Assembly: GCF_003226255.1 (NCBI RefSeq)
Contig: NZ_QJST01000002.1
Span: 186,001-250,000 of the forward strand
DNA: 64,000 nucleotides
Direction of reading: 5' to 3'
Source: Idiomarina fontislapidosi
Lineage (GTDB): Bacteria; Pseudomonadota; Gammaproteobacteria; Enterobacterales; Alteromonadaceae
Positions 1 to 64,000 of this stretch are shown in pieces. Every line of letters starts with the position of its first letter. The stretch's first letter is position 1. The notes beneath the pieces are model-generated. The model ran no database searches. It saw only the letters and a list, made by a program, of their open reading frames with translations, and was not told the origin of the DNA. The position numbers and the translations under genes are program-made.

Positions 1-491
1 GCCCACTGCAAGTCACCGGATTCATCACCGTCCTCAGCTATTTGCTGCTCCAGTTCAGTGATGCGTTGCTGGTAAAATTTAATTTCTAAATCCAGTAAGT
101 CAAAACCATCGAACACACGTTGCCAGCTATCACCGGCATCCGTTGTCTTAAGGATCACCCCATGGTGGCCAGCCGCATAACCGACAGTATCGGATTCAAA
201 GTCAATACTGGTCATTAACACACTGGTCGGAACATTAGCCTGCTGCCATGTGTTACTATCTATTTCACGAGTAATGATATTGCCATGTGAACCAACCGCA
301 ATCAGGCGATTGGTCAATTTAGCCGTTGCAATAAGCGGGTTTTTTATAATTAGTTCGCTGCTTGCTTGCATTGCCGGCGCGTAAATCACATCAAATCCTT
401 GCTGCGACGACACATCGGTTTCTTGTGCGAATGCAAAAGTGCTCAAAACCCCACTGAGCAGCAACCCAAAACGGGTTGGGGACAGACGCAT
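1..491 (-). CDS. YCF48-like beta-propeller protein, exported (3' part outside window)
   Basis: The reading frame opens at an ATG at 489-491, preceded by AGGAGG at good spacing, and stays open to the window edge, giving 163 codons of a longer gene. Residues 1-22 form a signal peptide ending in AFA. Around residues 105-127 lies a BNR-type blade, AGHHGVILKTTDAGDSWQRV, as in the YCF48 / photosystem II stability factor-like family, which in non-photosynthetic bacteria is a periplasmic beta-propeller of unknown role. A Gln/Glu-rich helix follows (residues 139-153). In other proteobacteria such proteins are found near DUF1329 and RND/MMPL transporter genes; here the DUF1329 gene is divergent. The assignment rests on this short stretch; function is not known. 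Confidence 0.75.
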   Translation of the reverse strand, partial: MRLSPTRFGLLLSGVLSTFAFAQETDVSSQQGFDVIYAPAMQASSELIIKNPLIATAKLTNRLIAVGSHGNIITREIDSNTWQQANVPTSVLMTSIDFESDTVGYAAGHHGVILKTTDAGDSWQRVFDGFDLLDLEIKFYQQRITELEQQIAEDGDESGDLQW

Positions 492-522
492 GGAACCTCC
501 TAAACGAAAAAAATGTCTTAGA

Positions 523-550
523 ATTGTATAAGGTTATATTCATTTGAAAA
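523..550 (-). promoter_or_regulatory. putative sigma70 promoter of the YCF48-like gene
   Basis: On the minus strand TTTTCA (545-550) and TACAAT (523-528) are separated by 16 bases, about 30 bases upstream of the start codon. This is a visual match only. Confidence 0.35.
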
Positions 551-653
551 CCTTTTTCGCATATTTTCCTGCTTTTTTTAGTGAAACTATTGTCTTACAG
601 GTCTAACCTCTGGCAAAGTGATGAACGAAAGTAGAACAACAAGGAAATTACCC

Positions 654-2006
654 ATGAATAAACTGATGCTTAAAGCGGGTGTATTCGCCCTATCAGTTAT
701 CTCCGCAAGCGTAATGGCAAAGGTCACCCCTGACCAAGCTGACCGCTTAGGAAAGGATTTAACGCCGATTGGTGCTGAAAAAGCCGGTAATGCAGACGGT
801 TCAATTCCTGCTTGGGATGGTGGTTATTCTGATGCAAGCGTTGAGATTGTGCGCGGCACAGACCCGTTCGCAAGTGACCAACCGCTGTTTACTATTACCC
901 ACGACAACCTCGATCAATATAAAGACAACCTGACGCCAGGTCAGATTGCGATGTTCGATAAGTACGATGATTACAAAATGATCGTCTATCCGACACGTCG
1001 TTCTGCAACCTACCCTGACTCACTGTGGCCAAAAATTAAAAAGAACGCAGAAAACGCTGAGTTAGTAGCAGGCGGCAACGGTATCCAAAACTTTGAAGTC
1101 ACAACCATTCCGTTCCCCATTCCAGAAACGGGTGTTGAGGCAGTATGGAACCATATCACGCGTTTCCGCGGCGGTAAGGTATCGCGTAACGTGGCGCAGT
1201 TCCCTGTACTGGCCAGTGGCGACTTCGTTCCTGTTGAGTTAAAAGAGACGTTGGTATTCCCAGAGTACCTTGAATCAGGTCGTGGTCCAGATGACGACAA
1301 CATTCTGTTCTATTTCTTGCAAGAAGTAGAAGCGCCTGCACGTTTAACAGGTACCGTGTTGTTGGTTCACGAAACGATCAACCAGGTTAAAGAAGGTCGT
1401 CGCGCTTGGATTTATAACGCAGGTCAGCGTCGCGTGCGTCGTGCACCTAACGTAGCCTATGACGGTCCGGGTACAGCAGCAGACGGTCTACGTACTTCTG
1501 ATAACCTAGATATGTATAACGGCGCTCCAGATAAGTACAACTGGGATTTGAAGGGTAAAAAGGAAATCTATATTCCTTATAATAACTTCAAGATCATGGA
1601 TCCTGAGCTCGATTATGATGAAATCATCCAAGCGGGCCACATGAACCAAGACCTGATTCGTTATGAAAAGCACCGCGTTTGGGTTGTCGAAGGTACATTG
1701 AAAGATGGCGAACGCCATATCTACTCAAAACGTACTATGTATCTTGATGAAGACACGTGGACAGCGTCTATCATTGACCACTATGATGGTCGTGGTGAAC
1801 TCTGGCGCGTCGGTGAAGCGCTTAACACCCAGTTCTATAATCAAGACGTGCCTTGGATGGCTGCGGAAGCACTCTACGACCTTAACTCAGGTCGCTACAT
1901 TTCGCTGGGCCTAGGTAACGAAGAAAGTGAATATATGGATTGGGATATTGAGCCAAACCGTAACGATTTCACTACCAATGCATTACGTCGTACTGGCTTC
2001 CGTTAA
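654..2006 (+). CDS. DUF1329 family periplasmic protein
   Basis: The 450-residue product starts at ATG 654, chosen over the in-frame GTG 618 because AAGGA lies just before it and because the next 23 residues (MNKLMLKAGVFALSVISASV then MA) form a clean signal peptide. The mature part has the features of the DUF1329 family: an N-terminal AERLGKDLTPIGAEKAGN-like segment (here DRLGKDLTPIGAEKAGNADG), YPTRRSATYPDSLW, and VYNAGQRRVRRAPN-like text (here IYNAGQRRVRRAPN). Full length for the family. DUF1329 proteins are exported, related in fold to LolB/RseB-type lipid carriers, and often encoded with DUF1302 barrels or MMPL exporters; the substrate is unknown. The gene stands alone between a divergent YCF48-like gene and a terminator. 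Confidence 0.85.
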   Translation: MNKLMLKAGVFALSVISASVMAKVTPDQADRLGKDLTPIGAEKAGNADGSIPAWDGGYSDASVEIVRGTDPFASDQPLFTITHDNLDQYKDNLTPGQIAMFDKYDDYKMIVYPTRRSATYPDSLWPKIKKNAENAELVAGGNGIQNFEVTTIPFPIPETGVEAVWNHITRFRGGKVSRNVAQFPVLASGDFVPVELKETLVFPEYLESGRGPDDDNILFYFLQEVEAPARLTGTVLLVHETINQVKEGRRAWIYNAGQRRVRRAPNVAYDGPGTAADGLRTSDNLDMYNGAPDKYNWDLKGKKEIYIPYNNFKIMDPELDYDEIIQAGHMNQDLIRYEKHRVWVVEGTLKDGERHIYSKRTMYLDEDTWTASIIDHYDGRGELWRVGEALNTQFYNQDVPWMAAEALYDLNSGRYISLGLGNEESEYMDWDIEPNRNDFTTNALRRTGFR

Positions 2007-2026
2007 GCCGTTCAACATGCATGAAT

Positions 2027-2054
2027 AAAAAAGGAGGCTTTCGCCTCCTTTTTT
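2027..2054. terminator. bidirectional rho-independent terminator
   Basis: A 6-bp GC stem GGAGGC/GCCTCC (2033-2038 with 2043-2048), four-base loop, flanked by six As and six Ts, lies between the convergent DUF1329 and dehydrogenase genes. The stop codon of the minus-strand gene (2053-2055) sits in its T tract. Confidence 0.9.
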
Positions 2055-2943
2055 ATTTCTTCCAGTCCCCAGATAATTTGTCTAGCCGAACCATCAAACT
2101 CGATGTATCCCAACGCGACCCTCCGAGACTCTGCACGTCTGCGTAATATTGATCGATCATCGCTGTTGAAGGCAAAGCGGCGCCATGACGGTTCGCTTCG
2201 GCAATCGCAATGCCCAAGTCCTTGCGCATCCAATCCACGGCAAAACCGTGGTCATACTCTTGATCCCACATCGTTCGGTAACGGTTCACCAATTGCCAAG
2301 AACCAGCGGCGCCGGCCCCAATTGCTTCAACCAAGGCATCGGGATCCAGGCCGACTTTACGTGCAAGATGCAGACCTTCCGCTACGCCTTGTATCACATT
2401 GGCAATACATACTTGGTTGACCATCTTAGCGAGTTGCCCTTTGCCGGCTTCACCCATACGCACGATCTTCTTTGCATAACAACTTAAAACAGACTGCGCT
2501 TGCTCAAAGGTTGATTGCTCACCGCCGACCATGGTCGTCAGAATACCTTTCTCGGCGCCAGCTTGACCACCTGAGACCGGCGCATCTAAAAACTCACCTT
2601 GATGCGTCTTAACCGCTGCATCCAGTTCTCGAGCTAAATCGGCGGACGCCGTCGTGTGGTCAATAACAATGGCACCGGGCTTTAATTGAGCGAGTAAGCC
2701 ATTATCACCATAAAACACGCTTCGCACATCATCATCGTTGCCAACACAGACCATAACAAAATCTGCTTCGGCAGCGGCTTGCGCAGGGGTTTCAGCATGA
2801 GAGCCGTGATATTCACTCACCCACTGCTCGGCTTTACTTTGCGTTCGATTGTATACGCACACATCAAAGCCCTGTTGTTGTAAATGCCCTGCCATGGGGT
2901 AGCCCATTACGCCCAGTCCGATAAAACTACAACGCTGTGCCAT
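2053..2943 (-). CDS. NAD(P)-dependent beta-hydroxyacid dehydrogenase
   Basis: The 296-residue protein belongs to the 3-hydroxyisobutyrate dehydrogenase / tartronate semialdehyde reductase family. A Rossmann motif FIGLGVMGYPMAGHL is at residues 7-21, the substrate-binding DAPVSGGQAGAEKG at 120-133, and the catalytic lysine is K173 in GKGQLAKMVNQV. Length is typical. Members reduce small semialdehydes or oxidise beta-hydroxyacids (GarR, MmsB, GlxR, YihU); the sequence alone does not tell which. No valine or glycerate pathway genes are adjacent, so no symbol is given. It lies 17 bases downstream of cmoM on the same strand, so co-transcription is likely. Confidence 0.88.
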   Translation of the reverse strand: MAQRCSFIGLGVMGYPMAGHLQQQGFDVCVYNRTQSKAEQWVSEYHGSHAETPAQAAAEADFVMVCVGNDDDVRSVFYGDNGLLAQLKPGAIVIDHTTASADLARELDAAVKTHQGEFLDAPVSGGQAGAEKGILTTMVGGEQSTFEQAQSVLSCYAKKIVRMGEAGKGQLAKMVNQVCIANVIQGVAEGLHLARKVGLDPDALVEAIGAGAAGSWQLVNRYRTMWDQEYDHGFAVDWMRKDLGIAIAEANRHGAALPSTAMIDQYYADVQSLGGSRWDTSSLMVRLDKLSGDWKK

Positions 2944-2960
2944 GCTTTTCTCCTTTCTCG

Positions 2961-3737
2961 TTATTCGCTTGCTTTACGAACCAACCAGTGCTGATAGCGA
3001 CCTAACTCTCTAAATGGTGACTGTTGGTTATATTCCATCTCAAGATCGAGCAGTTCATCATAACGTTGCTGGTGCTCAACCTCACGTAAATAGTCATGAA
3101 AGCACCGTACACCCGTTTTTGACTCAACGCTTAGACCCGCGTCCGCGATCCATTGCTCTACATCATTAGGTCGACGGGGTTGTTGAGGACTTAGGCGAAC
3201 CGTTTTTTTAACCTTCAAACCACGCGCTATGTAATCGAAGTTGCCGTAAACCGCATTCGCCATCAACTGCGCGTCGCGGTTATAAAACATTAACGAAAGC
3301 GTGCCGCCTGGCTTAAGCAGGTCCGCTAACTGTTGTAACGCGGCTTTACCATCATCCACCCATTCCAGCACCGCATGGCATAGAATCAGACTAAACTGCT
3401 GGTCAGGCAACTGTGTTGCCAACGCTTCTAAGGGTGCGGCCAAATACTGTGCACGACGGGTTAAGCCAAGCTGTTCATGGTTTTGCTGTGCTTCGAGTAC
3501 CATATCTTCAGCAATATCCGTGTGGATCACCGCATGGCCTTTCGCTAAAAACCATTCATTGACCTGACCAAGCCCGGCGCCAACATCCAGCACAGTGCGC
3601 TTCGGCCCATCAATAAATGGCGTCAGATCGCGCTTCAGCACCGCCATTCTGAGTCGCCCTTTGGTTGAGCCATAGATATTGCGTGCGAACTTCTTGCTGA
3701 TCCCGGTAAAGTTACCTCGCGACTGCTGTTTCTTCAT
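2961..3737 (-). CDS. cmoM: tRNA 5-carboxymethoxyuridine methyltransferase CmoM
   Basis: The 258-residue SAM-dependent methyltransferase closely follows E. coli CmoM (formerly SmtA, about 260 residues). It shares the N-terminal KFARNIYGSTKGRLR segment, motif I VLDVGAGLGQV (about residues 49-59), HAVLEWV in mid-protein, LMFYNRDAQLM, GNFDYIARG and the C-terminal GVRCFHDYLRE. CmoM methylates cmo5U34 to mcmo5U in tRNAs that read four-fold degenerate codons. The start overlaps the stop of the upstream nif3-like gene by 4 bases, so translation is probably coupled. In E. coli this gene heads the mukFEB operon; here it does not. Confidence 0.93.
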   Translation of the reverse strand: MKKQQSRGNFTGISKKFARNIYGSTKGRLRMAVLKRDLTPFIDGPKRTVLDVGAGLGQVNEWFLAKGHAVIHTDIAEDMVLEAQQNHEQLGLTRRAQYLAAPLEALATQLPDQQFSLILCHAVLEWVDDGKAALQQLADLLKPGGTLSLMFYNRDAQLMANAVYGNFDYIARGLKVKKTVRLSPQQPRRPNDVEQWIADAGLSVESKTGVRCFHDYLREVEHQQRYDELLDLEMEYNQQSPFRELGRYQHWLVRKASE

Positions 3738-4495
3738 GCGGGGTTATCGATATCGACAAAATCTACGTCGAGGTTAAATTGGTGTGCGAGGTGCTCACCT
3801 AGCGCCTTTGCACCGTAACGCTCTGTGGCATGGTGTCCTGCGGCAAAAAACGCAATCCCCTGCTCGCGTGCGCTGTGTACGGTCTGTTCCGATACTTCAC
3901 CGGTAATAAATCCATCAACACCCAGCGCTGCAGCTTGGTCAATAAACCCTTGCCCACCACCCGTGCACCAGGCAATACGGTTAATCGGTTGCTGACACGG
4001 TACGTAACAGGTGAGCGAGCGATTCAACCGCTCGGCTAACGCGTCTGCCAACGCATCACTGCTGCAAGGCTGCTCTACGCGACCGAGCATCAGTACACTG
4101 CCTGGGTCGTTTGGATCAGCGGTGCCGTCAATCGTCCAGTTCATCAGTTTTGCTAACTGGGCGTTGTTACCCAGCTCTGGGTGGGCATCCAATGGCAAAT
4201 GATAAGCGATGAGGTTGATGTCGGCGTCTAGTAACGCTTTAATGCGGCGTTTTTTCATCCCAACAATGGCTGGTGATTCGTTTTTCCAAAAATAGCCATG
4301 ATGGACCAATAAGGCATCAACGTTGGCGGCTACCGCTTGGTCGACGAGCGCCTGACTCGCCGTAACGCCGGTCATTATACGTTTAATCGTGCCTTTCCCT
4401 GATACCTGCAAACCATTGGGGCAAAAATCTCTAATTTGACGTGCTTTTAACAAGTCATCTAAATAGTCAGTGAGCTGACTTACTTCAATTGTCAT
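3734..4495 (-). CDS. Nif3-like dinuclear metal-centre protein (YbgI family)
   Basis: The 253-residue protein is a full-length member of the NIF3/YbgI family, hexameric toroids with a two-metal site. Metal ligands are visible in VHHGYFWKNE (about residues 64-73), the segment HLPLDAHPELGNNAQLA (about 98-114), and the C-terminal FFAAGHHATERYGAKALGEH. It may have a hydrolase-type role (GTP cyclohydrolase I type 2 is the common database name) but the physiological substrate is not established. First gene of the nif3-cmoM-dehydrogenase unit, with 141 bases of intergenic space upstream. Confidence 0.9.
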   Translation of the reverse strand: MTIEVSQLTDYLDDLLKARQIRDFCPNGLQVSGKGTIKRIMTGVTASQALVDQAVAANVDALLVHHGYFWKNESPAIVGMKKRRIKALLDADINLIAYHLPLDAHPELGNNAQLAKLMNWTIDGTADPNDPGSVLMLGRVEQPCSSDALADALAERLNRSLTCYVPCQQPINRIAWCTGGGQGFIDQAAALGVDGFITGEVSEQTVHSAREQGIAFFAAGHHATERYGAKALGEHLAHQFNLDVDFVDIDNPA

Positions 4496-4576
4496 GTAAT
4501 CACCTAGTTTTACGGCGTATTTGCCACTTATTTTACCTTAAATTAGACATAAATCCGAAAAAACGGTATAAACATT

Positions 4577-4591
4577 AAAGTAGACTACTTT
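4577..4591. promoter_or_regulatory. 15-base palindrome, possible operator
   Basis: AAAGTAG-A-CTACTTT is a perfect dyad with 7-bp arms in the divergent region between the Nif3 gene and the small gene at 4637. The regulator is not known; chance occurrence in AT-rich DNA is possible. Confidence 0.3.
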
Positions 4592-4636
4592 TTAATCGTT
4601 TCTGTTAATTTTTTATAATCGAATAGGGTTTGATTA

Positions 4637-4984
4637 ATGAGCAAACTGGATAAAGATAAAGTTCTCGCAGATTACACTGCTGCTTATAAAAAAGCACATG
4701 GTAAAGCACCGTCCATCGAGGCAAAGAGTGGTTGGTACAGCGTCAACGGTGGCAAGAATGTGCGTTTAGCTCAGCTTGCAGAGGAAGCCGAATCACTGGC
4801 TGGCGGTCAAAGTGCCGCGCCAGCTAAAAAAGAGAACAAACCCAAAGCGTCTGCCAAACCAAAGCCAGCGGCTAAGAAAGCTGCGGTTAAATCGAGCGGT
4901 AAAGGTGGATTAACGGCCAAACAATTATGGCAACAAAAGCTCGCAGAAAAGTCAGGCAACTGCCGTCTACCACGTGGCTCTTAA
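4637..4984 (+). CDS. small Lys/Ala-rich protein of unknown function
   Basis: The product is 115 residues. Residues 1-50 look like a small folded domain (DKVLADYTAAYKKAHGKAP, then SGWYSVNGGKNVRLAQLAEE). Residues 65-95 are a basic low-complexity stretch rich in Lys, Ala and Pro, like the tails of histone-H1-like or ribosome-associated proteins. It ends with KQLWQQKLAEKSG. No signal peptide or membrane segment. Nucleic-acid binding is a reasonable inference from composition but nothing more can be said. The gene has its own upstream space and its own terminator, so it is probably a single transcription unit. Confidence 0.75.
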   Translation: MSKLDKDKVLADYTAAYKKAHGKAPSIEAKSGWYSVNGGKNVRLAQLAEEAESLAGGQSAAPAKKENKPKASAKPKPAAKKAAVKSSGKGGLTAKQLWQQKLAEKSGNCRLPRGS

Positions 4985-5001
4985 TACAGCTTCCCACATA
5001 T

Positions 5002-5031
5002 AAAAAAACCAACCCTCGGGTTGGTTTTTTT
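5002..5031. terminator. rho-independent terminator
   Basis: AACCAACCC/GGGTTGGTT hairpin with a TCG loop, flanked by A7 and T7 tracts, directly after the stop of the small basic protein gene. It can act on both strands and so also serves the convergent gene at 5048. Confidence 0.92.
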
Positions 5032-5047
5032 ATGTCTATCACACGAC

Positions 5048-5299
5048 TTAAAGCACATCGGGGTTTCGCCCCGCAACGCGCTCGATAGGCACTTTTATCT
5101 TACGGTAGCGATATACAATAAATTCTTCACGCTTAAAGCTCACCAGTTCTGTACCAAAGTCAGCCTGAGACACCACGTAAGTCCCGTCATCGTTTTGTTG
5201 TTTAACGATGCCTAACTTTCCGCAATGAGGTCCTCGTTTAACAAAAATAGTCTGACCGTTAATACGCGGATTGTTGTAGGAAAACGTAGGTCCTGCCAT
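5048..5299 (-). CDS. small protein of unknown function, SH3/KOW-like
   Basis: The 83-residue product starts MAGPTFSYNNPRINGQTIFV and has a beta-rich pattern, VKRGPHCGKLGIVKQQNDDGTYVVSQ, that resembles a KOW or SH3-like barrel (a turn with conserved G and a following strand). No signal peptide. The ATG at 5299 has only a poor ribosome site nearby. It is separate from the operon upstream: a TATAAT box stands in the 82-base gap. No family name recognised; coding is supported by the full-length open frame, position before a terminator and protein-like composition. Confidence 0.6.
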   Translation of the reverse strand: MAGPTFSYNNPRINGQTIFVKRGPHCGKLGIVKQQNDDGTYVVSQADFGTELVSFKREEFIVYRYRKIKVPIERVAGRNPDVL

Positions 5300-5333
5300 A
5301 AGAAACTGTACACCTTAAATTTCAAAGATGGCT

Positions 5334-5339
5334 ATTATA
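5334..5339 (-). promoter_or_regulatory. putative -10 box for the gene at 5048-5299
   Basis: A perfect TATAAT on the minus strand, 35 bases before the start codon. The best -35 candidate, TTGTAG, is 19 bases away, so this is a weak call. Confidence 0.35.
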
Positions 5340-5381
5340 TCGACCACTGCGCCGTTTTCTACAACCTTTTCTCGTATACTG

Positions 5382-5933
5382 CTACCGTTTGCCAATATAG
5401 AGTGTGATTTCACCCACTGGCAGACCATATTTATACATCTGTGTACGGTTGATCATGTTGTTTTCGTCAACAAGATACATCCAGTCATCAAGCGACAATG
5501 CCATCATCTCACCGTCCACCTCGACTTGTAATACATATTCCCAATTGAGGGCATTACCCGCAGTCGTTCCCACAGCGACGCCTTCAACGTCTGATGCGCG
5601 ACCTTCATAGGTGTTCGGACCTGTTTTGGTTAATTTCCAGATACGCTCTTGCGTACGTCCGTCGGCATAGGTGAACTGCTCGTCCAGAACGCCCTGATTA
5701 CCCTCCCACGAGCCTTGCATTTCGACTGTGAAGCGCTGAATGACTTTGCCAGCGTAATCTTGCACAACACCATGTGCGACCAAATCACCTTTAAAAAATT
5801 CTTCTAGCTTCAGTACCGGTTGCTCACCCTGGTAGTCTTCGATCGCGGTTGAACAAGCGGTTAAAGAGATTAACGCCGCGACCGCCAAGGTCCACTGCAT
5901 GACACGTTTCTTACTGTTTGCCAACAAGCTCAT
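5382..5933 (-). CDS. DUF3833 family lipoprotein
   Basis: The 183-residue protein begins at ATG 5933 (AGGA before it; the longer frame needs a TTG). A signal peptide ends in the lipobox LTAC, so it should be a lipid-anchored envelope protein. The mature region has the DUF3833 pattern: LEEFFKGDLVAHGVVQDYAGKV, GVLDEQFTYADGRTQER, and a C-terminal GLPVGEITLYI. The function is unknown, but genes of this family recur beside DUF2878, chalcone-isomerase-like and Cfa-type methylase genes, as here. It is the last gene of the ten-gene photo-oxidative stress operon and overlaps the previous gene by 23 bases. Confidence 0.88.
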   Translation of the reverse strand: MSLLANSKKRVMQWTLAVAALISLTACSTAIEDYQGEQPVLKLEEFFKGDLVAHGVVQDYAGKVIQRFTVEMQGSWEGNQGVLDEQFTYADGRTQERIWKLTKTGPNTYEGRASDVEGVAVGTTAGNALNWEYVLQVEVDGEMMALSLDDWMYLVDENNMINRTQMYKYGLPVGEITLYIGKR

Positions 5934-6453
5934 CTCTTTCCTCCTCAAAACGCGATTCGGGTGATAGCCAAATCGCTAAAAATTGTTCAGTAAACTGATT
6001 CGACTCAATGACACCTAAAGATTTTTCGCCTTGATAGAACGCGGCGTAACCTTCTTCAGTCTCTTTCAACAATAGGCAGTCATCTTCTTTTATATCAGGC
6101 CACATTGAGGTCAGTTGATCTAACCACTGCGACTGTTCCTTGCTATTGAAACCCAGCTTCTCCCACTCTTCCAACGTGGTTTCCACCAGCTCTTTTGCTT
6201 CGATGTCGCGTAGATAACGCAACAGTAACGCCTTTCGTTGTTGTTTACGTTCTGACCAGTCAAACTGACCATCGGGCGTATATAGGTAGGCATCATAGAC
6301 ATCCCAGAACAGCACACTCAGGCGCGTTTGTCCGACTTCTTGATAGCCGTCAGCTATTGGCTTCTTACATTCGTCCAAAGACTGGGCGTTGGCAGTTGCT
6401 GCCAATCCAGATAGTACTAAGGCACTTGCAATGGCTAAAGACTTGGCTTTCAT
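5911..6453 (-). CDS. chalcone-isomerase-like exported protein
   Basis: The 180-residue product is assigned start ATG 6453, whose ATGA overlaps the stop of the upstream DUF2878 gene; GAGG is in place before it. A signal peptide (MKAKSLAIASALVLSGLAAT, cut after ANA) gives a periplasmic protein. The mature part, with VGQTRLSVLFWDVYDAYLYT, ALLLRYLRDIEAKELVE and a central WLDQL-MWPDI region, matches the bacterial chalcone isomerase-like family (Chalcone_3 type). That fold binds fatty acids in some members, which fits an operon with lipid-modifying enzymes; the enzymatic activity here is not established. Confidence 0.85.
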   Translation of the reverse strand: MKAKSLAIASALVLSGLAATANAQSLDECKKPIADGYQEVGQTRLSVLFWDVYDAYLYTPDGQFDWSERKQQRKALLLRYLRDIEAKELVETTLEEWEKLGFNSKEQSQWLDQLTSMWPDIKEDDCLLLKETEEGYAAFYQGEKSLGVIESNQFTEQFLAIWLSPESRFEEERDELVGKQ

Positions 6454-6959
6454 AGAACTAACCTCTCGTTTGGACCAGCACGCATCGCTCGGCAGAAAAA
6501 TAACATGAAGAGTGCCCACACCACCGCGTAAACTGATAATGTCCAGAATAGCGAATCGGCTGTACCCGCGCCGAATCCCAATCCCACGTAATAAGTGAAG
6601 GGGCCCGAAACGGCGCCCAACAAGGCTGCCACGACAGGCATTTTAGCCAGCCAATCGAGCGCCACAGGCGCCATTGCGGCAAACCCAACCCATAGTAAAA
6701 CCAGCCACAAAGGGAACATCGCACCAATAAAGTCGATGGCACCCACACTGATCGCAATCGCCTCAAGTAGCAGACCCACTGCAAACAACTGTGCCATTTT
6801 TTTAATAGTGACTTCGGCGATCCAGTGGCTGTAACCCACCTGAGCAACAGCGAGTAACACGGTTAGCCAAATATACTCGTCACGTCCTGCTACGGCGCTT
6901 AACCAAAGCACGTTAAACAGAACAAAACTAACAATTTTGTGTTGCAGCGATTTCGACAT
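6450..6959 (-). CDS. DUF2878 family inner-membrane protein
   Basis: The 169-residue protein is almost entirely hydrophobic, with about five membrane helices separated by short polar turns, and fits the DUF2878 family (N-terminal FVLFNVLWLSAVAGRDEYIW, then GYSHWIAEV, and C-terminal YAVVWALFMLFFCRAMR). Function unknown. It follows the methylase gene by 18 bases and its TGA stop is fused to the ATG of the chalcone-isomerase-like gene (ATGA), so expression is coupled. Confidence 0.87.
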   Translation of the reverse strand: MSKSLQHKIVSFVLFNVLWLSAVAGRDEYIWLTVLLAVAQVGYSHWIAEVTIKKMAQLFAVGLLLEAIAISVGAIDFIGAMFPLWLVLLWVGFAAMAPVALDWLAKMPVVAALLGAVSGPFTYYVGLGFGAGTADSLFWTLSVYAVVWALFMLFFCRAMRAGPNERLVL

Positions 6960-6977
6960 AACTGTCCTCGACCCGCG

Positions 6978-8210
6978 TTACGATGTTTTAGATGCAGTCA
7001 CTTGAACAACCGAAACGGTCTTCTCCAAGAAACCACCCTCGCAATACCCAAAATAGTAATTCCACAACCGTGAGAAGCGCGCATCATAACCGAACTGCTC
7101 TAACTCACTGCTTCTGGCGTTAAAACGATCGCGCCAACACGCTAGTGTTTTCGCATAACTATCGCCAAAGTCGCGTACATCACGCACAACTAACGATGTT
7201 TCCTTCTTAAACAAATCAGTCATCAACGAGAGTGATGGCAAGAAGCCGCCTGGGAAAATATGCTTCTGAATAAAATCGACCGACCGCGAATAGCTATCGT
7301 AACGTTGATCAGCAATGGTAATGGCTTGAACACTCATCAGCCCGCCCGGTTTTAGGCGGTCATTACACACCTTGAAAAAGCCAGGCAAAAACCGTTTACC
7401 AACCGCTTCAATCATTTCCACTGAGACAAGTTTGTCGTATTGTCCAGTAAGATCTCGGTAGTCTTCTTTTAACAATGTAATACGACCTTCCAAGCCAAGC
7501 GCTTTAATTCGCTCTGATACGTATTGATACTGTTCCTCTGAAATCGTTGTGGTGGTGACCTGGCAACCGTAGTTTTGCGCGGCAAAAATGGCCAAACCGC
7601 CCCATCCGGTGCCAATCTCTAACAAATGGTCGGTTGGCTTCAGTTCCAGCTTACGACACAAACGATCCATTTTGTTTAACTGAGCTTGCTCAAGGTTTTC
7701 GTTACCCTGCAAAAACAGCGCACTGGAATACTGCATATTGGTATCCAAGAAGCGCGTGTATAACTCATTGCCGAGATCATAGTGCGCTGAAATATTGCGT
7801 TTTGCTTGCGCTTTATGGTTACGGTTAGCCCAGTGGCGATACTTATTAATCGGAAAGGTTAACCAAGCGACTTTACGCTCTAACTTATCAAGCGCATCCA
7901 TGTTACGCGCAAAGATCTGAATCACCGCGGTTAAGTTCGGTGTTTCCCACGCTTTATCGATATAGAGCTCTGCCGCACCGATGCTGCCACCCGTGAGTAG
8001 ACGCACGTAAAACTTAGAATCCAACACATTTATTTCAGCCGACAAGTCAGACGATTTGTCACCGTAATGACCCATCAGCTTACCTTGTTCTTTAACAACC
8101 AACTGGCCTTCGCCTAGATGCGCGAGCAGCGCCTGAGTCATGCGCCGTGCTGCTTTATCGATCCAGCCATAAGTCAGCGGTGCTTGCATTACAGTTTCAC
8201 CTTGAGACAT
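6978..8210 (-). CDS. Cfa-type SAM-dependent fatty-acyl methylase
   Basis: The 410-residue protein is a cyclopropane-fatty-acyl-phospholipid synthase family member: MSAHYDLGNELYTRFLD-like text (here ISAHYDLGNELYTRFLDTNM), SAM motif LLEIGTGWGGLAIFAA, acidic SVEMIEAVGKRF, and the C-terminal YCEGGFLEK. It transfers a methyl or methylene group from SAM to a double bond of membrane acyl chains. ATG 8210 is taken as start; TTG 8213 and ATG 8189 are alternatives. In Rhodobacter sphaeroides a Cfa-like methylase of the RpoE-ChrR regulon (UfaM) makes a methylated precursor of furan fatty acids; this context makes that role more likely than housekeeping cyclopropanation, but that is inference. Confidence 0.9.
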   Translation of the reverse strand: MSQGETVMQAPLTYGWIDKAARRMTQALLAHLGEGQLVVKEQGKLMGHYGDKSSDLSAEINVLDSKFYVRLLTGGSIGAAELYIDKAWETPNLTAVIQIFARNMDALDKLERKVAWLTFPINKYRHWANRNHKAQAKRNISAHYDLGNELYTRFLDTNMQYSSALFLQGNENLEQAQLNKMDRLCRKLELKPTDHLLEIGTGWGGLAIFAAQNYGCQVTTTTISEEQYQYVSERIKALGLEGRITLLKEDYRDLTGQYDKLVSVEMIEAVGKRFLPGFFKVCNDRLKPGGLMSVQAITIADQRYDSYSRSVDFIQKHIFPGGFLPSLSLMTDLFKKETSLVVRDVRDFGDSYAKTLACWRDRFNARSSELEQFGYDARFSRLWNYYFGYCEGGFLEKTVSVVQVTASKTS

Positions 8211-8221
8211 CAATCGTACCC

Positions 8222-8959
8222 TTATCTGGTCTTACTTTTTTTTGTTTTAGGATGGTCATAAATCGGAATACGTTTTGCGAAAAGCTTTAACGCCTGCCAA
8301 TAAATTCCACCCATTATTCGTAGCGCCATAAACGGCATTTTCTTCATTACGTGTTTTATCGATGTACGGTTTAATTCACTTCTAGACAACTTCATCCCGG
8401 CAATGAACTCAGCCTTTTCACGACAGGCTTTTATGGTCACTGACAAGTCATTAGTTGGCGGTTCAATATACCACCGATAACGCATATCCATAGGATTAAA
8501 TGGTGAGACATGAAAAGCTTTAGCGTGCTCGGGCACCGCGTCAGCTAGATCGATTAAATAGTAATGACGTTCGAGCCAAGGCGTATTGCTCACTTCAGCG
8601 AGCACGTGGGTAAACTGCTCGCCTTGTTGCAAAAAGTAGAGGTTAAGTGGCGAAAAATAGATACCAAATGTACGTAAATTACCGACAAACCAAACGCGCC
8701 CCGTTAGCGCACGCGGGTTTAACTGGTTCATTTTTTCGAGCACAGCGGTTTTAAGATCGCCTGTCGAACCTCTCAGGTAATCATTACGTCTAAACCACAA
8801 CGGCGCAAAGCCGCGGGTACTGAGCCAACGGCTTTGCTGATGGATTTCATCTAACTCGTCCAGACACAGACACCATTGCATAAAGCGGTAATTAAACTGA
8901 TGGTGTTTCGGGGTTCTGCGTTCATGAAATACATCCCCCCAATAGATACCACTATCCAT
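8222..8959 (-). CDS. DUF1365 family protein
   Basis: The 245-residue protein shows the DUF1365 hallmarks: an N-terminal IYWGDVFHERRTPKHHQFNY, then FGIYFSPLNLYFL, LAEVSNTPWLERHYYL, AFHVSPFNPMDMRYRW and a basic C-terminal tail. The biochemical role is unknown. The family is nearly always encoded between an FAD-dependent amine-oxidase-like gene and a Cfa-type methylase gene, exactly as here, and is therefore thought to work in the same lipid-modifying pathway. Start overlaps the upstream gene by 8 bases. Confidence 0.9.
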   Translation of the reverse strand: MDSGIYWGDVFHERRTPKHHQFNYRFMQWCLCLDELDEIHQQSRWLSTRGFAPLWFRRNDYLRGSTGDLKTAVLEKMNQLNPRALTGRVWFVGNLRTFGIYFSPLNLYFLQQGEQFTHVLAEVSNTPWLERHYYLIDLADAVPEHAKAFHVSPFNPMDMRYRWYIEPPTNDLSVTIKACREKAEFIAGMKLSRSELNRTSIKHVMKKMPFMALRIMGGIYWQALKLFAKRIPIYDHPKTKKSKTR

Positions 8960-10226
8960 TATCTATCTCTAGCTCCGGAGCAATCAAATTAACCACATCA
9001 ATGGCGCTATGCACTCCGTCTTCATGAAAGCCGCTATACCAATAGGCACCACAAAAATACGTGTTGTTAACCCCATTGATTCGGTCTCTGTCCTTGCGCG
9101 CTGCCATCGAGGTAGTGCTGTATTGAGGGTGCGCATAGAATAACTTCTTAATGACTTTATCTGGGTCTATCGCCTCACTATTATTTAAGGTAACCAGATA
9201 GTGCGAATGTGTCTTAAGCCCCTGCAAGATATTCATACTGTAGGTCACTGAACTGGGCTCACGCTGAGCGGTTTCCCCGACGCGTAAGCGATAGTTCCAA
9301 CTAGCCCACGCCGCTTTGCGTAACGGTAACAAGGCACGATCCGTGTGTAGCACCACTTCATTAAGTTTGTATGGGATACTACCCAAGATTTGCTTCTCGT
9401 CGTCGCTGGCATCAGCCAGCAATGCCAACGTTTGATCACTATGGCACGCAAACACCACCCGATCGAATGCTTCCGTATGACCGTCAGCAAAGGTTAATGA
9501 TGCGCCCTCTTCAGTGCGATGGACTGCAGTAATGTCTTGGGATAGACGAATACGATCACTAAATTTTGCCGTAAGTTTTGGAATGTAGGCACTCGATCCA
9601 CCTTCAATGGTATGCCACTGTGGTCGGTTAGTGATATCGAGCAAGCCGTGGTTCAAAAAGAACCTCAAAAAGAAGCCAAGCGGAAACTGATATGCGTCTT
9701 TAATACTTGATGACCAAATCGCTGAAATCATTGGCAACAAATAGTAGTCTGCCACTTGCTCATCTAAATCCAGCGACTCAATAAATTCACCCAGAGTAAT
9801 GTGGTCATTGTCATCGTTTTCGTGTGCCGCTTTCTTTGCAGCCTCATTAAAAGCCACGATCCCTTTCAACAGTCGATAGAACTTAGGTCGAAACAGATTA
9901 CGTTTCTGTGCAAACAACGTCAGTAACGTATGGCCGTTATACTCGAGCCCAGTCTCTGGGTCTTGCACACTAAAACTCATCTCGGTGTCACGCCATGCGA
10001 CCCCAACCTCTGTCATCAGGCGTTTAAAGCGCGGATACGTTCTATCGTTAAATACGATGAACCCAGTATCAACACCGACAGTACCGGTTTTATCGTCGAC
10101 TTTAACGGTGTTGGTATGCCCGCCAATATAATCGTTTTTTTCAAACACGGTGACTTCATGGTGATCAGTTAAGTAATATGCCGTCGTCAAACCCGCAATA
10201 CCACTACCTACAACTGCTATTTTCAT
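8952..10226 (-). CDS. FAD-dependent amine-oxidase-like oxidoreductase
   Basis: The 424-residue flavoprotein begins with the dinucleotide-binding motif AVVGSGIAGLTTAYYL at residues 4-19, followed by EKNDYIGGHTNTV, and ends with a FAD-contacting segment NTYFCGAYWYSGFHEDGVHS. This is the 'NAD/FAD-dependent oxidoreductase' that accompanies DUF1365 and Cfa genes. It resembles desaturase/isomerase-type flavoproteins of lipid metabolism more than true amine oxidases. By context it may oxidise or desaturate a methylated acyl chain (inference). Start overlaps the upstream SDR gene by 4 bases (ATGA). Confidence 0.88.
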   Translation of the reverse strand: MKIAVVGSGIAGLTTAYYLTDHHEVTVFEKNDYIGGHTNTVKVDDKTGTVGVDTGFIVFNDRTYPRFKRLMTEVGVAWRDTEMSFSVQDPETGLEYNGHTLLTLFAQKRNLFRPKFYRLLKGIVAFNEAAKKAAHENDDNDHITLGEFIESLDLDEQVADYYLLPMISAIWSSSIKDAYQFPLGFFLRFFLNHGLLDITNRPQWHTIEGGSSAYIPKLTAKFSDRIRLSQDITAVHRTEEGASLTFADGHTEAFDRVVFACHSDQTLALLADASDDEKQILGSIPYKLNEVVLHTDRALLPLRKAAWASWNYRLRVGETAQREPSSVTYSMNILQGLKTHSHYLVTLNNSEAIDPDKVIKKLFYAHPQYSTTSMAARKDRDRINGVNNTYFCGAYWYSGFHEDGVHSAIDVVNLIAPELEIDNG

Positions 10227-10951
10227 TCATTTCCCTTCGACATACGTTTACTGATCGCCACTTGCCATGCTTGAGGCAAAATCGACATCGTTTTTAACAT
10301 CAGCGTGAAAATGGTAGGAAAACCGATATCACGTTTGTTTTTCTCAATCCCCTTGCGGATACGCTGCGACGCATAGTCAACGGAGACACGCATGGGCATC
10401 TCAAAATCGTTCGCATCGGTCATCGGTGTTTTTACAAAGCCCGGTGAAATCGACAGTACCCGAATACCCTTGGGTGCGAGGTCAACTTCGAGTGATCGAG
10501 TGATATAATGGATAGCTGCCTTTGAGCCGCCATAAGCCTGAGCACGGGTGAACGGCAACAAACGCGCCAGACTGCCCACTAAAACTAACTTCGAGCCCGG
10601 CTGCAAGGTACGCAGTAAACCTTGAACGCAGTTCATCGTGCCTTGCACGTTAACTGTAAACACGCGCTCAAATAGCTGCGCGTCGAACGAATCAATATCT
10701 AAATACTCGCAAACGCCTGCACTGAGAATGGCGACATCAATTTGGTTAATTGAACCGAGTAACTCAATGGTTTTTTCCCTGTCGACTGTATCGAATTGCA
10801 ATGTTTCGACGTAGTCGGGAAACTCATCGGCCAATTTCTTGAGCGCTTCGGCATTACGCCCGCAGGCGATAACGTGATGCCCTTCACACGCGTAATCTGC
10901 AACCAGCTGTTGACCGATGCCACTTGTGGCACCGGTGATTAAGATCTTCAT
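10223..10951 (-). CDS. short-chain dehydrogenase/reductase
   Basis: The 242-residue SDR has the cofactor motif TGATSGIGQQLV (residues 6-17), NAG-like LSAGV, catalytic Ser in VLVGSLARLLPF and the YGGSKAA active-site motif (Y in xYGGSKAA with K four residues later), then the SPGFVKTPMTD loop. Classical SDR of standard length. Substrate unknown; the operon suggests a lipid or peroxidation-product carbonyl. The start overlaps the previous gene by four bases. Confidence 0.9.
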   Translation of the reverse strand: MKILITGATSGIGQQLVADYACEGHHVIACGRNAEALKKLADEFPDYVETLQFDTVDREKTIELLGSINQIDVAILSAGVCEYLDIDSFDAQLFERVFTVNVQGTMNCVQGLLRTLQPGSKLVLVGSLARLLPFTRAQAYGGSKAAIHYITRSLEVDLAPKGIRVLSISPGFVKTPMTDANDFEMPMRVSVDYASQRIRKGIEKNKRDIGFPTIFTLMLKTMSILPQAWQVAISKRMSKGNE

Positions 10952-11382
10952 GATGACACCAATCGTTGTTTAATTTTATCGATTACATACCCTACGAGAG
11001 GTACATGTTCGTACAACATCGCCCCGAGATCGTAGTGGTCCTCTTGCAGCCGGATCTGACCGTCGTCAAAACGAACATGAGACACACCTGGTAAGACGAT
11101 TTCTCGCCCATTGGCGAGCTTCGGATGTGAGAAACGCATTTGCCAACTTAAATATGCTTGCTCTTCACCAACGACCTCATCTTCAAATGTGAAGTGGCAA
11201 TATTCAACATTTTCCATGGTGTGTTCGAAGTACTTACGCAAGTCCTCGAGGCCTACAACTTGGTGGATCGGATCATTAAAAGCCACCTCATCATGATAAA
11301 TTAAATCGAGTTCATTGAGTTGATCAGTTGAAAATTCCTCGTAAAAATTTTTGAGCTTTTCCACTAATGCTTTGTTATCCAT
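10948..11382 (-). CDS. NTF2-like / SnoaL-type small protein
   Basis: The 144-residue protein has the NTF2-like pattern: a first helix (LVEKLKNFYEEFSTDQLNEL), YHDEVAFNDPIHQVVGLEDL, and later strands SWQMRFSHPKL and SHVRFDDGQI. Such cone-shaped folds act as isomerases or dimeric binding proteins; the exact role here is unknown. Orthologues with this pattern occur regularly next to the SDR and amine-oxidase-like genes of this stress operon. The start overlaps the end of phrB by 8 bases. Confidence 0.82.
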   Translation of the reverse strand: MDNKALVEKLKNFYEEFSTDQLNELDLIYHDEVAFNDPIHQVVGLEDLRKYFEHTMENVEYCHFTFEDEVVGEEQAYLSWQMRFSHPKLANGREIVLPGVSHVRFDDGQIRLQEDHYDLGAMLYEHVPLVGYVIDKIKQRLVSS

Positions 11383-12781
11383 TTTTCACCTGCTTAAACG
11401 TCGATAAAAATCGCTCACGTGCCTCGCTATGGTCCACTATCGGAGACACGTACCCCGTTTTACGCTGTTTTAAATACGAATGCGGCCAATGAATATGTTT
11501 ACTTGGTACATCCGCTAGCTCTTTAACCCAAGTACGAATGTAGGTTCCGTCGGGATCAAACTTCTCACTTTGTCGAACAGGGTTAAAAACACGGAAATAC
11601 GGGACGGCATCGGTGCCTACAGACGCACTCCATTGCCAGCCCCCATTATTAGCAGGGAAACTACCGTCGATAAGGTTCTGCATAAAATACTGCTCACCCT
11701 TGCGCCAATCGATCAATAAGTCTTTGACCAGAAAATTAGCAACAATCATGCGCAGGCGGTTATGCATCCAGCCGGTTTCATTGAGTTGACGCATACCCGC
11801 ATCAACGATAGGAAAGCCTGTACGCCCTTCACACCAAGCTTGAAAGTCGTCTTCAGCCTCACGCCATGGAAGACCTTGCGTTTCGGTCTGGTAGTTTTCA
11901 CCCCTGCTCAGGCGTGGCTCATGGAACATCAGATGCTGGTAAAATTCTCGCCAAGCCACTTCGGTTAACCAGGTATCAGCGCCCGGTTCAAGCCCGTAAG
12001 GAAACTCAGGTGATAATGAAGTCAACGCCCGTGCCACCGTTTTAGGAGCAATCGCACCCATCTCAAAATATGCGGACATCATTGAGGTTCCGTCCACTGA
12101 AGGCTGATCGCGTTTTGCCTTATAATCAGCTACTTGGTGTTCGATAAATTGACCCAACTTACCCATGATCGCCTGCCGCCCAACGGGATACGCCTGACTG
12201 TCTTTACGTTCTAACGGACACGGAGGTATTTCTGTCGCCGTATCGACAGTGTCAGCAACCGTCCACTGCGATGTCGCCCAATCATCTCGTTTGTTCACTT
12301 CCGTGCGCCAGGCACGATTAAACGGGGTAAATACCTTATAGTAGCCGCCTTGCTTGGTTTTTACGTGCGCAGGCGCCACCAATAGGTTGCCGTCAAATAA
12401 ACTCAACTCAATATCGCGTTGTTGAAAGCATGCCTGCGCTTGCTTATCCCTGTTCACCTCATCCAATGGGTACTCGCGATTGGCATAAACACGAGTGACG
12501 CCGTGTTGCTCGCAAAAGTCAGCTATCCTGGCACCACTTTGATTAAAGCGGTCGATGACAAATACCGAAAAACCTATTCCCTTCTCTGCAAGCTCATCTT
12601 TGAACTCGGCTAAATGCCGCCACCACAGATCCACTTTTATTGGTGCCCAATCATGAGCTACCCAGGTCTCTTGCGGTACTAAAAATATGCCATATACCTT
12701 ATCGTGATTTTCACACGCGGCATCCAGAGCGGGATTATCCACTGTTCTCAAATCACTTCTAAACCAAACCACTGCCGCCAT
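11375..12781 (-). CDS. phrB: deoxyribodipyrimidine photolyase (class I CPD photolyase)
   Basis: The 468-residue protein is a full-length photolyase. The N-terminal alpha/beta domain starts VVWFRSDLRTVDNPALDAAC. The FAD domain carries WREFYQHLMFH, MRQLNETGWMHNRLRMIVAN, and WQWSASVGTDAVPYFRVFNP, all typical of class I CPD photolyases. It splits UV-induced cyclobutane dimers using blue light. Photolyase genes are conserved members of RpoE-ChrR regulons, which fits sigma control of this operon. It begins 2 bases after the DUF523-DUF1722 gene, the same pairing as ybgA-phr in E. coli. Confidence 0.94.
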   Translation of the reverse strand: MAAVVWFRSDLRTVDNPALDAACENHDKVYGIFLVPQETWVAHDWAPIKVDLWWRHLAEFKDELAEKGIGFSVFVIDRFNQSGARIADFCEQHGVTRVYANREYPLDEVNRDKQAQACFQQRDIELSLFDGNLLVAPAHVKTKQGGYYKVFTPFNRAWRTEVNKRDDWATSQWTVADTVDTATEIPPCPLERKDSQAYPVGRQAIMGKLGQFIEHQVADYKAKRDQPSVDGTSMMSAYFEMGAIAPKTVARALTSLSPEFPYGLEPGADTWLTEVAWREFYQHLMFHEPRLSRGENYQTETQGLPWREAEDDFQAWCEGRTGFPIVDAGMRQLNETGWMHNRLRMIVANFLVKDLLIDWRKGEQYFMQNLIDGSFPANNGGWQWSASVGTDAVPYFRVFNPVRQSEKFDPDGTYIRTWVKELADVPSKHIHWPHSYLKQRKTGYVSPIVDHSEARERFLSTFKQVKNG

Positions 12782-12783
12782 AA

Positions 12784-13719
12784 CTACAACCCATATCTTA
12801 GTTTTAAATCTTCAGGGTATGGCGTGACATACCACTGTTCTGCCAAATAATCGCTAGGAAATTCACGTAGATAGTGTCTAATCAATGTCAGCGGCGCCAT
12901 GAGCGGGAGCGTGCCATCGTGGTAGTCCAAAATTAATTGGCTTAACTCCTGCTTTTGTTCCTTGTCCAAGTACTGTTTAAAATAGCCCTGAATATGCTGC
13001 AATACATTGGTGTGGTTACGTCGTGAGGCAGGCTTACTAAGTGCTCTCATCACCTGCAGGATGTAGCGTTGACAAAACGCCTCATCGACCGACTTAGCCT
13101 CGCCCACTTCACGACCGATTGCGCGATACTCGGCTTGGTTATGCGCCATCAAAATCAATTTAGCTTGTGTATGAAACTTTAACAGTGCTGCCTTACTCAT
13201 TGGCTGAGGAAGCGCTTTCCATCGGCCGTATAAAAAGACTCGTAAGATGAAGTTTTCGCGTAAATGAGGGTCATTTAATCGACCATCCTCTTCCAACGGT
13301 AGTGCGGGTTCTAGCTGATGCAGACGTTCAGCAAATAACCCCATTGCCTCTTTGCGCGCGCTACCCGTTTTGGGATCATACAACTTGACCCGCTCCATCC
13401 CACAGCTTGGCGACTTTGCGCACAGCACATAGCCGGATAAATCCTTTAATTTGGGTTTCACTTTATCCGCAAACCCTCGCAATGATTCAGTGACGTCCTC
13501 TCCCGTTTTTGGGATGACTGCGCGTATTTGCTCGTTCTGGTACTCAAGCCGGATCGTCGGTCGCGGCACAGGTAGACCAATGCCGACTTCTGGACAAAAT
13601 TTTACGAACTCGACATGTTTAGCCAGCTCAATTTCACAAAAAGGTGAGCGCTTGTGACCACCATCAAAACGCACTTCATCACCTAGTAAACAGGCGCTTA
13701 TTCCAACTTTAAGGCGCAT
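12784..13719 (-). CDS. DUF523-DUF1722 fusion protein (TudS/YbgA-like)
   Basis: Start is ATG 13719 with GGAG six bases before it; 311 residues. The N-terminal half (about 1-145) is DUF523: GISACLLGDEVRFDGGHKR, FCPEVGIGLPVPRPTIRLE, and CAKSPSCGMERVKLY. Its cysteines (in ISACLLG, KFCPEV and SPSCG) are placed as in TudS thiouracil desulfurases, which bind an iron-sulfur cluster. The C-terminal half (about 160-311) is DUF1722, as in E. coli YbgA: KFHTQAKLILMAHNQAEYRAIGR and a helical PL-PLTLIRHYL end. First gene of the ten-gene operon. A link to thiolated nucleobases and light damage is plausible but not shown here. Confidence 0.9.
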   Translation of the reverse strand: MRLKVGISACLLGDEVRFDGGHKRSPFCEIELAKHVEFVKFCPEVGIGLPVPRPTIRLEYQNEQIRAVIPKTGEDVTESLRGFADKVKPKLKDLSGYVLCAKSPSCGMERVKLYDPKTGSARKEAMGLFAERLHQLEPALPLEEDGRLNDPHLRENFILRVFLYGRWKALPQPMSKAALLKFHTQAKLILMAHNQAEYRAIGREVGEAKSVDEAFCQRYILQVMRALSKPASRRNHTNVLQHIQGYFKQYLDKEQKQELSQLILDYHDGTLPLMAPLTLIRHYLREFPSDYLAEQWYVTPYPEDLKLRYGL

Positions 13720-13833
13720 CAAAACTCCATTAGTTTACATACGTTTAATACATTCTATATATTGTTGCATCTGTGTTGACAACTACCATAACGGACTTAA
13801 AGCAAAAAAGGTTTGATTAAGTTGTACAAATTT

Positions 13834-13859
13834 AGATCCAAGCAGAATAGACATGCGTA
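13834..13859 (+). promoter_or_regulatory. possible ECF (RpoE-type) promoter of the LON-domain gene
   Basis: AGATCC (13834-13839), 16 bases, CGTA (13856-13859), followed by A-rich DNA. It differs by one base and one spacer position from the motifs before rpoE (14496) and the oxidoreductase gene (26003), and lies 42 bases upstream of ATG 13901. Confidence 0.5.
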
Positions 13860-13900
13860 AAGCATCTTAAATAAACCAATATTCAGGATTGTTGTATCTT

Positions 13901-14479
13901 ATGGACAATGTGCAGCGTTTACCTCTCTTTCCATTGACGGCTCATGTGATGCCGAATGGGAAGCTTAAATTACGGATTTTTGAACAACGCTACACAAGGT
14001 TGGTGAAACAGTGCATGGCAAACCAGAGCGAGTTTGTCGTATGCATGTTTGACCCTGGCATTGATAAATATGACCCTGACTACATTCTGCCCTACGGTAC
14101 AGCTGTAAACATCGTTGACTTTGAAATGCTTAACGATGGCTTTCTTGGCATTACCGTTGAAGGCGCTCGGCGTGTTGAAATAACCCATCATGAATTTGAA
14201 GAAGACGGTTTGCGAGTCGGGGATGTGGAAACCTTGCCGCTGTGGCAACAACAGCCCATTACTGAAAAAGTAACCGTCTTACGAGAACGATTGGAAGAAA
14301 TTTATACGGTGTATCCTGAGCTGGGTGATTTATACAATGAAAAGGCGTTTGACCGCCTCGACTGGGTTTGTCAGCGCTGGTTAGAAATCCTTCCCCTTGA
14401 CGTTCATACCAAACAAGATTTAATTAAATCTCAATCAAGTGATCAAGTTGCTGATTATCTGCTAAACTTAGTTACGTAA
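13901..14479 (+). CDS. LON substrate-binding-domain protein
   Basis: The 192-residue protein has only the N-terminal substrate-binding domain of Lon protease: LPLFPLTAHVMPNGKLKLRI, FEQRYTRLVKQCM, YGTAVNIVDFEML, LGITVEGARRVEI, and a C-terminal helical part. The ATPase and protease domains are absent. ATG 13901 (MDNVQRLPLFPL) matches the usual family start; TTG codons at 13889 and 13892 are possible. Such proteins are found beside the photolyase and RpoE-ChrR genes in several marine gammaproteobacteria; a role in presenting oxidised proteins is only a guess. A possible RpoE-type promoter precedes it. Confidence 0.85.
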   Translation: MDNVQRLPLFPLTAHVMPNGKLKLRIFEQRYTRLVKQCMANQSEFVVCMFDPGIDKYDPDYILPYGTAVNIVDFEMLNDGFLGITVEGARRVEITHHEFEEDGLRVGDVETLPLWQQQPITEKVTVLRERLEEIYTVYPELGDLYNEKAFDRLDWVCQRWLEILPLDVHTKQDLIKSQSSDQVADYLLNLVT

Positions 14480-14495
14480 TTTTTTTGAGATAAAC

Positions 14496-14522
14496 TGATC
14501 CAAAATTAAACTTGTTCTCGTA
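14496..14522 (+). promoter_or_regulatory. ECF11-type autoregulatory promoter of rpoE-chrR
   Basis: TGATCC (14496-14501), 17 bases, CGTA (14519-14522), about 40 bases before the first rpoE start. TGATC-type -35 elements are the known signature of ChrR-linked ECF sigma factors, and autoregulation is usual in the group. The same TGATCC-17-CGTA arrangement recurs at 26003-26029. Confidence 0.75.
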
Positions 14523-14560
14523 GTTAGATATACGAACTAACAACAATAGCAGGTCTAGTT

Positions 14561-15181
14561 ATGCAAACGGTGACATCTCATACTTCACAACGGGGAGTTA
14601 TGACCACATCCCAGCAGGACACTGCAGAAAAGGCTGCCCAACTTCTAGCACAAATTGCAGAGTCACGTAGCCGTCAAGCGTTCAGCGAATTGTTTTCGCA
14701 TTTTGCGCCCAAGCTCCAAGCTTACGGAACGCGCCAGTTTGGTAATGAGCAAACCGCAATGGATTTGGTGCAAGAAACCATGACTAACGTCTGGCATAAA
14801 GCCCATCTATTCAAGGCGGATAAGGGCTCTCCTTCTACTTGGATTTTCACCATCGCACGTAATATTCGTTTCGATTTATTAAGAAAGAATAAAAAGCGTA
14901 AAGATGATATAAGTGCAGACGAGCTTTGGCCGATTTTGGCCGAACAAAACGATAACTTGGACGATGATTATGCATTGGACCAAGATATTCTGTTACAAGA
15001 AATTTCTCACTACTATGGCCAGTTGCCAGACGCGCAACGAATCGTAGTAGAAAAAATTTATGTCGAGGGTAAGTCGCAACAGGAAGTTTCAGACTCGCTC
15101 GGAATTCCATTGGGCACGGTTAAGTCTCGTACGCGCCTTGCATTAAAAAAATTGAAAGAGTTAATAGTTGAGCATGATTAA
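14561..15181 (+). CDS. rpoE: ECF sigma factor of the RpoE-ChrR (ECF11) type
   Basis: The product is 206 residues from ATG 14561 (CAGG seven bases before) or 193 from ATG 14600 (GGGGAG, but only 2 bases away). Region 2 includes AMDLVQETMTNVWHKAHLF and the -10-binding STWIFTIARNIRFDLLR; region 4 includes the helix-turn-helix KSQQEVSDSLGIPLGTVKSR. Region 1.1/3 are lacking, as in ECF factors. Its partner is the overlapping anti-sigma gene. In Rhodobacter sphaeroides and relatives this pair mounts the transcriptional response to singlet oxygen. Its own upstream region has a TGATCC-17-CGTA promoter. Confidence 0.93.
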   Translation: MQTVTSHTSQRGVMTTSQQDTAEKAAQLLAQIAESRSRQAFSELFSHFAPKLQAYGTRQFGNEQTAMDLVQETMTNVWHKAHLFKADKGSPSTWIFTIARNIRFDLLRKNKKRKDDISADELWPILAEQNDNLDDDYALDQDILLQEISHYYGQLPDAQRIVVEKIYVEGKSQQEVSDSLGIPLGTVKSRTRLALKKLKELIVEHD

Positions 15182-15854
15182 GTCACATCCTTCTGAGGCA
15201 ATTCTGTATCAGTACGCTTCAGGCGACCTTAGTGCATCAATGACGTTAGTTGTTGGAACACATATTGATATGTGCTCTATCTGCAAACAAACGGTTTGTG
15301 AGATAGAGGAAGAATTGTGTAAGAAGCATTTAGATAGCATCGTTGAGACGATATGTGCACCCGATAAGGGGTCCATGTCAAAGTCTCAGTGCGATCAAAT
15401 GTTAGAGGCGATTTTTAACTCGCAAGTGAAACCAGCAGTGCAGCGAGAAGATTTAATCAGCCTCGAGGGTCGTCGCTTTAACCTACCCACTACCTTGGCG
15501 CACAACGCGCACCGTATTGGTGAATGGACACATTTAGTGGGTAAATTATGGCGCGCACCTGTTAACTTGTCAGATGATGGACAAACTAACTTAATCTATA
15601 TGGAGCCAGGTGCACAAGTACCTGAGCACAGCCATAAAGGGCAGGAAGCCACACTGGTCATTGATGGTGTGTTCAACGATGAACACGATGCTTATTATGA
15701 CGGTGATTTCATTTTGTTGGATGCGGATCGTAAGCATACGCCCCGCACCGCAACAGAGGATTGCTTAACACTAGCAACGTTAGACGCACCGTTATTTTTT
15801 ACATCAGGCATTAGTCGTCTGTTAAACCCATTCAGTAGCTTGTTTTTTCGCTAA
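15174..15854 (+). CDS. chrR: ChrR-type zinc-cupin anti-sigma factor
   Basis: The 226-residue protein (ATG 15174, 8-base overlap with rpoE) has two domains. The N-terminal anti-sigma domain carries zinc ligands H5, H30, C34 and C37 (THIDMCSIC), matching the known H6/H31/C35/C38 of R. sphaeroides ChrR with one-residue offset. The C-terminal cupin domain has H152, H154, E158 and H188, with the same spacings as the known metal ligands H141/H143/E147/H177. All key residues for holding the sigma factor and sensing singlet oxygen or organic peroxide are therefore present. The gene ends before a strong bidirectional terminator. Confidence 0.94.
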   Translation: MIKSHPSEAILYQYASGDLSASMTLVVGTHIDMCSICKQTVCEIEEELCKKHLDSIVETICAPDKGSMSKSQCDQMLEAIFNSQVKPAVQREDLISLEGRRFNLPTTLAHNAHRIGEWTHLVGKLWRAPVNLSDDGQTNLIYMEPGAQVPEHSHKGQEATLVIDGVFNDEHDAYYDGDFILLDADRKHTPRTATEDCLTLATLDAPLFFTSGISRLLNPFSSLFFR

Positions 15855-15879
15855 AAAGCGCTAATAACAAGTAACAAAA

Positions 15880-15904
15880 AAGCCCGAGCTATTGCTCGGG
15901 CTTT
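15880..15904. terminator. bidirectional terminator overlapping the ihfA stop
   Basis: AAGCCCGAGC/GCTCGGGCTT with a TATT loop, preceded by A6. The minus-strand reading has a six-T tail and its 5' stem encodes the last residues KPE of IhfA; the TAG stop lies in the loop region. It ends chrR on the plus strand and ihfA on the minus strand. Confidence 0.9.
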
Positions 15905-16185
15905 GTGTTTTCTACACGGCTTTTAAACTTTTGTCCTGGCTTAAAACTCACCACTCGGCGAGCAGAAATAGGAATGTCCTCACCGGTTTTAGGATTGCGA
16001 CCCGGGCGCTGATTTTTGGTCCGGAGTTCGAAGTTACCAAATCCTGATAACTTCACCATTTCCCCCGACTCTAAAACAGAACGTACTTCTTCAAAAAACG
16101 CTTCAACCAAGTCTTTAGCGTCTTGCTTACTTACTCCGTACTTGTCAAAAAGTACCTCAGCGAGTTCTGCTTTAGTCAGCGCCAT
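15889..16185 (-). CDS. ihfA: integration host factor subunit alpha
   Basis: The 98-residue protein is a standard IHF-alpha: [20 protein letters not shown], then [20 protein letters not shown] and the minor-groove arm [17 protein letters not shown]. With IHF-beta it bends DNA at specific sites for recombination, replication and transcription. It follows pheT by 3 bases, the usual gammaproteobacterial order pheST-ihfA, and ends in the terminator formed by its own last codons. Confidence 0.96.
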
Positions 16186-16188
16186 ATA

Positions 16189-18573
16189 CTAATCCCTCAA
16201 GGTTGCATCAAACTCCGACTGTAACGTCGATACGAGCCTTTCCATAATGCCGTTAATTTCGGTTTCTTCAAGTGTCTTTTCATTATCTTGAAGCGTAACA
16301 GAAAGAGCTAAACTGCGTTTACCTTCTGGCAAATTTTCGCCTTGGTAAACATCAAATAAGTTTAGGTCAATCAATTGATTAACGCCAATATTCTTCAGCG
16401 TAGTTAATACCTCACCCGCCGCAATCCGCTCATCTAAAACAATCGCTAAGTCACGACGAATACTTGGGAACCTTGATATTGGTTGCGCGGTAGGAATACT
16501 GCGCTGATTAATCGCATCAAGCTCCAACTCAAATACAAACGCCCGTTGGTTTAAGCCAAATGCTTTTTCAAATTGCGGGTGTAACGCCCCAATAAAACCG
16601 ATACAACGCTCACCACGATAGATTGCAGCCGATTGCCCTGGATGCAGCGCCGTGTGTTCACTCGCTACAAAGCGAATGTCATCCACACCCGACTTTTTCA
16701 ATAAGGCTTCTACATCACCCTTTACGTCGTAGAAATCAACATTACGATCATCGATAGACCAGTGTTCACCAAAAGCTTTACCTGAGCGCACGCCGGCAAA
16801 CATTGGCTGTTGATTAACCCCGTTTTCAGCCTGCTCGTCAGGAACGAAGCGGAGTCCGGTCTCAACAAAGGCAAGCACCGATTGTTGACGCTTTTGATTA
16901 TGCGCTAACGCATTCAGCAACCCTGGCCATAGACTCAGGCGCATAGACGACATCTCTACTGAGATCGGGTGTGGTAACGTCAACGAAGCACTGTCATCAA
17001 ATAACGCTGCTTGGTGTTTTGGATCCACGAAGCTGTAAGTAATGGCTTCTTGATAGCCGCGTTCGATCATGGCGTCCACTAAACGATGCGTGCTGATTAA
17101 TGCTTCCTGTTGCGGACGCATACGCAATTGTGCCGCGGGCGCCGCCGCTTGAATGTTGTTGTAGCCGTAAACCCGAGCGACCTCCTCAATGAGATCCTCT
17201 TCTATCGCAATATCAAAACGATAAGTCGGCACCTGAACCTGCCACTGCCCCTCGCCTACTTGCACTGCAAAACCCAACCGTTTAAGGATTTCAGTCACAC
17301 GGTCGGTTTCGATATCAATACCTAACACGCTCGATAAACGTGCTGCACGCAAGGTGACATCAGCGGGTTTAGGTAGATGCTCATCTGACTTAGCTTCTAC
17401 AATAGGACCAGCCTCACCACCACAAATTTCAACCAATAGCTGGGTAGCGCGCTCCATAGCTTGGCGCTGCAATTCAGGATCAACACCGCGTTCATAACGG
17501 TGAGAAGCATCTGTATGCAAACCAAAGCGACGCGCTTTACCTAAAATGGCGTCAGGCGCAAAGAACGCGCTTTCGAGGAAAATATGTTGGCTGCCCTCGG
17601 TAACACCACTGTCGAGACCACCATAAACGCCTGCCATAGCCAATGCCTGTTTGTCGTCGGCAATAACTAACACGTCGTCATCGAGTTTAACTTCTTGCTC
17701 ATCGAGTAAAGTTAAGCGCTCACCTTTGTTGGCATAGCGCACATGAATGTCGCCCTGAACACGATCGAGGTCAAACGCGTGCATCGGGTGACCGAGCTCC
17801 AACAATACGTAGTTGGTGATATCAACCACAGGATCAATGCTACGAATACCACTGCGACGTAATTTCTCGCTCATCCATAAGGGCGTCTGCTGTTTAACAT
17901 CGACATTTTTTACTACGCGTCCCAAGTAACGAGGACATCCATTAGGCGCATCAAGGTGAATCGCCCTAGTGTCTTCAAGGGTGGCTGCAACCGTCTCAAA
18001 TGTCGGCTCTGTCACATCGATGTTATTCAGTACACCGACCTCCCGTGCGATACCACGAATACTTAAACAGTCACCACGATTCGGTGTTAAATCGATATCA
18101 ATACTCAGGTCATCAAGCCCAAGGTAATCACGGTAATCTTTGCCGATCGGCGCGTCTGAAGGCAGTTCGATAATCCCATCATGATCATCAATTAGGCCAA
18201 GTTCTTTAAATGAACACAGCATGCCGTGTGAAGGATGCCCGCGCAGTTTTGCTTTTTTGATCTTGAAATCACCAGGCAATACCGCACCCACTTTAGCAAC
18301 CACCACCATTAAATCTTTACGACAGTTCGGCGCGCCACATACGATATCAAGCAATTCACCATCGCCGACATCAACTTTAGTGACCTGAAGCTTGTCTGCA
18401 TCGGGGTGTGGACCACATTCCACTACTTTGCCAACAACGACCGTGTGGAAGTCGGCGGCGACAGGCTCTAAACCATCGACCTCAAGACCAGCCATGCTGA
18501 GCTGTTCACTCAACGCTTCACTCGAAATGTCTGGGTTGACCCAAGTTCTTAGCCAATTTTCGCTAAATTTCAT
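16189..18573 (-). CDS. pheT: phenylalanyl-tRNA synthetase beta subunit
   Basis: The 794-residue protein has the full domain order: N-terminal domain, EMAP/OB tRNA-binding domain (VVVGKVVECGPHPDADKLQV, about residues 45-65), B3/B4 editing domain, B5 domain (LRAARLSSVLG), the catalytic-like core (RMRPQQEALISTHRLVDAM), and the C-terminal anticodon-binding ferredoxin fold (ISRFPSIRRDLAIVLDE). It pairs with PheS in the alpha2-beta2 enzyme that charges tRNA-Phe and edits Tyr. The start lies 13 bases after the pheS stop. Length agrees with E. coli PheT (795). Confidence 0.97.
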   Translation of the reverse strand: MKFSENWLRTWVNPDISSEALSEQLSMAGLEVDGLEPVAADFHTVVVGKVVECGPHPDADKLQVTKVDVGDGELLDIVCGAPNCRKDLMVVVAKVGAVLPGDFKIKKAKLRGHPSHGMLCSFKELGLIDDHDGIIELPSDAPIGKDYRDYLGLDDLSIDIDLTPNRGDCLSIRGIAREVGVLNNIDVTEPTFETVAATLEDTRAIHLDAPNGCPRYLGRVVKNVDVKQQTPLWMSEKLRRSGIRSIDPVVDITNYVLLELGHPMHAFDLDRVQGDIHVRYANKGERLTLLDEQEVKLDDDVLVIADDKQALAMAGVYGGLDSGVTEGSQHIFLESAFFAPDAILGKARRFGLHTDASHRYERGVDPELQRQAMERATQLLVEICGGEAGPIVEAKSDEHLPKPADVTLRAARLSSVLGIDIETDRVTEILKRLGFAVQVGEGQWQVQVPTYRFDIAIEEDLIEEVARVYGYNNIQAAAPAAQLRMRPQQEALISTHRLVDAMIERGYQEAITYSFVDPKHQAALFDDSASLTLPHPISVEMSSMRLSLWPGLLNALAHNQKRQQSVLAFVETGLRFVPDEQAENGVNQQPMFAGVRSGKAFGEHWSIDDRNVDFYDVKGDVEALLKKSGVDDIRFVASEHTALHPGQSAAIYRGERCIGFIGALHPQFEKAFGLNQRAFVFELELDAINQRSIPTAQPISRFPSIRRDLAIVLDERIAAGEVLTTLKNIGVNQLIDLNLFDVYQGENLPEGKRSLALSVTLQDNEKTLEETEINGIMERLVSTLQSEFDATLRD

Positions 18574-18586
18574 GTTCGCCGCCCTC

Positions 18587-19603
<1,017 letters not shown>

Positions 19604-19624
19604 CTATTCTAACGAAAAAGCCAT

Positions 19625-19653
19625 AAAAAAGGGAGCCGAATTGGCTCCCTTTT
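19625..19653 (-). terminator. hairpin between rplT and pheS (terminator or attenuator)
   Basis: GGGAGCC/GGCTCCC stem (19631-19637 with 19643-19649), five-base loop; on the minus strand it is followed by six Ts. It lies 41 bases after rplT. E. coli pheST has a Phe-dependent attenuator here; I see no Phe-rich leader peptide in this gap, so a plain partial terminator is as likely. Confidence 0.75.
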
Positions 19654-19693
19654 AAATCTGTTTATCGGTTTTTGGCAAAGCCTTTATTGCCGA

Positions 19694-20047
19694 TTACAGT
19701 GCACCTTTCGCCTTTTCTACCAAGGCTGCAAAACCACTTTGGTCATGAACAGCGATGTCGGCAAGGATTTTGCGATCGATTTCTACCGATGCTTTTTTAA
19801 GACCGTTGATAAAGCGGCTGTAAGACAAACCGTTTTGACGCGCTGCCGCATTGATACGAACAATCCATAATTGACGGAATTGACGTTTCTTGTTGCGACG
19901 GTCACGGTAAGCGTATTGACCTGCTTTAGTAACTGCCTGTACCGCAACGCGATATACGCGACTACGAGCACCATAATAACCTTTCGCCTGCTTTAGGACT
20001 TTCTTGTGACGCGCACGCGCGATCACACCACGTTTAACTCGTGCCAT
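19694..20047 (-). CDS. rplT: 50S ribosomal protein L20
   Basis: The 117-residue protein shows [56 protein letters not shown] and ends KAKGAL-like (here EKAKGAL). It binds 23S rRNA early in large-subunit assembly and, in E. coli, represses the infC-rpmI-rplT operon through its mRNA. 14 bases separate it from rpmI. Confidence 0.98.
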
Positions 20048-20061
20048 TTGCTAATCCCTCC

Positions 20062-20259
20062 TTACGCGTATGGTAACATACGATCGACTAATTTGACGTC
20101 GGCCTCGTGGACCATGCTCTTCGCGCGAAGCTGACGCTTACGCTTAGGTGTCTTCTTAGTCAGAATGTGACGCAAGTGAGATTGCTTGCACTTGTAACCG
20201 CCTGAAGCAGTCTTTTTAAAGCGCTTTGACGCGCCCTTGTTTGATTTCATTTTTGGCAT
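20062..20259 (-). CDS. rpmI: 50S ribosomal protein L35
   Basis: The 65-residue basic protein ([20 protein letters not shown], then [18 protein letters not shown] and ending RMLPYA) is a complete L35. It sits in the conserved infC-rpmI-rplT order, 77 bases after infC; in E. coli translation of rpmI is the target of L20 control, and the longish gap would allow such structure. Confidence 0.98.
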
Positions 20260-20336
20260 GAAATAAAACTCCGCATTGTTGATTAAAAGTGTGACAGGGT
20301 GAGTGCAACCTAAGCTGCACTACTTGTGTACCACAA

Positions 20337-20879
20337 TCACTTCTTAGCCGGTGCCAGAACCATAATCATCTGGCGACCTTCGGCCCTTCTAGGGAACGAC
20401 TCAACAGTTGAGATTTCATCTAAATCGTCTTTAACACGATTCAATAACTCAATACCCAACTCTTGGTGTGCCATTTCCCGGCCACGGAAACGGATAGTGA
20501 CTTTAGTTTTGTCACCTCCCTCGAGGAAACGACGCAGGTTGCGCAGTTTTACCTGGTAGTCGCCCTCATCTGTGCCAGGTCGGAACTTAACTTCCTTAAC
20601 CTGAATCTGTTTCTGCTTTTTCTTCTGCTCTTTCTGGTCTTTACTCTTTTCGTAGAGAAACTTACCGTAATCCATAAGGCGGCAGACAGGTGGCTCAGCA
20701 TTTGGACTCATTTCGACCAAATCAACACCAGCATCGACTGCTGCTTCAAGAGCTTCATTGATACTTACAATACCGATCTGTTCACCTTCCGTGCCAATTA
20801 AGCGAACTTCATTAACACGAATTTCGTCATTGATACGATTTTTGTCAGCGCTTTTCTGAGTTCTTTTTCCGCCTTTAAT
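20337..20879 (-). CDS. infC: translation initiation factor IF-3, AUU start codon
   Basis: Taking the ATT at 20877-20879 as start gives 180 residues, exactly the E. coli length, beginning (f)[20 protein letters not shown] when initiated with Met. GGAGGA lies seven bases upstream of it. No ATG or GTG lies near the true N-terminus; the first conventional start in frame would remove 53 residues of the N-domain. Conserved segments follow: [20 protein letters not shown], then [20 protein letters not shown] and [20 protein letters not shown]. The rare AUU codon is known to let IF-3 repress its own translation. It follows thrS by 20 bases. Confidence 0.97.
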
Positions 20880-20899
20880 GGTTTATTCCTCCAAACTAA

Positions 20900-22816
20900 T
20901 TAATTAATTTTGCGTGTTCGTACTTCGTTTTCTAACTGCTCAACAAATTGTTCAAGCGGGAACTTGCCTAAGTCTTCACCGCTACGGGTACGAACCGCAA
21001 CCTCGCCAGCCTCGACTTCTTTGTCGCCGACAACCAGCAAATATGGAACACGTTTTAATGTGTGTTCTCGGATTTTAAAGCCTATCTTCTCATTTCTCAA
21101 GTCGGCTGATGCACGAATTCCCTTTTCATTGAGGGATTTCACGACTTTATTCACATAATCGCGTTGATTATCGGTAATATTCATCAACACAACTTGCGTT
21201 GGTGCCAGCCACAACGGGAAGTTACCCGCGTACTCTTCAATGAGAATACCCATGAAGCGTTCTAATGAACCAAGAATCGCTCGGTGGATCATTACCGGTG
21301 TGTGGCGTTCGTTATCTTCACCCACGTAAGTCGCGTTTAAACGACCCGGTAACGCGAAATCTAACTGTATTGTACCACATTGCCACGCACGACCTAAGCA
21401 ATCGAACAAAGTAAATTCAATTTTAGGACCATAGAACGCTCCCTCACCAGGTAAATAGGTGAAGTCGATGTTGTGCGCTTTCAAGGCATCAGCGAGTGCT
21501 TTTTCACTGCGATCCCAAGTCGCATCATCACCAAGACGTTTCTCCGGGCGGGTTGACAGCTTCACATCGATCTTATCGAAACCGAACGTTTCATATGTTT
21601 CGTAGACCATTTTAATACATGCTGCGACTTCTTCTTGTACCTGATCTTCAGTACAAAAAACGTGCGCATCGTCTTGTGTGAAGCCGCGTACACGCATCAA
21701 TCCGTGTAACGCACCTGAAGGTTCATTACGGTGACATGAACCAAACTCTGCCATACGCAGCGGTAAATCGCGGTAGGATTTAAGCCCTTGGTTAAAGATC
21801 TGCACATGACCTGGGCAGTTCATTGGCTTAACCGCATATTCACGATTTTCAGACGAGGTGGTAAACATCAGGTCTGAGAATTTCTCCCAGTGTCCAGATT
21901 TTTCCCACAGCACCCGGTCCATCATCATTGGACCTTTAACTTCCTGATACTGATACTGGCGCAGTTTTTCACGCACGAAGTCTTCGAGTTCGCGGAAAAT
22001 CGTCCAACCATTGTGGTGCCAGAAAACCATGCCCGGCGCTTCTTCCTGCCAGTGGAATAAATCTTGTGCTTTACCGATCTTACGGTGATCACGCTTTTCG
22101 GCTTCTTCTAACCGTTGCAGGTACGCTTTGAGCTGCTTTTTATCTGCCCAGGCGGTGCCATAAATACGCTGCAACATCTTATTATCAGAGTTACCGCGCC
22201 AGTACGCCCCCGCCATTTTCATCACTTTAAAGTGTTGGCAAAACTTCATGTTGGGTACATGCGGACCACGACACATATCAATATATTCTTCGTGGTGATA
22301 AAGACCGGGTGTCGCATCGGTCGGAATATCTTCGTCGAGGATCTCGACTTTGTATGGTTCGTGGCGCTCTACAAAGGTTTCACGCGCTGCTTGCCAACTG
22401 ACTTTCTTTTTAATGACTTGATACTCAGTTTTAGCAAGCTCTTTCATGCGTTGCTCAAGCTTATCAAGGTCATCTTGTGTTAGCGTGTGATCAACGTCAA
22501 CATCATAATAAAAGCCGTTATCGATGACTGGGCCAATCGCCATTTTGGCATCAGGCCACAACTGCTTGAACGCATGACCTAATAAATGAGCACATGAGTG
22601 ACGAATAATGTGCACACCGTCATCATCTTTCGGTGTCACGATCTCAATACGTGCATCGTGTTCAATCATTTCACAGGCGTCGACGAGCTCGCCGTCGATG
22701 CGCCCTGCTACGGTCGCTTTAGCTAGACCCGCGCCAATATCTTGCGCCACATCCATAATGGATACAGGTTGATCAAATTCGCGTTGACTACCGTCAGGGA
22801 GAGTGATTACAGGCAT
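20900..22816 (-). CDS. thrS: threonyl-tRNA synthetase
   Basis: The 638-residue enzyme has an N-terminal TGS domain (about 1-61), the editing domain with [10 protein letters not shown] and later HCxxxx-type cysteine/histidine ligands ([11 protein letters not shown]), a class II catalytic core with [12 protein letters not shown], motif 2 [20 protein letters not shown], zinc-binding residues, and a C-terminal anticodon domain ([20 protein letters not shown]). It charges tRNA-Thr and removes mischarged Ser. It is the first gene of the block thrS-infC-rpmI-rplT. In E. coli ThrS binds its own leader mRNA; an inverted repeat upstream is noted separately. Confidence 0.97.
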
Positions 22817-22896
22817 GAAACTTCCTTTCTACAGTGGTGACACCTACCAAGTGCCACATGCGCTAACATCGATTCTTTGTCGAACCATACGAAATT

Positions 22897-22925
22897 GTTT
22901 ACGTTCGGTACCATCGAACGTAAAC
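22897..22925. repeat. perfect 11-bp inverted repeat upstream of thrS
   Basis: GTTTACGTTCG (22897-22907), 7-base spacer, CGAACGTAAAC (22915-22925). It lies in the 151-base divergent region of thrS and the EamA gene. It may be an operator for either gene or, if transcribed, a stem in the thrS leader. On the plus strand it sits just before a TATAAT at 22932-22937. Confidence 0.7.
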
Positions 22926-22931
22926 GCACAC

Positions 22932-22937
22932 TATAAT
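22932..22937 (+). promoter_or_regulatory. putative -10 box of the EamA transporter gene
   Basis: A perfect TATAAT 30 bases before ATG 22968. The -35 position (TACCAT) is poor, which would suit a promoter that depends on a protein bound at the adjacent inverted repeat. Confidence 0.45.
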
Positions 22938-22967
22938 GCAGGCTTTTTGTTAGAGCAAGGATAACAC

Positions 22968-23852
22968 ATGGATCTGGCGAATGTTTGGGGGCAGTTAGCG
23001 GCTTTAACGGCCGCGGCTTTTTGGGCAGTGGCGTCGATACTTTATCATCGTGCCGGCGCCCACTTCTCAGCATTACAAATGAACCTCATCAAAGGAGCGA
23101 TTGCCAGCCCGTTGTTATTTGCCATGAGCGCCCTCGTGGGCGCCCCGCTCGGGTTTAGCTCAGGTCTGTGGCTACTTGCTCTGAGTGGAGTCATTGGTAT
23201 TACCGTAGGTGATAGTTGTCACTTTGCCGCGCTAAGGCGTCTTGGTCCATGGCATGCGATGCTGCTCGAGTATCTGGCACCTCCGTTGGCGGCATTGATG
23301 GCTTGGCTGTTTTTAAATGATGGACTTTCTGGGATAGAGATTATCGGAGCCATGATTACGCTCCTCGGCGTGCTACTTGTGGTTACAGAGCGCACTCCGA
23401 CACAACAGCCATCACTTTCTTTCAGCGGTGTATTGTTCGGTTGCGGGGCTGCTTTATGTCAAGCGACAGGCCTCGTGATGGCGTTCTCTGTCTTACAAAC
23501 AGATGCGCTCGATCCCATTAATGCGGCATTTATTCGTCTCGCCGCTGGCTCTATTTTACTGGCAATCATTGTTGGCTTATCACAACGTCACGCGTTTCAA
23601 GCCCTTTTTCGCCAATGCCGAGCCATCAACCCCATGCCGCTGCTTGGCGCCATCTTTTTTGGAACTTTTTTAGCTATTTGGTTACAGCAGCTATCTATCG
23701 CGCATATCAATCCAGGCTTAACACAGACACTGCTATCAACCGCACCGCTCTTTTTAATTCCAATTTCTTTACTGAAAAAACAAACGATTACCCTGCGGTC
23801 GGTCAGCGGAGCGCTGGTCTCATTAGGGGGTATTGCAATTTTATTTCTATAA
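22968..23852 (+). CDS. EamA/DMT family transporter
   Basis: The 294-residue protein has ten hydrophobic helices in two EamA repeats (about 1-135 and 150-294). Typical segments are AALTAAAFWAVASILYHRAG, GDSCHFAALRRLGPWHAMLL with the following EYLAPPLAALMAWL, and the end of repeat 2 with LGGIAILFL. Drug/metabolite superfamily members export or import small metabolites such as amino acids; the substrate cannot be told. The gene stands alone, divergent from thrS, and the following small gene starts 35 bases later. Confidence 0.9.
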   Translation: MDLANVWGQLAALTAAAFWAVASILYHRAGAHFSALQMNLIKGAIASPLLFAMSALVGAPLGFSSGLWLLALSGVIGITVGDSCHFAALRRLGPWHAMLLEYLAPPLAALMAWLFLNDGLSGIEIIGAMITLLGVLLVVTERTPTQQPSLSFSGVLFGCGAALCQATGLVMAFSVLQTDALDPINAAFIRLAAGSILLAIIVGLSQRHAFQALFRQCRAINPMPLLGAIFFGTFLAIWLQQLSIAHINPGLTQTLLSTAPLFLIPISLLKKQTITLRSVSGALVSLGGIAILFL

Positions 23853-23887
23853 TAAAAGGAAGTTAAGCGGGCCAAAAGGTAATTGTT

Positions 23888-24097
23888 ATGCACGAAGAAG
23901 ACCTGACCCATGCAATCGTCCGTTGTCCCCATTGCGGGCATACAACGCAACTGGGTGTCGATACCAGTAACGGTGATCAAGACTACCAAGAAGAATGTTC
24001 AGCCTGTGGTGATCTTATTCATATCCAACTCACCGTCGACCCCATTCACTCGCAAACACGATTGAAGGTCGACGGCAATGACGAACAGTTCTATTGA
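23888..24097 (+). CDS. CPXCG-motif cysteine-rich small protein
   Basis: The 69-residue protein carries two Cys pairs, CPHCG (residues 13-17) and CSACG (37-41), as in the CPXCG cysteine-rich family (PF14255 type), a likely zinc ribbon. N-terminal MHEEDLTHAIVRCPHCGHTT and DYQEECSACGDLI fit well. Function unknown. Its last 7 bases overlap the end of the convergent riboflavin synthase gene. Confidence 0.9.
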   Translation: MHEEDLTHAIVRCPHCGHTTQLGVDTSNGDQDYQEECSACGDLIHIQLTVDPIHSQTRLKVDGNDEQFY

Positions 24098-24702
24098 CCG
24101 CGTGCCGCGAGCACGCGCTCCACGGTCGTGACGGTTGTGATCGTTTGTTGGTCCATTTCGATATTGACTTTATCGCCAGGCTTAAGTGCAGCCAAGTTAG
24201 TCAAGCGCAATGTCTCGGGTATCAGATGTAAGCTGAATTGATTGCCATCGACCTGCCCGACCGTCAAGCTCGCCCCGTTAACTGCAATAAATCCCTTTGC
24301 GAATAAATACGCGACCTGTGCTTGTGGTAATGCTAACCACGCAGACCAATTATTTTCACTGACTTCAATATCAACGATCGATGCCGTGCAATGGATATGT
24401 CCTGACACGTAGTGTCCGCCAATTTCATCCCCGATCCGCAACGAGCGTTCAAAGTTTACCTCCGAGCCAACCACTAACTCGCCTAAATTGGTTAACCGTA
24501 ATGTTTCATCGATGACATCAAATGAAACCTGTGTCTCATCAAAGTGAACCACTGTTAAGCAAACACCGTTTATCGCTATACTAGCACCCAGTTGAACGCC
24601 AGAGAGATGACGCGGCTCGACTTCGATAGTCAAGTGGCGAAACTCGCCTTTATCGGTCAGCGATACTACTTTGGCTTTGGTTTGAACAATACCCGTGAAC
24701 AT
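24091..24702 (-). CDS. ribE: riboflavin synthase, alpha chain
   Basis: The start is ATG 24702 (MFTGIVQTKAKVV), giving 203 residues. Two lumazine-binding barrels are seen: residues 1-97 with LGASIAINGVCLTVV and 98-203 with GHYVSGHIHCTASIV and FIAVNGASLTV. The enzyme dismutates two 6,7-dimethyl-8-ribityllumazine molecules to riboflavin. It is away from ribD/ribH; I see no FMN riboswitch in the short space upstream. The gene begins 7 bases from the divergent DUF3080 gene, so its promoter must lie inside that gene. The symbol ribC is used in E. coli. Confidence 0.95.
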   Translation of the reverse strand: MFTGIVQTKAKVVSLTDKGEFRHLTIEVEPRHLSGVQLGASIAINGVCLTVVHFDETQVSFDVIDETLRLTNLGELVVGSEVNFERSLRIGDEIGGHYVSGHIHCTASIVDIEVSENNWSAWLALPQAQVAYLFAKGFIAVNGASLTVGQVDGNQFSLHLIPETLRLTNLAALKPGDKVNIEMDQQTITTVTTVERVLAARGQ

Positions 24703-24709
24703 GTAATCT

Positions 24710-25774
24710 ATGTCCTTAGTTAACAACTTCAGAATACTGACGAGTTTAAAGGTTTTAGCCGCACGACTCCAGTCAAAGCGACACGCTATCGCATGGGCTA
24801 GCGTCCTTTCCCTCGGTTTAGTCGCTGCCTGCTCACAGCCTTCTGGCTTGTCTAGCCTGCATGAATTGCATGATCGGGTAACATACACCTTGGATATTGA
24901 GTTGGCGCCGTTAACCTTTTCGGTGCGTCCGCCCGCATTGCCCGCCCCTCGCATGCTTAAACCCGTTCATGCGCCTACAACGATGAGTTTTTTAACAGCA
25001 CTGCAGCTCAATCATTGTCGTGCGGGACAAATCATTGCTGAGCGTAATAGTTCGTTGGGTCGTCTTGATGACGGTCTATCTCGTTTCTACGATGACCAAC
25101 GGCTCATCGAGGCATTACTGAGATGTTCTCAAGACCCACAGTCAGAGGCTTTTTCAGACGAGCTGGTTAAAGCCGCTCAGCAACTTGAGGAGCAAACAGC
25201 AACGCGTCTCGCACGCGCCATAGCAACCGATAAAGGGCTTCGGAATGTGATGACGATGGCATCAACGCCACTCACCACCATCTCGGACCAAGATTTTAGC
25301 CACAGCATGGAGGCGTTGAACACGGTAATTGCTTGGTTGCACAACCCGCGAGAGAGCACCGAGCTGACTGCTGCACTGCAAGTGTTAGCGCAGCAAGATT
25401 ATATACCGAAGCTGATGCGCAGCGTTGCCGAGGCGACGGCGTTACTTGATCAGTTTACGCCGCAATTAGACGACTTAGCCAAGCATGCAGGTTGCCTATC
25501 GAAAGGCACTCCTGAGCGCGCCCGTCGCTTACATCAAGCCTTTATCACGGTGTTCATTAAGCAAACTCAAGCAGACTTAGCTGACCTTCAACGCCAATAT
25601 CAACGCGTCAGCGAGGCATTTAATAGACTCGCAGCGCTGGTGCCTCAAGCTGAACTAACAGATTACCTAGTGCATTGGACTGCCTACAATACCCGTTTAC
25701 CCGATACGACAAAAGCGTTTGTCCAGCCTTGGCAACAGTTCTTTGAAACCTGTGGGTTTCAAGCGGGTCGCTAA
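24710..25774 (+). CDS. DUF3080 family lipoprotein
   Basis: The 354-residue protein has a basic N-terminal segment of about 25 residues, a hydrophobic stretch (AIAWASVLSLGLVA) and a lipobox-type AAC with C42, so a lipid anchor is likely; the long n-region makes the exact start uncertain. The mature part is helical and matches DUF3080: YTLDIELAPLTFSVRPPALP, ALQLNHCRAGQIIAERNSSL, and a C-terminal ETCGFQAGR. Function unknown. Its start lies 7 bases from divergent ribE, so the promoters of the two genes overlap or lie within them. Confidence 0.85.
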   Translation: MSLVNNFRILTSLKVLAARLQSKRHAIAWASVLSLGLVAACSQPSGLSSLHELHDRVTYTLDIELAPLTFSVRPPALPAPRMLKPVHAPTTMSFLTALQLNHCRAGQIIAERNSSLGRLDDGLSRFYDDQRLIEALLRCSQDPQSEAFSDELVKAAQQLEEQTATRLARAIATDKGLRNVMTMASTPLTTISDQDFSHSMEALNTVIAWLHNPRESTELTAALQVLAQQDYIPKLMRSVAEATALLDQFTPQLDDLAKHAGCLSKGTPERARRLHQAFITVFIKQTQADLADLQRQYQRVSEAFNRLAALVPQAELTDYLVHWTAYNTRLPDTTKAFVQPWQQFFETCGFQAGR

Positions 25775-25890
25775 ATTTCCACCAGTTTGATGATTAAACA
25801 AGCAAACGCACTGTTATCATTAAAAAAACACTTGCATGCTTAACCTCAAATCAATATGATAGCGCCCGTCTTAACGACATCCCAAATAGT

Positions 25891-25967
<77 letters not shown>

Positions 25968-26002
25968 CTTCTCAGAATCTCACGTTTTTATTTAATGACC
26001 TT

Positions 26003-26029
26003 TGATCCGCTCAAGTTGTTCTATCCGTA
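26003..26029 (+). promoter_or_regulatory. ECF11-type (RpoE-ChrR) promoter of the oxidoreductase gene
   Basis: TGATCC (26003-26008), 17 bases, CGTA (26026-26029), 35 bases upstream of ATG 26065. The two hexamer/tetramer elements and the spacer length are identical to those of the rpoE promoter at 14496-14522. This places the downstream gene in the singlet-oxygen regulon (inference). Confidence 0.65.
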
Positions 26030-26064
26030 AGTTCCGCACACACTTAATTGTTTCGAGGAACTTC

Positions 26065-27063
26065 ATGAGTCAATATAAAGCGATTAAATTAGTCAAACGA
26101 CCTCAGCCAGGTCCTGTCTCTCAAGATATCTTTGAGGTTGTTGAGCTTGATCGTCCGAATGTCGAAAACGGCCAACTACTGATTAAACAAACCCATATGT
26201 CGCTTGATCCAGCCATGTTCGGTTGGATGAGCCCAGATAGAGAAAGCTATATTCCCCCCGTTGAACTAGGCTCTGTTATGCGCAGTTCAGGGGTGGGTGA
26301 AGTCGTCGCCAGTAAACACCCGGACTTTTCCGAAGGTGACCGTGTCATGGGTATGATGGGTTGGCAGGAATATGCTCTGAGCGATGGGCAAGGCATTAAC
26401 AAAGTACAAACGGATGCACCGGATGAAATGGTACTGTCGGTATTTGCCCTACCCGGCCTGACCGCAACTCAGGGCCTTCTCAATGTTGGCAAACCTAAGC
26501 AAGGTGAAACATTGGTGGTCACAGGTGCAGCTGGATCCGTAGGCTCAATTGTCGGTCAAATGGCAAAAGCGGATGGTCTCACCGTGATTGGTGTAGTCGG
26601 TTCAGACGAAAAAGCAGAGTGGATTGTTAACGAACTTGGGTTTGACGGCGCAGTCAACTACAAGACTGATGACATTCCCACCAAGTTAGCTGAATTAACG
26701 CCAAATGGCATTGACCTCTATTTTGAGAATACCGGCGGTCCGATTCAACATGCGGTCATGGGACGCATGAATGCACATGGGCGCGTGGTTGTCTGTGGCA
26801 TGATCGCGGATTACGATAAAGAGCAACCAAGCCCAGGCCCTAGCTGGGTTCCTATCATCAAGAAGCGACTCAGTATTCAAGGCTTCACCATGCCTGATCA
26901 TTTTGATCAGATCCCGAGTCTACTGCAGCAGTTAACACCTTATGTTACGAAAGGCGATATTAAGTATCGCGCTCACGTTTTAGAGGGATTAGAGTCGGCC
27001 ATTGAAGGACTGAATATGTTCCTGTCTGGTGAGAACCAAGGTAAATTGTTGGTTAAGCTGTAA
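26065..27063 (+). CDS. NADP-dependent oxidoreductase, MDR double-bond reductase type
   Basis: Start is ATG 26065 with CGAGGAA before it; 332 residues. The protein belongs to the zinc-free medium-chain reductases of the curcumin/alkenal reductase (leukotriene B4 12-hydroxydehydrogenase-like) type: LIKQTHMSLDPAMFGWMSPD, cofactor motif VTGAAGSVGSIVGQMAKADG, DLYFENTGGPIQHAVMGRMN, and a C-terminal GENQGKLLVKL. It reduces carbon-carbon double bonds of reactive enals or enones with NADPH. The ECF11-like promoter ahead suggests it detoxifies lipid-peroxidation carbonyls made by singlet oxygen. In other bacteria similar genes are general housekeeping reductases. Confidence 0.88.
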   Translation: MSQYKAIKLVKRPQPGPVSQDIFEVVELDRPNVENGQLLIKQTHMSLDPAMFGWMSPDRESYIPPVELGSVMRSSGVGEVVASKHPDFSEGDRVMGMMGWQEYALSDGQGINKVQTDAPDEMVLSVFALPGLTATQGLLNVGKPKQGETLVVTGAAGSVGSIVGQMAKADGLTVIGVVGSDEKAEWIVNELGFDGAVNYKTDDIPTKLAELTPNGIDLYFENTGGPIQHAVMGRMNAHGRVVVCGMIADYDKEQPSPGPSWVPIIKKRLSIQGFTMPDHFDQIPSLLQQLTPYVTKGDIKYRAHVLEGLESAIEGLNMFLSGENQGKLLVKL

Positions 27064-27071
27064 CGCCGAGC

Positions 27072-27100
27072 GGTCGCTTGCACGCTGCGTGTCAGCGACC
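27072..27100. terminator. hairpin between convergent genes
   Basis: GGTCGCT/AGCGACC stem with an inner CACGC/GCGTG pairing, between the oxidoreductase and the diguanylate cyclase genes. There is no T tract on either side, so termination is uncertain. Confidence 0.4.
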
Positions 27101-27109
27101 CTATCTCAT

Positions 27110-28291
27110 TCACTGTGTTGCCTCAACACGATTACGCCCGCTTCGTTTTCCTTTGTAGAGCATCTCGTCAGCTTGCTGAATAAGTTCGTCTAACATGGTT
27201 TCGTCGCGTTTAACCGCGATGCCAATGGTCACACTGAGTGAAATACCGTCAAGCGGTTCTGCCAATTCGATAGTCGCGACACATGATTTTAGCCGCGTAG
27301 CAACGCTAATAGCCTGTTGGCATTCGATGTTCGGCATGGCAACAATAAACTCTTCCCCCCCAAACCGACCTATCACGTCTACTTCGCGCAATGCACATCG
27401 TAACGTCGACGCCACCTGTTTGAGTACGATATCACCCTGCATATGTCCCCACGAATCATTAATTCGCTTAAAGTGATCAATATCAATCATCAGTATGCAA
27501 AAAGCAGAGTTATCATGTCGGGCGCTTCGCAACAAACCTTCTGCACGCTTAATAAAATGACTACGCGTTGCCAGTCCAGTCAGCGCATCTTGTTCGGCGA
27601 GCATGCGTAACTGTGCTTCTAATGCGCGACGATGTTCGACTTCTTGCTGTAAGCGTGCATTTTGTTCACGCTCGTCATTAAGCAGTGAAAACTGTCGACG
27701 TTGCAAAAGCTCAAGCCGCAGTAACGCACAATACCCGACAATATTAGCCATAGCGAGTAATAGCGTGAGTCGCATCGTGGTTGTGATCGGAACGTCTACA
27801 AATATAACAGCCGCGCTAATAAAGCCAACACTGAGAAAAACACTCGCGCAGGTAGCGATGCTAAGTACGTTTGGAATCAGTAAATAAAATGCCATGGTAG
27901 CAACGACGACGGCGGTGATTTGAGTCAGTAAACTTTCAGGACGCAACGGAATAATTACAACGATACCCGTTGCCAATATCCAAAGTGGTATCGCATGAAG
28001 CAGCGGTCTAGATGACAAGCACCCCACTCGACCGATGATAACTGCCAATGCAATACACGCGAGCACGACCGAAATACGCATCGCCGCGAGCGCGTAGAAT
28101 CCAGATGTATCACCGAGCAAGTTGTAATCGGTGATGGTGAACATCGCAAAAATGAGTGCAACAATAATGAGTGCTAACCGCGTATCACGTCTGACGGTCA
28201 GTTTTATCGACTCGCGATAACGCGCTTCCTGCTCGGACTCTTTGAACTGTCCAGTGAGCCAACTGATGTTGTACTTTTTATTTAATGGCAA
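27110..28291 (-). CDS. membrane-bound diguanylate cyclase (GGDEF)
   Basis: The 393-residue protein starts at TTG 28291, the only start possible before an in-frame stop upstream, with AAGGGA ahead of it. About six membrane helices (residues 38-195) form a 5TM/MASE-like sensor; a short coiled coil (about 200-225) leads to the GGDEF domain. The active-site motif is GGEEF, preceded by the product-inhibition site REVD with the usual five-residue spacing (RxxD-x5-GGEEF), so it should make c-di-GMP and be feedback controlled. The ligand of the membrane part is unknown. The gene is monocistronic. Confidence 0.92.
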   Translation of the reverse strand: MPLNKKYNISWLTGQFKESEQEARYRESIKLTVRRDTRLALIIVALIFAMFTITDYNLLGDTSGFYALAAMRISVVLACIALAVIIGRVGCLSSRPLLHAIPLWILATGIVVIIPLRPESLLTQITAVVVATMAFYLLIPNVLSIATCASVFLSVGFISAAVIFVDVPITTTMRLTLLLAMANIVGYCALLRLELLQRRQFSLLNDEREQNARLQQEVEHRRALEAQLRMLAEQDALTGLATRSHFIKRAEGLLRSARHDNSAFCILMIDIDHFKRINDSWGHMQGDIVLKQVASTLRCALREVDVIGRFGGEEFIVAMPNIECQQAISVATRLKSCVATIELAEPLDGISLSVTIGIAVKRDETMLDELIQQADEMLYKGKRSGRNRVEATQ

Positions 28292-28530
28292 GATTAAGTC
28301 CCTTTAACAATTCATTGATCGCTCAATGATCAACATTAATAAATCAAGCACTTCCTTTAGACAACGATCATGCGATGCGTCAAGAATAATAAACCAAATT
28401 TCTACATTGATTGTAATCACAATAAGCGTTGAATGGCTATAAAATAGTTGCGTATTATCATTCTGTTTGCTAGTTAAATAAAACAGTGCGCAGGGAACGC
28501 CCACTCATATCGTGTATCCAAGGATGGAAG

Positions 28531-29244
28531 ATGACAAATACGACGCTTAATTGGGAACGGTTTTTTACTGTCAGGCTCTCTAAGTGGGCTTGGTGCGTAG
28601 GTCTTTTATTAGCACCGCTTATTTATTCGGGGTCAAAGATCTACCAAAACCATTACAAAAGCAATTATTTTGGTGTTGAAAGGCATGACCTAGTCACATT
28701 TGTATCTCACGTTGAGTATGAGCTGTATCACGTAATTATTCCGATTACCAAATATGCAGTACCCGCATTACTTATCCTTCTGAGTTTATTACATTTACTT
28801 TTAGTTGTATCACAAAAACAGCACGCTCAACTGCCGCGAGAACCTAAAAAATATAGTAGGATTGAAAACATAAACGGATCGATTCTAGAACGTGTCGTCG
28901 GTGATTACTTTCGTGAGCAGGGATTCACGGTGAAACCCTGGCAAGCGAACTTCGATAGTGTATGCGACTTAGTCGTCGAAAAAAACGGGGCGCAATATCT
29001 CGTGACTTACGACTACTGGCGAACTGATAGCATCAATTTTGCCAATGTGCTTGACCTATTTGTTGAAGTGCTCTCGAACAATATGTCGGGCGCATACATC
29101 GTTACATCAAGCCAGTTTACAGAAGCGGCCAACGCATTCTTGAGTACCAAGCCTATTGACATTATCAGCGGGACATCGTTACGCAGCTTTCTGCGCAGCT
29201 CAAAAAAATATCGTGGAAACCTGAGAAACCGAAACGCTGGGTAG
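28531..29244 (+). CDS. membrane protein with degenerate restriction-endonuclease-like domain
   Basis: Start ATG 28531 (MTNTTLNWERFFTV) has AAGGATGG before it; a longer frame from 28486 is possible. 237 residues: two membrane helices (about 20-40 and 75-100), then a C-terminal alpha/beta domain like Mrr-type nucleases: ILERVVGDYFREQGFTVKPW, FDSVCDLVVEKNGAQYLVTY, LFVEVLSNNMSGAYIVTSSQ. In active members the strand reads D...(E/Q)xK; here QYLVTYDYW has no lysine at the K position, so the nuclease is probably inactive or changed. The gene and its 239-base upstream gap are more AT-rich than the surroundings. No methylase or specificity gene is near. Confidence 0.65.
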   Translation: MTNTTLNWERFFTVRLSKWAWCVGLLLAPLIYSGSKIYQNHYKSNYFGVERHDLVTFVSHVEYELYHVIIPITKYAVPALLILLSLLHLLLVVSQKQHAQLPREPKKYSRIENINGSILERVVGDYFREQGFTVKPWQANFDSVCDLVVEKNGAQYLVTYDYWRTDSINFANVLDLFVEVLSNNMSGAYIVTSSQFTEAANAFLSTKPIDIISGTSLRSFLRSSKKYRGNLRNRNAG

Positions 29245-29245
29245 C

Positions 29246-29947
29246 TCACGCAATATGGTCATCATAATAGTTAGTAAGCAATGCGATCGCTTCATCTAAT
29301 GGCGTGTTGCTTTTTAGAATATCGTTATTGCCAAGCAACAAACGCATCATCACTTGGTTATCTTCTTCGTCGTGCCACATTTTAATGTAGCTGCCATCTT
29401 TGTAACCACGCTGCTGCCGCACGTGGTTTAACGCATTCTTACCCACGTAACTGACATAAACGGCTTCTGCGCTGCCGTAGGCCTGATACAGCATATTAAA
29501 CAGTTGGGTCAGTGACTCATTACCAAAGCATAGAGGTCGACCTAGATCGGGACGTCCTTCAAGTGCGGTATGTCGCAATAACCATTTAGCATCAAGCGCT
29601 TCGTCGGCATTTGCCCTAATACTTGCTTCAGCTAGCTTTAACGCAGCCGTTTCAACCGGGCTAGCACTTCCATCCTGGACCAATACTTCAATCACATCAG
29701 ATACCGCGAAATGCAGCACGTCAATCAACTCCATATTCGCTTGCTCATGGTCGGCTTGTTGTTTTTTCCACCACTTGTAGCCTAAGTGATCATAACGTTC
29801 GCCAAGCTCAACAATCACAGCGGCAAAATCATCACGAGCAAGTGTGGGTGCCATTGGCCAATCAGCGTCTAATCCTTGGTTGAACTGAGTCTGTAATTTG
29901 GCAATTTGCTGGGCTTGATTCACCGTCAATTGAGTGTCAATCGGCAT
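29246..29947 (-). CDS. dimeric all-alpha dUTP diphosphatase-like NTP pyrophosphatase
   Basis: The 233-residue protein fits the all-alpha NTP pyrophosphatase superfamily, dUTPase class: VIVELGERYDHLGYKWWKKQ holds the first acidic pair and NMELIDVLHFAVSDVIEVLV the ExxD-type metal ligands. A later segment (YVSYVGKNALNHVRQQRGYK) matches the nucleotide-binding C-terminal part of dimeric dUTPases. It would hydrolyse dUTP/dUDP and keep uracil out of DNA; the substrate is inferred. Convergent with the preceding gene, separated by a single base. Confidence 0.85.
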   Translation of the reverse strand: MPIDTQLTVNQAQQIAKLQTQFNQGLDADWPMAPTLARDDFAAVIVELGERYDHLGYKWWKKQQADHEQANMELIDVLHFAVSDVIEVLVQDGSASPVETAALKLAEASIRANADEALDAKWLLRHTALEGRPDLGRPLCFGNESLTQLFNMLYQAYGSAEAVYVSYVGKNALNHVRQQRGYKDGSYIKMWHDEEDNQVMMRLLLGNNDILKSNTPLDEAIALLTNYYDDHIA

Positions 29948-29988
29948 GAGAGGATCCTTGATTGATGAGCGCTGACATAAGACCTTGT

Positions 29989-30018
29989 ATAGTATCGTTT
30001 CGAGCGATATCCATGCAA
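29989..30018 (-). promoter_or_regulatory. putative sigma70 promoter of the dUTPase gene
   Basis: TTGCAT (30013-30018), 18 bases, TACTAT (29989-29994) on the minus strand, 42 bases before the start codon. Confidence 0.45.
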
Positions 30019-30039
30019 CTTAAACAAGGATTTGAAAGA

Positions 30040-30068
30040 GGCTACATGCACACACTGCGCATATAGCC
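30040..30068 (-). terminator. hairpin after eda
   Basis: Minus-strand GGCTA-T-ATGC / GCAT-G-TAGCC with a nine-base loop, 14 bases after the eda stop, followed by TCTTTC. A weak terminator for the Entner-Doudoroff operon. Confidence 0.45.
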
Positions 30069-30082
30069 GAGTGAGGATCACG

Positions 30083-30640
30083 CTAAGGCATTATCCAAGA
30101 ACCGCCAACACAGCTCACATTCGGTAATGCGAGGTAGTCTTGGTAGTTACTTTCATTAATGCCCCCCGTGGGACAAAAACGAATATCAGGAAACGGACCA
30201 TGAATTGACTTGAGAAGCTTGACGCCTCCCACAGCTTCTGCTGGGAACAGTTTAAAATGGTCGTAACCATATTCCATGCCCGTCATAAGCTCAGAGACCG
30301 TGGCAATCCCGGGAATTAATGGAATATCCGCGGCCTTACCGGCCTCGAGCAATGTTGGCGTAGCACCCGGGCTGATCGCAAATTGAGCGCCTGCGGTTTG
30401 TACTTGCGTCAGCTGAGTGGTATTTGTCACCGTGCCGGCGCCAACAATTGCATCAGGCAACTCTCGACGCATTTCTTCGATGGCATGCAAAGCAGCAGGG
30501 GTGCGTAAAGTCACCTCAAGCACTTTAAAGCCTTGTTTACAAAGGTTACGACCAAGTGGTACGGCCTGTTGAATGTCGTTAATAACGATAACAGGGATAA
30601 CACGGGACGCATTAAATATATCATTAGCAGTATATTTCAT
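30083..30640 (-). CDS. eda: KDPG/KHG aldolase, C-terminally short
   Basis: Start ATG 30640 with GAGGA five bases before it gives 185 residues (E. coli Eda has 213). The barrel core is complete: catalytic Glu in FKVLEVTLRTP, VGAGTV, QFAISPG, IPLIPGIATVSELM, the Schiff-base lysine in DHFKLFPAEA, and phosphate-binding CPTGGIN. After CVGGSWIMP a TAG stop falls where other Eda proteins continue for about 22 residues. No continuation is found in the other two frames, so this is not a simple frameshift. It cleaves KDPG to pyruvate and glyceraldehyde 3-phosphate. Last gene of the zwf operon, 8 bases after glk. Confidence 0.9.
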   Translation of the reverse strand: MKYTANDIFNASRVIPVIVINDIQQAVPLGRNLCKQGFKVLEVTLRTPAALHAIEEMRRELPDAIVGAGTVTNTTQLTQVQTAGAQFAISPGATPTLLEAGKAADIPLIPGIATVSELMTGMEYGYDHFKLFPAEAVGGVKLLKSIHGPFPDIRFCPTGGINESNYQDYLALPNVSCVGGSWIMP

Positions 30641-30648
30641 CAGGATCC

Positions 30649-31665
30649 TCAATCAACATCGGCAGTCGCAGGTGCTTTGCGCAATGTCTGTTTTAAGTAT
30701 TGAGCTACGCCGCGCATACCAGCATGCTCAGCAGTGATCACGTAGCATGGGATCGATTCGGCTAAGTTGCAGAAGCGCCCTTTTTGTTCAAACCGTGTTC
30801 TAAACTCAGAACCCGCCATCAGTGGCAATAGTTTTGGAACCACGCCTCCAGCGATATATACCCCGCCACGCGTATTAAGGGTTAACGCTAAATTACCCGC
30901 AAAACTGCCTAAGCTAGCAAAGAACTGATTGACAGTTTCAGTCGCAATCGCATCGCAACCGGTTAGCGCCCGAGCACCGATTGTTTTGGCGCGTAACGGC
31001 GGGACCGCGCGGTCATGATAATGCGCTATCGCTTGGTAGAGGTTCTCAATACCCGGTCCGGAGAGTAGCCGTTCTGCCGATACGCGACCATCAAAGCGAC
31101 GTGCTAAAAATTCGTGAATAGCCCACTCTTTTTCGTTGAGTGGTGCCCAATCAGCATGACCCCCCTCACCTGGCAGGGGCATTACATCGCCGTTTGGTAA
31201 GTACACTAAGTGACCTACCCCCAAACCAGTACCTGCACCTAGCACAGCACAAGGAGCGGACTCAATTTTCTTACCGCCACCAATTTTTTTAGTCTCGCCT
31301 TTCGCCAACGTCAATAAACTCATCGCCGCTGCAGCAAAATCGTTAAGCACAATAAAACTTGTAAGGCCTAACGCTTCACGAGTACCACGCACTGAAAATT
31401 GCCAGTGGTGATTGGTCATCTGAATCGAATCCCCCTCAGCGGGGCAAGCTATCGCTATCGCCACGTGCTCTAAAGCGACGTCTTGTTGGTCGCGATACGC
31501 AATCAGCGCATCGGTCAGATTCAAGTAATCCGCACACGGAAATACTTGTATACGGTCGAGTTCAAAGGTTTTTAAGTTAATACGACCAAAGCGCGCGTTG
31601 GTGCCACCAATGTCAGCGACTACGGCAAAATTCGTGCTGAGGTCGAGTTTTGAGTCGTTTACCAT
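30649..31665 (-). CDS. glk: glucokinase
   Basis: The 338-residue protein is of the proteobacterial Glk family (not ROK): ATP motif VVADIGGTNARFGRI near residues 15-29, IACPAEGD, FIVLNDFAAAAMSL with the catalytic Asp, AVLGAGTGLGVGHLVYLPNG, and GEGGHADWAP in the sugar-binding region. It phosphorylates glucose released from laminarin by the GH3 and GH1 enzymes encoded in the same region. Its frame follows edd without a gap. Slightly longer than E. coli Glk (321) at both ends. Confidence 0.95.
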   Translation of the reverse strand: MVNDSKLDLSTNFAVVADIGGTNARFGRINLKTFELDRIQVFPCADYLNLTDALIAYRDQQDVALEHVAIAIACPAEGDSIQMTNHHWQFSVRGTREALGLTSFIVLNDFAAAAMSLLTLAKGETKKIGGGKKIESAPCAVLGAGTGLGVGHLVYLPNGDVMPLPGEGGHADWAPLNEKEWAIHEFLARRFDGRVSAERLLSGPGIENLYQAIAHYHDRAVPPLRAKTIGARALTGCDAIATETVNQFFASLGSFAGNLALTLNTRGGVYIAGGVVPKLLPLMAGSEFRTRFEQKGRFCNLAESIPCYVITAEHAGMRGVAQYLKQTLRKAPATADVD

Positions 31666-33489
31666 TTACTGATCTTCCCTAAAAAGCACGGATGCGCCTG
31701 ACTCAGCGCCACTAAAAATGTCTCGGAAGTTACCAAACAACTCCCGGCCCATGCCAAATTGATACTCAGATAAATCCGGCGCGACTATATCACGAGAATT
31801 TAATTCATTCTCGTCGACTAACACCTCTAACCGTGCGTTTTCAAAGTCAACACTGACCAAGTCACCATCGTTTATTTTTGCAATAACCCCCCCATCTAAG
31901 GCTTCAGGTGTGACATGGATAGCTGCGGGAACGGTTCCCGAAGCGCCTGACATACGGCCATCTGTTACCAGCGCCACTTTATAACCGCGTTTTTGAAGAA
32001 CACTGAGTGAAGGTGTCAGTTTATGCAACTCTGGCATACCGTTGGCTTTAGGGCCCTGATAACGCACCACCACGACACAATCTTTGTTGAGTTTATCGGC
32101 TTTAAATGCCTCAACTAAGTCATGTTGACTGGTAAAAACCACCGCTGGCGCAGTAATCGATTTGCTACCCTCAGGTAATGACGATGTTTTGATGACCGCA
32201 CGCCCCAAGTTACCAGCTAGGACCTCTAAGCCTCCATGCTCATTGAATGCTCGGGTGTGCGGTCTTAAAACATCCTCATCAAGAGATTCTTCTGCGATAT
32301 CAACCCAGGTCAATTGACCCTCTTCCGTCAATGTTGGACGCTGTTGATATTTATCGAGCCCGTGACCCACCACAGTTTCAACGTCATCATGTAATAACCC
32401 TGCACGCAGTAGCTCACGAATTAGGAATGGCATACCGCCCGCGCGTTGGAAATGGTTAATATCCGCTTGTCCATTCGGATAGATGCGCGTTAACAGAGGG
32501 GTGACTGATGACAATTCAGCAAAATCATTCCAGTCAACCTGGTAACCCGCAGCCTTAGCTACAGCGATTAAATGCATTGTGTGGTTGGTCGAGCCGCCCG
32601 TCGCCAACAGTCCAATAATACCGTTAACAATGGATTTTGCCGTTACGATTTCGCCAATCGGGCGATAATCAGCACCCAGATCGGTAATACGCGTTACATG
32701 TTGTGCAGCCGCGCGGGTTAATTGCTCGCGTAACTCGCTTCCTGGGTTCACGAACGAAGCGCCCGGCAAGTGCAAGCCCATCATTTCGATAACGAGCTGA
32801 TTTGAATTAGCTGTACCGTAAAAAGTACAGGTTCCTGCTGAGTGGTAAGATGCGGACTCGGCATCGAGCAATTGCTCTTTATCGACTTTGCCTTCCGCGT
32901 AAAGCTCGCGAATACGTGCTTTTTCTTTATTTGAAATGCCTGATGGCATAGGTCCAGCCGGTACGAAAATAAACGGCATGTGGCCAAAGCTCAGCGCTGC
33001 GATTAATAGCCCTGGGACGATTTTATCGCAAATCCCAAGCATCAAACCGCCATCAAACATATTGTGAGATAGGCTTACCGCTGTCGCCATAGCGATAACA
33101 TCACGACTAATCAGACTCAATTCCATTCCAGGCTGACCCTGAGTAACGCCGTCGCACATTGCAGGCACACCACCCGCCACTTGCGCAACACTCCCGACAT
33201 CACGGATTGCCTTTTTCAACTTCTCTGGATAGTCATGATAAGGCTGGTGGGCTGATAACATATCGTTATAAGCGGTCACAATACCAATATTCGCTTTGGT
33301 TAAACTGCGCAGTTCACCCTTCTCTGCTTGACCGCATGCAGCAAAACCATGCGCCAAGTTGCCACACGATAAGGCGCTACGATGAGGCCCTTTGCGACGC
33401 GCTTGCGTCATGCGCTCCTGATACGCATTGCGTGAGGCTTCGCTGCGCGCTTCAATACGCTGCGTTACACGTTCTACTATCGGATTCAT
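31666..33489 (-). CDS. edd: 6-phosphogluconate dehydratase
   Basis: Start ATG 33489 ([16 protein letters not shown]) with GAGG before it; 607 residues as usual. Fe-S cluster cysteines are in [23 protein letters not shown] and [13 protein letters not shown]. It dehydrates 6-phosphogluconate to KDPG, the committed step of the Entner-Doudoroff route. Other conserved stretches are [12 protein letters not shown] and [20 protein letters not shown]. It follows pgl by 9 bases within the zwf-pgl-edd-glk-eda operon. Confidence 0.97.
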
Positions 33490-33498
33490 AAGCACCTC

Positions 33499-34203
33499 TT
33501 AGGCGGCTGAATAATAAACATCTATCGGCGTTGATCCTGCGTGAATTAGATCACTGATAGGATATTTTGTTGGGTCTGGCCGCTCCATGGCGGTTTGTAG
33601 CACTGACCACTTTTCATCGCCTGTGATGTGGAAAAATACATGATGGCTGTTCAACAACCGCTGTTTAGTTAAGCTCAAGCGGTTGTATGGCGCTGTGGTG
33701 GGCTGCGTAGCGATCAGCGCGTTAGACTGCGTTAAACCAGCCTCTAACTGCGCACAACAGGGAAATAACGATGCCGTATGGCCATCATTGCCCATGCCCA
33801 AAACAACAACATCAAATTTAGGTAATGCCGCGACTTTCGCTTCTAAAGCCGCTGCCGCATTACTGGCTTGCTCATGGCCGGTAAATAAACTCACGTACTT
33901 TGCGGCACCTACTTTATTTTTCAATAAACAGGTCTTAATTAACTTGTCGTTACTATCGTCTGAATCTGGCGAGACCCAACGTTCATCGGCCAACAAGATA
34001 GTCACTTTTGACCACTCTATATCCTTTTCATTAAGTGCAGCGAACAATGGTTTTGGAGTACGTCCACCAGACACAACAAGTGTCGCCTCGCCACGTTGTT
34101 CAATTGCTTGAGCAAGCAGTTCTGCAATTCGCTCGCTCAGTGAACTTGATAATGCTTCATTGCTGTCAAAAGTATTCACCTTGATATCCTCTTTGTTATT
34201 CAT
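33499..34203 (-). CDS. pgl: 6-phosphogluconolactonase
   Basis: Start ATG 34203 (MNNKEDIKVNTFDS), overlapping the zwf stop by 8 bases; 234 residues. DevB/SOL-type lactonase: VVSGGRTPKPLFAALNEKDI, then ILLADERWVSPDSDDSNDKL, and VLGMGNDGHTASLFPCC. It opens 6-phosphogluconolactone to 6-phosphogluconate between Zwf and Edd. Confidence 0.96.
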   Translation of the reverse strand: MNNKEDIKVNTFDSNEALSSSLSERIAELLAQAIEQRGEATLVVSGGRTPKPLFAALNEKDIEWSKVTILLADERWVSPDSDDSNDKLIKTCLLKNKVGAAKYVSLFTGHEQASNAAAALEAKVAALPKFDVVVLGMGNDGHTASLFPCCAQLEAGLTQSNALIATQPTTAPYNRLSLTKQRLLNSHHVFFHITGDEKWSVLQTAMERPDPTKYPISDLIHAGSTPIDVYYSAA

Positions 34204-35659
34204 CCCACTGCCTTCCGTCATGCGCTAGTAAAGAAACCGCTGATACAGGTCCCCAAGTGCCTGCGTGATAGGGTTTTGGTGGTTGTTCGTTTTGTTCCCA
34301 AGCGGCTAATATGCCGTCAACCCAGCGCCAGGCGTACTCCACCTCGTCGCGGTGCACGAACAAATACTGGTTACCCTGCATGGCTTCCAGCATAAGTCGT
34401 TCGTAAGCGTCAGCGATGCGCTTTTTCTCAAACGTTTCGTCAAAACTTAAATCGAGTGTAGTGGCTTTCAAATGCATCTGTTTACCCAGTCCTGGGATCT
34501 TATTCAGCATTTGTACTTCAACACCTTCGTCTGGTTGCAGACGAATAACGAGTTTATTGGGCTGTAAATCGGCAGTGGTGTCGTTAAAAATATTGTGTGG
34601 TTGCTTCTTAAACGTGATAACCACCTCGCTACGTTTTTCTGGCATACGCTTACCGGTACGCAGGTAAAACGGCACACCCGACCAGCGCCAATTATCAATA
34701 TTCACCTTCAGTGCAACGAAAGTTTCTGTGTCACTGTTCTGGCGCGCGCCCTCTTCCTGCAAGTAGCCAGGCACTTTTGTCTCACCACTAAAGCCACCTT
34801 GATACTGACCGCGCACCGATACATCTTTTGAGTTGGCTGCATCGATAGGTCTTAGTGCCTTCAATACCTTGAGTTTCTCTTCTCGAATACTTTCAGCATC
34901 CAGCCGCGATGGCGGCTCCATCGCTATCAACGAAAGCACTTGAAGAAGATGGTTTTGCACCATATCGCGTAACTGACCGGCGTCGTCGTAATATCCCCAG
35001 CGACCTTCTACGCCGACTTTTTCGGCAGCAGTAATCTGAATATGGTCTATCGCTGAATTGTCCCAATTAGAAGCGAATAGCGCATTGGCAAAGCGAAGAG
35101 CAAGCAAATTGAGTACGGTTTCTTTACCCAGATAGTGGTCAATTCGGTAGATTTGGCTTTCTTGAAAGTACTTTGCAACCGCTTGGTTAATTGTTTGTGA
35201 TGAGGCGAGATTATGACCAATTGGTTTTTCTAAAATCACTCGGGTGCTTTCACTAATCAGAGCATGGCTACTCAAACCAGCACAAATTGTGGCATACAGA
35301 CTCGGTGGCGTTGCAAGATAAAACACGCGGTCGACATCTTCGACGGCAGCGGCTTTGAGTGCTTGGTATGCTTCAGTTTTGGAGAAGTCCATTTCGACAT
35401 AATGAAAGCGCTTACAAAAACGCATCAGCACGTCGTCGACGAGTTCTTCGTCAGCCACGAATGTTTTCAGCGTTTCTTTTACACGCGCTTCAAATTGACT
35501 GTCGCTCAAACTATCTCGTGCGACGCCAATAATTTTACTGTCCTGATGCAATAACCCACTGCGGTCTAGTTGATAAAGCGCAGGGATTAATTTGCGCCGC
35601 GACAGGTCACCCAGTACCCCGAATAACACCAAATCACTGCGTTGCAAACTATCTGTCAT
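34196..35659 (-). CDS. zwf: glucose-6-phosphate 1-dehydrogenase
   Basis: The 487-residue enzyme has the NADP motif LFGVLGDLSRRKLIPALYQL (residues 12-31), EKPIGHNLASS, the substrate-binding RIDHYLGKE and catalytic region around NWDNSAIDHIQITAAEKVGV. Full length. It oxidises glucose 6-phosphate, feeding NADPH and the Entner-Doudoroff path. First gene of the minus-strand operon; a TTGACA promoter and a HexR-type operator lie upstream. Confidence 0.97.
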   Translation of the reverse strand: MTDSLQRSDLVLFGVLGDLSRRKLIPALYQLDRSGLLHQDSKIIGVARDSLSDSQFEARVKETLKTFVADEELVDDVLMRFCKRFHYVEMDFSKTEAYQALKAAAVEDVDRVFYLATPPSLYATICAGLSSHALISESTRVILEKPIGHNLASSQTINQAVAKYFQESQIYRIDHYLGKETVLNLLALRFANALFASNWDNSAIDHIQITAAEKVGVEGRWGYYDDAGQLRDMVQNHLLQVLSLIAMEPPSRLDAESIREEKLKVLKALRPIDAANSKDVSVRGQYQGGFSGETKVPGYLQEEGARQNSDTETFVALKVNIDNWRWSGVPFYLRTGKRMPEKRSEVVITFKKQPHNIFNDTTADLQPNKLVIRLQPDEGVEVQMLNKIPGLGKQMHLKATTLDLSFDETFEKKRIADAYERLMLEAMQGNQYLFVHRDEVEYAWRWVDGILAAWEQNEQPPKPYHAGTWGPVSAVSLLAHDGRQWDE

Positions 35660-35691
35660 GCATGCCTCGATAAATTTTAGTTGCGTGTTTT

Positions 35692-35706
35692 TGTAACTTT
35701 ACTACA
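35692..35706. promoter_or_regulatory. HexR-type operator at the zwf promoter
   Basis: TGTAACTTTACTACA fits the HexR palindrome TGTARTTWWAYTACA with one clear deviation. It lies downstream of the zwf -10 box, a position for repression of the whole zwf-pgl-edd-glk-eda operon. Confidence 0.75.
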
Positions 35707-35709
35707 TTT

Positions 35710-35739
35710 AGACTAGTGTAAAGGCGTCAAGTTTGTCAA
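35710..35739 (-). promoter_or_regulatory. putative sigma70 promoter of zwf
   Basis: TTGACA (35734-35739), 18 bases, TAGTCT (35710-35715) on the minus strand, ahead of the HexR-type site. Confidence 0.55.
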
Positions 35740-35754
35740 TATAACAAATAATTT

Positions 35755-35769
35755 CGTAACTAAATTACA
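35755..35769. promoter_or_regulatory. HexR-type operator at the hexR promoter
   Basis: CGTAACTAAATTACA, again close to the TGTARTTWWAYTACA palindrome, 18 bases before the hexR start. A -35 TTGTCA at 35733-35738 lies upstream, so the site would overlap the -10 and give autorepression. Confidence 0.7.
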
Positions 35770-35787
35770 AAATGAGTCGTATCACCT

Positions 35788-36648
35788 ATGGATTTGATAA
35801 ATCGCATTTCGTCAGAGCGGAGTCAGTTTAGTAAGTCTGAACGAAAGGTCGCTGAATTAATCTTGCATGAGCCTGAGCAGGCTATTCATCGCAGTATAGC
35901 CAGCTTGGCAGCGTTAGCGGATGTGAGTGAACCAACCGTTAACCGGTTTTGCCGTCGCCTTGGCTGTAAGGGTTATCCAGATTTCAAACTGCAACTGGCG
36001 CAAAGTTTGGCGCAAGGCACGCCTTATGTGAACCGCGATATTGAAGAAAGCGATAATGTTGATCAAATCACGCAAAAAATCTTCGACTCTACGTTAAACG
36101 CGCTCAATATTGCTCGTCAATCACTCGACAGCCGCCCTATTACAGCTGCTGTAGAGACAATGGTTGCCGCTCGTAAAATAGCGTTCTTTGGCTTCGGCGC
36201 ATCCGCGTCAGTAGCCCATGACGCTCAAAACAAGTTCGCACGGTTCGACACTCCGTCCGTGTTTTCCGACGATCTGCTTGTACAACGCATGTGGGCAATT
36301 AATAGTGAGCCTGGCGATGTATTGGTTTGCATCAGTCACACGGGTCGAACTAAAGCACTTTGCGAAATAGCGGCGATCGCATATGAAAACAAAGCGACCG
36401 TGATTGGCATCACCGCGGCACACAGCCCGCTCTCGGACAGTTGTCACTTTACGGTTTCCACCAATGTACCCGAGGATACTGACCAATACATGCCCATGGC
36501 ATCACGTATCGCTCAGTTGGTTCTTATTGACGCCATCATCGCCGGTTACACATTACAGCGTGGCCCAGAATTTAGAGAGAAACTCGCACGAGTAAAAGAG
36601 GGGTTAAAAGGCTCCCGTTACAGTAAGCAAACCACAACAAAACAATAG
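35788..36648 (+). CDS. hexR: RpiR-family regulator HexR
   Basis: The 286-residue protein has an N-terminal RpiR helix-turn-helix (ASLAALADVSEPTVNRFCRR, about residues 41-60) and a C-terminal SIS sugar-phosphate domain (AFFGFGASASVAHDAQNKFA; GDVLVCISHTGRTKALCEIA). HexR represses Entner-Doudoroff and central carbon genes until KDPG binds. Two matching operators lie in the shared region with zwf, and gap follows 12 bases later on the same strand, the usual HexR target set. Confidence 0.95.
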   Translation: MDLINRISSERSQFSKSERKVAELILHEPEQAIHRSIASLAALADVSEPTVNRFCRRLGCKGYPDFKLQLAQSLAQGTPYVNRDIEESDNVDQITQKIFDSTLNALNIARQSLDSRPITAAVETMVAARKIAFFGFGASASVAHDAQNKFARFDTPSVFSDDLLVQRMWAINSEPGDVLVCISHTGRTKALCEIAAIAYENKATVIGITAAHSPLSDSCHFTVSTNVPEDTDQYMPMASRIAQLVLIDAIIAGYTLQRGPEFREKLARVKEGLKGSRYSKQTTTKQ

Positions 36649-36660
36649 TTAGGAGTAGTT

Positions 36661-37719
36661 ATGCCCATTCGTATAGCAATTAATGGATTTGGTCGAATTG
36701 GAAAAAACATCGTTCGTGCACTCTATGAACGCGGGCTAAGCGATCAGATTGAACTCGTTGCAATCAACGACCTCGGTTCACCAGAAGTACTAGCGCATTT
36801 ATTACAGTTCGATACTGTTCACGGTCGGTTCAATGCAAGCGTAGCAGCTCACGAAAACGCTTTGACAATCGATGACCACTCGGTACAAGTATATGCTGAG
36901 CGTGACCCAAGCCAATTACCATGGCAGTCCCTCGACATTGATGTTGTGCTTGAGTGCACTGGCTTGTTTACCGAACGTGACAAAGCACAAGCACACATTG
37001 ATGCAGGTGCAAAAAAAGTGTTGATTTCGGCTCCAGGTAAAGGCGTTGATGCCACTGTGGTTTATGGCGTGAATCATGATGTGTTAACCGCCGAAATGGA
37101 TATCGTCTCGAACGCTTCGTGCACGACTAACTGCTTGGCTCCAGTAGCGAAAGTATTACACGAATCACTTGGCATTGAATCAGGGCTTATGACCACGGTA
37201 CATGCCTACACAAATGACCAACGACTTACCGATTCCTATCATTCAGACCTACAGCGTGCACGTGCCGCCGCACAAAATATGATCCCATCTAAAACAGGTG
37301 CAGCTGCGGCCGTTGGTTTAGTTATCCCAGAGTTGCAAGGTCGGTTTGACGGATTAGCAGTTCGAGTGCCTACACCCAATGTCTCGCTTGTAGATTTAAA
37401 TTTTATCGCGGGTCGGGATACCACGGTTGAGGAAGTCAACGAGATTGTCAAAGCAGCTGCAAATCAAGCGCCGCTCAAACACGTTCTTGAAGTCAACGAA
37501 CTACCTTTAGTGTCGTCAGACTACAATCATAATGCACATTCTAGTATTTTTGACGCGCGTCAAACTCGCGTTAATGGACGTCTAATTAAGGTCATGGCGT
37601 GGTATGATAATGAATGGGGCTTTAGTAATCGTATGCTTGATAATACAATAGCCTTGATGGGTACGGCGTCCAAAAAGGTTGTCACAAATTCTAAACAAGA
37701 AGTTAATACCACACATTGA
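36661..37719 (+). CDS. gap: glyceraldehyde-3-phosphate dehydrogenase
   Basis: The 352-residue enzyme carries the NAD-binding [20 protein letters not shown], the catalytic [13 protein letters not shown] (C154), [20 protein letters not shown] and [13 protein letters not shown]. It is about 17 residues longer than usual because of a C-terminal tail after LIALMGT-like text. It oxidises the triose phosphate made by Eda. Coupled to hexR, consistent with a role dedicated to Entner-Doudoroff flux; a second gap gene elsewhere in the genome is possible. Confidence 0.95.
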
Positions 37720-37732
37720 CGTTGTTAGTTTT

Positions 37733-37761
37733 TTGTTCTAGTTTGTGAAAGCGCTTACATT
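37733..37761 (+). promoter_or_regulatory. promoter of the GH16-TonB receptor operon
   Basis: TTGTTC (37733-37738), 17 bases, TACATT (37756-37761). The LacI-type operator (37746-37759) covers the spacer and most of the -10 box, so repressor binding would block RNA polymerase. Confidence 0.6.
37746..37759. promoter_or_regulatory. LacI-family operator, copy 1
   Basis: TGAAAGCGCTTACA, a 14-base imperfect palindrome with the central GCGC typical of LacI-family sites. Its exact reverse complement occurs at 47394-47407. Likely bound by the LacI regulator encoded at 50176. Confidence 0.85.
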
Positions 37762-37806
37762 TTCAACGCAGCCGTACAACAAGAACGATGAATCAGGAAT
37801 TCAATT

Positions 37807-40443
37807 ATGAACCCGATAACAACAAAAATACGCCCTATTGCCGCAGCGCTTGTAGCGCTCGGCCTTGTGGGGTGTGGTGGCGACAGTGTCGAAACCAACA
37901 CTGATTACACCCAAATTGATACCACTGCTCCCGTTGATGACTGGGAACTTGTATGGAGTGACGAGTTCAGCGGTGACAGTATTGACGAACGTAAATGGAA
38001 CTTTGAGGTCAACTGCCAAGGTGGCGGCAACAATGAGCAACAGTGCTACACCGACAGTCCTGACAACGCGTACGTTTCCGATGACACTTTAAAAATTGTT
38101 GCTTTACCTGCTGAAGAAGGCGCTGAAAAGCCCTATACGTCAGCACGCTTGAACAGCAAAATGAAAGGTGATTTCAAGTACAGCCGTATCGAAGTACGCG
38201 CGAAAATGCCGTCTGGTCAAGGTAGCTGGCCTGCAGTATGGATGATGCCGACAGATTCGGTCTATGGTACCTGGCCCAAATCGGGAGAAATCGATATCGT
38301 CGAAGCGGTTAACCTTAAAACCACTGACGAAGAAGGCAATGTTGAGAACAACATTCACGGCACGCTCCATTACGGCAGCGAATGGCCAGATAACGATTCT
38401 TCAGGTAAAGCATACGCCGTAGAGGGCAATCCTGCTGACGAGTTCCACACCTACGCTGTCGAATGGCAGGAGGGTGAGATTCGTTGGTACGTAGACGATT
38501 ACCTTTATGCGACGCAAATGGAATCCACCGTTCGCTACAATAGCAAAGGCGAAGCCATCGGCTTGAATCACCAAGGTTGGTATACCGAATTTTACAATCA
38601 AAGCACCGGTGAACTCGAAGTCGCATACGGTCCTGAACCATTCGACCAGCGTTTTTACCTTATCATGAACCTTGCTGTGGGCGGTGATTGGCCCGAAAAC
38701 GTAAATAACTTGGGCATAGATGAAAGCGCTTTCGCGGAAGGTCAAACGCTCGAGATCGATTATGTCCGCGTTTTCCAATGTGCGCAAAATCCTGACACCG
38801 GCAAAGGATGCGAAACCGTTCGCGCGGGATATAAAGACGAAGAAACATTAGTCACGGGCAAGGCCCCTATTCCAGTCCCTCCGACTACCACCATTCCAGA
38901 AACGCTGACAGTTTTTGATGGTACGCCTAATCCAGCATGGCCGGCATGGGATTGCTGTGGTGGTTCAACACCAGAACTGGTCAGTGATGCCGACAAAGGT
39001 GATGTGTACAAGTTTGTGGTGAACGAAACACCTACCGTGAATGGCTTTGTCAGTCGCGAAGCGTTTATTGAAGACGAAACAGTGGCTCCGCAGCCTTTCG
39101 ATGCTTCACAAATCATCGAATCAGGTTATTTCACCTTCGATTTGAAAGTCGTCACGCCTCCGAGCAACGGCAGCGCGGAATGGTTATTTAAGGTTGAGAC
39201 AAACGAAGGTCAATACGCCGGCGAACTACCGTTAACTGCGAGCGAAGAAGGTGTCGCGCCGACGGTCGGTGAATGGCAAACCTATACTTTCCCAATTAAA
39301 GCACTAGTAGACGCAGGTTTAGACGAACCGTCTGCGATCGATGTGTTAATGATCTTCCCAACATGGGATATGGGTAATGGCGCTGAATACCTCGTTACTA
39401 ACGCTGAGATCGTATCGCCAGAAGCCGCATCACCTGAGCTGGTTCTATTTGGTGATAGCGAAAATCCCGATTGGCCAATGTGGGACTGCTGTGGTGGCAC
39501 CACCCCAGTCGTTGTGACTGATGATGAGCGTGGTAACGTTGCGGAGTTCTCAGTCGGCGCAGAACCCGCTGTATTAGGCTTTAAGCCGCCAGAAGATTCA
39601 GGTATTAAATTTGATGCCAGCGCCCTCATGGTCGAAGGCGTTATTCAGTTCGACTTGAAAGTGGTTGAGTCACCGTCTAACCCTGACTCGGTTTGGAAGT
39701 TCAAAGTTGAATCTAACAACGCTAAGTCAGCCCTTGAGCTTGACCTTACTGCCGGTAGTGGTGGCGTAGAGCCGGTTGTCGGTGAATGGCAAACCTACAC
39801 CTTTAGTTTGCAGGAGCTCGTTAACCAAGACTTTGACATCTCTGCAATTGATGTCGTCATGATGTACCCTGCTTGGGGTACCGGTGAAGGCGCTGTCTAC
39901 CGTGTTGATGAGGCGCGCATTTATAACCCGAGCGCCGGTCTAGAAGGCTTAACGGTTTTCGAAGAATCAATCAATGCCGACTGGAACTTATTTGACTGCT
40001 GTGCCGGTTCAACACCAGCCGTTGTAGACAGTGGTGATGACCATGGACAAGTAGCCGAGTTTGTTATTCAAAGCATCCCAGAAACAGTGCTTGGTTTCCA
40101 AGGTAAAGAAGGTGTGTCGTTTGATGCTTCGGCGATGTTAGCTAACGGCGCAATCAGCTTTGATATGCGTGTCATGAGCCAGCCCGAAGGCGCTGATGCA
40201 CAATGGCTATTTAAGGTTGAGTCAAGCGATAGCGCAGTATTTGCGGAAGTCCCACTTGCCAGCGGTAATTACGGTGAAGAGCCAGTAGCCGGTGAATGGG
40301 CGACTTATAATTTCACACTACAATCACTGTTTGATGCGGGTCTAGATATCAGCGATATCAAAACGATTATGATTTTCCCTACCTGGGGTCAGTCGCTCGG
40401 TGCTGAGTATCAAGTTGATAACTTAGTCATCGATAATTTCTAA
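37807..40443 (+). CDS. GH16 laminarinase lipoprotein with three repeated C-terminal modules
   Basis: The 878-residue protein has a signal peptide ending in the lipobox LVGC, so it is lipid-anchored. The GH16 domain (about residues 40-330) begins DDWELVWSDEFSGDSIDERK and has catalytic E161 and E166 in GEIDIVEA. AKMPSGQGSWPAVWMMP and GTLHYG fit beta-1,3-glucanases. Residues about 366-878 form three copies of a 165-175-residue module, each starting with W-(A/M/F)-DCC(G/A)G-TP and ending with an IDV-MI-P-W strand; they look like beta-sandwich carbohydrate-binding modules, but I cannot name a family. It cuts laminarin at the cell surface. First gene of the operon with the TonB receptor. Confidence 0.92.
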   Translation: MNPITTKIRPIAAALVALGLVGCGGDSVETNTDYTQIDTTAPVDDWELVWSDEFSGDSIDERKWNFEVNCQGGGNNEQQCYTDSPDNAYVSDDTLKIVALPAEEGAEKPYTSARLNSKMKGDFKYSRIEVRAKMPSGQGSWPAVWMMPTDSVYGTWPKSGEIDIVEAVNLKTTDEEGNVENNIHGTLHYGSEWPDNDSSGKAYAVEGNPADEFHTYAVEWQEGEIRWYVDDYLYATQMESTVRYNSKGEAIGLNHQGWYTEFYNQSTGELEVAYGPEPFDQRFYLIMNLAVGGDWPENVNNLGIDESAFAEGQTLEIDYVRVFQCAQNPDTGKGCETVRAGYKDEETLVTGKAPIPVPPTTTIPETLTVFDGTPNPAWPAWDCCGGSTPELVSDADKGDVYKFVVNETPTVNGFVSREAFIEDETVAPQPFDASQIIESGYFTFDLKVVTPPSNGSAEWLFKVETNEGQYAGELPLTASEEGVAPTVGEWQTYTFPIKALVDAGLDEPSAIDVLMIFPTWDMGNGAEYLVTNAEIVSPEAASPELVLFGDSENPDWPMWDCCGGTTPVVVTDDERGNVAEFSVGAEPAVLGFKPPEDSGIKFDASALMVEGVIQFDLKVVESPSNPDSVWKFKVESNNAKSALELDLTAGSGGVEPVVGEWQTYTFSLQELVNQDFDISAIDVVMMYPAWGTGEGAVYRVDEARIYNPSAGLEGLTVFEESINADWNLFDCCAGSTPAVVDSGDDHGQVAEFVIQSIPETVLGFQGKEGVSFDASAMLANGAISFDMRVMSQPEGADAQWLFKVESSDSAVFAEVPLASGNYGEEPVAGEWATYNFTLQSLFDAGLDISDIKTIMIFPTWGQSLGAEYQVDNLVIDNF
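38905..40440 (+). repeat. three in-frame copies of a DCC-type module in the GH16 gene
   Basis: Approximate copies 38905-39418, 39436-39931 and 39943-40440. Shared marks are the DCCGGSTP/DCCGGTTP/DCCAGSTP motif, FDLKVV or FDMRVM, W-FKVE, GEWQTYTF or GEWATYNF, and a closing P-W-GAEY-V segment. Protein similarity is clear while the DNA has drifted. Confidence 0.85.
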
Positions 40444-40473
40444 TCGGTACGACAAACAGAAATGGATAGAACA

Positions 40474-43434
40474 ATGAAAAAACCAATGACGTTTAGCATA
40501 AGTCCTATTGCGACGGCAGTGTCACTCGTACTGACCGCAGGCCTTGCGCTTCCAGTGTATGCGCAGGAACAGGGACAAGATAACGAAGAACAGGCCAAAG
40601 AGTCTATTGAAGTCATCAATGTCAGTGGTATTCGCGGCAGTTTAGCACGCTCAACTGATTTTAAACGTCAGTCGAGCGGTGTCGTTGATGCCATTTCGGC
40701 AGAAGAAATGGGTAAATTCCCAGACACCAACCTCGCTGAATCACTGCAGCGTATTACTGGTGTCTCGGTCAGCCGAAATGATGGCGAAGGTAGCCAAATC
40801 ACAGTACGTGGTTTTGGTCCTGAGTTTAACCTAATCACCTTAAACAACCGTCAGATGCCAGGAACGGGTTTCACACGCTCGTACAGTCTAGAAGCGCTCT
40901 CTTCTGAGGGCGTGACAGCGTTGGAAGTCTATAAAACGGCTCGGGCAAATACGCCAAGCGGTGGCCTTGGTGCAACGGTCAACATTGTTACCACCCGTCC
41001 TTTCCAACACTCTGGGCAAAAATTCGTGCTAATGGGTAAAGCGTTGCACGACAGTTCGGTAGAAGAAGGCGATAGCATCACGCCAGAACTTGCGGCCGTT
41101 TACAGTAATACCTTCGCCGACGACATGTTTGGTGTTGCAGTGTCTGTATCGCAACAACGCCGTGACTTCCGTCAACAGTATGCCAATATTCAAGGTTGGC
41201 AGGCGAACGTTGGATTACCCGAATTAGACGAAGGCGATTATGTTGATCCACGTGCTATCGGCGAAGACGGTGAGCGTATCGGTAACCACTTCTTCCCGAA
41301 AGACATGAACTATGGCTTTACCGACGTTCAAAACGAACGTACTAACGGTCAAGTAACATTCCAGTTCGCTCCTACCGACACCATGGTTCTGACCGCTGAT
41401 TACACCGGTTCACGCCGTACCTCAGGTCGTCTTGGCTTTGGTTGGGGTATTTGGAACGAATTTGGTGGCAACATCAACTCGTACATCCTAGACGAAAACG
41501 GTACTGCCGTTTACGCAGACATCTCAGGTAACGATTCATCATTCACTGCAAACTGGGATACGACCGAAATTGAAGCGGATTCGATCGGCTTGAATCTCAC
41601 GTGGGATATTACGCCAGACTTTAGACTCTGGGTCGATGCTCACGATTCAAGCAACACCATCGATAATGGCGCCGACCCAGGTTTGGGTTCTAACGGCCAG
41701 ATTATTATGGGCTCTGACCAGTTACAAACCAAAATCTACGATTACCGTAATGGTGAAATCCCTCAAGCCAGTGTCCTTTGGAACAACGGTACCTCGGTGC
41801 TAGCGCCTAATGAAATCGGTTCTAACTTTGGTCAATTCATCCACTCACCCGGTGAGTCGAATGTAAAACAGTATCAAGTCGAAGGGACCTGGTTTAACTC
41901 GGTTCTTGATATCCCGTTAGTTTCAGTCAAAGCCGGTATTTCACGTACTGACCAAGACATGGGCGGTTATGAGGCATGGAGTGGTCTGCGCGGTGGACCT
42001 GGGTTCAGTCCGAGTTTTGCTGAAATTTTCCCTGATGGAATGTTTCAATACCACGATACCAGTGGTTTCTTAGACGAGTTTGAAGGCGGTGGTTCAGACC
42101 TCGCACAGAACTATTACTACACTTACGATTACAACGAAGCACTGGCGCGTCACGTCGCTTATCTTACCGAAGATGTGATGGGTGCCGATGAGTTCGTTGC
42201 TGACGCATATTACGACGGTATCGACAGCCAAAGCTACGTACGCGAAGAGACTGACGCCATCTTCCTACAAACAGAGTGGGAATTCATGTTGGGCTCGTTC
42301 CTCACTGAGTTGAATGTTGGTGTACGTTACGAGACAACCGATGTAACCAGTACGGTGCGTCAGCGTGTAGAACAGCAAGTTAACTGGGTCAGTGCTTCAG
42401 AGTGGATCACACAGTACCAAGAAGGTGATGCGACATTCCTGACACAAACCGGCGAGCACGATGTGTTCTTACCAATGTTGGATCTGAAGGTGAACTTCAC
42501 TGATCAGCTGATCGGTCGTTTCTCAACCGGTAAAACAATCTCTCGCGCGCCACTCGGTTCATTAGCCGGCGGTCGTAGCCTATCGGCGAGTCCTAAACCA
42601 GGCTCACGCACCGGTAGCGCAGGTAACCCCAACCTGTTGCCATTTGAATCGACCAACCTCGATCTCGCGCTTGAGTACTACTATGGTGAAGGGAGTTATG
42701 CGTCTGTCGGTTACTTCAAAAAAGACGTTGATAACTTTGTACAGACCACCATTACCGAGACAACTATCGACGGCCTACGCGACATCTTTGAAGGGCCTCG
42801 CTACCAGCAAGCCGTTGCAGATGTGGAAGCACGCGGTGAGCAAGCAACCAGCAGTGCTATCTTCGAACAGATGATCGCCAATGGTTATGGTAATGCAGAT
42901 GGTGCCATTGAGCCGAATGCAGATGATCCATTGATCGTTTGGAGTATCAGCCGTCCGAGCAACACAGACAGCAAGAGTGTCGATGGTTTTGAAGTCGCCG
43001 CCCAGCATCTGTTTGGTCGTTCGGGTTTTGGTTTAGCTGCCAATGCGACTTTTGTTGATGGCGACGTACGTTTTGACGTAACCAGCCTCGAGCAACAAGC
43101 ACCACTTACAGGTTTAAGTGACTCTGCGAACTTCCAAGCGTTCTATGAAAAGGACGGCTGGTCAGTGCGTGCTACTTATGCGTGGCGTGACAGCTACCTG
43201 ATTGGTGTAGGCCAAGCTCAGGGTTCTTCAGACGCACCACCGCAATTTGCTAAGTCATACGGTCAGTGGGACTTAAGTGTTAATTACGATGTCACTGAAA
43301 AACTGACGGTGTTCTTTGAAGGTATCAACCTTAACAATGAAACCGAAGAAGGTTATGGACGCTACGAAGAGCAGTTCCTGTTCGCACGTCAATACGGTCC
43401 ACGTTACGCAGTGGGTGCACGATACACCTTCTAA
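40474..43434 (+). CDS. TonB-dependent receptor for glucan oligosaccharides
   Basis: Start ATG 40474 (MKKPMTFSISPIATAVSLVL), 986 residues, signal peptide ending AYA-like (PVYA). A TonB-box-like IEVINVSG is followed by the plug (KFPDTNLAESLQRITGVSVS, then ITVRGFGPEFNLITLNNRQM) and a long beta-barrel ending in the C-terminal aromatic GPRYAVGARYTF. It resembles the large receptors (TIGR01782 type) that import plant or algal oligosaccharides in marine bacteria. By operon context its cargo is laminarin-derived oligosaccharides. 30 bases follow the GH16 stop. Confidence 0.93.
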   Translation: MKKPMTFSISPIATAVSLVLTAGLALPVYAQEQGQDNEEQAKESIEVINVSGIRGSLARSTDFKRQSSGVVDAISAEEMGKFPDTNLAESLQRITGVSVSRNDGEGSQITVRGFGPEFNLITLNNRQMPGTGFTRSYSLEALSSEGVTALEVYKTARANTPSGGLGATVNIVTTRPFQHSGQKFVLMGKALHDSSVEEGDSITPELAAVYSNTFADDMFGVAVSVSQQRRDFRQQYANIQGWQANVGLPELDEGDYVDPRAIGEDGERIGNHFFPKDMNYGFTDVQNERTNGQVTFQFAPTDTMVLTADYTGSRRTSGRLGFGWGIWNEFGGNINSYILDENGTAVYADISGNDSSFTANWDTTEIEADSIGLNLTWDITPDFRLWVDAHDSSNTIDNGADPGLGSNGQIIMGSDQLQTKIYDYRNGEIPQASVLWNNGTSVLAPNEIGSNFGQFIHSPGESNVKQYQVEGTWFNSVLDIPLVSVKAGISRTDQDMGGYEAWSGLRGGPGFSPSFAEIFPDGMFQYHDTSGFLDEFEGGGSDLAQNYYYTYDYNEALARHVAYLTEDVMGADEFVADAYYDGIDSQSYVREETDAIFLQTEWEFMLGSFLTELNVGVRYETTDVTSTVRQRVEQQVNWVSASEWITQYQEGDATFLTQTGEHDVFLPMLDLKVNFTDQLIGRFSTGKTISRAPLGSLAGGRSLSASPKPGSRTGSAGNPNLLPFESTNLDLALEYYYGEGSYASVGYFKKDVDNFVQTTITETTIDGLRDIFEGPRYQQAVADVEARGEQATSSAIFEQMIANGYGNADGAIEPNADDPLIVWSISRPSNTDSKSVDGFEVAAQHLFGRSGFGLAANATFVDGDVRFDVTSLEQQAPLTGLSDSANFQAFYEKDGWSVRATYAWRDSYLIGVGQAQGSSDAPPQFAKSYGQWDLSVNYDVTEKLTVFFEGINLNNETEEGYGRYEEQFLFARQYGPRYAVGARYTF

Positions 43435-43491
43435 GTTTGCGTAACTCAGTTGCTTGTTGTCTTCCCTGGACCAACAAGCAACGCCCATTAA

Positions 43492-43517
43492 AAAGGCCAG
43501 CTAATAAGCTGGCCTTT
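43492..43517. terminator. bidirectional terminator
   Basis: AAAGGCCAGCT/AGCTGGCCTTT stem with an AATA loop between the convergent TonB receptor and GH3 genes. Confidence 0.88.
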
Positions 43518-43547
43518 CTTTTACACAGAGTCAGTAAGCGGTGTCAC

Positions 43548-46067
43548 TTAGTCATTATCACCCGTTAGACAAAGCGCTTCACCGTTAATCTCATCTGCCA
43601 CCTGCAAGCGTATATCGCGAATGCTCACAGAGGTGTCAGCAGAGCTGCCTAAGCGCACCACTTCACCGGTGCTGGCAGTGTTAACACCGGCTTGTTCCAA
43701 GCACTGAACAGATACGTTTAACGTCGTCCATTGCTCTGCCGAGTTATCATTTAAATAGCCGTCAATAGCTTGGCTAAACTCACAGCTGTCGGCGCCACAG
43801 TTAAGTGACAGGGTTAAAGGTTGATTCGGATCCGCTTTAACTGTCAGACTCAACACGCCACCGTCTACACTATACGCGCGCAGATCACGCGGGAAAGGAC
43901 TAACAAAACTGAAGTAACCTGTGCCCTCGCCTGCAAAAGTAAAGCGTCGCGCATCCTCTTGCACTTGGTCATCAAAGGTTTCAGTTTGCACGCCGCTCAG
44001 TGACTGAATACTGCTGGTCACTTCGCTTCGCTCATCACTGTTACCTATCATCAAACGCCACGGCGCCTGCGGCGCGCGATCAAAGATAGCCATTTCTAAC
44101 GGCATATCGCTGCCCGAGAAATCCGTATTTAATGGGTCGATGGTTACGTTGTCATCAAAGCTCAAGCCGTAGCCCAGTTTAAACAATGGGTCGTAGCCAA
44201 CTTCATCACCATTAAGTCGACCTTGAGTCGGCGCTTTAGGCCATGAGAAAGGCAGTTGCCCAGTCATCGGGTAACGCACCTGTCCATTTTTATCGGTCAC
44301 CAATACATCGGCTACACCCGCTCCTTCGCTACCCGGTAGCCACGCGGCTACAAAGGCATCTGATGCATTCATTTCTGGATTGACGTACATCGGACGACCA
44401 CTGATAAACACTGAAACAACGGGGATGCCTTTTTCCTTGAGGCGCTTTAACAGCTCGAGGTCAACCGCGTTGCCGCGTTGGTAATCGACGTTATCAATGT
44501 CACCATTACCTTCCGCATAAGGTGTTTCACCATAAACGACCACTGCAACATCAGGTTTTTCTTGATACTCACCATTAACAGCAAGCTCAGCTTCGCCGCC
44601 TGCTTGTTTTACAGCGTCAGCGATACCATCATATATCGACGTGCCACCAGGGAAGTCTTTATTTGAGTTACCTGTGCCTTGCCAACTAATCGTCCAGCCA
44701 CCCGACTGCTGACCGATATTGTCAGCCGCAGGTCCAGCCACTAAGACTCGCTGGTTCGGTTTAATTGGCAACACGTTATTATTATTTTTCAGTAGTACCA
44801 ATGATTCACGTACCGCTTGACGTGCAATCGCGCGGTGCTCATCTGCGCCAATGAGTTCTGTTTTACCAGACAAAGGACGATTGGCGGGTGAAGGCTTATC
44901 GAACAGCCCCGCTCGCATTTTGACACGTAGAATACGGCGCACTGCATCATCTATACGCGACTCGGCGATAGTGCCATCTTTTACCTGTGCGATAAGATTT
45001 TCATACAGAGGCTTCCACGCCTGAGTAGGCACCATATACACATCAAGACCTGCATTGGCTGCTTGTGGGCAATTATCATTGGTACAGCCTTCAATTTGCC
45101 CATGACCGTTCCAGTCACCTACGACAAATCCATCAAAGCCCATCTTCTCTTTCAGCACATCCGTCAGCAGGTATTTACTGCCATGGATTTTTTCACCATT
45201 CCAGCGATTAAAACTCGCCATGACGGTTTGCGCGCCGGCTTCAAGTCCACCCACATAACCTTGCGCATGGATATCAAATAACATTTGTTCATCGACTTCG
45301 GTATTACCTTGGTCAATACCGTCTGTGGTTCCACCGTCACCAATAAAGTGTTTTACCGTACTAATGACATTTTTCTCAGACAAAAAGTCGCCGTCGACAT
45401 GCCCTTGCAATCCGCGCACGATGGATGCTGAATAGTCACGCACAACCGCTGGGTCCTCAGAGTAACTCTCATAGGTACGTCCCCAACGCACATCACGCGC
45501 AACGGCAACAGTCGGTGCAAACACCCAATCGATGCCGGTCACCATGACTTCTGTCGCAGTCACTTCGGCAATGTCTTCGATCAACGCAGGATTACGGGCA
45601 GCTCCCAAACCAATATTATGAGGGAATATCGTCGCCCCTAATACGTTGTTATGACCATGTACCGCGTCGGTTCCCCACATTGTTGGGATATTGATACCAT
45701 CGACGCTGTCATCGACTGATGCCTGGTACATCGCCTCCGCCAGTGCGATCCAATCTTGTGGCGTTGCATATTTATCGTTATTTGGGAACGCCCCACCGCC
45801 ATTTAAGTAACTACCAAAGCCATATTTGCGCATATCTTCGACAGTAATGTCACGGATTTCGGGTTGGATCATTTGCGCGACTTTTTGCTCCAGCGTCATT
45901 TCACCGAGCAATTCGTCGATACGCTGTTCCATCGCTGACTTTTGCGCAACTGGAATGTCGAGTTGTGGCCACACGGGGTCCTGCTCAGTGGGTGCCTGTG
46001 AATCTGTGCTACAGGCCGAAAGAATGGCTGCGGGAAGTGCAGCCATTAGCCATTTTTTGTGTCTCAT
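43548..46067 (-). CDS. GH3 beta-glucosidase, ExoP-like lipoprotein
   Basis: The 839-residue protein has a signal peptide with lipobox ILSAC. The GH3 TIM barrel follows (MTLEQKVAQMIQPEIRDITV, WGTDAVHGHNN, then KHFIGDGGTTDGIDQGNTEV), with nucleophile D318 in GFVVGDWNGH, then the alpha/beta sandwich domain (VLLKNNNNVLPIKPNQRVLV). A C-terminal extension of about 180 residues resembles the galactose-binding-like tail of ExoP-type exo-1,3/1,4-beta-glucanases. It should release glucose from beta-glucans in the periplasm. It shares 1 base with the upstream transporter gene, so the two form a unit under the divergent LacI operator. Confidence 0.93.
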   Translation of the reverse strand: MRHKKWLMAALPAAILSACSTDSQAPTEQDPVWPQLDIPVAQKSAMEQRIDELLGEMTLEQKVAQMIQPEIRDITVEDMRKYGFGSYLNGGGAFPNNDKYATPQDWIALAEAMYQASVDDSVDGINIPTMWGTDAVHGHNNVLGATIFPHNIGLGAARNPALIEDIAEVTATEVMVTGIDWVFAPTVAVARDVRWGRTYESYSEDPAVVRDYSASIVRGLQGHVDGDFLSEKNVISTVKHFIGDGGTTDGIDQGNTEVDEQMLFDIHAQGYVGGLEAGAQTVMASFNRWNGEKIHGSKYLLTDVLKEKMGFDGFVVGDWNGHGQIEGCTNDNCPQAANAGLDVYMVPTQAWKPLYENLIAQVKDGTIAESRIDDAVRRILRVKMRAGLFDKPSPANRPLSGKTELIGADEHRAIARQAVRESLVLLKNNNNVLPIKPNQRVLVAGPAADNIGQQSGGWTISWQGTGNSNKDFPGGTSIYDGIADAVKQAGGEAELAVNGEYQEKPDVAVVVYGETPYAEGNGDIDNVDYQRGNAVDLELLKRLKEKGIPVVSVFISGRPMYVNPEMNASDAFVAAWLPGSEGAGVADVLVTDKNGQVRYPMTGQLPFSWPKAPTQGRLNGDEVGYDPLFKLGYGLSFDDNVTIDPLNTDFSGSDMPLEMAIFDRAPQAPWRLMIGNSDERSEVTSSIQSLSGVQTETFDDQVQEDARRFTFAGEGTGYFSFVSPFPRDLRAYSVDGGVLSLTVKADPNQPLTLSLNCGADSCEFSQAIDGYLNDNSAEQWTTLNVSVQCLEQAGVNTASTGEVVRLGSSADTSVSIRDIRLQVADEINGEALCLTGDND

Positions 46068-47341
46068 TATTCTGCAACCTCAGCTGTTTGCTTTGCTTTT
46101 TTAAAGGCACGTGGTACGTAACCGGCGAAACCGTAGTAGGCGATGTAGGCGTAACACATCAAGGGCACGACAAACGCGGCTTGTACACCGATCATATCGG
46201 CTAAAGCACCCTGACACAGCGGCAATACTGCGCCACCAACAATCGCTAAACAAAGAATGCCTGAACCCTGCCCCGTGCTTTCTTTTAAACCTTGCAGTGC
46301 CAGACTAAAAATGGTCGGGAACATAATCGAGTTGCATAAGCCGACAAAAAGAATCGACCACATGGCTAATGTTCCTGAACTAAAGATGGTGGTCAGTATC
46401 AGTAACATGGCACAGACCGCATTAAATAACAGTACACGGTTACCAGCGAAGCGTTGCATAACGGCTGCACCAATAAAGCGACCAACCATGGCACCACCGA
46501 AATACCAAGAAATGTAGTGTGAAGCTTGCGAGGTCGACATACCACCGATGTCGTCTTGCGACAGGTAAATGGCCAAGAAACTACCAATACCGACTTCAGC
46601 ACCCACATAAACGAAGATACCTAGCGCACCCAAGACCAGATGTTTCTGACCCCAAGCGCCGCCCTGCGTCGGCAACGGAGCTGCTTGGTCGACTTTACCC
46701 ATTGCTGGCAGCTTTAAGCGGACAAACACCAACGCCATGATGACCAGGGTCGCAGCGAGAATGAAATAAGGGAGTGAAACGGTATCTTTGGAAACACCCG
46801 ACACTTCGGGATCAGCAACACCACCAAAAATAAGCCATGTTCCAAAAAACGGCGCAACGGTGGTACCCAGCGAGTTAAATGCCTGTGTCATTGTCAGGCG
46901 GCTGGACGACGTTTTCTCTGGACCTAAGCGTGTCACATAAGGATTAGCGGCGACTTGTAGAATGGTCACGCCCGACGCTAAGATAAATAGCGCACCAAGA
47001 AATAACCCGTACACTTCCATTTGTGCTGCTGGATAAAACAATACACAGCCGGCACCCGCTGTCAGTAAACCTACAATAATTCCCGATTTATAACCGATTT
47101 TACCGACCATTAAGCCTGCCGGCACCGAAATAATAAAATAGGCGCCAAAGAAACAGAACTGAATCAGCATCGATTGTGCATAGTTTAAATCGAATAATAG
47201 ACGTAGATATGGAATAAGAATATCGTTGAGGCAGGTAATAAAGCCCCAAATAAAAAACAGTGATGTGAGTGCGGTAAGTGCGAACCGATAATTGGTCGGC
47301 TGTCCACTCCCATGCAACGCTGAGGTTTGTGGAGTTGTCAT
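46067..47341 (-). CDS. MFS sugar transporter, FucP/GluP type
   Basis: The 424-residue protein has twelve membrane helices and the marks of the glucose/galactose-fucose:H+ symporter family: LTSLFFIWGFITCLNDILIP in helix 1, VAANPYVTRLGPEKTSSSRL, and GGAVLPLCQGALADMIGVQA. It would import the glucose released by the GH3 enzyme. First gene of the minus-strand unit, with a TATACA promoter and the LacI-type operator upstream. Confidence 0.92.
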   Translation of the reverse strand: MTTPQTSALHGSGQPTNYRFALTALTSLFFIWGFITCLNDILIPYLRLLFDLNYAQSMLIQFCFFGAYFIISVPAGLMVGKIGYKSGIIVGLLTAGAGCVLFYPAAQMEVYGLFLGALFILASGVTILQVAANPYVTRLGPEKTSSSRLTMTQAFNSLGTTVAPFFGTWLIFGGVADPEVSGVSKDTVSLPYFILAATLVIMALVFVRLKLPAMGKVDQAAPLPTQGGAWGQKHLVLGALGIFVYVGAEVGIGSFLAIYLSQDDIGGMSTSQASHYISWYFGGAMVGRFIGAAVMQRFAGNRVLLFNAVCAMLLILTTIFSSGTLAMWSILFVGLCNSIMFPTIFSLALQGLKESTGQGSGILCLAIVGGAVLPLCQGALADMIGVQAAFVVPLMCYAYIAYYGFAGYVPRAFKKAKQTAEVAE

Positions 47342-47362
47342 AATTCCCTCTTGCTTTATTTT

Positions 47363-47391
47363 TTGACGATAGCCATCAGACCATCTAGTAT
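47363..47391 (+). promoter_or_regulatory. promoter of GH1-GPH-lacI
   Basis: TTGACG (47363-47368), 17 bases, TAGTAT (47386-47391), two bases before the LacI-type operator, 72 bases from the GH1 start. Confidence 0.65.
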
Positions 47392-47393
47392 TA

Positions 47394-47407
47394 TGTAAGC
47401 GCTTTCA
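47394..47407. promoter_or_regulatory. LacI-family operator, copy 2 (shared by divergent promoters)
   Basis: TGTAAGCGCTTTCA, the exact reverse complement of copy 1 at 37746-37759. It lies downstream of the -10 box of both divergent promoters, covering both transcription starts, so one repressor dimer could close both units. Confidence 0.88.
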
Positions 47408-47435
47408 TGTATAGCATAATTTAATTCAAAGGCAA
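47408..47435 (-). promoter_or_regulatory. promoter of the MFS-GH3 operon
   Basis: On the minus strand TTGCCT (47430-47435), 16 bases, TATACA (47408-47413), directly adjoining the operator. Confidence 0.6.
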
Positions 47436-47463
47436 TTAAAACCTGCCTGACGAGCAAACTCTT

Positions 47464-48855
47464 ATGAAAAAAATAACGCTTCCCTATCATTCTGTTTTAA
47501 GTCGACCAACATTTGTTTACGGTGTCGCCACCTCTTCTTTTCAGATAGAGGGTGATATCGCCGGCCGTGAACCCTGTATTTGGGATACATTTTGCGAACA
47601 ACCCAATACTATCAAAGATAACAGTAATGGCGATACTGCTTGCGACCACATTCACCGTTGGCAAGACGACGTTGATTTGATTTGTGAGCTAGGTGTTGAT
47701 GCGTATCGTTTTTCAATCGCTTGGGGCCGTGTAATTAAAGCAAACGGTGAAATCAACCACACGGGCTTAAATTTTTATATTAAGTTAGTTGAAGCGCTCA
47801 CTAAACGCGGAGTTCAATCCCACGTCACCTTGTATCACTGGGATCTACCCCAGTATCTAGAAGATAAAGGTGGGTGGCTGAACCGAGAGACCGCATATCG
47901 GTTTGCCGATTATGCGGGTGTTGTTGCTGATGCACTCGGTAGCAAAGTAAGTAGTATTGCAACACTGAATGAACCTTTCTGTAGCGCTTATCTTGGTTAT
48001 GAAGCAGGTATTCATGCACCAGGACCACAACCGCATGCGGGCTCGCGACGCAAGCAAGGTCGCCAAGCAGCTCACCATTTATTGCTGGCTCACGGTTTAG
48101 CGCTGCAATTATTGCGACAGCGCTTATCCGGTCAGAACGCGCCCCAACTAGGGGTCGTGTTGAATTTTAGCCCTTGTCATCCGCTTACTGATTCCACAGC
48201 TGATCGCGAGGCTGCAGAGTTTGCACATCAGTACCACAATTTATGGTACCTACAACCGATGCTGACCGGGACTTATCCTCATATCCATAATCAACTTGCG
48301 TCAGCGGACCGCCCGAGTATCGAACCCGGTGACATGGATATCATTAATCAACCGCTTGATTTCCTTGGCGTCAACTATTACACCCGCACGGTTTTCAAAG
48401 CAAATGAACAACACGGGTTTAGTGATGTGCCGGCGACCGGCGATGGTCTTACGACCATGGGGTGGGAAGTCTACGCACAAGGCTTAACTGAAATTTTGCT
48501 AACGCTGGATCGTCAGTTTGACAATTTACCCCCCATTTATATTACCGAAAACGGCGTAGCGACCGACGATGTCTGTGATAAAAATGAAGTTAACGATGTC
48601 ATGCGAGTCGATTACTTTCAGTCGCACTTACTCGCAGTTCATGATGCCATTGAGCAAGGCGTTGATATCCGCGGCTACTTTGCCTGGAGTCTGATGGATA
48701 ACTTCGAATGGGCAGAAGGCTACACACAGCGATTTGGAATTGTTTATGTAGACTATGCCACCCAACGCAGGACGCTCAAAAACAGTGCAAAAGCTTTACA
48801 GCAACTCTTCTTAGCTAGACAATCACAGCATCATGCTGTGGAGGATATATGCTAA
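47464..48855 (+). CDS. GH1 beta-glucosidase
   Basis: The 463-residue enzyme lacks a signal peptide, so it is cytoplasmic. GH1 hallmarks: VYGVATSSFQIEGDIAGREP, then RFSIAWGRVI, acid/base E170 in TLNEPFC, nucleophile E362 in YITENG, and SLMDNFEWAEGYTQRFGIVY. It hydrolyses short beta-glucosides such as laminaribiose taken up by the next gene's transporter. The 3' end overlaps the transporter gene by 7 bases. Confidence 0.96.
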   Translation: MKKITLPYHSVLSRPTFVYGVATSSFQIEGDIAGREPCIWDTFCEQPNTIKDNSNGDTACDHIHRWQDDVDLICELGVDAYRFSIAWGRVIKANGEINHTGLNFYIKLVEALTKRGVQSHVTLYHWDLPQYLEDKGGWLNRETAYRFADYAGVVADALGSKVSSIATLNEPFCSAYLGYEAGIHAPGPQPHAGSRRKQGRQAAHHLLLAHGLALQLLRQRLSGQNAPQLGVVLNFSPCHPLTDSTADREAAEFAHQYHNLWYLQPMLTGTYPHIHNQLASADRPSIEPGDMDIINQPLDFLGVNYYTRTVFKANEQHGFSDVPATGDGLTTMGWEVYAQGLTEILLTLDRQFDNLPPIYITENGVATDDVCDKNEVNDVMRVDYFQSHLLAVHDAIEQGVDIRGYFAWSLMDNFEWAEGYTQRFGIVYVDYATQRRTLKNSAKALQQLFLARQSQHHAVEDIC

Positions 48856-50174
48856 GTCGCACTGAAAAAATAGCCTACGGCTTAGGTGACACCGCCAGTA
48901 ACATCATTTTCCAAACGGTCATGTTGTTTCTGGCTTTTTTTTATACCGATATTTTTGGTATCTCGGCGGCGGCCGTCGGCACCATGTTCCTCGTGGTACG
49001 ACTGATTGATGCGGTCACCGACCCACTGATGGGATTGCTCACAGACAAGACGCGTTCGCGTCACGGTCAATTTCGCCCTTACCTAGTCTGGATGGCTGTG
49101 CCTTTCGCTGTATTCAGTGTCTTTGCATTTACTACTCCGGATTTCGATGAAAATGGCAAGCTTATTTATGCTTACGTGACGTATACCCTGCTGATGTTAG
49201 CGTACACGGCGATCAACATCCCCTACTCTGCGCTTGGTGGTGTGCTCACCGAGGACCCATCAGAGCGTGTCTCGGTTCAGTCGTATCGTTTTGTGTTGGG
49301 GATGCTCGGTGGGTTACTCGTTACTACCTGCACGCTGCCACTTGTCGACTGGTTTGGTCAGGGCAGTCAAGTCGTTGGTTATCAACTCACCATCGCCGCA
49401 TTAAGTGTGCTGGGTATGATGCTGTTTGTCGTGTGTTTTTGCGGAACAAAAGAACGTATTCACCCTCCCAAACAACAGCAACTTTCGCTCCGAGAAGCCC
49501 TGAAAACATTGTGGCAAAATGAGCAGTGGCGCAGACTTTCAATCGCTGCAGCTTTAGTGTTGACGGGAATTGCACTAAAAAACACCCTAGCCGTTTATTA
49601 CGTGAAGTATTATCTATTACGCGATGACCTCGTGACCGCATTTGTCAGTACCGGCATGGTCGGCAATATCATTGGTTGCGCATTAGCCCAATATGTTTGC
49701 CGATATATGGATAAAGTGAATGCCTATATTGGTATTCAGGTTTTAGCCGCTATCGTCTGCGTGGCAGCTTATTGGATTGCGCCCGAACAACTTACAGCGG
49801 CATTTATTATGTACTTCTTGTGGGGCCTATTCTTACAGATGGGAACACCGATGCTGTGGGCTAAGATCGCCGACGTAGCAGATTATGGCTACTGGAAAAC
49901 AGGCGTGCGTGCGACGGGTCTGGTGTATTCATCGGTGGTATTTTTTATCAAGTTTGGCCTCGCGTTAGGGGGGGCGATTAGCGGTTGGTGGTTAGCATTT
50001 TACGACTACACCCCCAATCAAATACAAAATATTGAAGCGCAACACGGCATTCAACTCGCGTTTACCGTGCTGCCGGCACTCGCATCCCTGCTCGTTGCAG
50101 CAGTTATGCTTCGCTACACCTTAAAACAAAAGCGTGTTCAGCAAATATCAGAAGCGTTGGAGCAATACTCTTAA
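48849..50174 (+). CDS. GPH-family sugar:cation symporter
   Basis: The 441-residue protein has twelve helices and the glycoside-pentoside-hexuronide pattern: EKIAYGLGDTASNIIFQTVM, then FLVVRLIDAVTDPLMGLLTD with the conserved Asp residues, RSRHGQFRPYLVW, and MLWAKIADVADYGYWKTGVR. It would bring intact beta-glucosides (probably laminari-oligosaccharides) into the cytoplasm for GH1. It overlaps GH1 by 7 bases and ends 1 base before lacI. Confidence 0.94.
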   Translation: MLSRTEKIAYGLGDTASNIIFQTVMLFLAFFYTDIFGISAAAVGTMFLVVRLIDAVTDPLMGLLTDKTRSRHGQFRPYLVWMAVPFAVFSVFAFTTPDFDENGKLIYAYVTYTLLMLAYTAINIPYSALGGVLTEDPSERVSVQSYRFVLGMLGGLLVTTCTLPLVDWFGQGSQVVGYQLTIAALSVLGMMLFVVCFCGTKERIHPPKQQQLSLREALKTLWQNEQWRRLSIAAALVLTGIALKNTLAVYYVKYYLLRDDLVTAFVSTGMVGNIIGCALAQYVCRYMDKVNAYIGIQVLAAIVCVAAYWIAPEQLTAAFIMYFLWGLFLQMGTPMLWAKIADVADYGYWKTGVRATGLVYSSVVFFIKFGLALGGAISGWWLAFYDYTPNQIQNIEAQHGIQLAFTVLPALASLLVAAVMLRYTLKQKRVQQISEALEQYS

Positions 50175-50175
50175 C

Positions 50176-51174
50176 ATGGCGACCATTTACGAAGTTTCGA
50201 AACTCGCGGGCGTTTCCTTAGCGACCGTGTCTCGTGTTATTAATAATAACGCCCCCGTGCGCGAGGCAACTCGAGTGAAAGTCCTCGATGCAATGGATAA
50301 ACTGGGTTATCACCCTAATTCTATTGCACAATCTCTGGCATCGAGCCGCTCCAACTCAATCGGCATTGTGGTTTCTGAACTCAATGGTCCATTTTTTGGT
50401 ACCTTACTCAGTGACATTGAAACGGCTTTTCGGCGTGCTGGAAAGCACGTCATCATCGCGGCTGGACACAGTGATGAAAGGCTTGAGAAAGAAAGTATCG
50501 CATTTTTAAAAAGTCGTAACTGCGATGCCCTTATCTTGCATGTCGAAGCGGTTTCAGATGACTACTTACGTCAACTTAATGAGAGCGGCACGCCATTTGT
50601 TATTCTCAATCGTTTTGTCGACAGTTTGTCGGATCGTTGTGTGACGTTGAATAACCAACACGGTGGTTACTTAGCCACTCAGCACTTGCTGCGTAATGGC
50701 CATCGCAAGATTGGGTATATTTCAGGTCCTATGTGGAAAAATGACGCTGAACAGCGCTATCTAGGCCACTTGCGGGCGCTCGCTGAATATGGAATTGAAT
50801 CTAAAAGTAGCTTATTTTACGAAGGTGACTTCCATGAACTCGGCGGTGTTAAAGGCGTTGCGGCACTATTGCACGCCGATGCAGAAATCACCGCCATTGT
50901 ATGCGCAAATGACGAGATGGCCGCGGGGGCTGTCACTACCGCACGTGAACAAGGCTTAACCTTGCCCGACGACTTGTCTATTGTCGGCTTTGATAACGTC
51001 AACTTCTCCCACTACATGTATCCGAAGCTCACCACTATCGATTATCCCATCGGCGGCATGGGTGTCATGGCTGCGCGATGGGTACTAAAACATATCTACC
51101 AACAAAAACTCGATAATATCCAAACTGTGTTTGAGCCTCGGGTGATCGAGCGCGATTCAGTTCACAGTATTTGA
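50176..51174 (+). CDS. LacI-family repressor of the glucan cluster
   Basis: Start ATG 50176 (MATIYEVSKLAGVSLATVSR), the standard family N-terminus; the frame upstream overlaps the symporter gene. 332 residues: helix-turn-helix and hinge (1-60), then the periplasmic-binding-like effector domain (SNSIGIVVSELNGPFFGTLL; AIVCANDEMAAGAVTTAREQ; LSIVGFDNVNFSHYMYPKLT). It most likely binds the two TGTAAGCGCTTTCA sites of this region and is released by a beta-glucoside or glucose. Third gene of its own repressed operon, giving autoregulation. Followed by a strong terminator. Confidence 0.92.
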   Translation: MATIYEVSKLAGVSLATVSRVINNNAPVREATRVKVLDAMDKLGYHPNSIAQSLASSRSNSIGIVVSELNGPFFGTLLSDIETAFRRAGKHVIIAAGHSDERLEKESIAFLKSRNCDALILHVEAVSDDYLRQLNESGTPFVILNRFVDSLSDRCVTLNNQHGGYLATQHLLRNGHRKIGYISGPMWKNDAEQRYLGHLRALAEYGIESKSSLFYEGDFHELGGVKGVAALLHADAEITAIVCANDEMAAGAVTTAREQGLTLPDDLSIVGFDNVNFSHYMYPKLTTIDYPIGGMGVMAARWVLKHIYQQKLDNIQTVFEPRVIERDSVHSI

Positions 51175-51185
51175 GCACATAAAAA

Positions 51186-51210
51186 AAGCTCGTGCTTAGT
51201 GCACGAGCTT
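51186..51210. terminator. bidirectional terminator
   Basis: A 10-bp perfect stem AAGCTCGTGC/GCACGAGCTT with a five-base loop and A7 on the left, which is T7 for the minus strand. It ends both lacI and katG. Confidence 0.92.
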
Positions 51211-51236
51211 TTCAACGTATAACACTTTAACGCAAA

Positions 51237-53444
<2,208 letters not shown>

Positions 53445-53468
53445 CTACGGAGGTTTCTATTTATTAGA

Positions 53469-53498
53469 TTTATAGCACTCCAAAGATAACTTGACCAA
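53469..53498 (-). promoter_or_regulatory. putative sigma70 promoter of katG
   Basis: TTGGTC (53493-53498), 18 bases, TATAAA (53469-53474) on the minus strand, about 58 bases before the start. Confidence 0.45.
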
Positions 53499-53535
53499 AG
53501 TCATTAAAGCGGTCGTCTTAACAGGAAAAAGCGAT

Positions 53536-54750
53536 TCACTTACCGAGATTTAATGGGTCATCTAGCGAGCGAGACGGTTCAGTGAACCATTTCGGGCCGT
53601 CGTCGGTCATGTAAAAATGATCTTCGAGCCTGACCCCAAATTGCTCAGGCAAAATTACCATGGGCTCATTACTAAAACACATGCCTCTTGCTAGCGGTGT
53701 GTCATCGCCTCCCACTAGGTAGGGCCATTCGTGCAAATCCATACCGATACCATGACCCGTTCGGTGCGGAACACCGGGTAGCTTGTAATCAGGCTCAAGC
53801 GATAATCTTGCCAACTCATGACGCACTGCGTCATCAACAGTGTGGCACGGTTGACCCAACTTGGCTGCATCAAAAGCCACTTGCTGTAGCTGTCGCTCGT
53901 ACTGCCAAAACCTTTGCTGTTCTGGTGTTGCCTCACCAAACGCATAGGTCCGCGTAATGTCGGAGTGATAACCATGTAGCTTACAGCCGGTATCAATCAG
54001 CACCCAGTCATTCGCCTGAAGGTGTTGCTCGTGCTGTACACCATGTGGATAGCTTGTTGCCTTGCCAAACAAAACAATACAGAAAAACGAACCGGCGGCA
54101 CCTACGCGACGATGGGCCTCATCAATAAACTGACGAACCTCACTGGCACTGATCCCTTCTTTAAGCATTGATGCGGTCGCGCGATGGACTGCGATGGTCA
54201 TATCCATGGCGGTTTGAATCAACGCAAGTTCAGCGCTCGACTTGCGCATGCGACATTCAGCAATCACCGATTTGGCATCACACAGTTGCTGAGCGGGAAT
54301 GCATTGTTCTAAGCGAGCAACAAAACTGTAAGCAGTTGACTCGTCGAGCCCAATTCTCACGTCATCCCCAAATGCGTCGCGCAACGTCTGAGCCATTAAT
54401 TCAATCGGTGACTCGTGCTCTTCCCACAACAACGGTTCTAAAGGTACCTGCATGGCTTGTTCTAACGAACCTAATTCAAATGCGGGCGCAATGAGTTTAG
54501 GCGTTCCCTCAACGGGCAGAATGGCGCCAACCAAACGCTCACTGGGATACCAGCGAAGACCCGTGAAGTATTCTAAATTTGTACCCGCATTTAGGTAAAT
54601 CGCATCAATATCCTGCGCCCTCATCAACGTCTGTGCGGTTTCGATACGCTGGTTAAACTCGCTAATATCAATGGGTTCAGCACTCTCTGCCATATTCACT
54701 AGTTGCGCCAAAGCGTCGCTTTGCGTTTGATAACCGATACCTCGGGTCAT
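53536..54750 (-). CDS. M24 family Xaa-Pro aminopeptidase/dipeptidase
   Basis: The 404-residue enzyme has an N-terminal creatinase-like domain (about 30-165) and a C-terminal pita-bread metallopeptidase domain. Metal ligands: Asp in WVLIDTGCKLHGYHSDITRT (both D positions), His in PHRTGHGIGMDLHEWP, Glu in FSNEPMVI and Glu in RLEDHFYM. It cleaves X-Pro bonds of peptides. Single gene, about 120 bases upstream of katG's start region, with 170 bases to the next gene on the other side. Confidence 0.93.
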   Translation of the reverse strand: MTRGIGYQTQSDALAQLVNMAESAEPIDISEFNQRIETAQTLMRAQDIDAIYLNAGTNLEYFTGLRWYPSERLVGAILPVEGTPKLIAPAFELGSLEQAMQVPLEPLLWEEHESPIELMAQTLRDAFGDDVRIGLDESTAYSFVARLEQCIPAQQLCDAKSVIAECRMRKSSAELALIQTAMDMTIAVHRATASMLKEGISASEVRQFIDEAHRRVGAAGSFFCIVLFGKATSYPHGVQHEQHLQANDWVLIDTGCKLHGYHSDITRTYAFGEATPEQQRFWQYERQLQQVAFDAAKLGQPCHTVDDAVRHELARLSLEPDYKLPGVPHRTGHGIGMDLHEWPYLVGGDDTPLARGMCFSNEPMVILPEQFGVRLEDHFYMTDDGPKWFTEPSRSLDDPLNLGK

Positions 54751-54920
54751 ACCCTACTCCAGTTTAAATCGAATCAATTTTGATGACATCAAGACTCGCA
54801 TGGCACTTGGCAAAAGGCAAATTACATATGCATTTTTGAATGCATGCTCACTAGGGTTTTAAATTATTAAAATAGTAGTACAATGAATAGCATATTCATT
54901 CGAAAATATAGGAGTTTCAT

Positions 54921-55526
54921 GTGTTAAGTTTTGACACATTGAGTCAGTATTTTCTTGCTATCTATTTCTGCGTTATTGCCGTTCACTACAGTAGCGTCGC
55001 GCTCGGTCGAAGGGCTCGAATGGGGCATCCTCAAATTCATACAGGCCAATTATTTACCAGTCAATGGTGGGTAAGACAGTGCTTTAATTTCTTTCGTAGC
55101 GCCATTCTACTTATTTGTGTGGCGAGAGTATTGTGGGATATGGATGCGTATTTGGGTCGCATTGACACACTGTACCGACCCGTTGTGGTTTATCTGGGTG
55201 TCGCTTTGATGCTGTTATCACTTTTTCTGGTGAGCTTCAGCCACGCGTATATGCAGGCGCAATGGCGTTCTGGTGTTGATCCTAACACACGCCACCCTTT
55301 GCTTGTCGAAGGGCCGTTCAAACGCAGTCGCAATCCAATTTTTAAAGGTGTGATAATCGGACAAATTGGCTTATTCTTAACCTTCCCATCCCTATTTACC
55401 TTGGTCTGTTTAGTCGCCGGCGTTACCGCCCTATCTATTCAAGTTCGCCATGAAGAAAGCGCTTTAGCGATCAGCCACAAGGACATCTACTTTCAATATA
55501 AGAATGCCACGCCGCGTTGGTTTTAA
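54921..55526 (+). CDS. ICMT/PEMT-like membrane methyltransferase
   Basis: The 201-residue protein starts at GTG 54921: the ATG two bases earlier runs into a stop after two codons, and GGAG is well placed for the GTG. Four to five membrane helices, then the SAM-binding pattern of isoprenylcysteine carboxyl methyltransferase / phospholipid methyltransferase proteins: HPLLVEGPFKRSRNPIFKGV and the closing RHEESALAISHKDIYFQYKN. Substrate unknown in bacteria. Convergent with the DCC gene, 9 bases apart. Confidence 0.85.
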   Translation: MLSFDTLSQYFLAIYFCVIAVHYSSVALGRRARMGHPQIHTGQLFTSQWWVRQCFNFFRSAILLICVARVLWDMDAYLGRIDTLYRPVVVYLGVALMLLSLFLVSFSHAYMQAQWRSGVDPNTRHPLLVEGPFKRSRNPIFKGVIIGQIGLFLTFPSLFTLVCLVAGVTALSIQVRHEESALAISHKDIYFQYKNATPRWF

Positions 55527-55535
55527 CGGACTTTA

Positions 55536-55979
55536 CTAAAGATTGCACTGTTCACAACGCTCTTGCCCCGTCAACCAACGCGAAATACGATTTCTGTGTT
55601 TGGCGAAGAGTAGGTAAACGCGGTCCGCGACCCAACGAATCCCTGGCCATCTGAGGGGCGCTATGTAGGCGCCTTTGCCAACCGCTTGCCAAGCAGCATA
55701 GGTGACATCCAGGCCGTAAATTTCCCGTCCCTGTTTGTCAATACCATGTAAAAAACGATTTGCCGCCACAGGGTCAATATTCGGGTAACGACGGTTAAAA
55801 TCGTCAGCGTTAATATTTTCAAACACCACAGTATTGTGCTGATCACACTGTTTTAAATGACGCATTTCTTTTACACATAAAGGACATCCTCCGTCATAAA
55901 AAATGACGACCTTACCCAAATGCGACGTTCGATGAGTGTCCACTGATGATTCCCTCACATACTGACCAAATTCACCCAT
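55536..55979 (-). CDS. DCC family thiol-disulfide oxidoreductase-like protein (DUF393)
   Basis: The 147-residue protein shows VVIFYDGGCPLCVKEMRHLK near the N-terminus, the DxxCxxC signature of the DCC (DUF393) family, then FENINADDFNRRYPNIDPVA, FLHGIDKQGREIYGLD and a C-terminal RWVADRVYLLFAKHRNRISR. A thioredoxin-like redox role is assumed from the CxxC pair (CPLC); partners are unknown. A CEQC pair also lies near the C-terminus (QERCEQCNL). Confidence 0.9.
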   Translation of the reverse strand: MGEFGQYVRESSVDTHRTSHLGKVVIFYDGGCPLCVKEMRHLKQCDQHNTVVFENINADDFNRRYPNIDPVAANRFLHGIDKQGREIYGLDVTYAAWQAVGKGAYIAPLRWPGIRWVADRVYLLFAKHRNRISRWLTGQERCEQCNL

Positions 55980-56124
55980 TAACTACGTCGCTCATATCAA
56001 TAACGATTCATCGAGACCTCTAATTATCGGATAAATCGCACGTTCGGTTTTCCTGATTACTGATAGGCGGCCAGCGCTGCTGCAACTAGCCTATCGGGTA
56101 ATTAAGTCATTGATTGAGGCTCTA

Positions 56125-56769
56125 ATGAAAACTAAACTCTCTTTAACATCATTTGCTCTGCTCGCATCTTGTTCGCTTCCTGCGGTCGCGCAAAGTGCGT
56201 TCACCTTACCAGCGCAATCATTAAACCAGTTAACAGTGAGCGGTATTAGCACTGAAATTGACTTCGATGGCAGCGCCAATCAAACCGCTTTTGATGGCTC
56301 TGGCGCACGCGCGGAGGTAAAACTTCAATGGCAAAATGATTGGTATGTAGGATTGGCTGGCGAGTTTTTAGAGACACGCGATGATAGCGTGGATTTATTC
56401 TCCGATGAGCTGACCGCAGGTATCGGTACCCATTACGTTTTGAATGCCAACACACGTTTCTTTTCGGAGTTGCTGGTGCACCGCCTAACGATTGAAACCG
56501 AAGATGGAGATACGCGCTCTGAAGACCAGGATACGGGTCCAGGTATCAAGCTCGGAATAGCGCACCAAGCGCAAACAAACCTGACATTATTCGCTAGCGC
56601 TCGGTACAGCCGCCTCACACGAGAAGTTCGTTATTGGCAAACCGAACTCGGTGCATTCTATATGTTTAACCCCAGCACTGCGTTAGGTTTAAGTTACCAA
56701 CGACGCACCGCTTCCGAGACCGATTATCGGCAAGACAGCTATCTATTTAACGTCCACTTTTGGTTTTAG
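56125..56769 (+). CDS. small outer-membrane beta-barrel-like protein
   Basis: Start ATG 56125 (MKTKLSLTSFALLASCSLPA) with a signal peptide cut after VAQ-like text; 214 residues. The mature part alternates amphipathic strands: KLQWQNDWYVGLAGEFLETR, ITEDGIGTHYVLN-like (TAGIGTHYVLNANTRFFSEL), SARYSRLTREVRYWQTELGA, and ends in an aromatic LFNVHFWF, the C-terminal signature for outer-membrane barrels. About eight strands expected. No family recognised; function unknown. Confidence 0.75.
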   Translation: MKTKLSLTSFALLASCSLPAVAQSAFTLPAQSLNQLTVSGISTEIDFDGSANQTAFDGSGARAEVKLQWQNDWYVGLAGEFLETRDDSVDLFSDELTAGIGTHYVLNANTRFFSELLVHRLTIETEDGDTRSEDQDTGPGIKLGIAHQAQTNLTLFASARYSRLTREVRYWQTELGAFYMFNPSTALGLSYQRRTASETDYRQDSYLFNVHFWF

Positions 56770-56826
56770 GTAGGGTTAGCAATCACAAACTGGCATACTG
56801 GGCGTTTTAAACTACGAGTATGTCCA

Positions 56827-57204
56827 ATGGATTCTAATCAAACATGTCCATGTGGCAGTGGGAATACTTATGGTACCTGCTGCCAGCCTTTAATCGATAA
56901 TCGTGCGCAGGCGCAATCCCCCGAGCAGTTAATGCGCTCACGATATACTGCGTACGTACATAGAGACTTACCCTACATCCGCAAAACTTGGCACCACGAT
57001 CACTGCCCCCGCGATCTCTCTTTAGAGGGTTTGCCTGACTTTATTCGATTGCAGATTATTTCTCACGAAATGTCTGATAAGCAAGGTCAGGTTCATTTCC
57101 GTGCCTTTTATCACGATCAAGGCGAACTGACTTGGATGGAAGAACGCAGTGACTTTGTTAAGCTATCTGAACGCTGGTTCTACACCACCGGTAGAGTAGA
57201 ATAG
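56827..57204 (+). CDS. YchJ family protein with SEC-C motif
   Basis: The 125-residue protein begins with the zinc-binding CPCGSGNTYGTCCQPLI (SEC-C motif) and continues with the YchJ/UPF0225 NTF2-like domain: SPEQLMRSRYTAYVHRDLPY and the closing FVKLSERWFYTTG. Function unknown. Single gene, with 57 bases before it and 146 after. Confidence 0.93.
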   Translation: MDSNQTCPCGSGNTYGTCCQPLIDNRAQAQSPEQLMRSRYTAYVHRDLPYIRKTWHHDHCPRDLSLEGLPDFIRLQIISHEMSDKQGQVHFRAFYHDQGELTWMEERSDFVKLSERWFYTTGRVE

Positions 57205-57350
57205 TTTATTAAAGCTGCAAACACTCTGTCATTTGCTATAAAAACAAGGGTTTTTGCTCGCGCAGGTGAACTGTTTACTCTAAACTTCGGTAAATTAAGT
57301 GTAAATTTGCAGAATGTACTCACTAATCACAACAAATAAAGGGGATGTCC

Positions 57351-59015
57351 ATGAGCGAGAACAAGGATATAGATGAAAGTCAGGCAGAGAAGGATCCGAT
57401 GATCCCCGATGGGGAAGTCAATCCCATCGATACTGACTATAAAGTTGGACAAGATAATGTCGTGATGAAAGTAGGCCCATTTGGATTAGACTTCCACAAT
57501 CGGGTTTTTGCTGTATCGGGACTGGCAATCATCGCATTTGTTCTGTTTTCTTTAATCTTCCAAGAGCAAGCCGAGCCACTGTTTAGCGGTTTACGCGGAT
57601 GGCTGACTTCAAACTTGGATTGGTTTTTCCTAAGTGCCGCAAACATTTTTGTTGTCGTTGCTTTGGTACTTATTTTTACCCCATTGGGCCGCGTCCGTAT
57701 CGGTGGCACCGAAGCTAAACCCGACTTCTCATATTTGGGTTGGTTCTCGATGTTGTTCGCCGCAGGTATGGGTATTGGTTTGATGTTCTACGGTGTATCA
57801 GAACCTATTTCGCATTTCTCATCGTCGCTCGGTGGTATCTCCATGGAGAATGGTGTGCGCACTGACTGGGCACCGTTAGGCGCTGCGGGTGGTAACGAAG
57901 CGGCTGCGCGTGAACTCGGCATGGCGGCTACGATCTTCCACTGGGCACTACACCCATGGGCGATTTATGCCATTCTGGCGCTCGGGTTAGCCATTTTCTC
58001 TTTCAACAAGGGTCTTCCGCTAACCGTACGTTCAATCTTTTACCCAATCCTTAAAGAACGTGTATGGGGATGGCCAGGTCACATCATCGATACCATCGCT
58101 ATCTTGGCAACACTTTTCGGTCTTGCCACGTCGTTGGGATTAGGCGCATCACAGGCAGCGGCGGGTCTAAACTTCCTGTTCGACTTACCTAAGGGTGAAA
58201 CAACAGAAGTGTTACTGGTCATGGGTATCACCGCAATTGCGTTGATTTCCGTGCTTGCAGGCTTGGAGTCAGGTGTACAACGGTTATCGCAAATCAATAT
58301 GACTTTAGCCGCGTTGCTGCTGCTTTTCGTCATCATTGTTGGTCCAACCCTCGCGATCATCACAGGCTTTGGTGAGAACCTCGTCAATTATGTGACTAAC
58401 CTACCCGCGCTATCTAACCCTGTGGGACGTGAAGACTTAAACTTCACGCAAGGCTGGACGTCATTTTACTGGGCTTGGTGGATTGCATGGTCACCGTTCG
58501 TCGGTATGTTCATTGCGCGTGTTTCACGCGGACGTACTGTGCGTGAGTTCCTAGTATCTGTATTGTTAGTGCCTTCACTGGCGTGTGTATTCTGGATGTC
58601 AGTATTCGGCAACATCGCTATTGAACAGGTCATTAATGGTGCGCAAGACCTCGTTGATGCTGATTTATCACTGAAGCTGTTCGTTATGCTTGAGCAATTA
58701 CCATGGGCTTCGGTAACGTCATTTATCGGTATCATTCTGGTTATCGTGTTTTTCGTGACATCATCGGATTCTGGCTCACTGGTTATCGACACCATTAGTG
58801 CCGGTGGTAAAGTCGAAGCGCCCGTACCACAACGTGTATTCTGGTGTACCTTCGAGGGCTTAGTTGCTATCGCCCTAATCCTCGGTGGTGGACTTGTTGC
58901 ACTACAAGCAATGGCGGTCTCAGCAGGACTACCATTCACTATTGTACTCTTGGCAGCGTGTGTCGCTGTTATTCAGGGCTTGCGCTCTGAGCCGCGAGTC
59001 GGTAAAAACGGATAA
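57351..59015 (+). CDS. BCCT family betaine/carnitine/choline transporter
   Basis: Start ATG 57351 (MSENKDIDESQ), with AAAGGGG at suitable spacing; 554 residues. An acidic N-tail precedes twelve membrane helices. BCCT signatures: FSYLGWFSMLFAAGMGIGLM, the SEPISH segment, and WTSFYWAWWIAWSPFVGMFI followed by ARVSRGRTVREF. It imports a quaternary amine such as glycine betaine by sodium or proton symport; the exact substrate is not evident. The gene ends at a strong terminator. Confidence 0.93.
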   Translation: MSENKDIDESQAEKDPMIPDGEVNPIDTDYKVGQDNVVMKVGPFGLDFHNRVFAVSGLAIIAFVLFSLIFQEQAEPLFSGLRGWLTSNLDWFFLSAANIFVVVALVLIFTPLGRVRIGGTEAKPDFSYLGWFSMLFAAGMGIGLMFYGVSEPISHFSSSLGGISMENGVRTDWAPLGAAGGNEAAARELGMAATIFHWALHPWAIYAILALGLAIFSFNKGLPLTVRSIFYPILKERVWGWPGHIIDTIAILATLFGLATSLGLGASQAAAGLNFLFDLPKGETTEVLLVMGITAIALISVLAGLESGVQRLSQINMTLAALLLLFVIIVGPTLAIITGFGENLVNYVTNLPALSNPVGREDLNFTQGWTSFYWAWWIAWSPFVGMFIARVSRGRTVREFLVSVLLVPSLACVFWMSVFGNIAIEQVINGAQDLVDADLSLKLFVMLEQLPWASVTSFIGIILVIVFFVTSSDSGSLVIDTISAGGKVEAPVPQRVFWCTFEGLVAIALILGGGLVALQAMAVSAGLPFTIVLLAACVAVIQGLRSEPRVGKNG

Positions 59016-59036
59016 CACGCAGCGGTTGTTTTGAAA

Positions 59037-59066
59037 CAAAAGCGGCGCTCCTCGCGCCGCTTTTTT
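59037..59066 (+). terminator. rho-independent terminator
   Basis: AGCGGCGC/GCGCCGCT stem (59041-59048 with 59054-59061), five-base loop and T6, 21 bases after the BCCT gene. Confidence 0.93.
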
Positions 59067-59083
59067 GTACCTGAGGTGATGTC

Positions 59084-60937
59084 ATGGAAGCCGAACACAT
59101 CGAAATATTTAACTTCATTAAGCAATATGCTCCCTTTACTATTTTACCCGAAGAGGAGCTTCAAACCATCGCCACTCAAATTGAAGTGGGCTATTTTCAA
59201 AAAGGCGATCAGGTTCTTGAGTACAATCAACCAATCAGTGATCTGCATGTCATCCGCAGTGGTGCGATAGAAACCTATAAGCGCAACGGCGAACTCTTTA
59301 ACCGACTCAGTGCCGGTGGCTTTTTTGGTGAAGCCGGGCTATTACGGAAAGGACGTGTGCGATATCCCGTCAAGGCGCTCGAAGATAGCCTAATTTATTA
59401 TGTCCCAGGGACCTTATTTAACCGCCTTTATGACGAGTACGACGCCTTCGCTGATGCGGTCGAGGTTGAAGAGCATCAACGTGTTAATTTAGCGGTGCGT
59501 GAACGAGAGCAACGAAATGACTTATTTGTTGAAACAGTCGAAACCTTACTGAGTCGGCATCCGGTTATCATTGAGTCGAGTGCACCCATTGTCGAAGCCG
59601 CGCGCAAAATGACGGACGAGCAGGTTTCATCATTGCTGATTTGTGGTGAAGACCCCGATGATGTACTCGGCATTATTACCGATAAAGACCTGCGTAAACG
59701 CGTACTCGCTGTTGAAAAGTCACCCACCGACCCGGTGCGTGATGTGATGTCATCAAACTTGGTCTATATCGAGCATAATCAGCGCATTTTCGAAGCAATG
59801 TTGACCATGTTACGCACCAACTTGCACCACCTGCCCGTACTTAAAAAGCAACGCCTTATCGGTGTGGTCGCGTTATCTGATGTCGTTCGACACGAGTCTA
59901 AATCAAGTCTCTACGTAGTCAGCAGTATATTTAAACAAAATACCTTTGAAGAATTAGCGCAGCTAAAAGAAAGCGTTGAGGCGAGCTTTGTTCGACTCGT
60001 TAATGAAGATGCCAACTCACGCATGATTGGCTCTGCCATGGCAACAATCGGGCGTAGCTTTAAACAACGTTTACTGGAACTGGCGGAAATCGAGTTAGGT
60101 CCGCCTCCTATCCCATACTGCTTTCTCGCGCTAGGCTCAATGGCACGCGATGAACAATCCATTGTAACGGACCAAGACAATGCATTGGTTCTACACGATG
60201 ACTTTATTCCCAAGCAGCATGACGCCTACTTTAAAGCATTGGCTAAATTTGTCTCAGATGGATTAGATGCCTGCGGATACACTTATTGCACAGGCGGTAT
60301 CATGGCAACCAACAGTCAGTGGCGCCAACCGCTGAATGTGTGGAAGAAGTATTTCACCGACTGGATAGACAATCCATCGCCGGAGCGGCTGCTTCACTCG
60401 TCTATCTTCTTTGATTTAGACGGCGTGTGGGGTGAATTCAGTTTCGCTAAGCAACTCAATGAGTTGATCCGCGTTAAAGCTAAGGATAACAAACGCTTTT
60501 TAGGATCAATGGCGCGTAATGCGTTAGGCCGCACACCGCCACTTGGTTTCTTCAAAGACTTTGTGATGGAGAAAGATGGCAAGCATCGTAATAGTATTAA
60601 CACCAAGCGTCGAGGCACTGCACCGGTTGCCGATCTCATTCGCGTGCATGCTTTGGCAGTTGGCTCTACGCAACGTAATTCGTTTGCCCGTCTCGAGGAT
60701 ATAATGGAAGCCAACATATTACCTAAAGGTCGGGGTCCCGATCTACGCGATGCGCTTGAGTTAATATCGATGGTCCGCATTCGACATCAAGCCATTGCGC
60801 TCACCGAGGGCGAAACGCCCGATAATAACGTTGCTCCGGAACAACTATCCGATTTTGAACGCAAGAATTTAAAGGATGCGTTCCAGATCCTAAGTAATGC
60901 GCAAAAATACCTACGCTATCGCTATGCAGGAGGCTAA
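59084..60937 (+). CDS. cNMP-binding / CBS / DUF294 nucleotidyltransferase
   Basis: The 617-residue protein has four parts: a cyclic-nucleotide-binding domain (about 10-130, GAIETYKRNGELFNRLSAGG, FFGEAGLLRKG), a CBS pair (about 160-280, LLICGEDPDDVLGIITDKDL), a DUF294 nucleotidyltransferase-like domain with the motif LGSMARDEQSIVTDQDNALV (about 350-369), and a C-terminal helical DUF294_C region. The active-site residues of GlnD-type nucleotidyltransferases (GS, then TDxDN) are present, so it may modify a protein partner in response to nucleotides. It overlaps no gene and is followed at 6 bases by the exonuclease gene. Confidence 0.92.
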   Translation: MEAEHIEIFNFIKQYAPFTILPEEELQTIATQIEVGYFQKGDQVLEYNQPISDLHVIRSGAIETYKRNGELFNRLSAGGFFGEAGLLRKGRVRYPVKALEDSLIYYVPGTLFNRLYDEYDAFADAVEVEEHQRVNLAVREREQRNDLFVETVETLLSRHPVIIESSAPIVEAARKMTDEQVSSLLICGEDPDDVLGIITDKDLRKRVLAVEKSPTDPVRDVMSSNLVYIEHNQRIFEAMLTMLRTNLHHLPVLKKQRLIGVVALSDVVRHESKSSLYVVSSIFKQNTFEELAQLKESVEASFVRLVNEDANSRMIGSAMATIGRSFKQRLLELAEIELGPPPIPYCFLALGSMARDEQSIVTDQDNALVLHDDFIPKQHDAYFKALAKFVSDGLDACGYTYCTGGIMATNSQWRQPLNVWKKYFTDWIDNPSPERLLHSSIFFDLDGVWGEFSFAKQLNELIRVKAKDNKRFLGSMARNALGRTPPLGFFKDFVMEKDGKHRNSINTKRRGTAPVADLIRVHALAVGSTQRNSFARLEDIMEANILPKGRGPDLRDALELISMVRIRHQAIALTEGETPDNNVAPEQLSDFERKNLKDAFQILSNAQKYLRYRYAGG

Positions 60938-60943
60938 GCAGGC

Positions 60944-61678
60944 ATGTTCTATTTAAAACCACGCGAGGTGGTTAATACGGACGCTGACCGCGACTGGTCA
61001 CATGACTTTGCCGCGTGGGCTGATCGTGTTAACACACCGATGTTCAAAACTTACTTTGGACACGGCATGGTGAACAAAGAAACCTTAGTTAAGGACGCGC
61101 CGATGGTCGCCGTCGATTTCGAGACCACAGGGTTAGACTGCCAAAAAAACAGCATTGTCAGCATTGCCGCCGTGCCTATGACAGCACATCGTATTTTCCT
61201 GTCACAGGCACGTCAGTGGGTCGTCAAGCCGCGCCAAGATTTGACGGATGAATCGGTGGTTATTCATGGCATTACCCATTCGGACATTCAATCAGCGCCT
61301 GACTTAGAGGACATCCTACCTGAACTTCTTGAGTTGGTTGCTGAAAAGGTGTGGGTGGTACACTACAACGGTATTGAGCGCCCCTTTCTTCAGAAAGCCA
61401 TGGATGCCCGTTTTAACGAACATATTCACTTCCCAGTCATCGACACCATGGCGATCGAGGCGCGCTTTCATCGCCAACGCCGTTCGTTATGGTCACGATT
61501 AATGGGTAAACGTCCGTTATCGATTCGCTTAGCGGATAGCCGTGAACGGTATAACTTGCCATTTTATGCGCCCCACGATGCACTCACAGATGCCCTCGCC
61601 TGTGCTGAGCTTTTGCAAGCCCAAATACGATATCGGTACAGCCTCGACAGCCCGCTCACTGATATCTGGCTACCTTAG
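60944..61678 (+). CDS. DEDDh 3'-5' exonuclease (DnaQ-like)
   Basis: The 244-residue protein has ExoI VAVDFETTGLD (Asp and Glu), ExoII around VWVVHYNGIERPFL, and ExoIII HDALTDALACAELL (His and Asp), making a complete DEDDh active site. The N-terminal 50 residues (MFYLKPREVVNTD...) are specific to the type encoded next to cNMP-CBS-DUF294 proteins. Substrate is unknown: it may act on DNA or RNA. Operon with the preceding gene. Confidence 0.92.
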   Translation: MFYLKPREVVNTDADRDWSHDFAAWADRVNTPMFKTYFGHGMVNKETLVKDAPMVAVDFETTGLDCQKNSIVSIAAVPMTAHRIFLSQARQWVVKPRQDLTDESVVIHGITHSDIQSAPDLEDILPELLELVAEKVWVVHYNGIERPFLQKAMDARFNEHIHFPVIDTMAIEARFHRQRRSLWSRLMGKRPLSIRLADSRERYNLPFYAPHDALTDALACAELLQAQIRYRYSLDSPLTDIWLP

Positions 61679-61683
61679 CGCGG

Positions 61684-62943
61684 CTAAGCAGCACGCGAGG
61701 GAGGCGTCACAATGATATCTTCAATAATCTGCACATCATTTGTTCGGCTCACAGCGCGCTCTTGACGGTGCAACGGAAGTTGCGCCTGCACCGCCTTGGC
61801 GAGTGTCTCGTATTCGCTGAGCACCTGAAATAACCAAATCTCACCGGGCCAACTCAGCGCACTTTGGGCAAGGTAATCCAGTGCAGACTGCGGCTGTTGG
61901 CTTTGTGCAACATCAACAAAGAATTGGTCTACGTCCTGTTTTAATTGTCTTTGCTGAGTTTCGAGCACAGAATCGTGGGTAAATTCCGTCGCTTGTGCCG
62001 ACTCGCTTGAGGCTACGTCATCATTGCGTAAATGACGTGTTTGTTTTAGCGCTTCATGCAACGCTGTGAGTGTTTCTGACTGTGCTTGACGGTCATTCAC
62101 ATCAAGGTGCGCAGCGCCTTGAATAGCGCACGCTTGGTTGAATAAGTTCGGCACCTGGCTTTGCTCTGTGTAATCACTCACCTTAAGATCGGGGTGCTGA
62201 CGCAGAAACTGCGCCATATTACTCACTAACAAGCTACGCGACTGCTGCTCTCGAAAACGGCTCATCAACTCAATCATACGGTGCTGAATCTCGAGCATAC
62301 TCGCACGTTGCAAACTGGTACGGCGTTGCAGGTGAACGACGAGTAAGTGGCGCAGTTTGACGTGACCATCGGCAAGCGCAATGCACTCATCATAGTCAAT
62401 CATCGAGAGGCCATCTAGCAGACGTTCAATTTGATTCTGCGCACGCTGGTTTTCAGCCATTTTCTCATCAAGATTAGCAGCAAAACCAAAGTCCGTATTG
62501 AGGCGATTCCATAAACTATGAATCGCCTCATCGAATTCGGATACCAGATCATGCACTCGTTCTTCAATAATGTGCAGTTTAAGTTCACCGAGGTGCATAT
62601 CGCCAAGCCGCTGTGCTTTTCGAAATGCATCGACTTGTCCGCGAATAACTTCCAGTTTATCGGCCACATCAGCTTGAATCGAGCGTCTTCGCTCATCCAC
62701 TACAAGGCTTGCAATAAGCTGTGCTACCGGGGCTCTTAAACGATAACCCTGCCCGCTCTCAGGCTGATAGATAATCCGTGCATTCAACAAGTTGCGAAGC
62801 ACGCCCTCGTTAACCGCTAAGCTATCAAGTTCACCCGTTTGGTACGCGTGCATCAAGATACCGGCATGGCGCCCGATGAGGTTAAGCCGCTTTTCCCCTT
62901 GTTCGAGAAGCTGATCAGAAACGCTGAGTTGCTGCCCTACCAT
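61684..62943 (-). CDS. kleisin-like subunit of a Muk/Mks-type SMC complex
   Basis: The 419-residue protein is almost all alpha-helical with several coiled-coil segments (about 100-260 and 290-345). An N-terminal 90-residue winged-helix-like part (LIGRHAGILMHAYQTGELDS) precedes QVDAFRKAQRLGDMHLGELK. It is in the right place and size for a MukF/MksF-type kleisin. I cannot confirm homology by reading; the assignment depends mainly on its two neighbours. It is the last gene of the operon and begins directly at the stop of the upstream gene; the convergent exonuclease ends 5 bases away, with no hairpin seen. Confidence 0.55.
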   Translation of the reverse strand: MVGQQLSVSDQLLEQGEKRLNLIGRHAGILMHAYQTGELDSLAVNEGVLRNLLNARIIYQPESGQGYRLRAPVAQLIASLVVDERRRSIQADVADKLEVIRGQVDAFRKAQRLGDMHLGELKLHIIEERVHDLVSEFDEAIHSLWNRLNTDFGFAANLDEKMAENQRAQNQIERLLDGLSMIDYDECIALADGHVKLRHLLVVHLQRRTSLQRASMLEIQHRMIELMSRFREQQSRSLLVSNMAQFLRQHPDLKVSDYTEQSQVPNLFNQACAIQGAAHLDVNDRQAQSETLTALHEALKQTRHLRNDDVASSESAQATEFTHDSVLETQQRQLKQDVDQFFVDVAQSQQPQSALDYLAQSALSWPGEIWLFQVLSEYETLAKAVQAQLPLHRQERAVSRTNDVQIIEDIIVTPPSRAA

Positions 62944-63564
62944 TTACAGTAACGCCTCCTGCTCTGGATTTTCTTCAACGGGTAAGTTCTCTTCATCGCG
63001 AATAAAGCGGATCACGTCAATTAAGTAGTCTACTTTTCCGGTCACGATAAAATAGGGTCTATCGTGATGGGGTTGCATCAGGTACCCATGCTCGACCAAC
63101 CGTTTAGCAATTTGTTTTATTTGAGCATCAACGGTTTCTGCTTGAGAGTTAAAAAAGCGATCTTTGGCGAGGTGAGCCAAGCGCTGCTTTAAACTGGGAT
63201 TATCTTCACACGCCATGACCCACTCGGGCAGTTTCACTGTATCTCCTGGCACAAGGGTACTATCGTGACCCAAGGCTTCTTGAATCAGCGTAAGCCATTC
63301 CAATAAAGGCATCAACGTTGCCAATGTTTGCGTAAACTGTTGGCGCAAATGCTCACGGCCTTGCTTATCAAGGCGTTGGTAACTTAAAAAGAATACACTA
63401 CCATCCGCGACTTCACTGACGGTTCGATTCAACGGGCGCAAATAATCATTAATTTGGCTCTTCAGTGCCTCATCCTGAAGCTGTTGGTGATATTCAGGAA
63501 AGCGTTGTGCACAAATAAATTCACCATTGAGTAAGGCTTCGATAAGGGGACCATGCGTCATCAT
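62944..63564 (-). CDS. MukE/MksE-like small subunit of an SMC complex
   Basis: The 206-residue protein has features of the MukE/MksE winged-helix (KITE-like) subunit: GSVFFLSYQRLDKQGREHL, QIKQIAKRLVEHGYLMQPHH and DRPYFIVTGKVDYLIDVIRF. Its ATG is fused to the stop of the SMC gene (ATGA) and its stop abuts the next gene, so the three are translationally coupled. The call is by pattern, size and position. Confidence 0.6.
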   Translation of the reverse strand: MMTHGPLIEALLNGEFICAQRFPEYHQQLQDEALKSQINDYLRPLNRTVSEVADGSVFFLSYQRLDKQGREHLRQQFTQTLATLMPLLEWLTLIQEALGHDSTLVPGDTVKLPEWVMACEDNPSLKQRLAHLAKDRFFNSQAETVDAQIKQIAKRLVEHGYLMQPHHDRPYFIVTGKVDYLIDVIRFIRDEENLPVEENPEQEALL

Positions 63565-64000
63565 GCGCTATACTCCTTGTTAACGAGGTGTGCGAGCTTT
63601 TCTGAAAGACCTGAAGTCTTGGGTTGAATCCGTTTGAGTTGGCCTTTGCCCACCACGTTGGGGTGTGCTTCAATCAAATAGCGATGTTTAAACAGCATCA
63701 ACACATCGGATTCTGGGTTAGGAAACGCACCCACAATCTGGATTTGATTACTGTCACAGGCAGCAAATAGCTTTTCGACATTGTGATACGCCAAGGTTCC
63801 GATTTCATCAATAGGCCAGTGAAGAACAATCGCCTCGGCATCACTGCGTAACAGACGAGTAAACGCTAATAAAAACTTACACAGTATGAGGTAAGCCATT
63901 CCATGACTAGAGGATTCTGCCAACTGCCGATCATTACGTATGACTAACTCGTTGCCACCCTCAGTAAGGAATAGTTCAATTTTAAGCAGTGATTCGATAC
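63561..64000 (-). CDS. SMC-like ATPase, C-terminal head (5' part outside window)
   Basis: The frame is open to the window edge, so only the C-terminal 146 residues or so are seen. They show an ABC-type head: a signature region RQLAESSSHGMAYLILCKFL in place of LSGGE, a Walker B-like AIVLHWPIDEIG about 35 residues later, and a switch segment QIQIVGAFPNPESDVLMLFK. This arrangement fits SMC-type ATPases of the MukB/MksB/DUF3584 group rather than RecN or Rad50. Together with the two downstream genes it suggests a three-part loop-extruding or plasmid-defence complex; the upstream sequence would decide. Confidence 0.65.
   Translation of the reverse strand, partial: IESLLKIELFLTEGGNELVIRNDRQLAESSSHGMAYLILCKFLLAFTRLLRSDAEAIVLHWPIDEIGTLAYHNVEKLFAACDSNQIQIVGAFPNPESDVLMLFKHRYLIEAHPNVVGKGQLKRIQPKTSGLSEKLAHLVNKEYSA

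Follow-up and report, generated by a model that had tools for sequence, protein, structure and literature searches.

A DUF3584-type SMC-KITE-kleisin operon of Idiomarina fontislapidosi as a candidate auxiliary condensin related to nuclease-bearing, Wadjet-like systems

Introduction

Does the SMC-type operon that is cut off at the end of a 64,000-nucleotide stretch of Idiomarina fontislapidosi DNA encode a condensin or a plasmid-restriction system? The stretch (hereafter the window; G000:C2:186001-250000) lies on a 455 kb contig and carries the operon at its right edge. A preliminary description of the window had named both possibilities, a divergent condensin or a Wadjet-like anti-plasmid system. 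JetABC has been proposed to extrude DNA loops and thereby to trigger JetD on small circles, while the Pseudomonas aeruginosa MksBEF complex organises the chromosome and is probably a JetD-less derivative (PMC10586767, PMC7485682). An open proposal derives chromosome condensins from plasmid-cutting SMC systems through loss of their cutter (PMC10586767).

Here we find that the two possibilities are stages of one family, which has nuclease-bearing and nuclease-less members. Judged from its sequence, the operon at the window end is a complete SMC-kleisin-KITE set. We favour, as the probable reading, a complex of the MukBEF/MksBEF superfamily that derives from a four-gene Wadjet-like system minus its nuclease and now serves as an auxiliary condensin; its chromosomal role is inferred. 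Close relatives with and without the nuclease occur in one bacterial family and even in single genera (Idiomarina, Chromohalobacter), which makes the transition from defence to condensin directly testable. The operon is thus a good case for how a defence system may become a chromosome organiser, with the cutter lost and the motor intact.

Results and Discussion

The window ends inside the first gene of the operon. The C-terminal 145 residues of an SMC/MksB-like ATPase are encoded by an open reading frame at 63561..64000 on the minus strand. The contig extends beyond the window, and the adjoining stretch holds the remainder of the gene, which as a whole encodes 1242 residues (G000:C2:249561-253289, equal to L002:2561-6289, minus strand). 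The ABC signature ESSSHG (63900..63917, minus strand) and the Walker B motif with the catalytic glutamate, WPIDEIG (63798..63818, minus strand), are found where the preliminary description had placed them in an SMC head. Across 25 relatives ESSSHGM is kept, and the Asp and Glu of the Walker B motif are invariant. The Walker A motif and the coiled coils, which were to be sought upstream, are also present: GSNASGKT is located near the N-terminus, upstream of the window in transcription, and is followed by a long coiled-coil middle part. Walker A on one side and signature plus Walker B on the other thus lie at opposite ends of the coiled coil, as in SMC-type ATPases. Pfam DUF3584 (PF12128) matches the protein over its full length with an E-value of 4.7e-197. 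The same search gives no match to the MukB N-terminal domain (PF04310) or the MukB hinge (PF16330).

The second gene shares 4 bp with the SMC gene and encodes an MksE-like KITE subunit of 206 residues (62944..63564, minus strand), which is kept in relatives. It matches Pfam MksE (PF21980) with 30.7 bits against a curated cut-off of 27 (E 5e-07), in agreement with the MukE-type small subunit proposed earlier. The third gene abuts the second and encodes a putative kleisin subunit of 419 residues (61684..62943, minus strand), also kept in relatives and assigned by fold prediction. Transcription on the minus strand runs from SMC through KITE to kleisin. The end of the kleisin gene is separated by 5 bp from the stop of a convergent gene for a DEDDh exonuclease (60944-61678, plus strand). 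On the other side, between the SMC gene and the upstream 2-methylcitrate gene prpF, a hairpin with a run of T resembles a terminator, so that transcription of the operon probably starts from a promoter of its own. Translation of SMC more likely begins 13 codons past the first ATG, where the start has an RBS-like GAGGAA. Across the family the genes are mostly annotated as 'ATP-binding protein' and 'hypothetical protein'.

Sequence searches are of little help for the third protein. Pfam contains no family above threshold for it, and PHROGs and NCBIfam profiles return nothing useful for the operon proteins. Sequence and profile searches against the PDB give only coiled-coil noise for SMC and no informative match for KITE, kleisin or the nuclease of the relatives. 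For kleisin and nuclease, structure prediction was required. The AlphaFold model of the 419-residue protein, built from an alignment of 55 sequences (the window protein and relatives), has a pLDDT of 75. From its N-terminus it shows a winged helix with a helical bundle, then a linker modelled at low confidence and, at the C-terminus, a second winged helix; this predicted layout is that of a kleisin. In a Foldseek search of the PDB, MukF occupies ranks 1-6, with 3euh_A as the best match (probability 1.00, at a modest E-value of 3.7e-3). Alignment to MukF with VIA-align gives a Z-score of about 12 over 208-248 residues, a value that for a helical bundle is not decisive alone. MukE is the binding partner of MukF. 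The model points to a MukF-like kleisin, as the preliminary description had supposed, which would bind its MksE-like neighbour as MukF binds MukE.

The order of the three genes is the reverse of mukF-mukE-mukB and mksF-E-B, as was recognised earlier, and it is not peculiar to the window. SMC-KITE-kleisin is conserved in the order- and class-level relatives whose contigs span the operon. It also holds, with few exceptions, for 80 named genome contigs, including those of Idiomarina, Aliidiomarina, Halomonas, Rheinheimera, Arsukibacterium, Paraglaciecola and Oceanospirillum, the exceptions being contig ends and ORF-calling artefacts. A search with the MksE profile finds canonical mksFEB relatives, which run the opposite way. 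The F-E-B order is usual and not functionally required, with the window and its relatives arranged as B-E-F.

A comparison with known systems shows a mixture of features. Like P. aeruginosa MksBEF, the operon combines SMC, kleisin and KITE genes without a nuclease, matches Pfam MksE and coexists with SMC-ScpAB. Its gene order is however reversed. The SMC proteins also differ: the one canonical-order relative tested (L259), which stands in for P. aeruginosa MksB, has an SMC of 943 residues without a DUF3584 match, compared with 1242 residues and DUF3584 in the window. As for Escherichia coli MukBEF, the predicted fold of the operon's kleisin is closest to MukF, but the gene order is reversed, the SMC is about 240 residues shorter and the MukB N-terminal and hinge domains are not matched. 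SMC-ScpAB follows the same SMC-kleisin-KITE principle and is present in the same genome, but its genes for SMC (contig C11) and ScpB (contig C7) are at separate loci, and TIGR02168 gives the window SMC no more than a weak match, within the coiled coil.

The relatives also invite comparison with Wadjet. In most relatives a fourth gene of about 285 codons follows the kleisin gene, usually overlapping it, and its product matches Pfam DUF7281. JetD_C also hits this position, with scores over its cut-off for the congeneric genomes G004 and G006 and under it for G037. The protein has a conserved E-N...DxD TOPRIM pattern. Its predicted structure (pLDDT 90) aligns to MksG of Corynebacterium glutamicum with a Z-score of 11.1 (rmsd 3.3, 153 aligned residues), to Topo VI-A with 10.7 and to JetD of P. 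aeruginosa with 9.2. Because of these fold matches, the four-gene set is read as a putative Wadjet/MksBEFG-like anti-plasmid system. It shares the four subunit classes of JetABCD/MksBEFG (types I-III) and a TOPRIM nuclease that is closest in fold to MksG and JetD. In contrast to Wadjet, the order is C-B-A-D instead of A-B-C-D, the nuclease is compact (about 285 residues, DUF7281, against about 400), the window copy has no nuclease, and the DUF3584-type SMC matches the PADLOC profile of JetC1 with just 21 bits over about 43 residues around Walker A. KITE and kleisin have no match among the PADLOC JetA, JetB and JetC profiles of types I-III. The PADLOC models thus barely detect the set, and the family adds a defence-like system that they overlook.

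A nuclease partner, which the preliminary description expected outside the window, does exist in relatives, directly after the kleisin gene, but the window genome has no DUF7281 or JetD_C match anywhere and so does not have the TOPRIM nuclease of Wadjet. The genomes of its sister species (G009, G013, G018) likewise have no match to either profile. We examined 96 decidable loci by six-frame profile searches and contig-end checks, after removal of duplicates and contig ends; these are the best-matching loci and not a census. The fourth gene is present in 68 of them and absent in 28. On a tree of SMC heads, which is a quick tree with weak branches, the nuclease state changes 13 times, and these changes alone cannot separate loss from gain. 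All four of the deepest relatives have the nuclease. In L108, one of the 28, the match after the kleisin gene is confined to 156 bases of the nuclease frame, possibly the trace of a nuclease in decay. Since the deep relatives carry the nuclease and L108 keeps a degraded remnant, the pattern is most simply read as repeated loss from an ancestor with all four genes. The nuclease-less lineages retain nearly all residues that are conserved in nuclease-bearing complexes. Residues conserved with the nuclease and altered in many nuclease-less lineages would be candidates for its docking site, and none was convincing.

In the proposed course of events, the ancestor would have been a four-gene plasmid-restriction system in the order SMC-KITE-kleisin-TOPRIM nuclease. 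The nuclease would have been lost and the SMC dimer, kleisin and KITE retained. The remaining complex would still bind DNA and drive loop extrusion with ATP, like Wadjet and MukBEF, and without a cutter it may serve the chromosome as an auxiliary condensin, like MksBEF of P. aeruginosa.

The loss of the nuclease, together with the fragment left in L108, would also be expected if the operon were a decaying, functionless remnant of a defence system. However, the complex is under strong purifying selection without its nuclease. All three genes are open in all four nuclease-less species, with intact ATPase motifs. Among the three sister species dN/dS is 0.02-0.07 for SMC, KITE and kleisin wherever synonymous change is unsaturated. 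In comparisons with the window's own copy dS is saturated, and dN is only 0.05-0.15. Decay is strongly disfavoured because of this selection test, and we regard it as very improbable.

In the four Idiomarina-clade genomes with the nuclease-less form (the window genome and the three sisters), the operon is located at one site between prpF and the exonuclease gene. The constant neighbourhood would fit a replacement of the TOPRIM nuclease by the exonuclease as effector. But the exonuclease is encoded on the opposite strand, and in 13 further congeneric genomes the same two flanks enclose other genes instead of an mks operon. The exonuclease thus belongs to the site and not to the operon, in line with the preliminary description, which had kept the two apart, and we consider its role as a substitute effector extremely unlikely. 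The site is a variable island. In other Idiomarina species (L244-L256) the interval between prpF and the exonuclease holds genes for proteins of about 204, 327 or 660-680 residues, depending on the species.

The operon is present in 6 of the 19 genomes of the genus, in 4 of them without the nuclease. Two of the 13 genomes carry nuclease-bearing operons elsewhere, and their SMC proteins are 42-43% identical to that of the window. Patchy presence and a variable site fit an accessory function better than they fit a core condensin. They would also suit a complex of three genes that is still defensive, silencing or compacting small circular DNA without cutting it, or recruiting a host nuclease in trans. 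Smc5/6 acts on extrachromosomal viral DNA without cutting. The intact SMC motor, and relatives that reside on plasmids or next to a Tn7-like element, as defence genes do, point the same way. Against this, the genome encodes no JetD_C or DUF7281 protein, and no partner gene that could replace the nuclease is common to the neighbourhoods of the nuclease-less loci. A residual, non-cutting defence role is therefore doubtful in our judgement, and it is the main rival to the auxiliary condensin that we prefer.

Each part of the operon is of an already known kind. The MksBEF families were reportedly first described by Petrushenko in 2011, and several such families exist according to published papers; the DUF3584 family may be a rearranged version of one of these. 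The papers searched include none on DUF7281 or on a fourth type of Wadjet, and those listed for DUF3584 do not appear to concern an SMC-KITE-kleisin-DUF7281 system. We tentatively propose, as a possibility somewhat short of even, a fourth, uncatalogued Wadjet-like class with a DUF3584 SMC, an MksE-like KITE, a MukF-like kleisin and a compact DUF7281 nuclease in the order C-B-A-D, which would be found on chromosomes and plasmids, at a Tn7-linked locus and in a phage record. In this class, several independent losses of the nuclease would each have left behind an SMC motor that selection maintains and that has been put to use as a condensin.

Full four-gene sets are observed on plasmids of Acinetobacter (pACI-b25a, 40 kb; L279, 1073-7547), Vibrio vulnificus (L278, 4989-11408) and Aromatoleum (plasmid 1; L282, 5010-11434), where a plasmid-restriction-like system is carried by plasmids themselves; these sets are annotated as 'ATP-binding protein' and hypothetical proteins. 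A further four-gene set on the IncC conjugative plasmid pVIM-Exn692 of Enterobacter hormaechei (L280, 4828-13733) adjoins TnsD-type, Tn7-like transposition genes and a WYL regulator, and its SMC gene is broken by an IS256-like insertion. The 209 kb record of Dolichospermum phage Dfl-JY45 (PP438435.1; L281, 8022-14377) also has a full set; the phage may carry it as an anti-element system, or else bacterial DNA has contaminated the assembly. In L261 (3770-9259) a canonical F-E-B set is followed by a gene for a 287-residue DUF7281 nuclease, so the compact nuclease accompanies MksBEF of classical order too. Another arrangement of SMC and nuclease genes is found within the genus itself (L275, G016:C1, 2983-8145), with a gene for a JetD_C protein of 261 residues upstream of an SMC-like gene of 978 codons.
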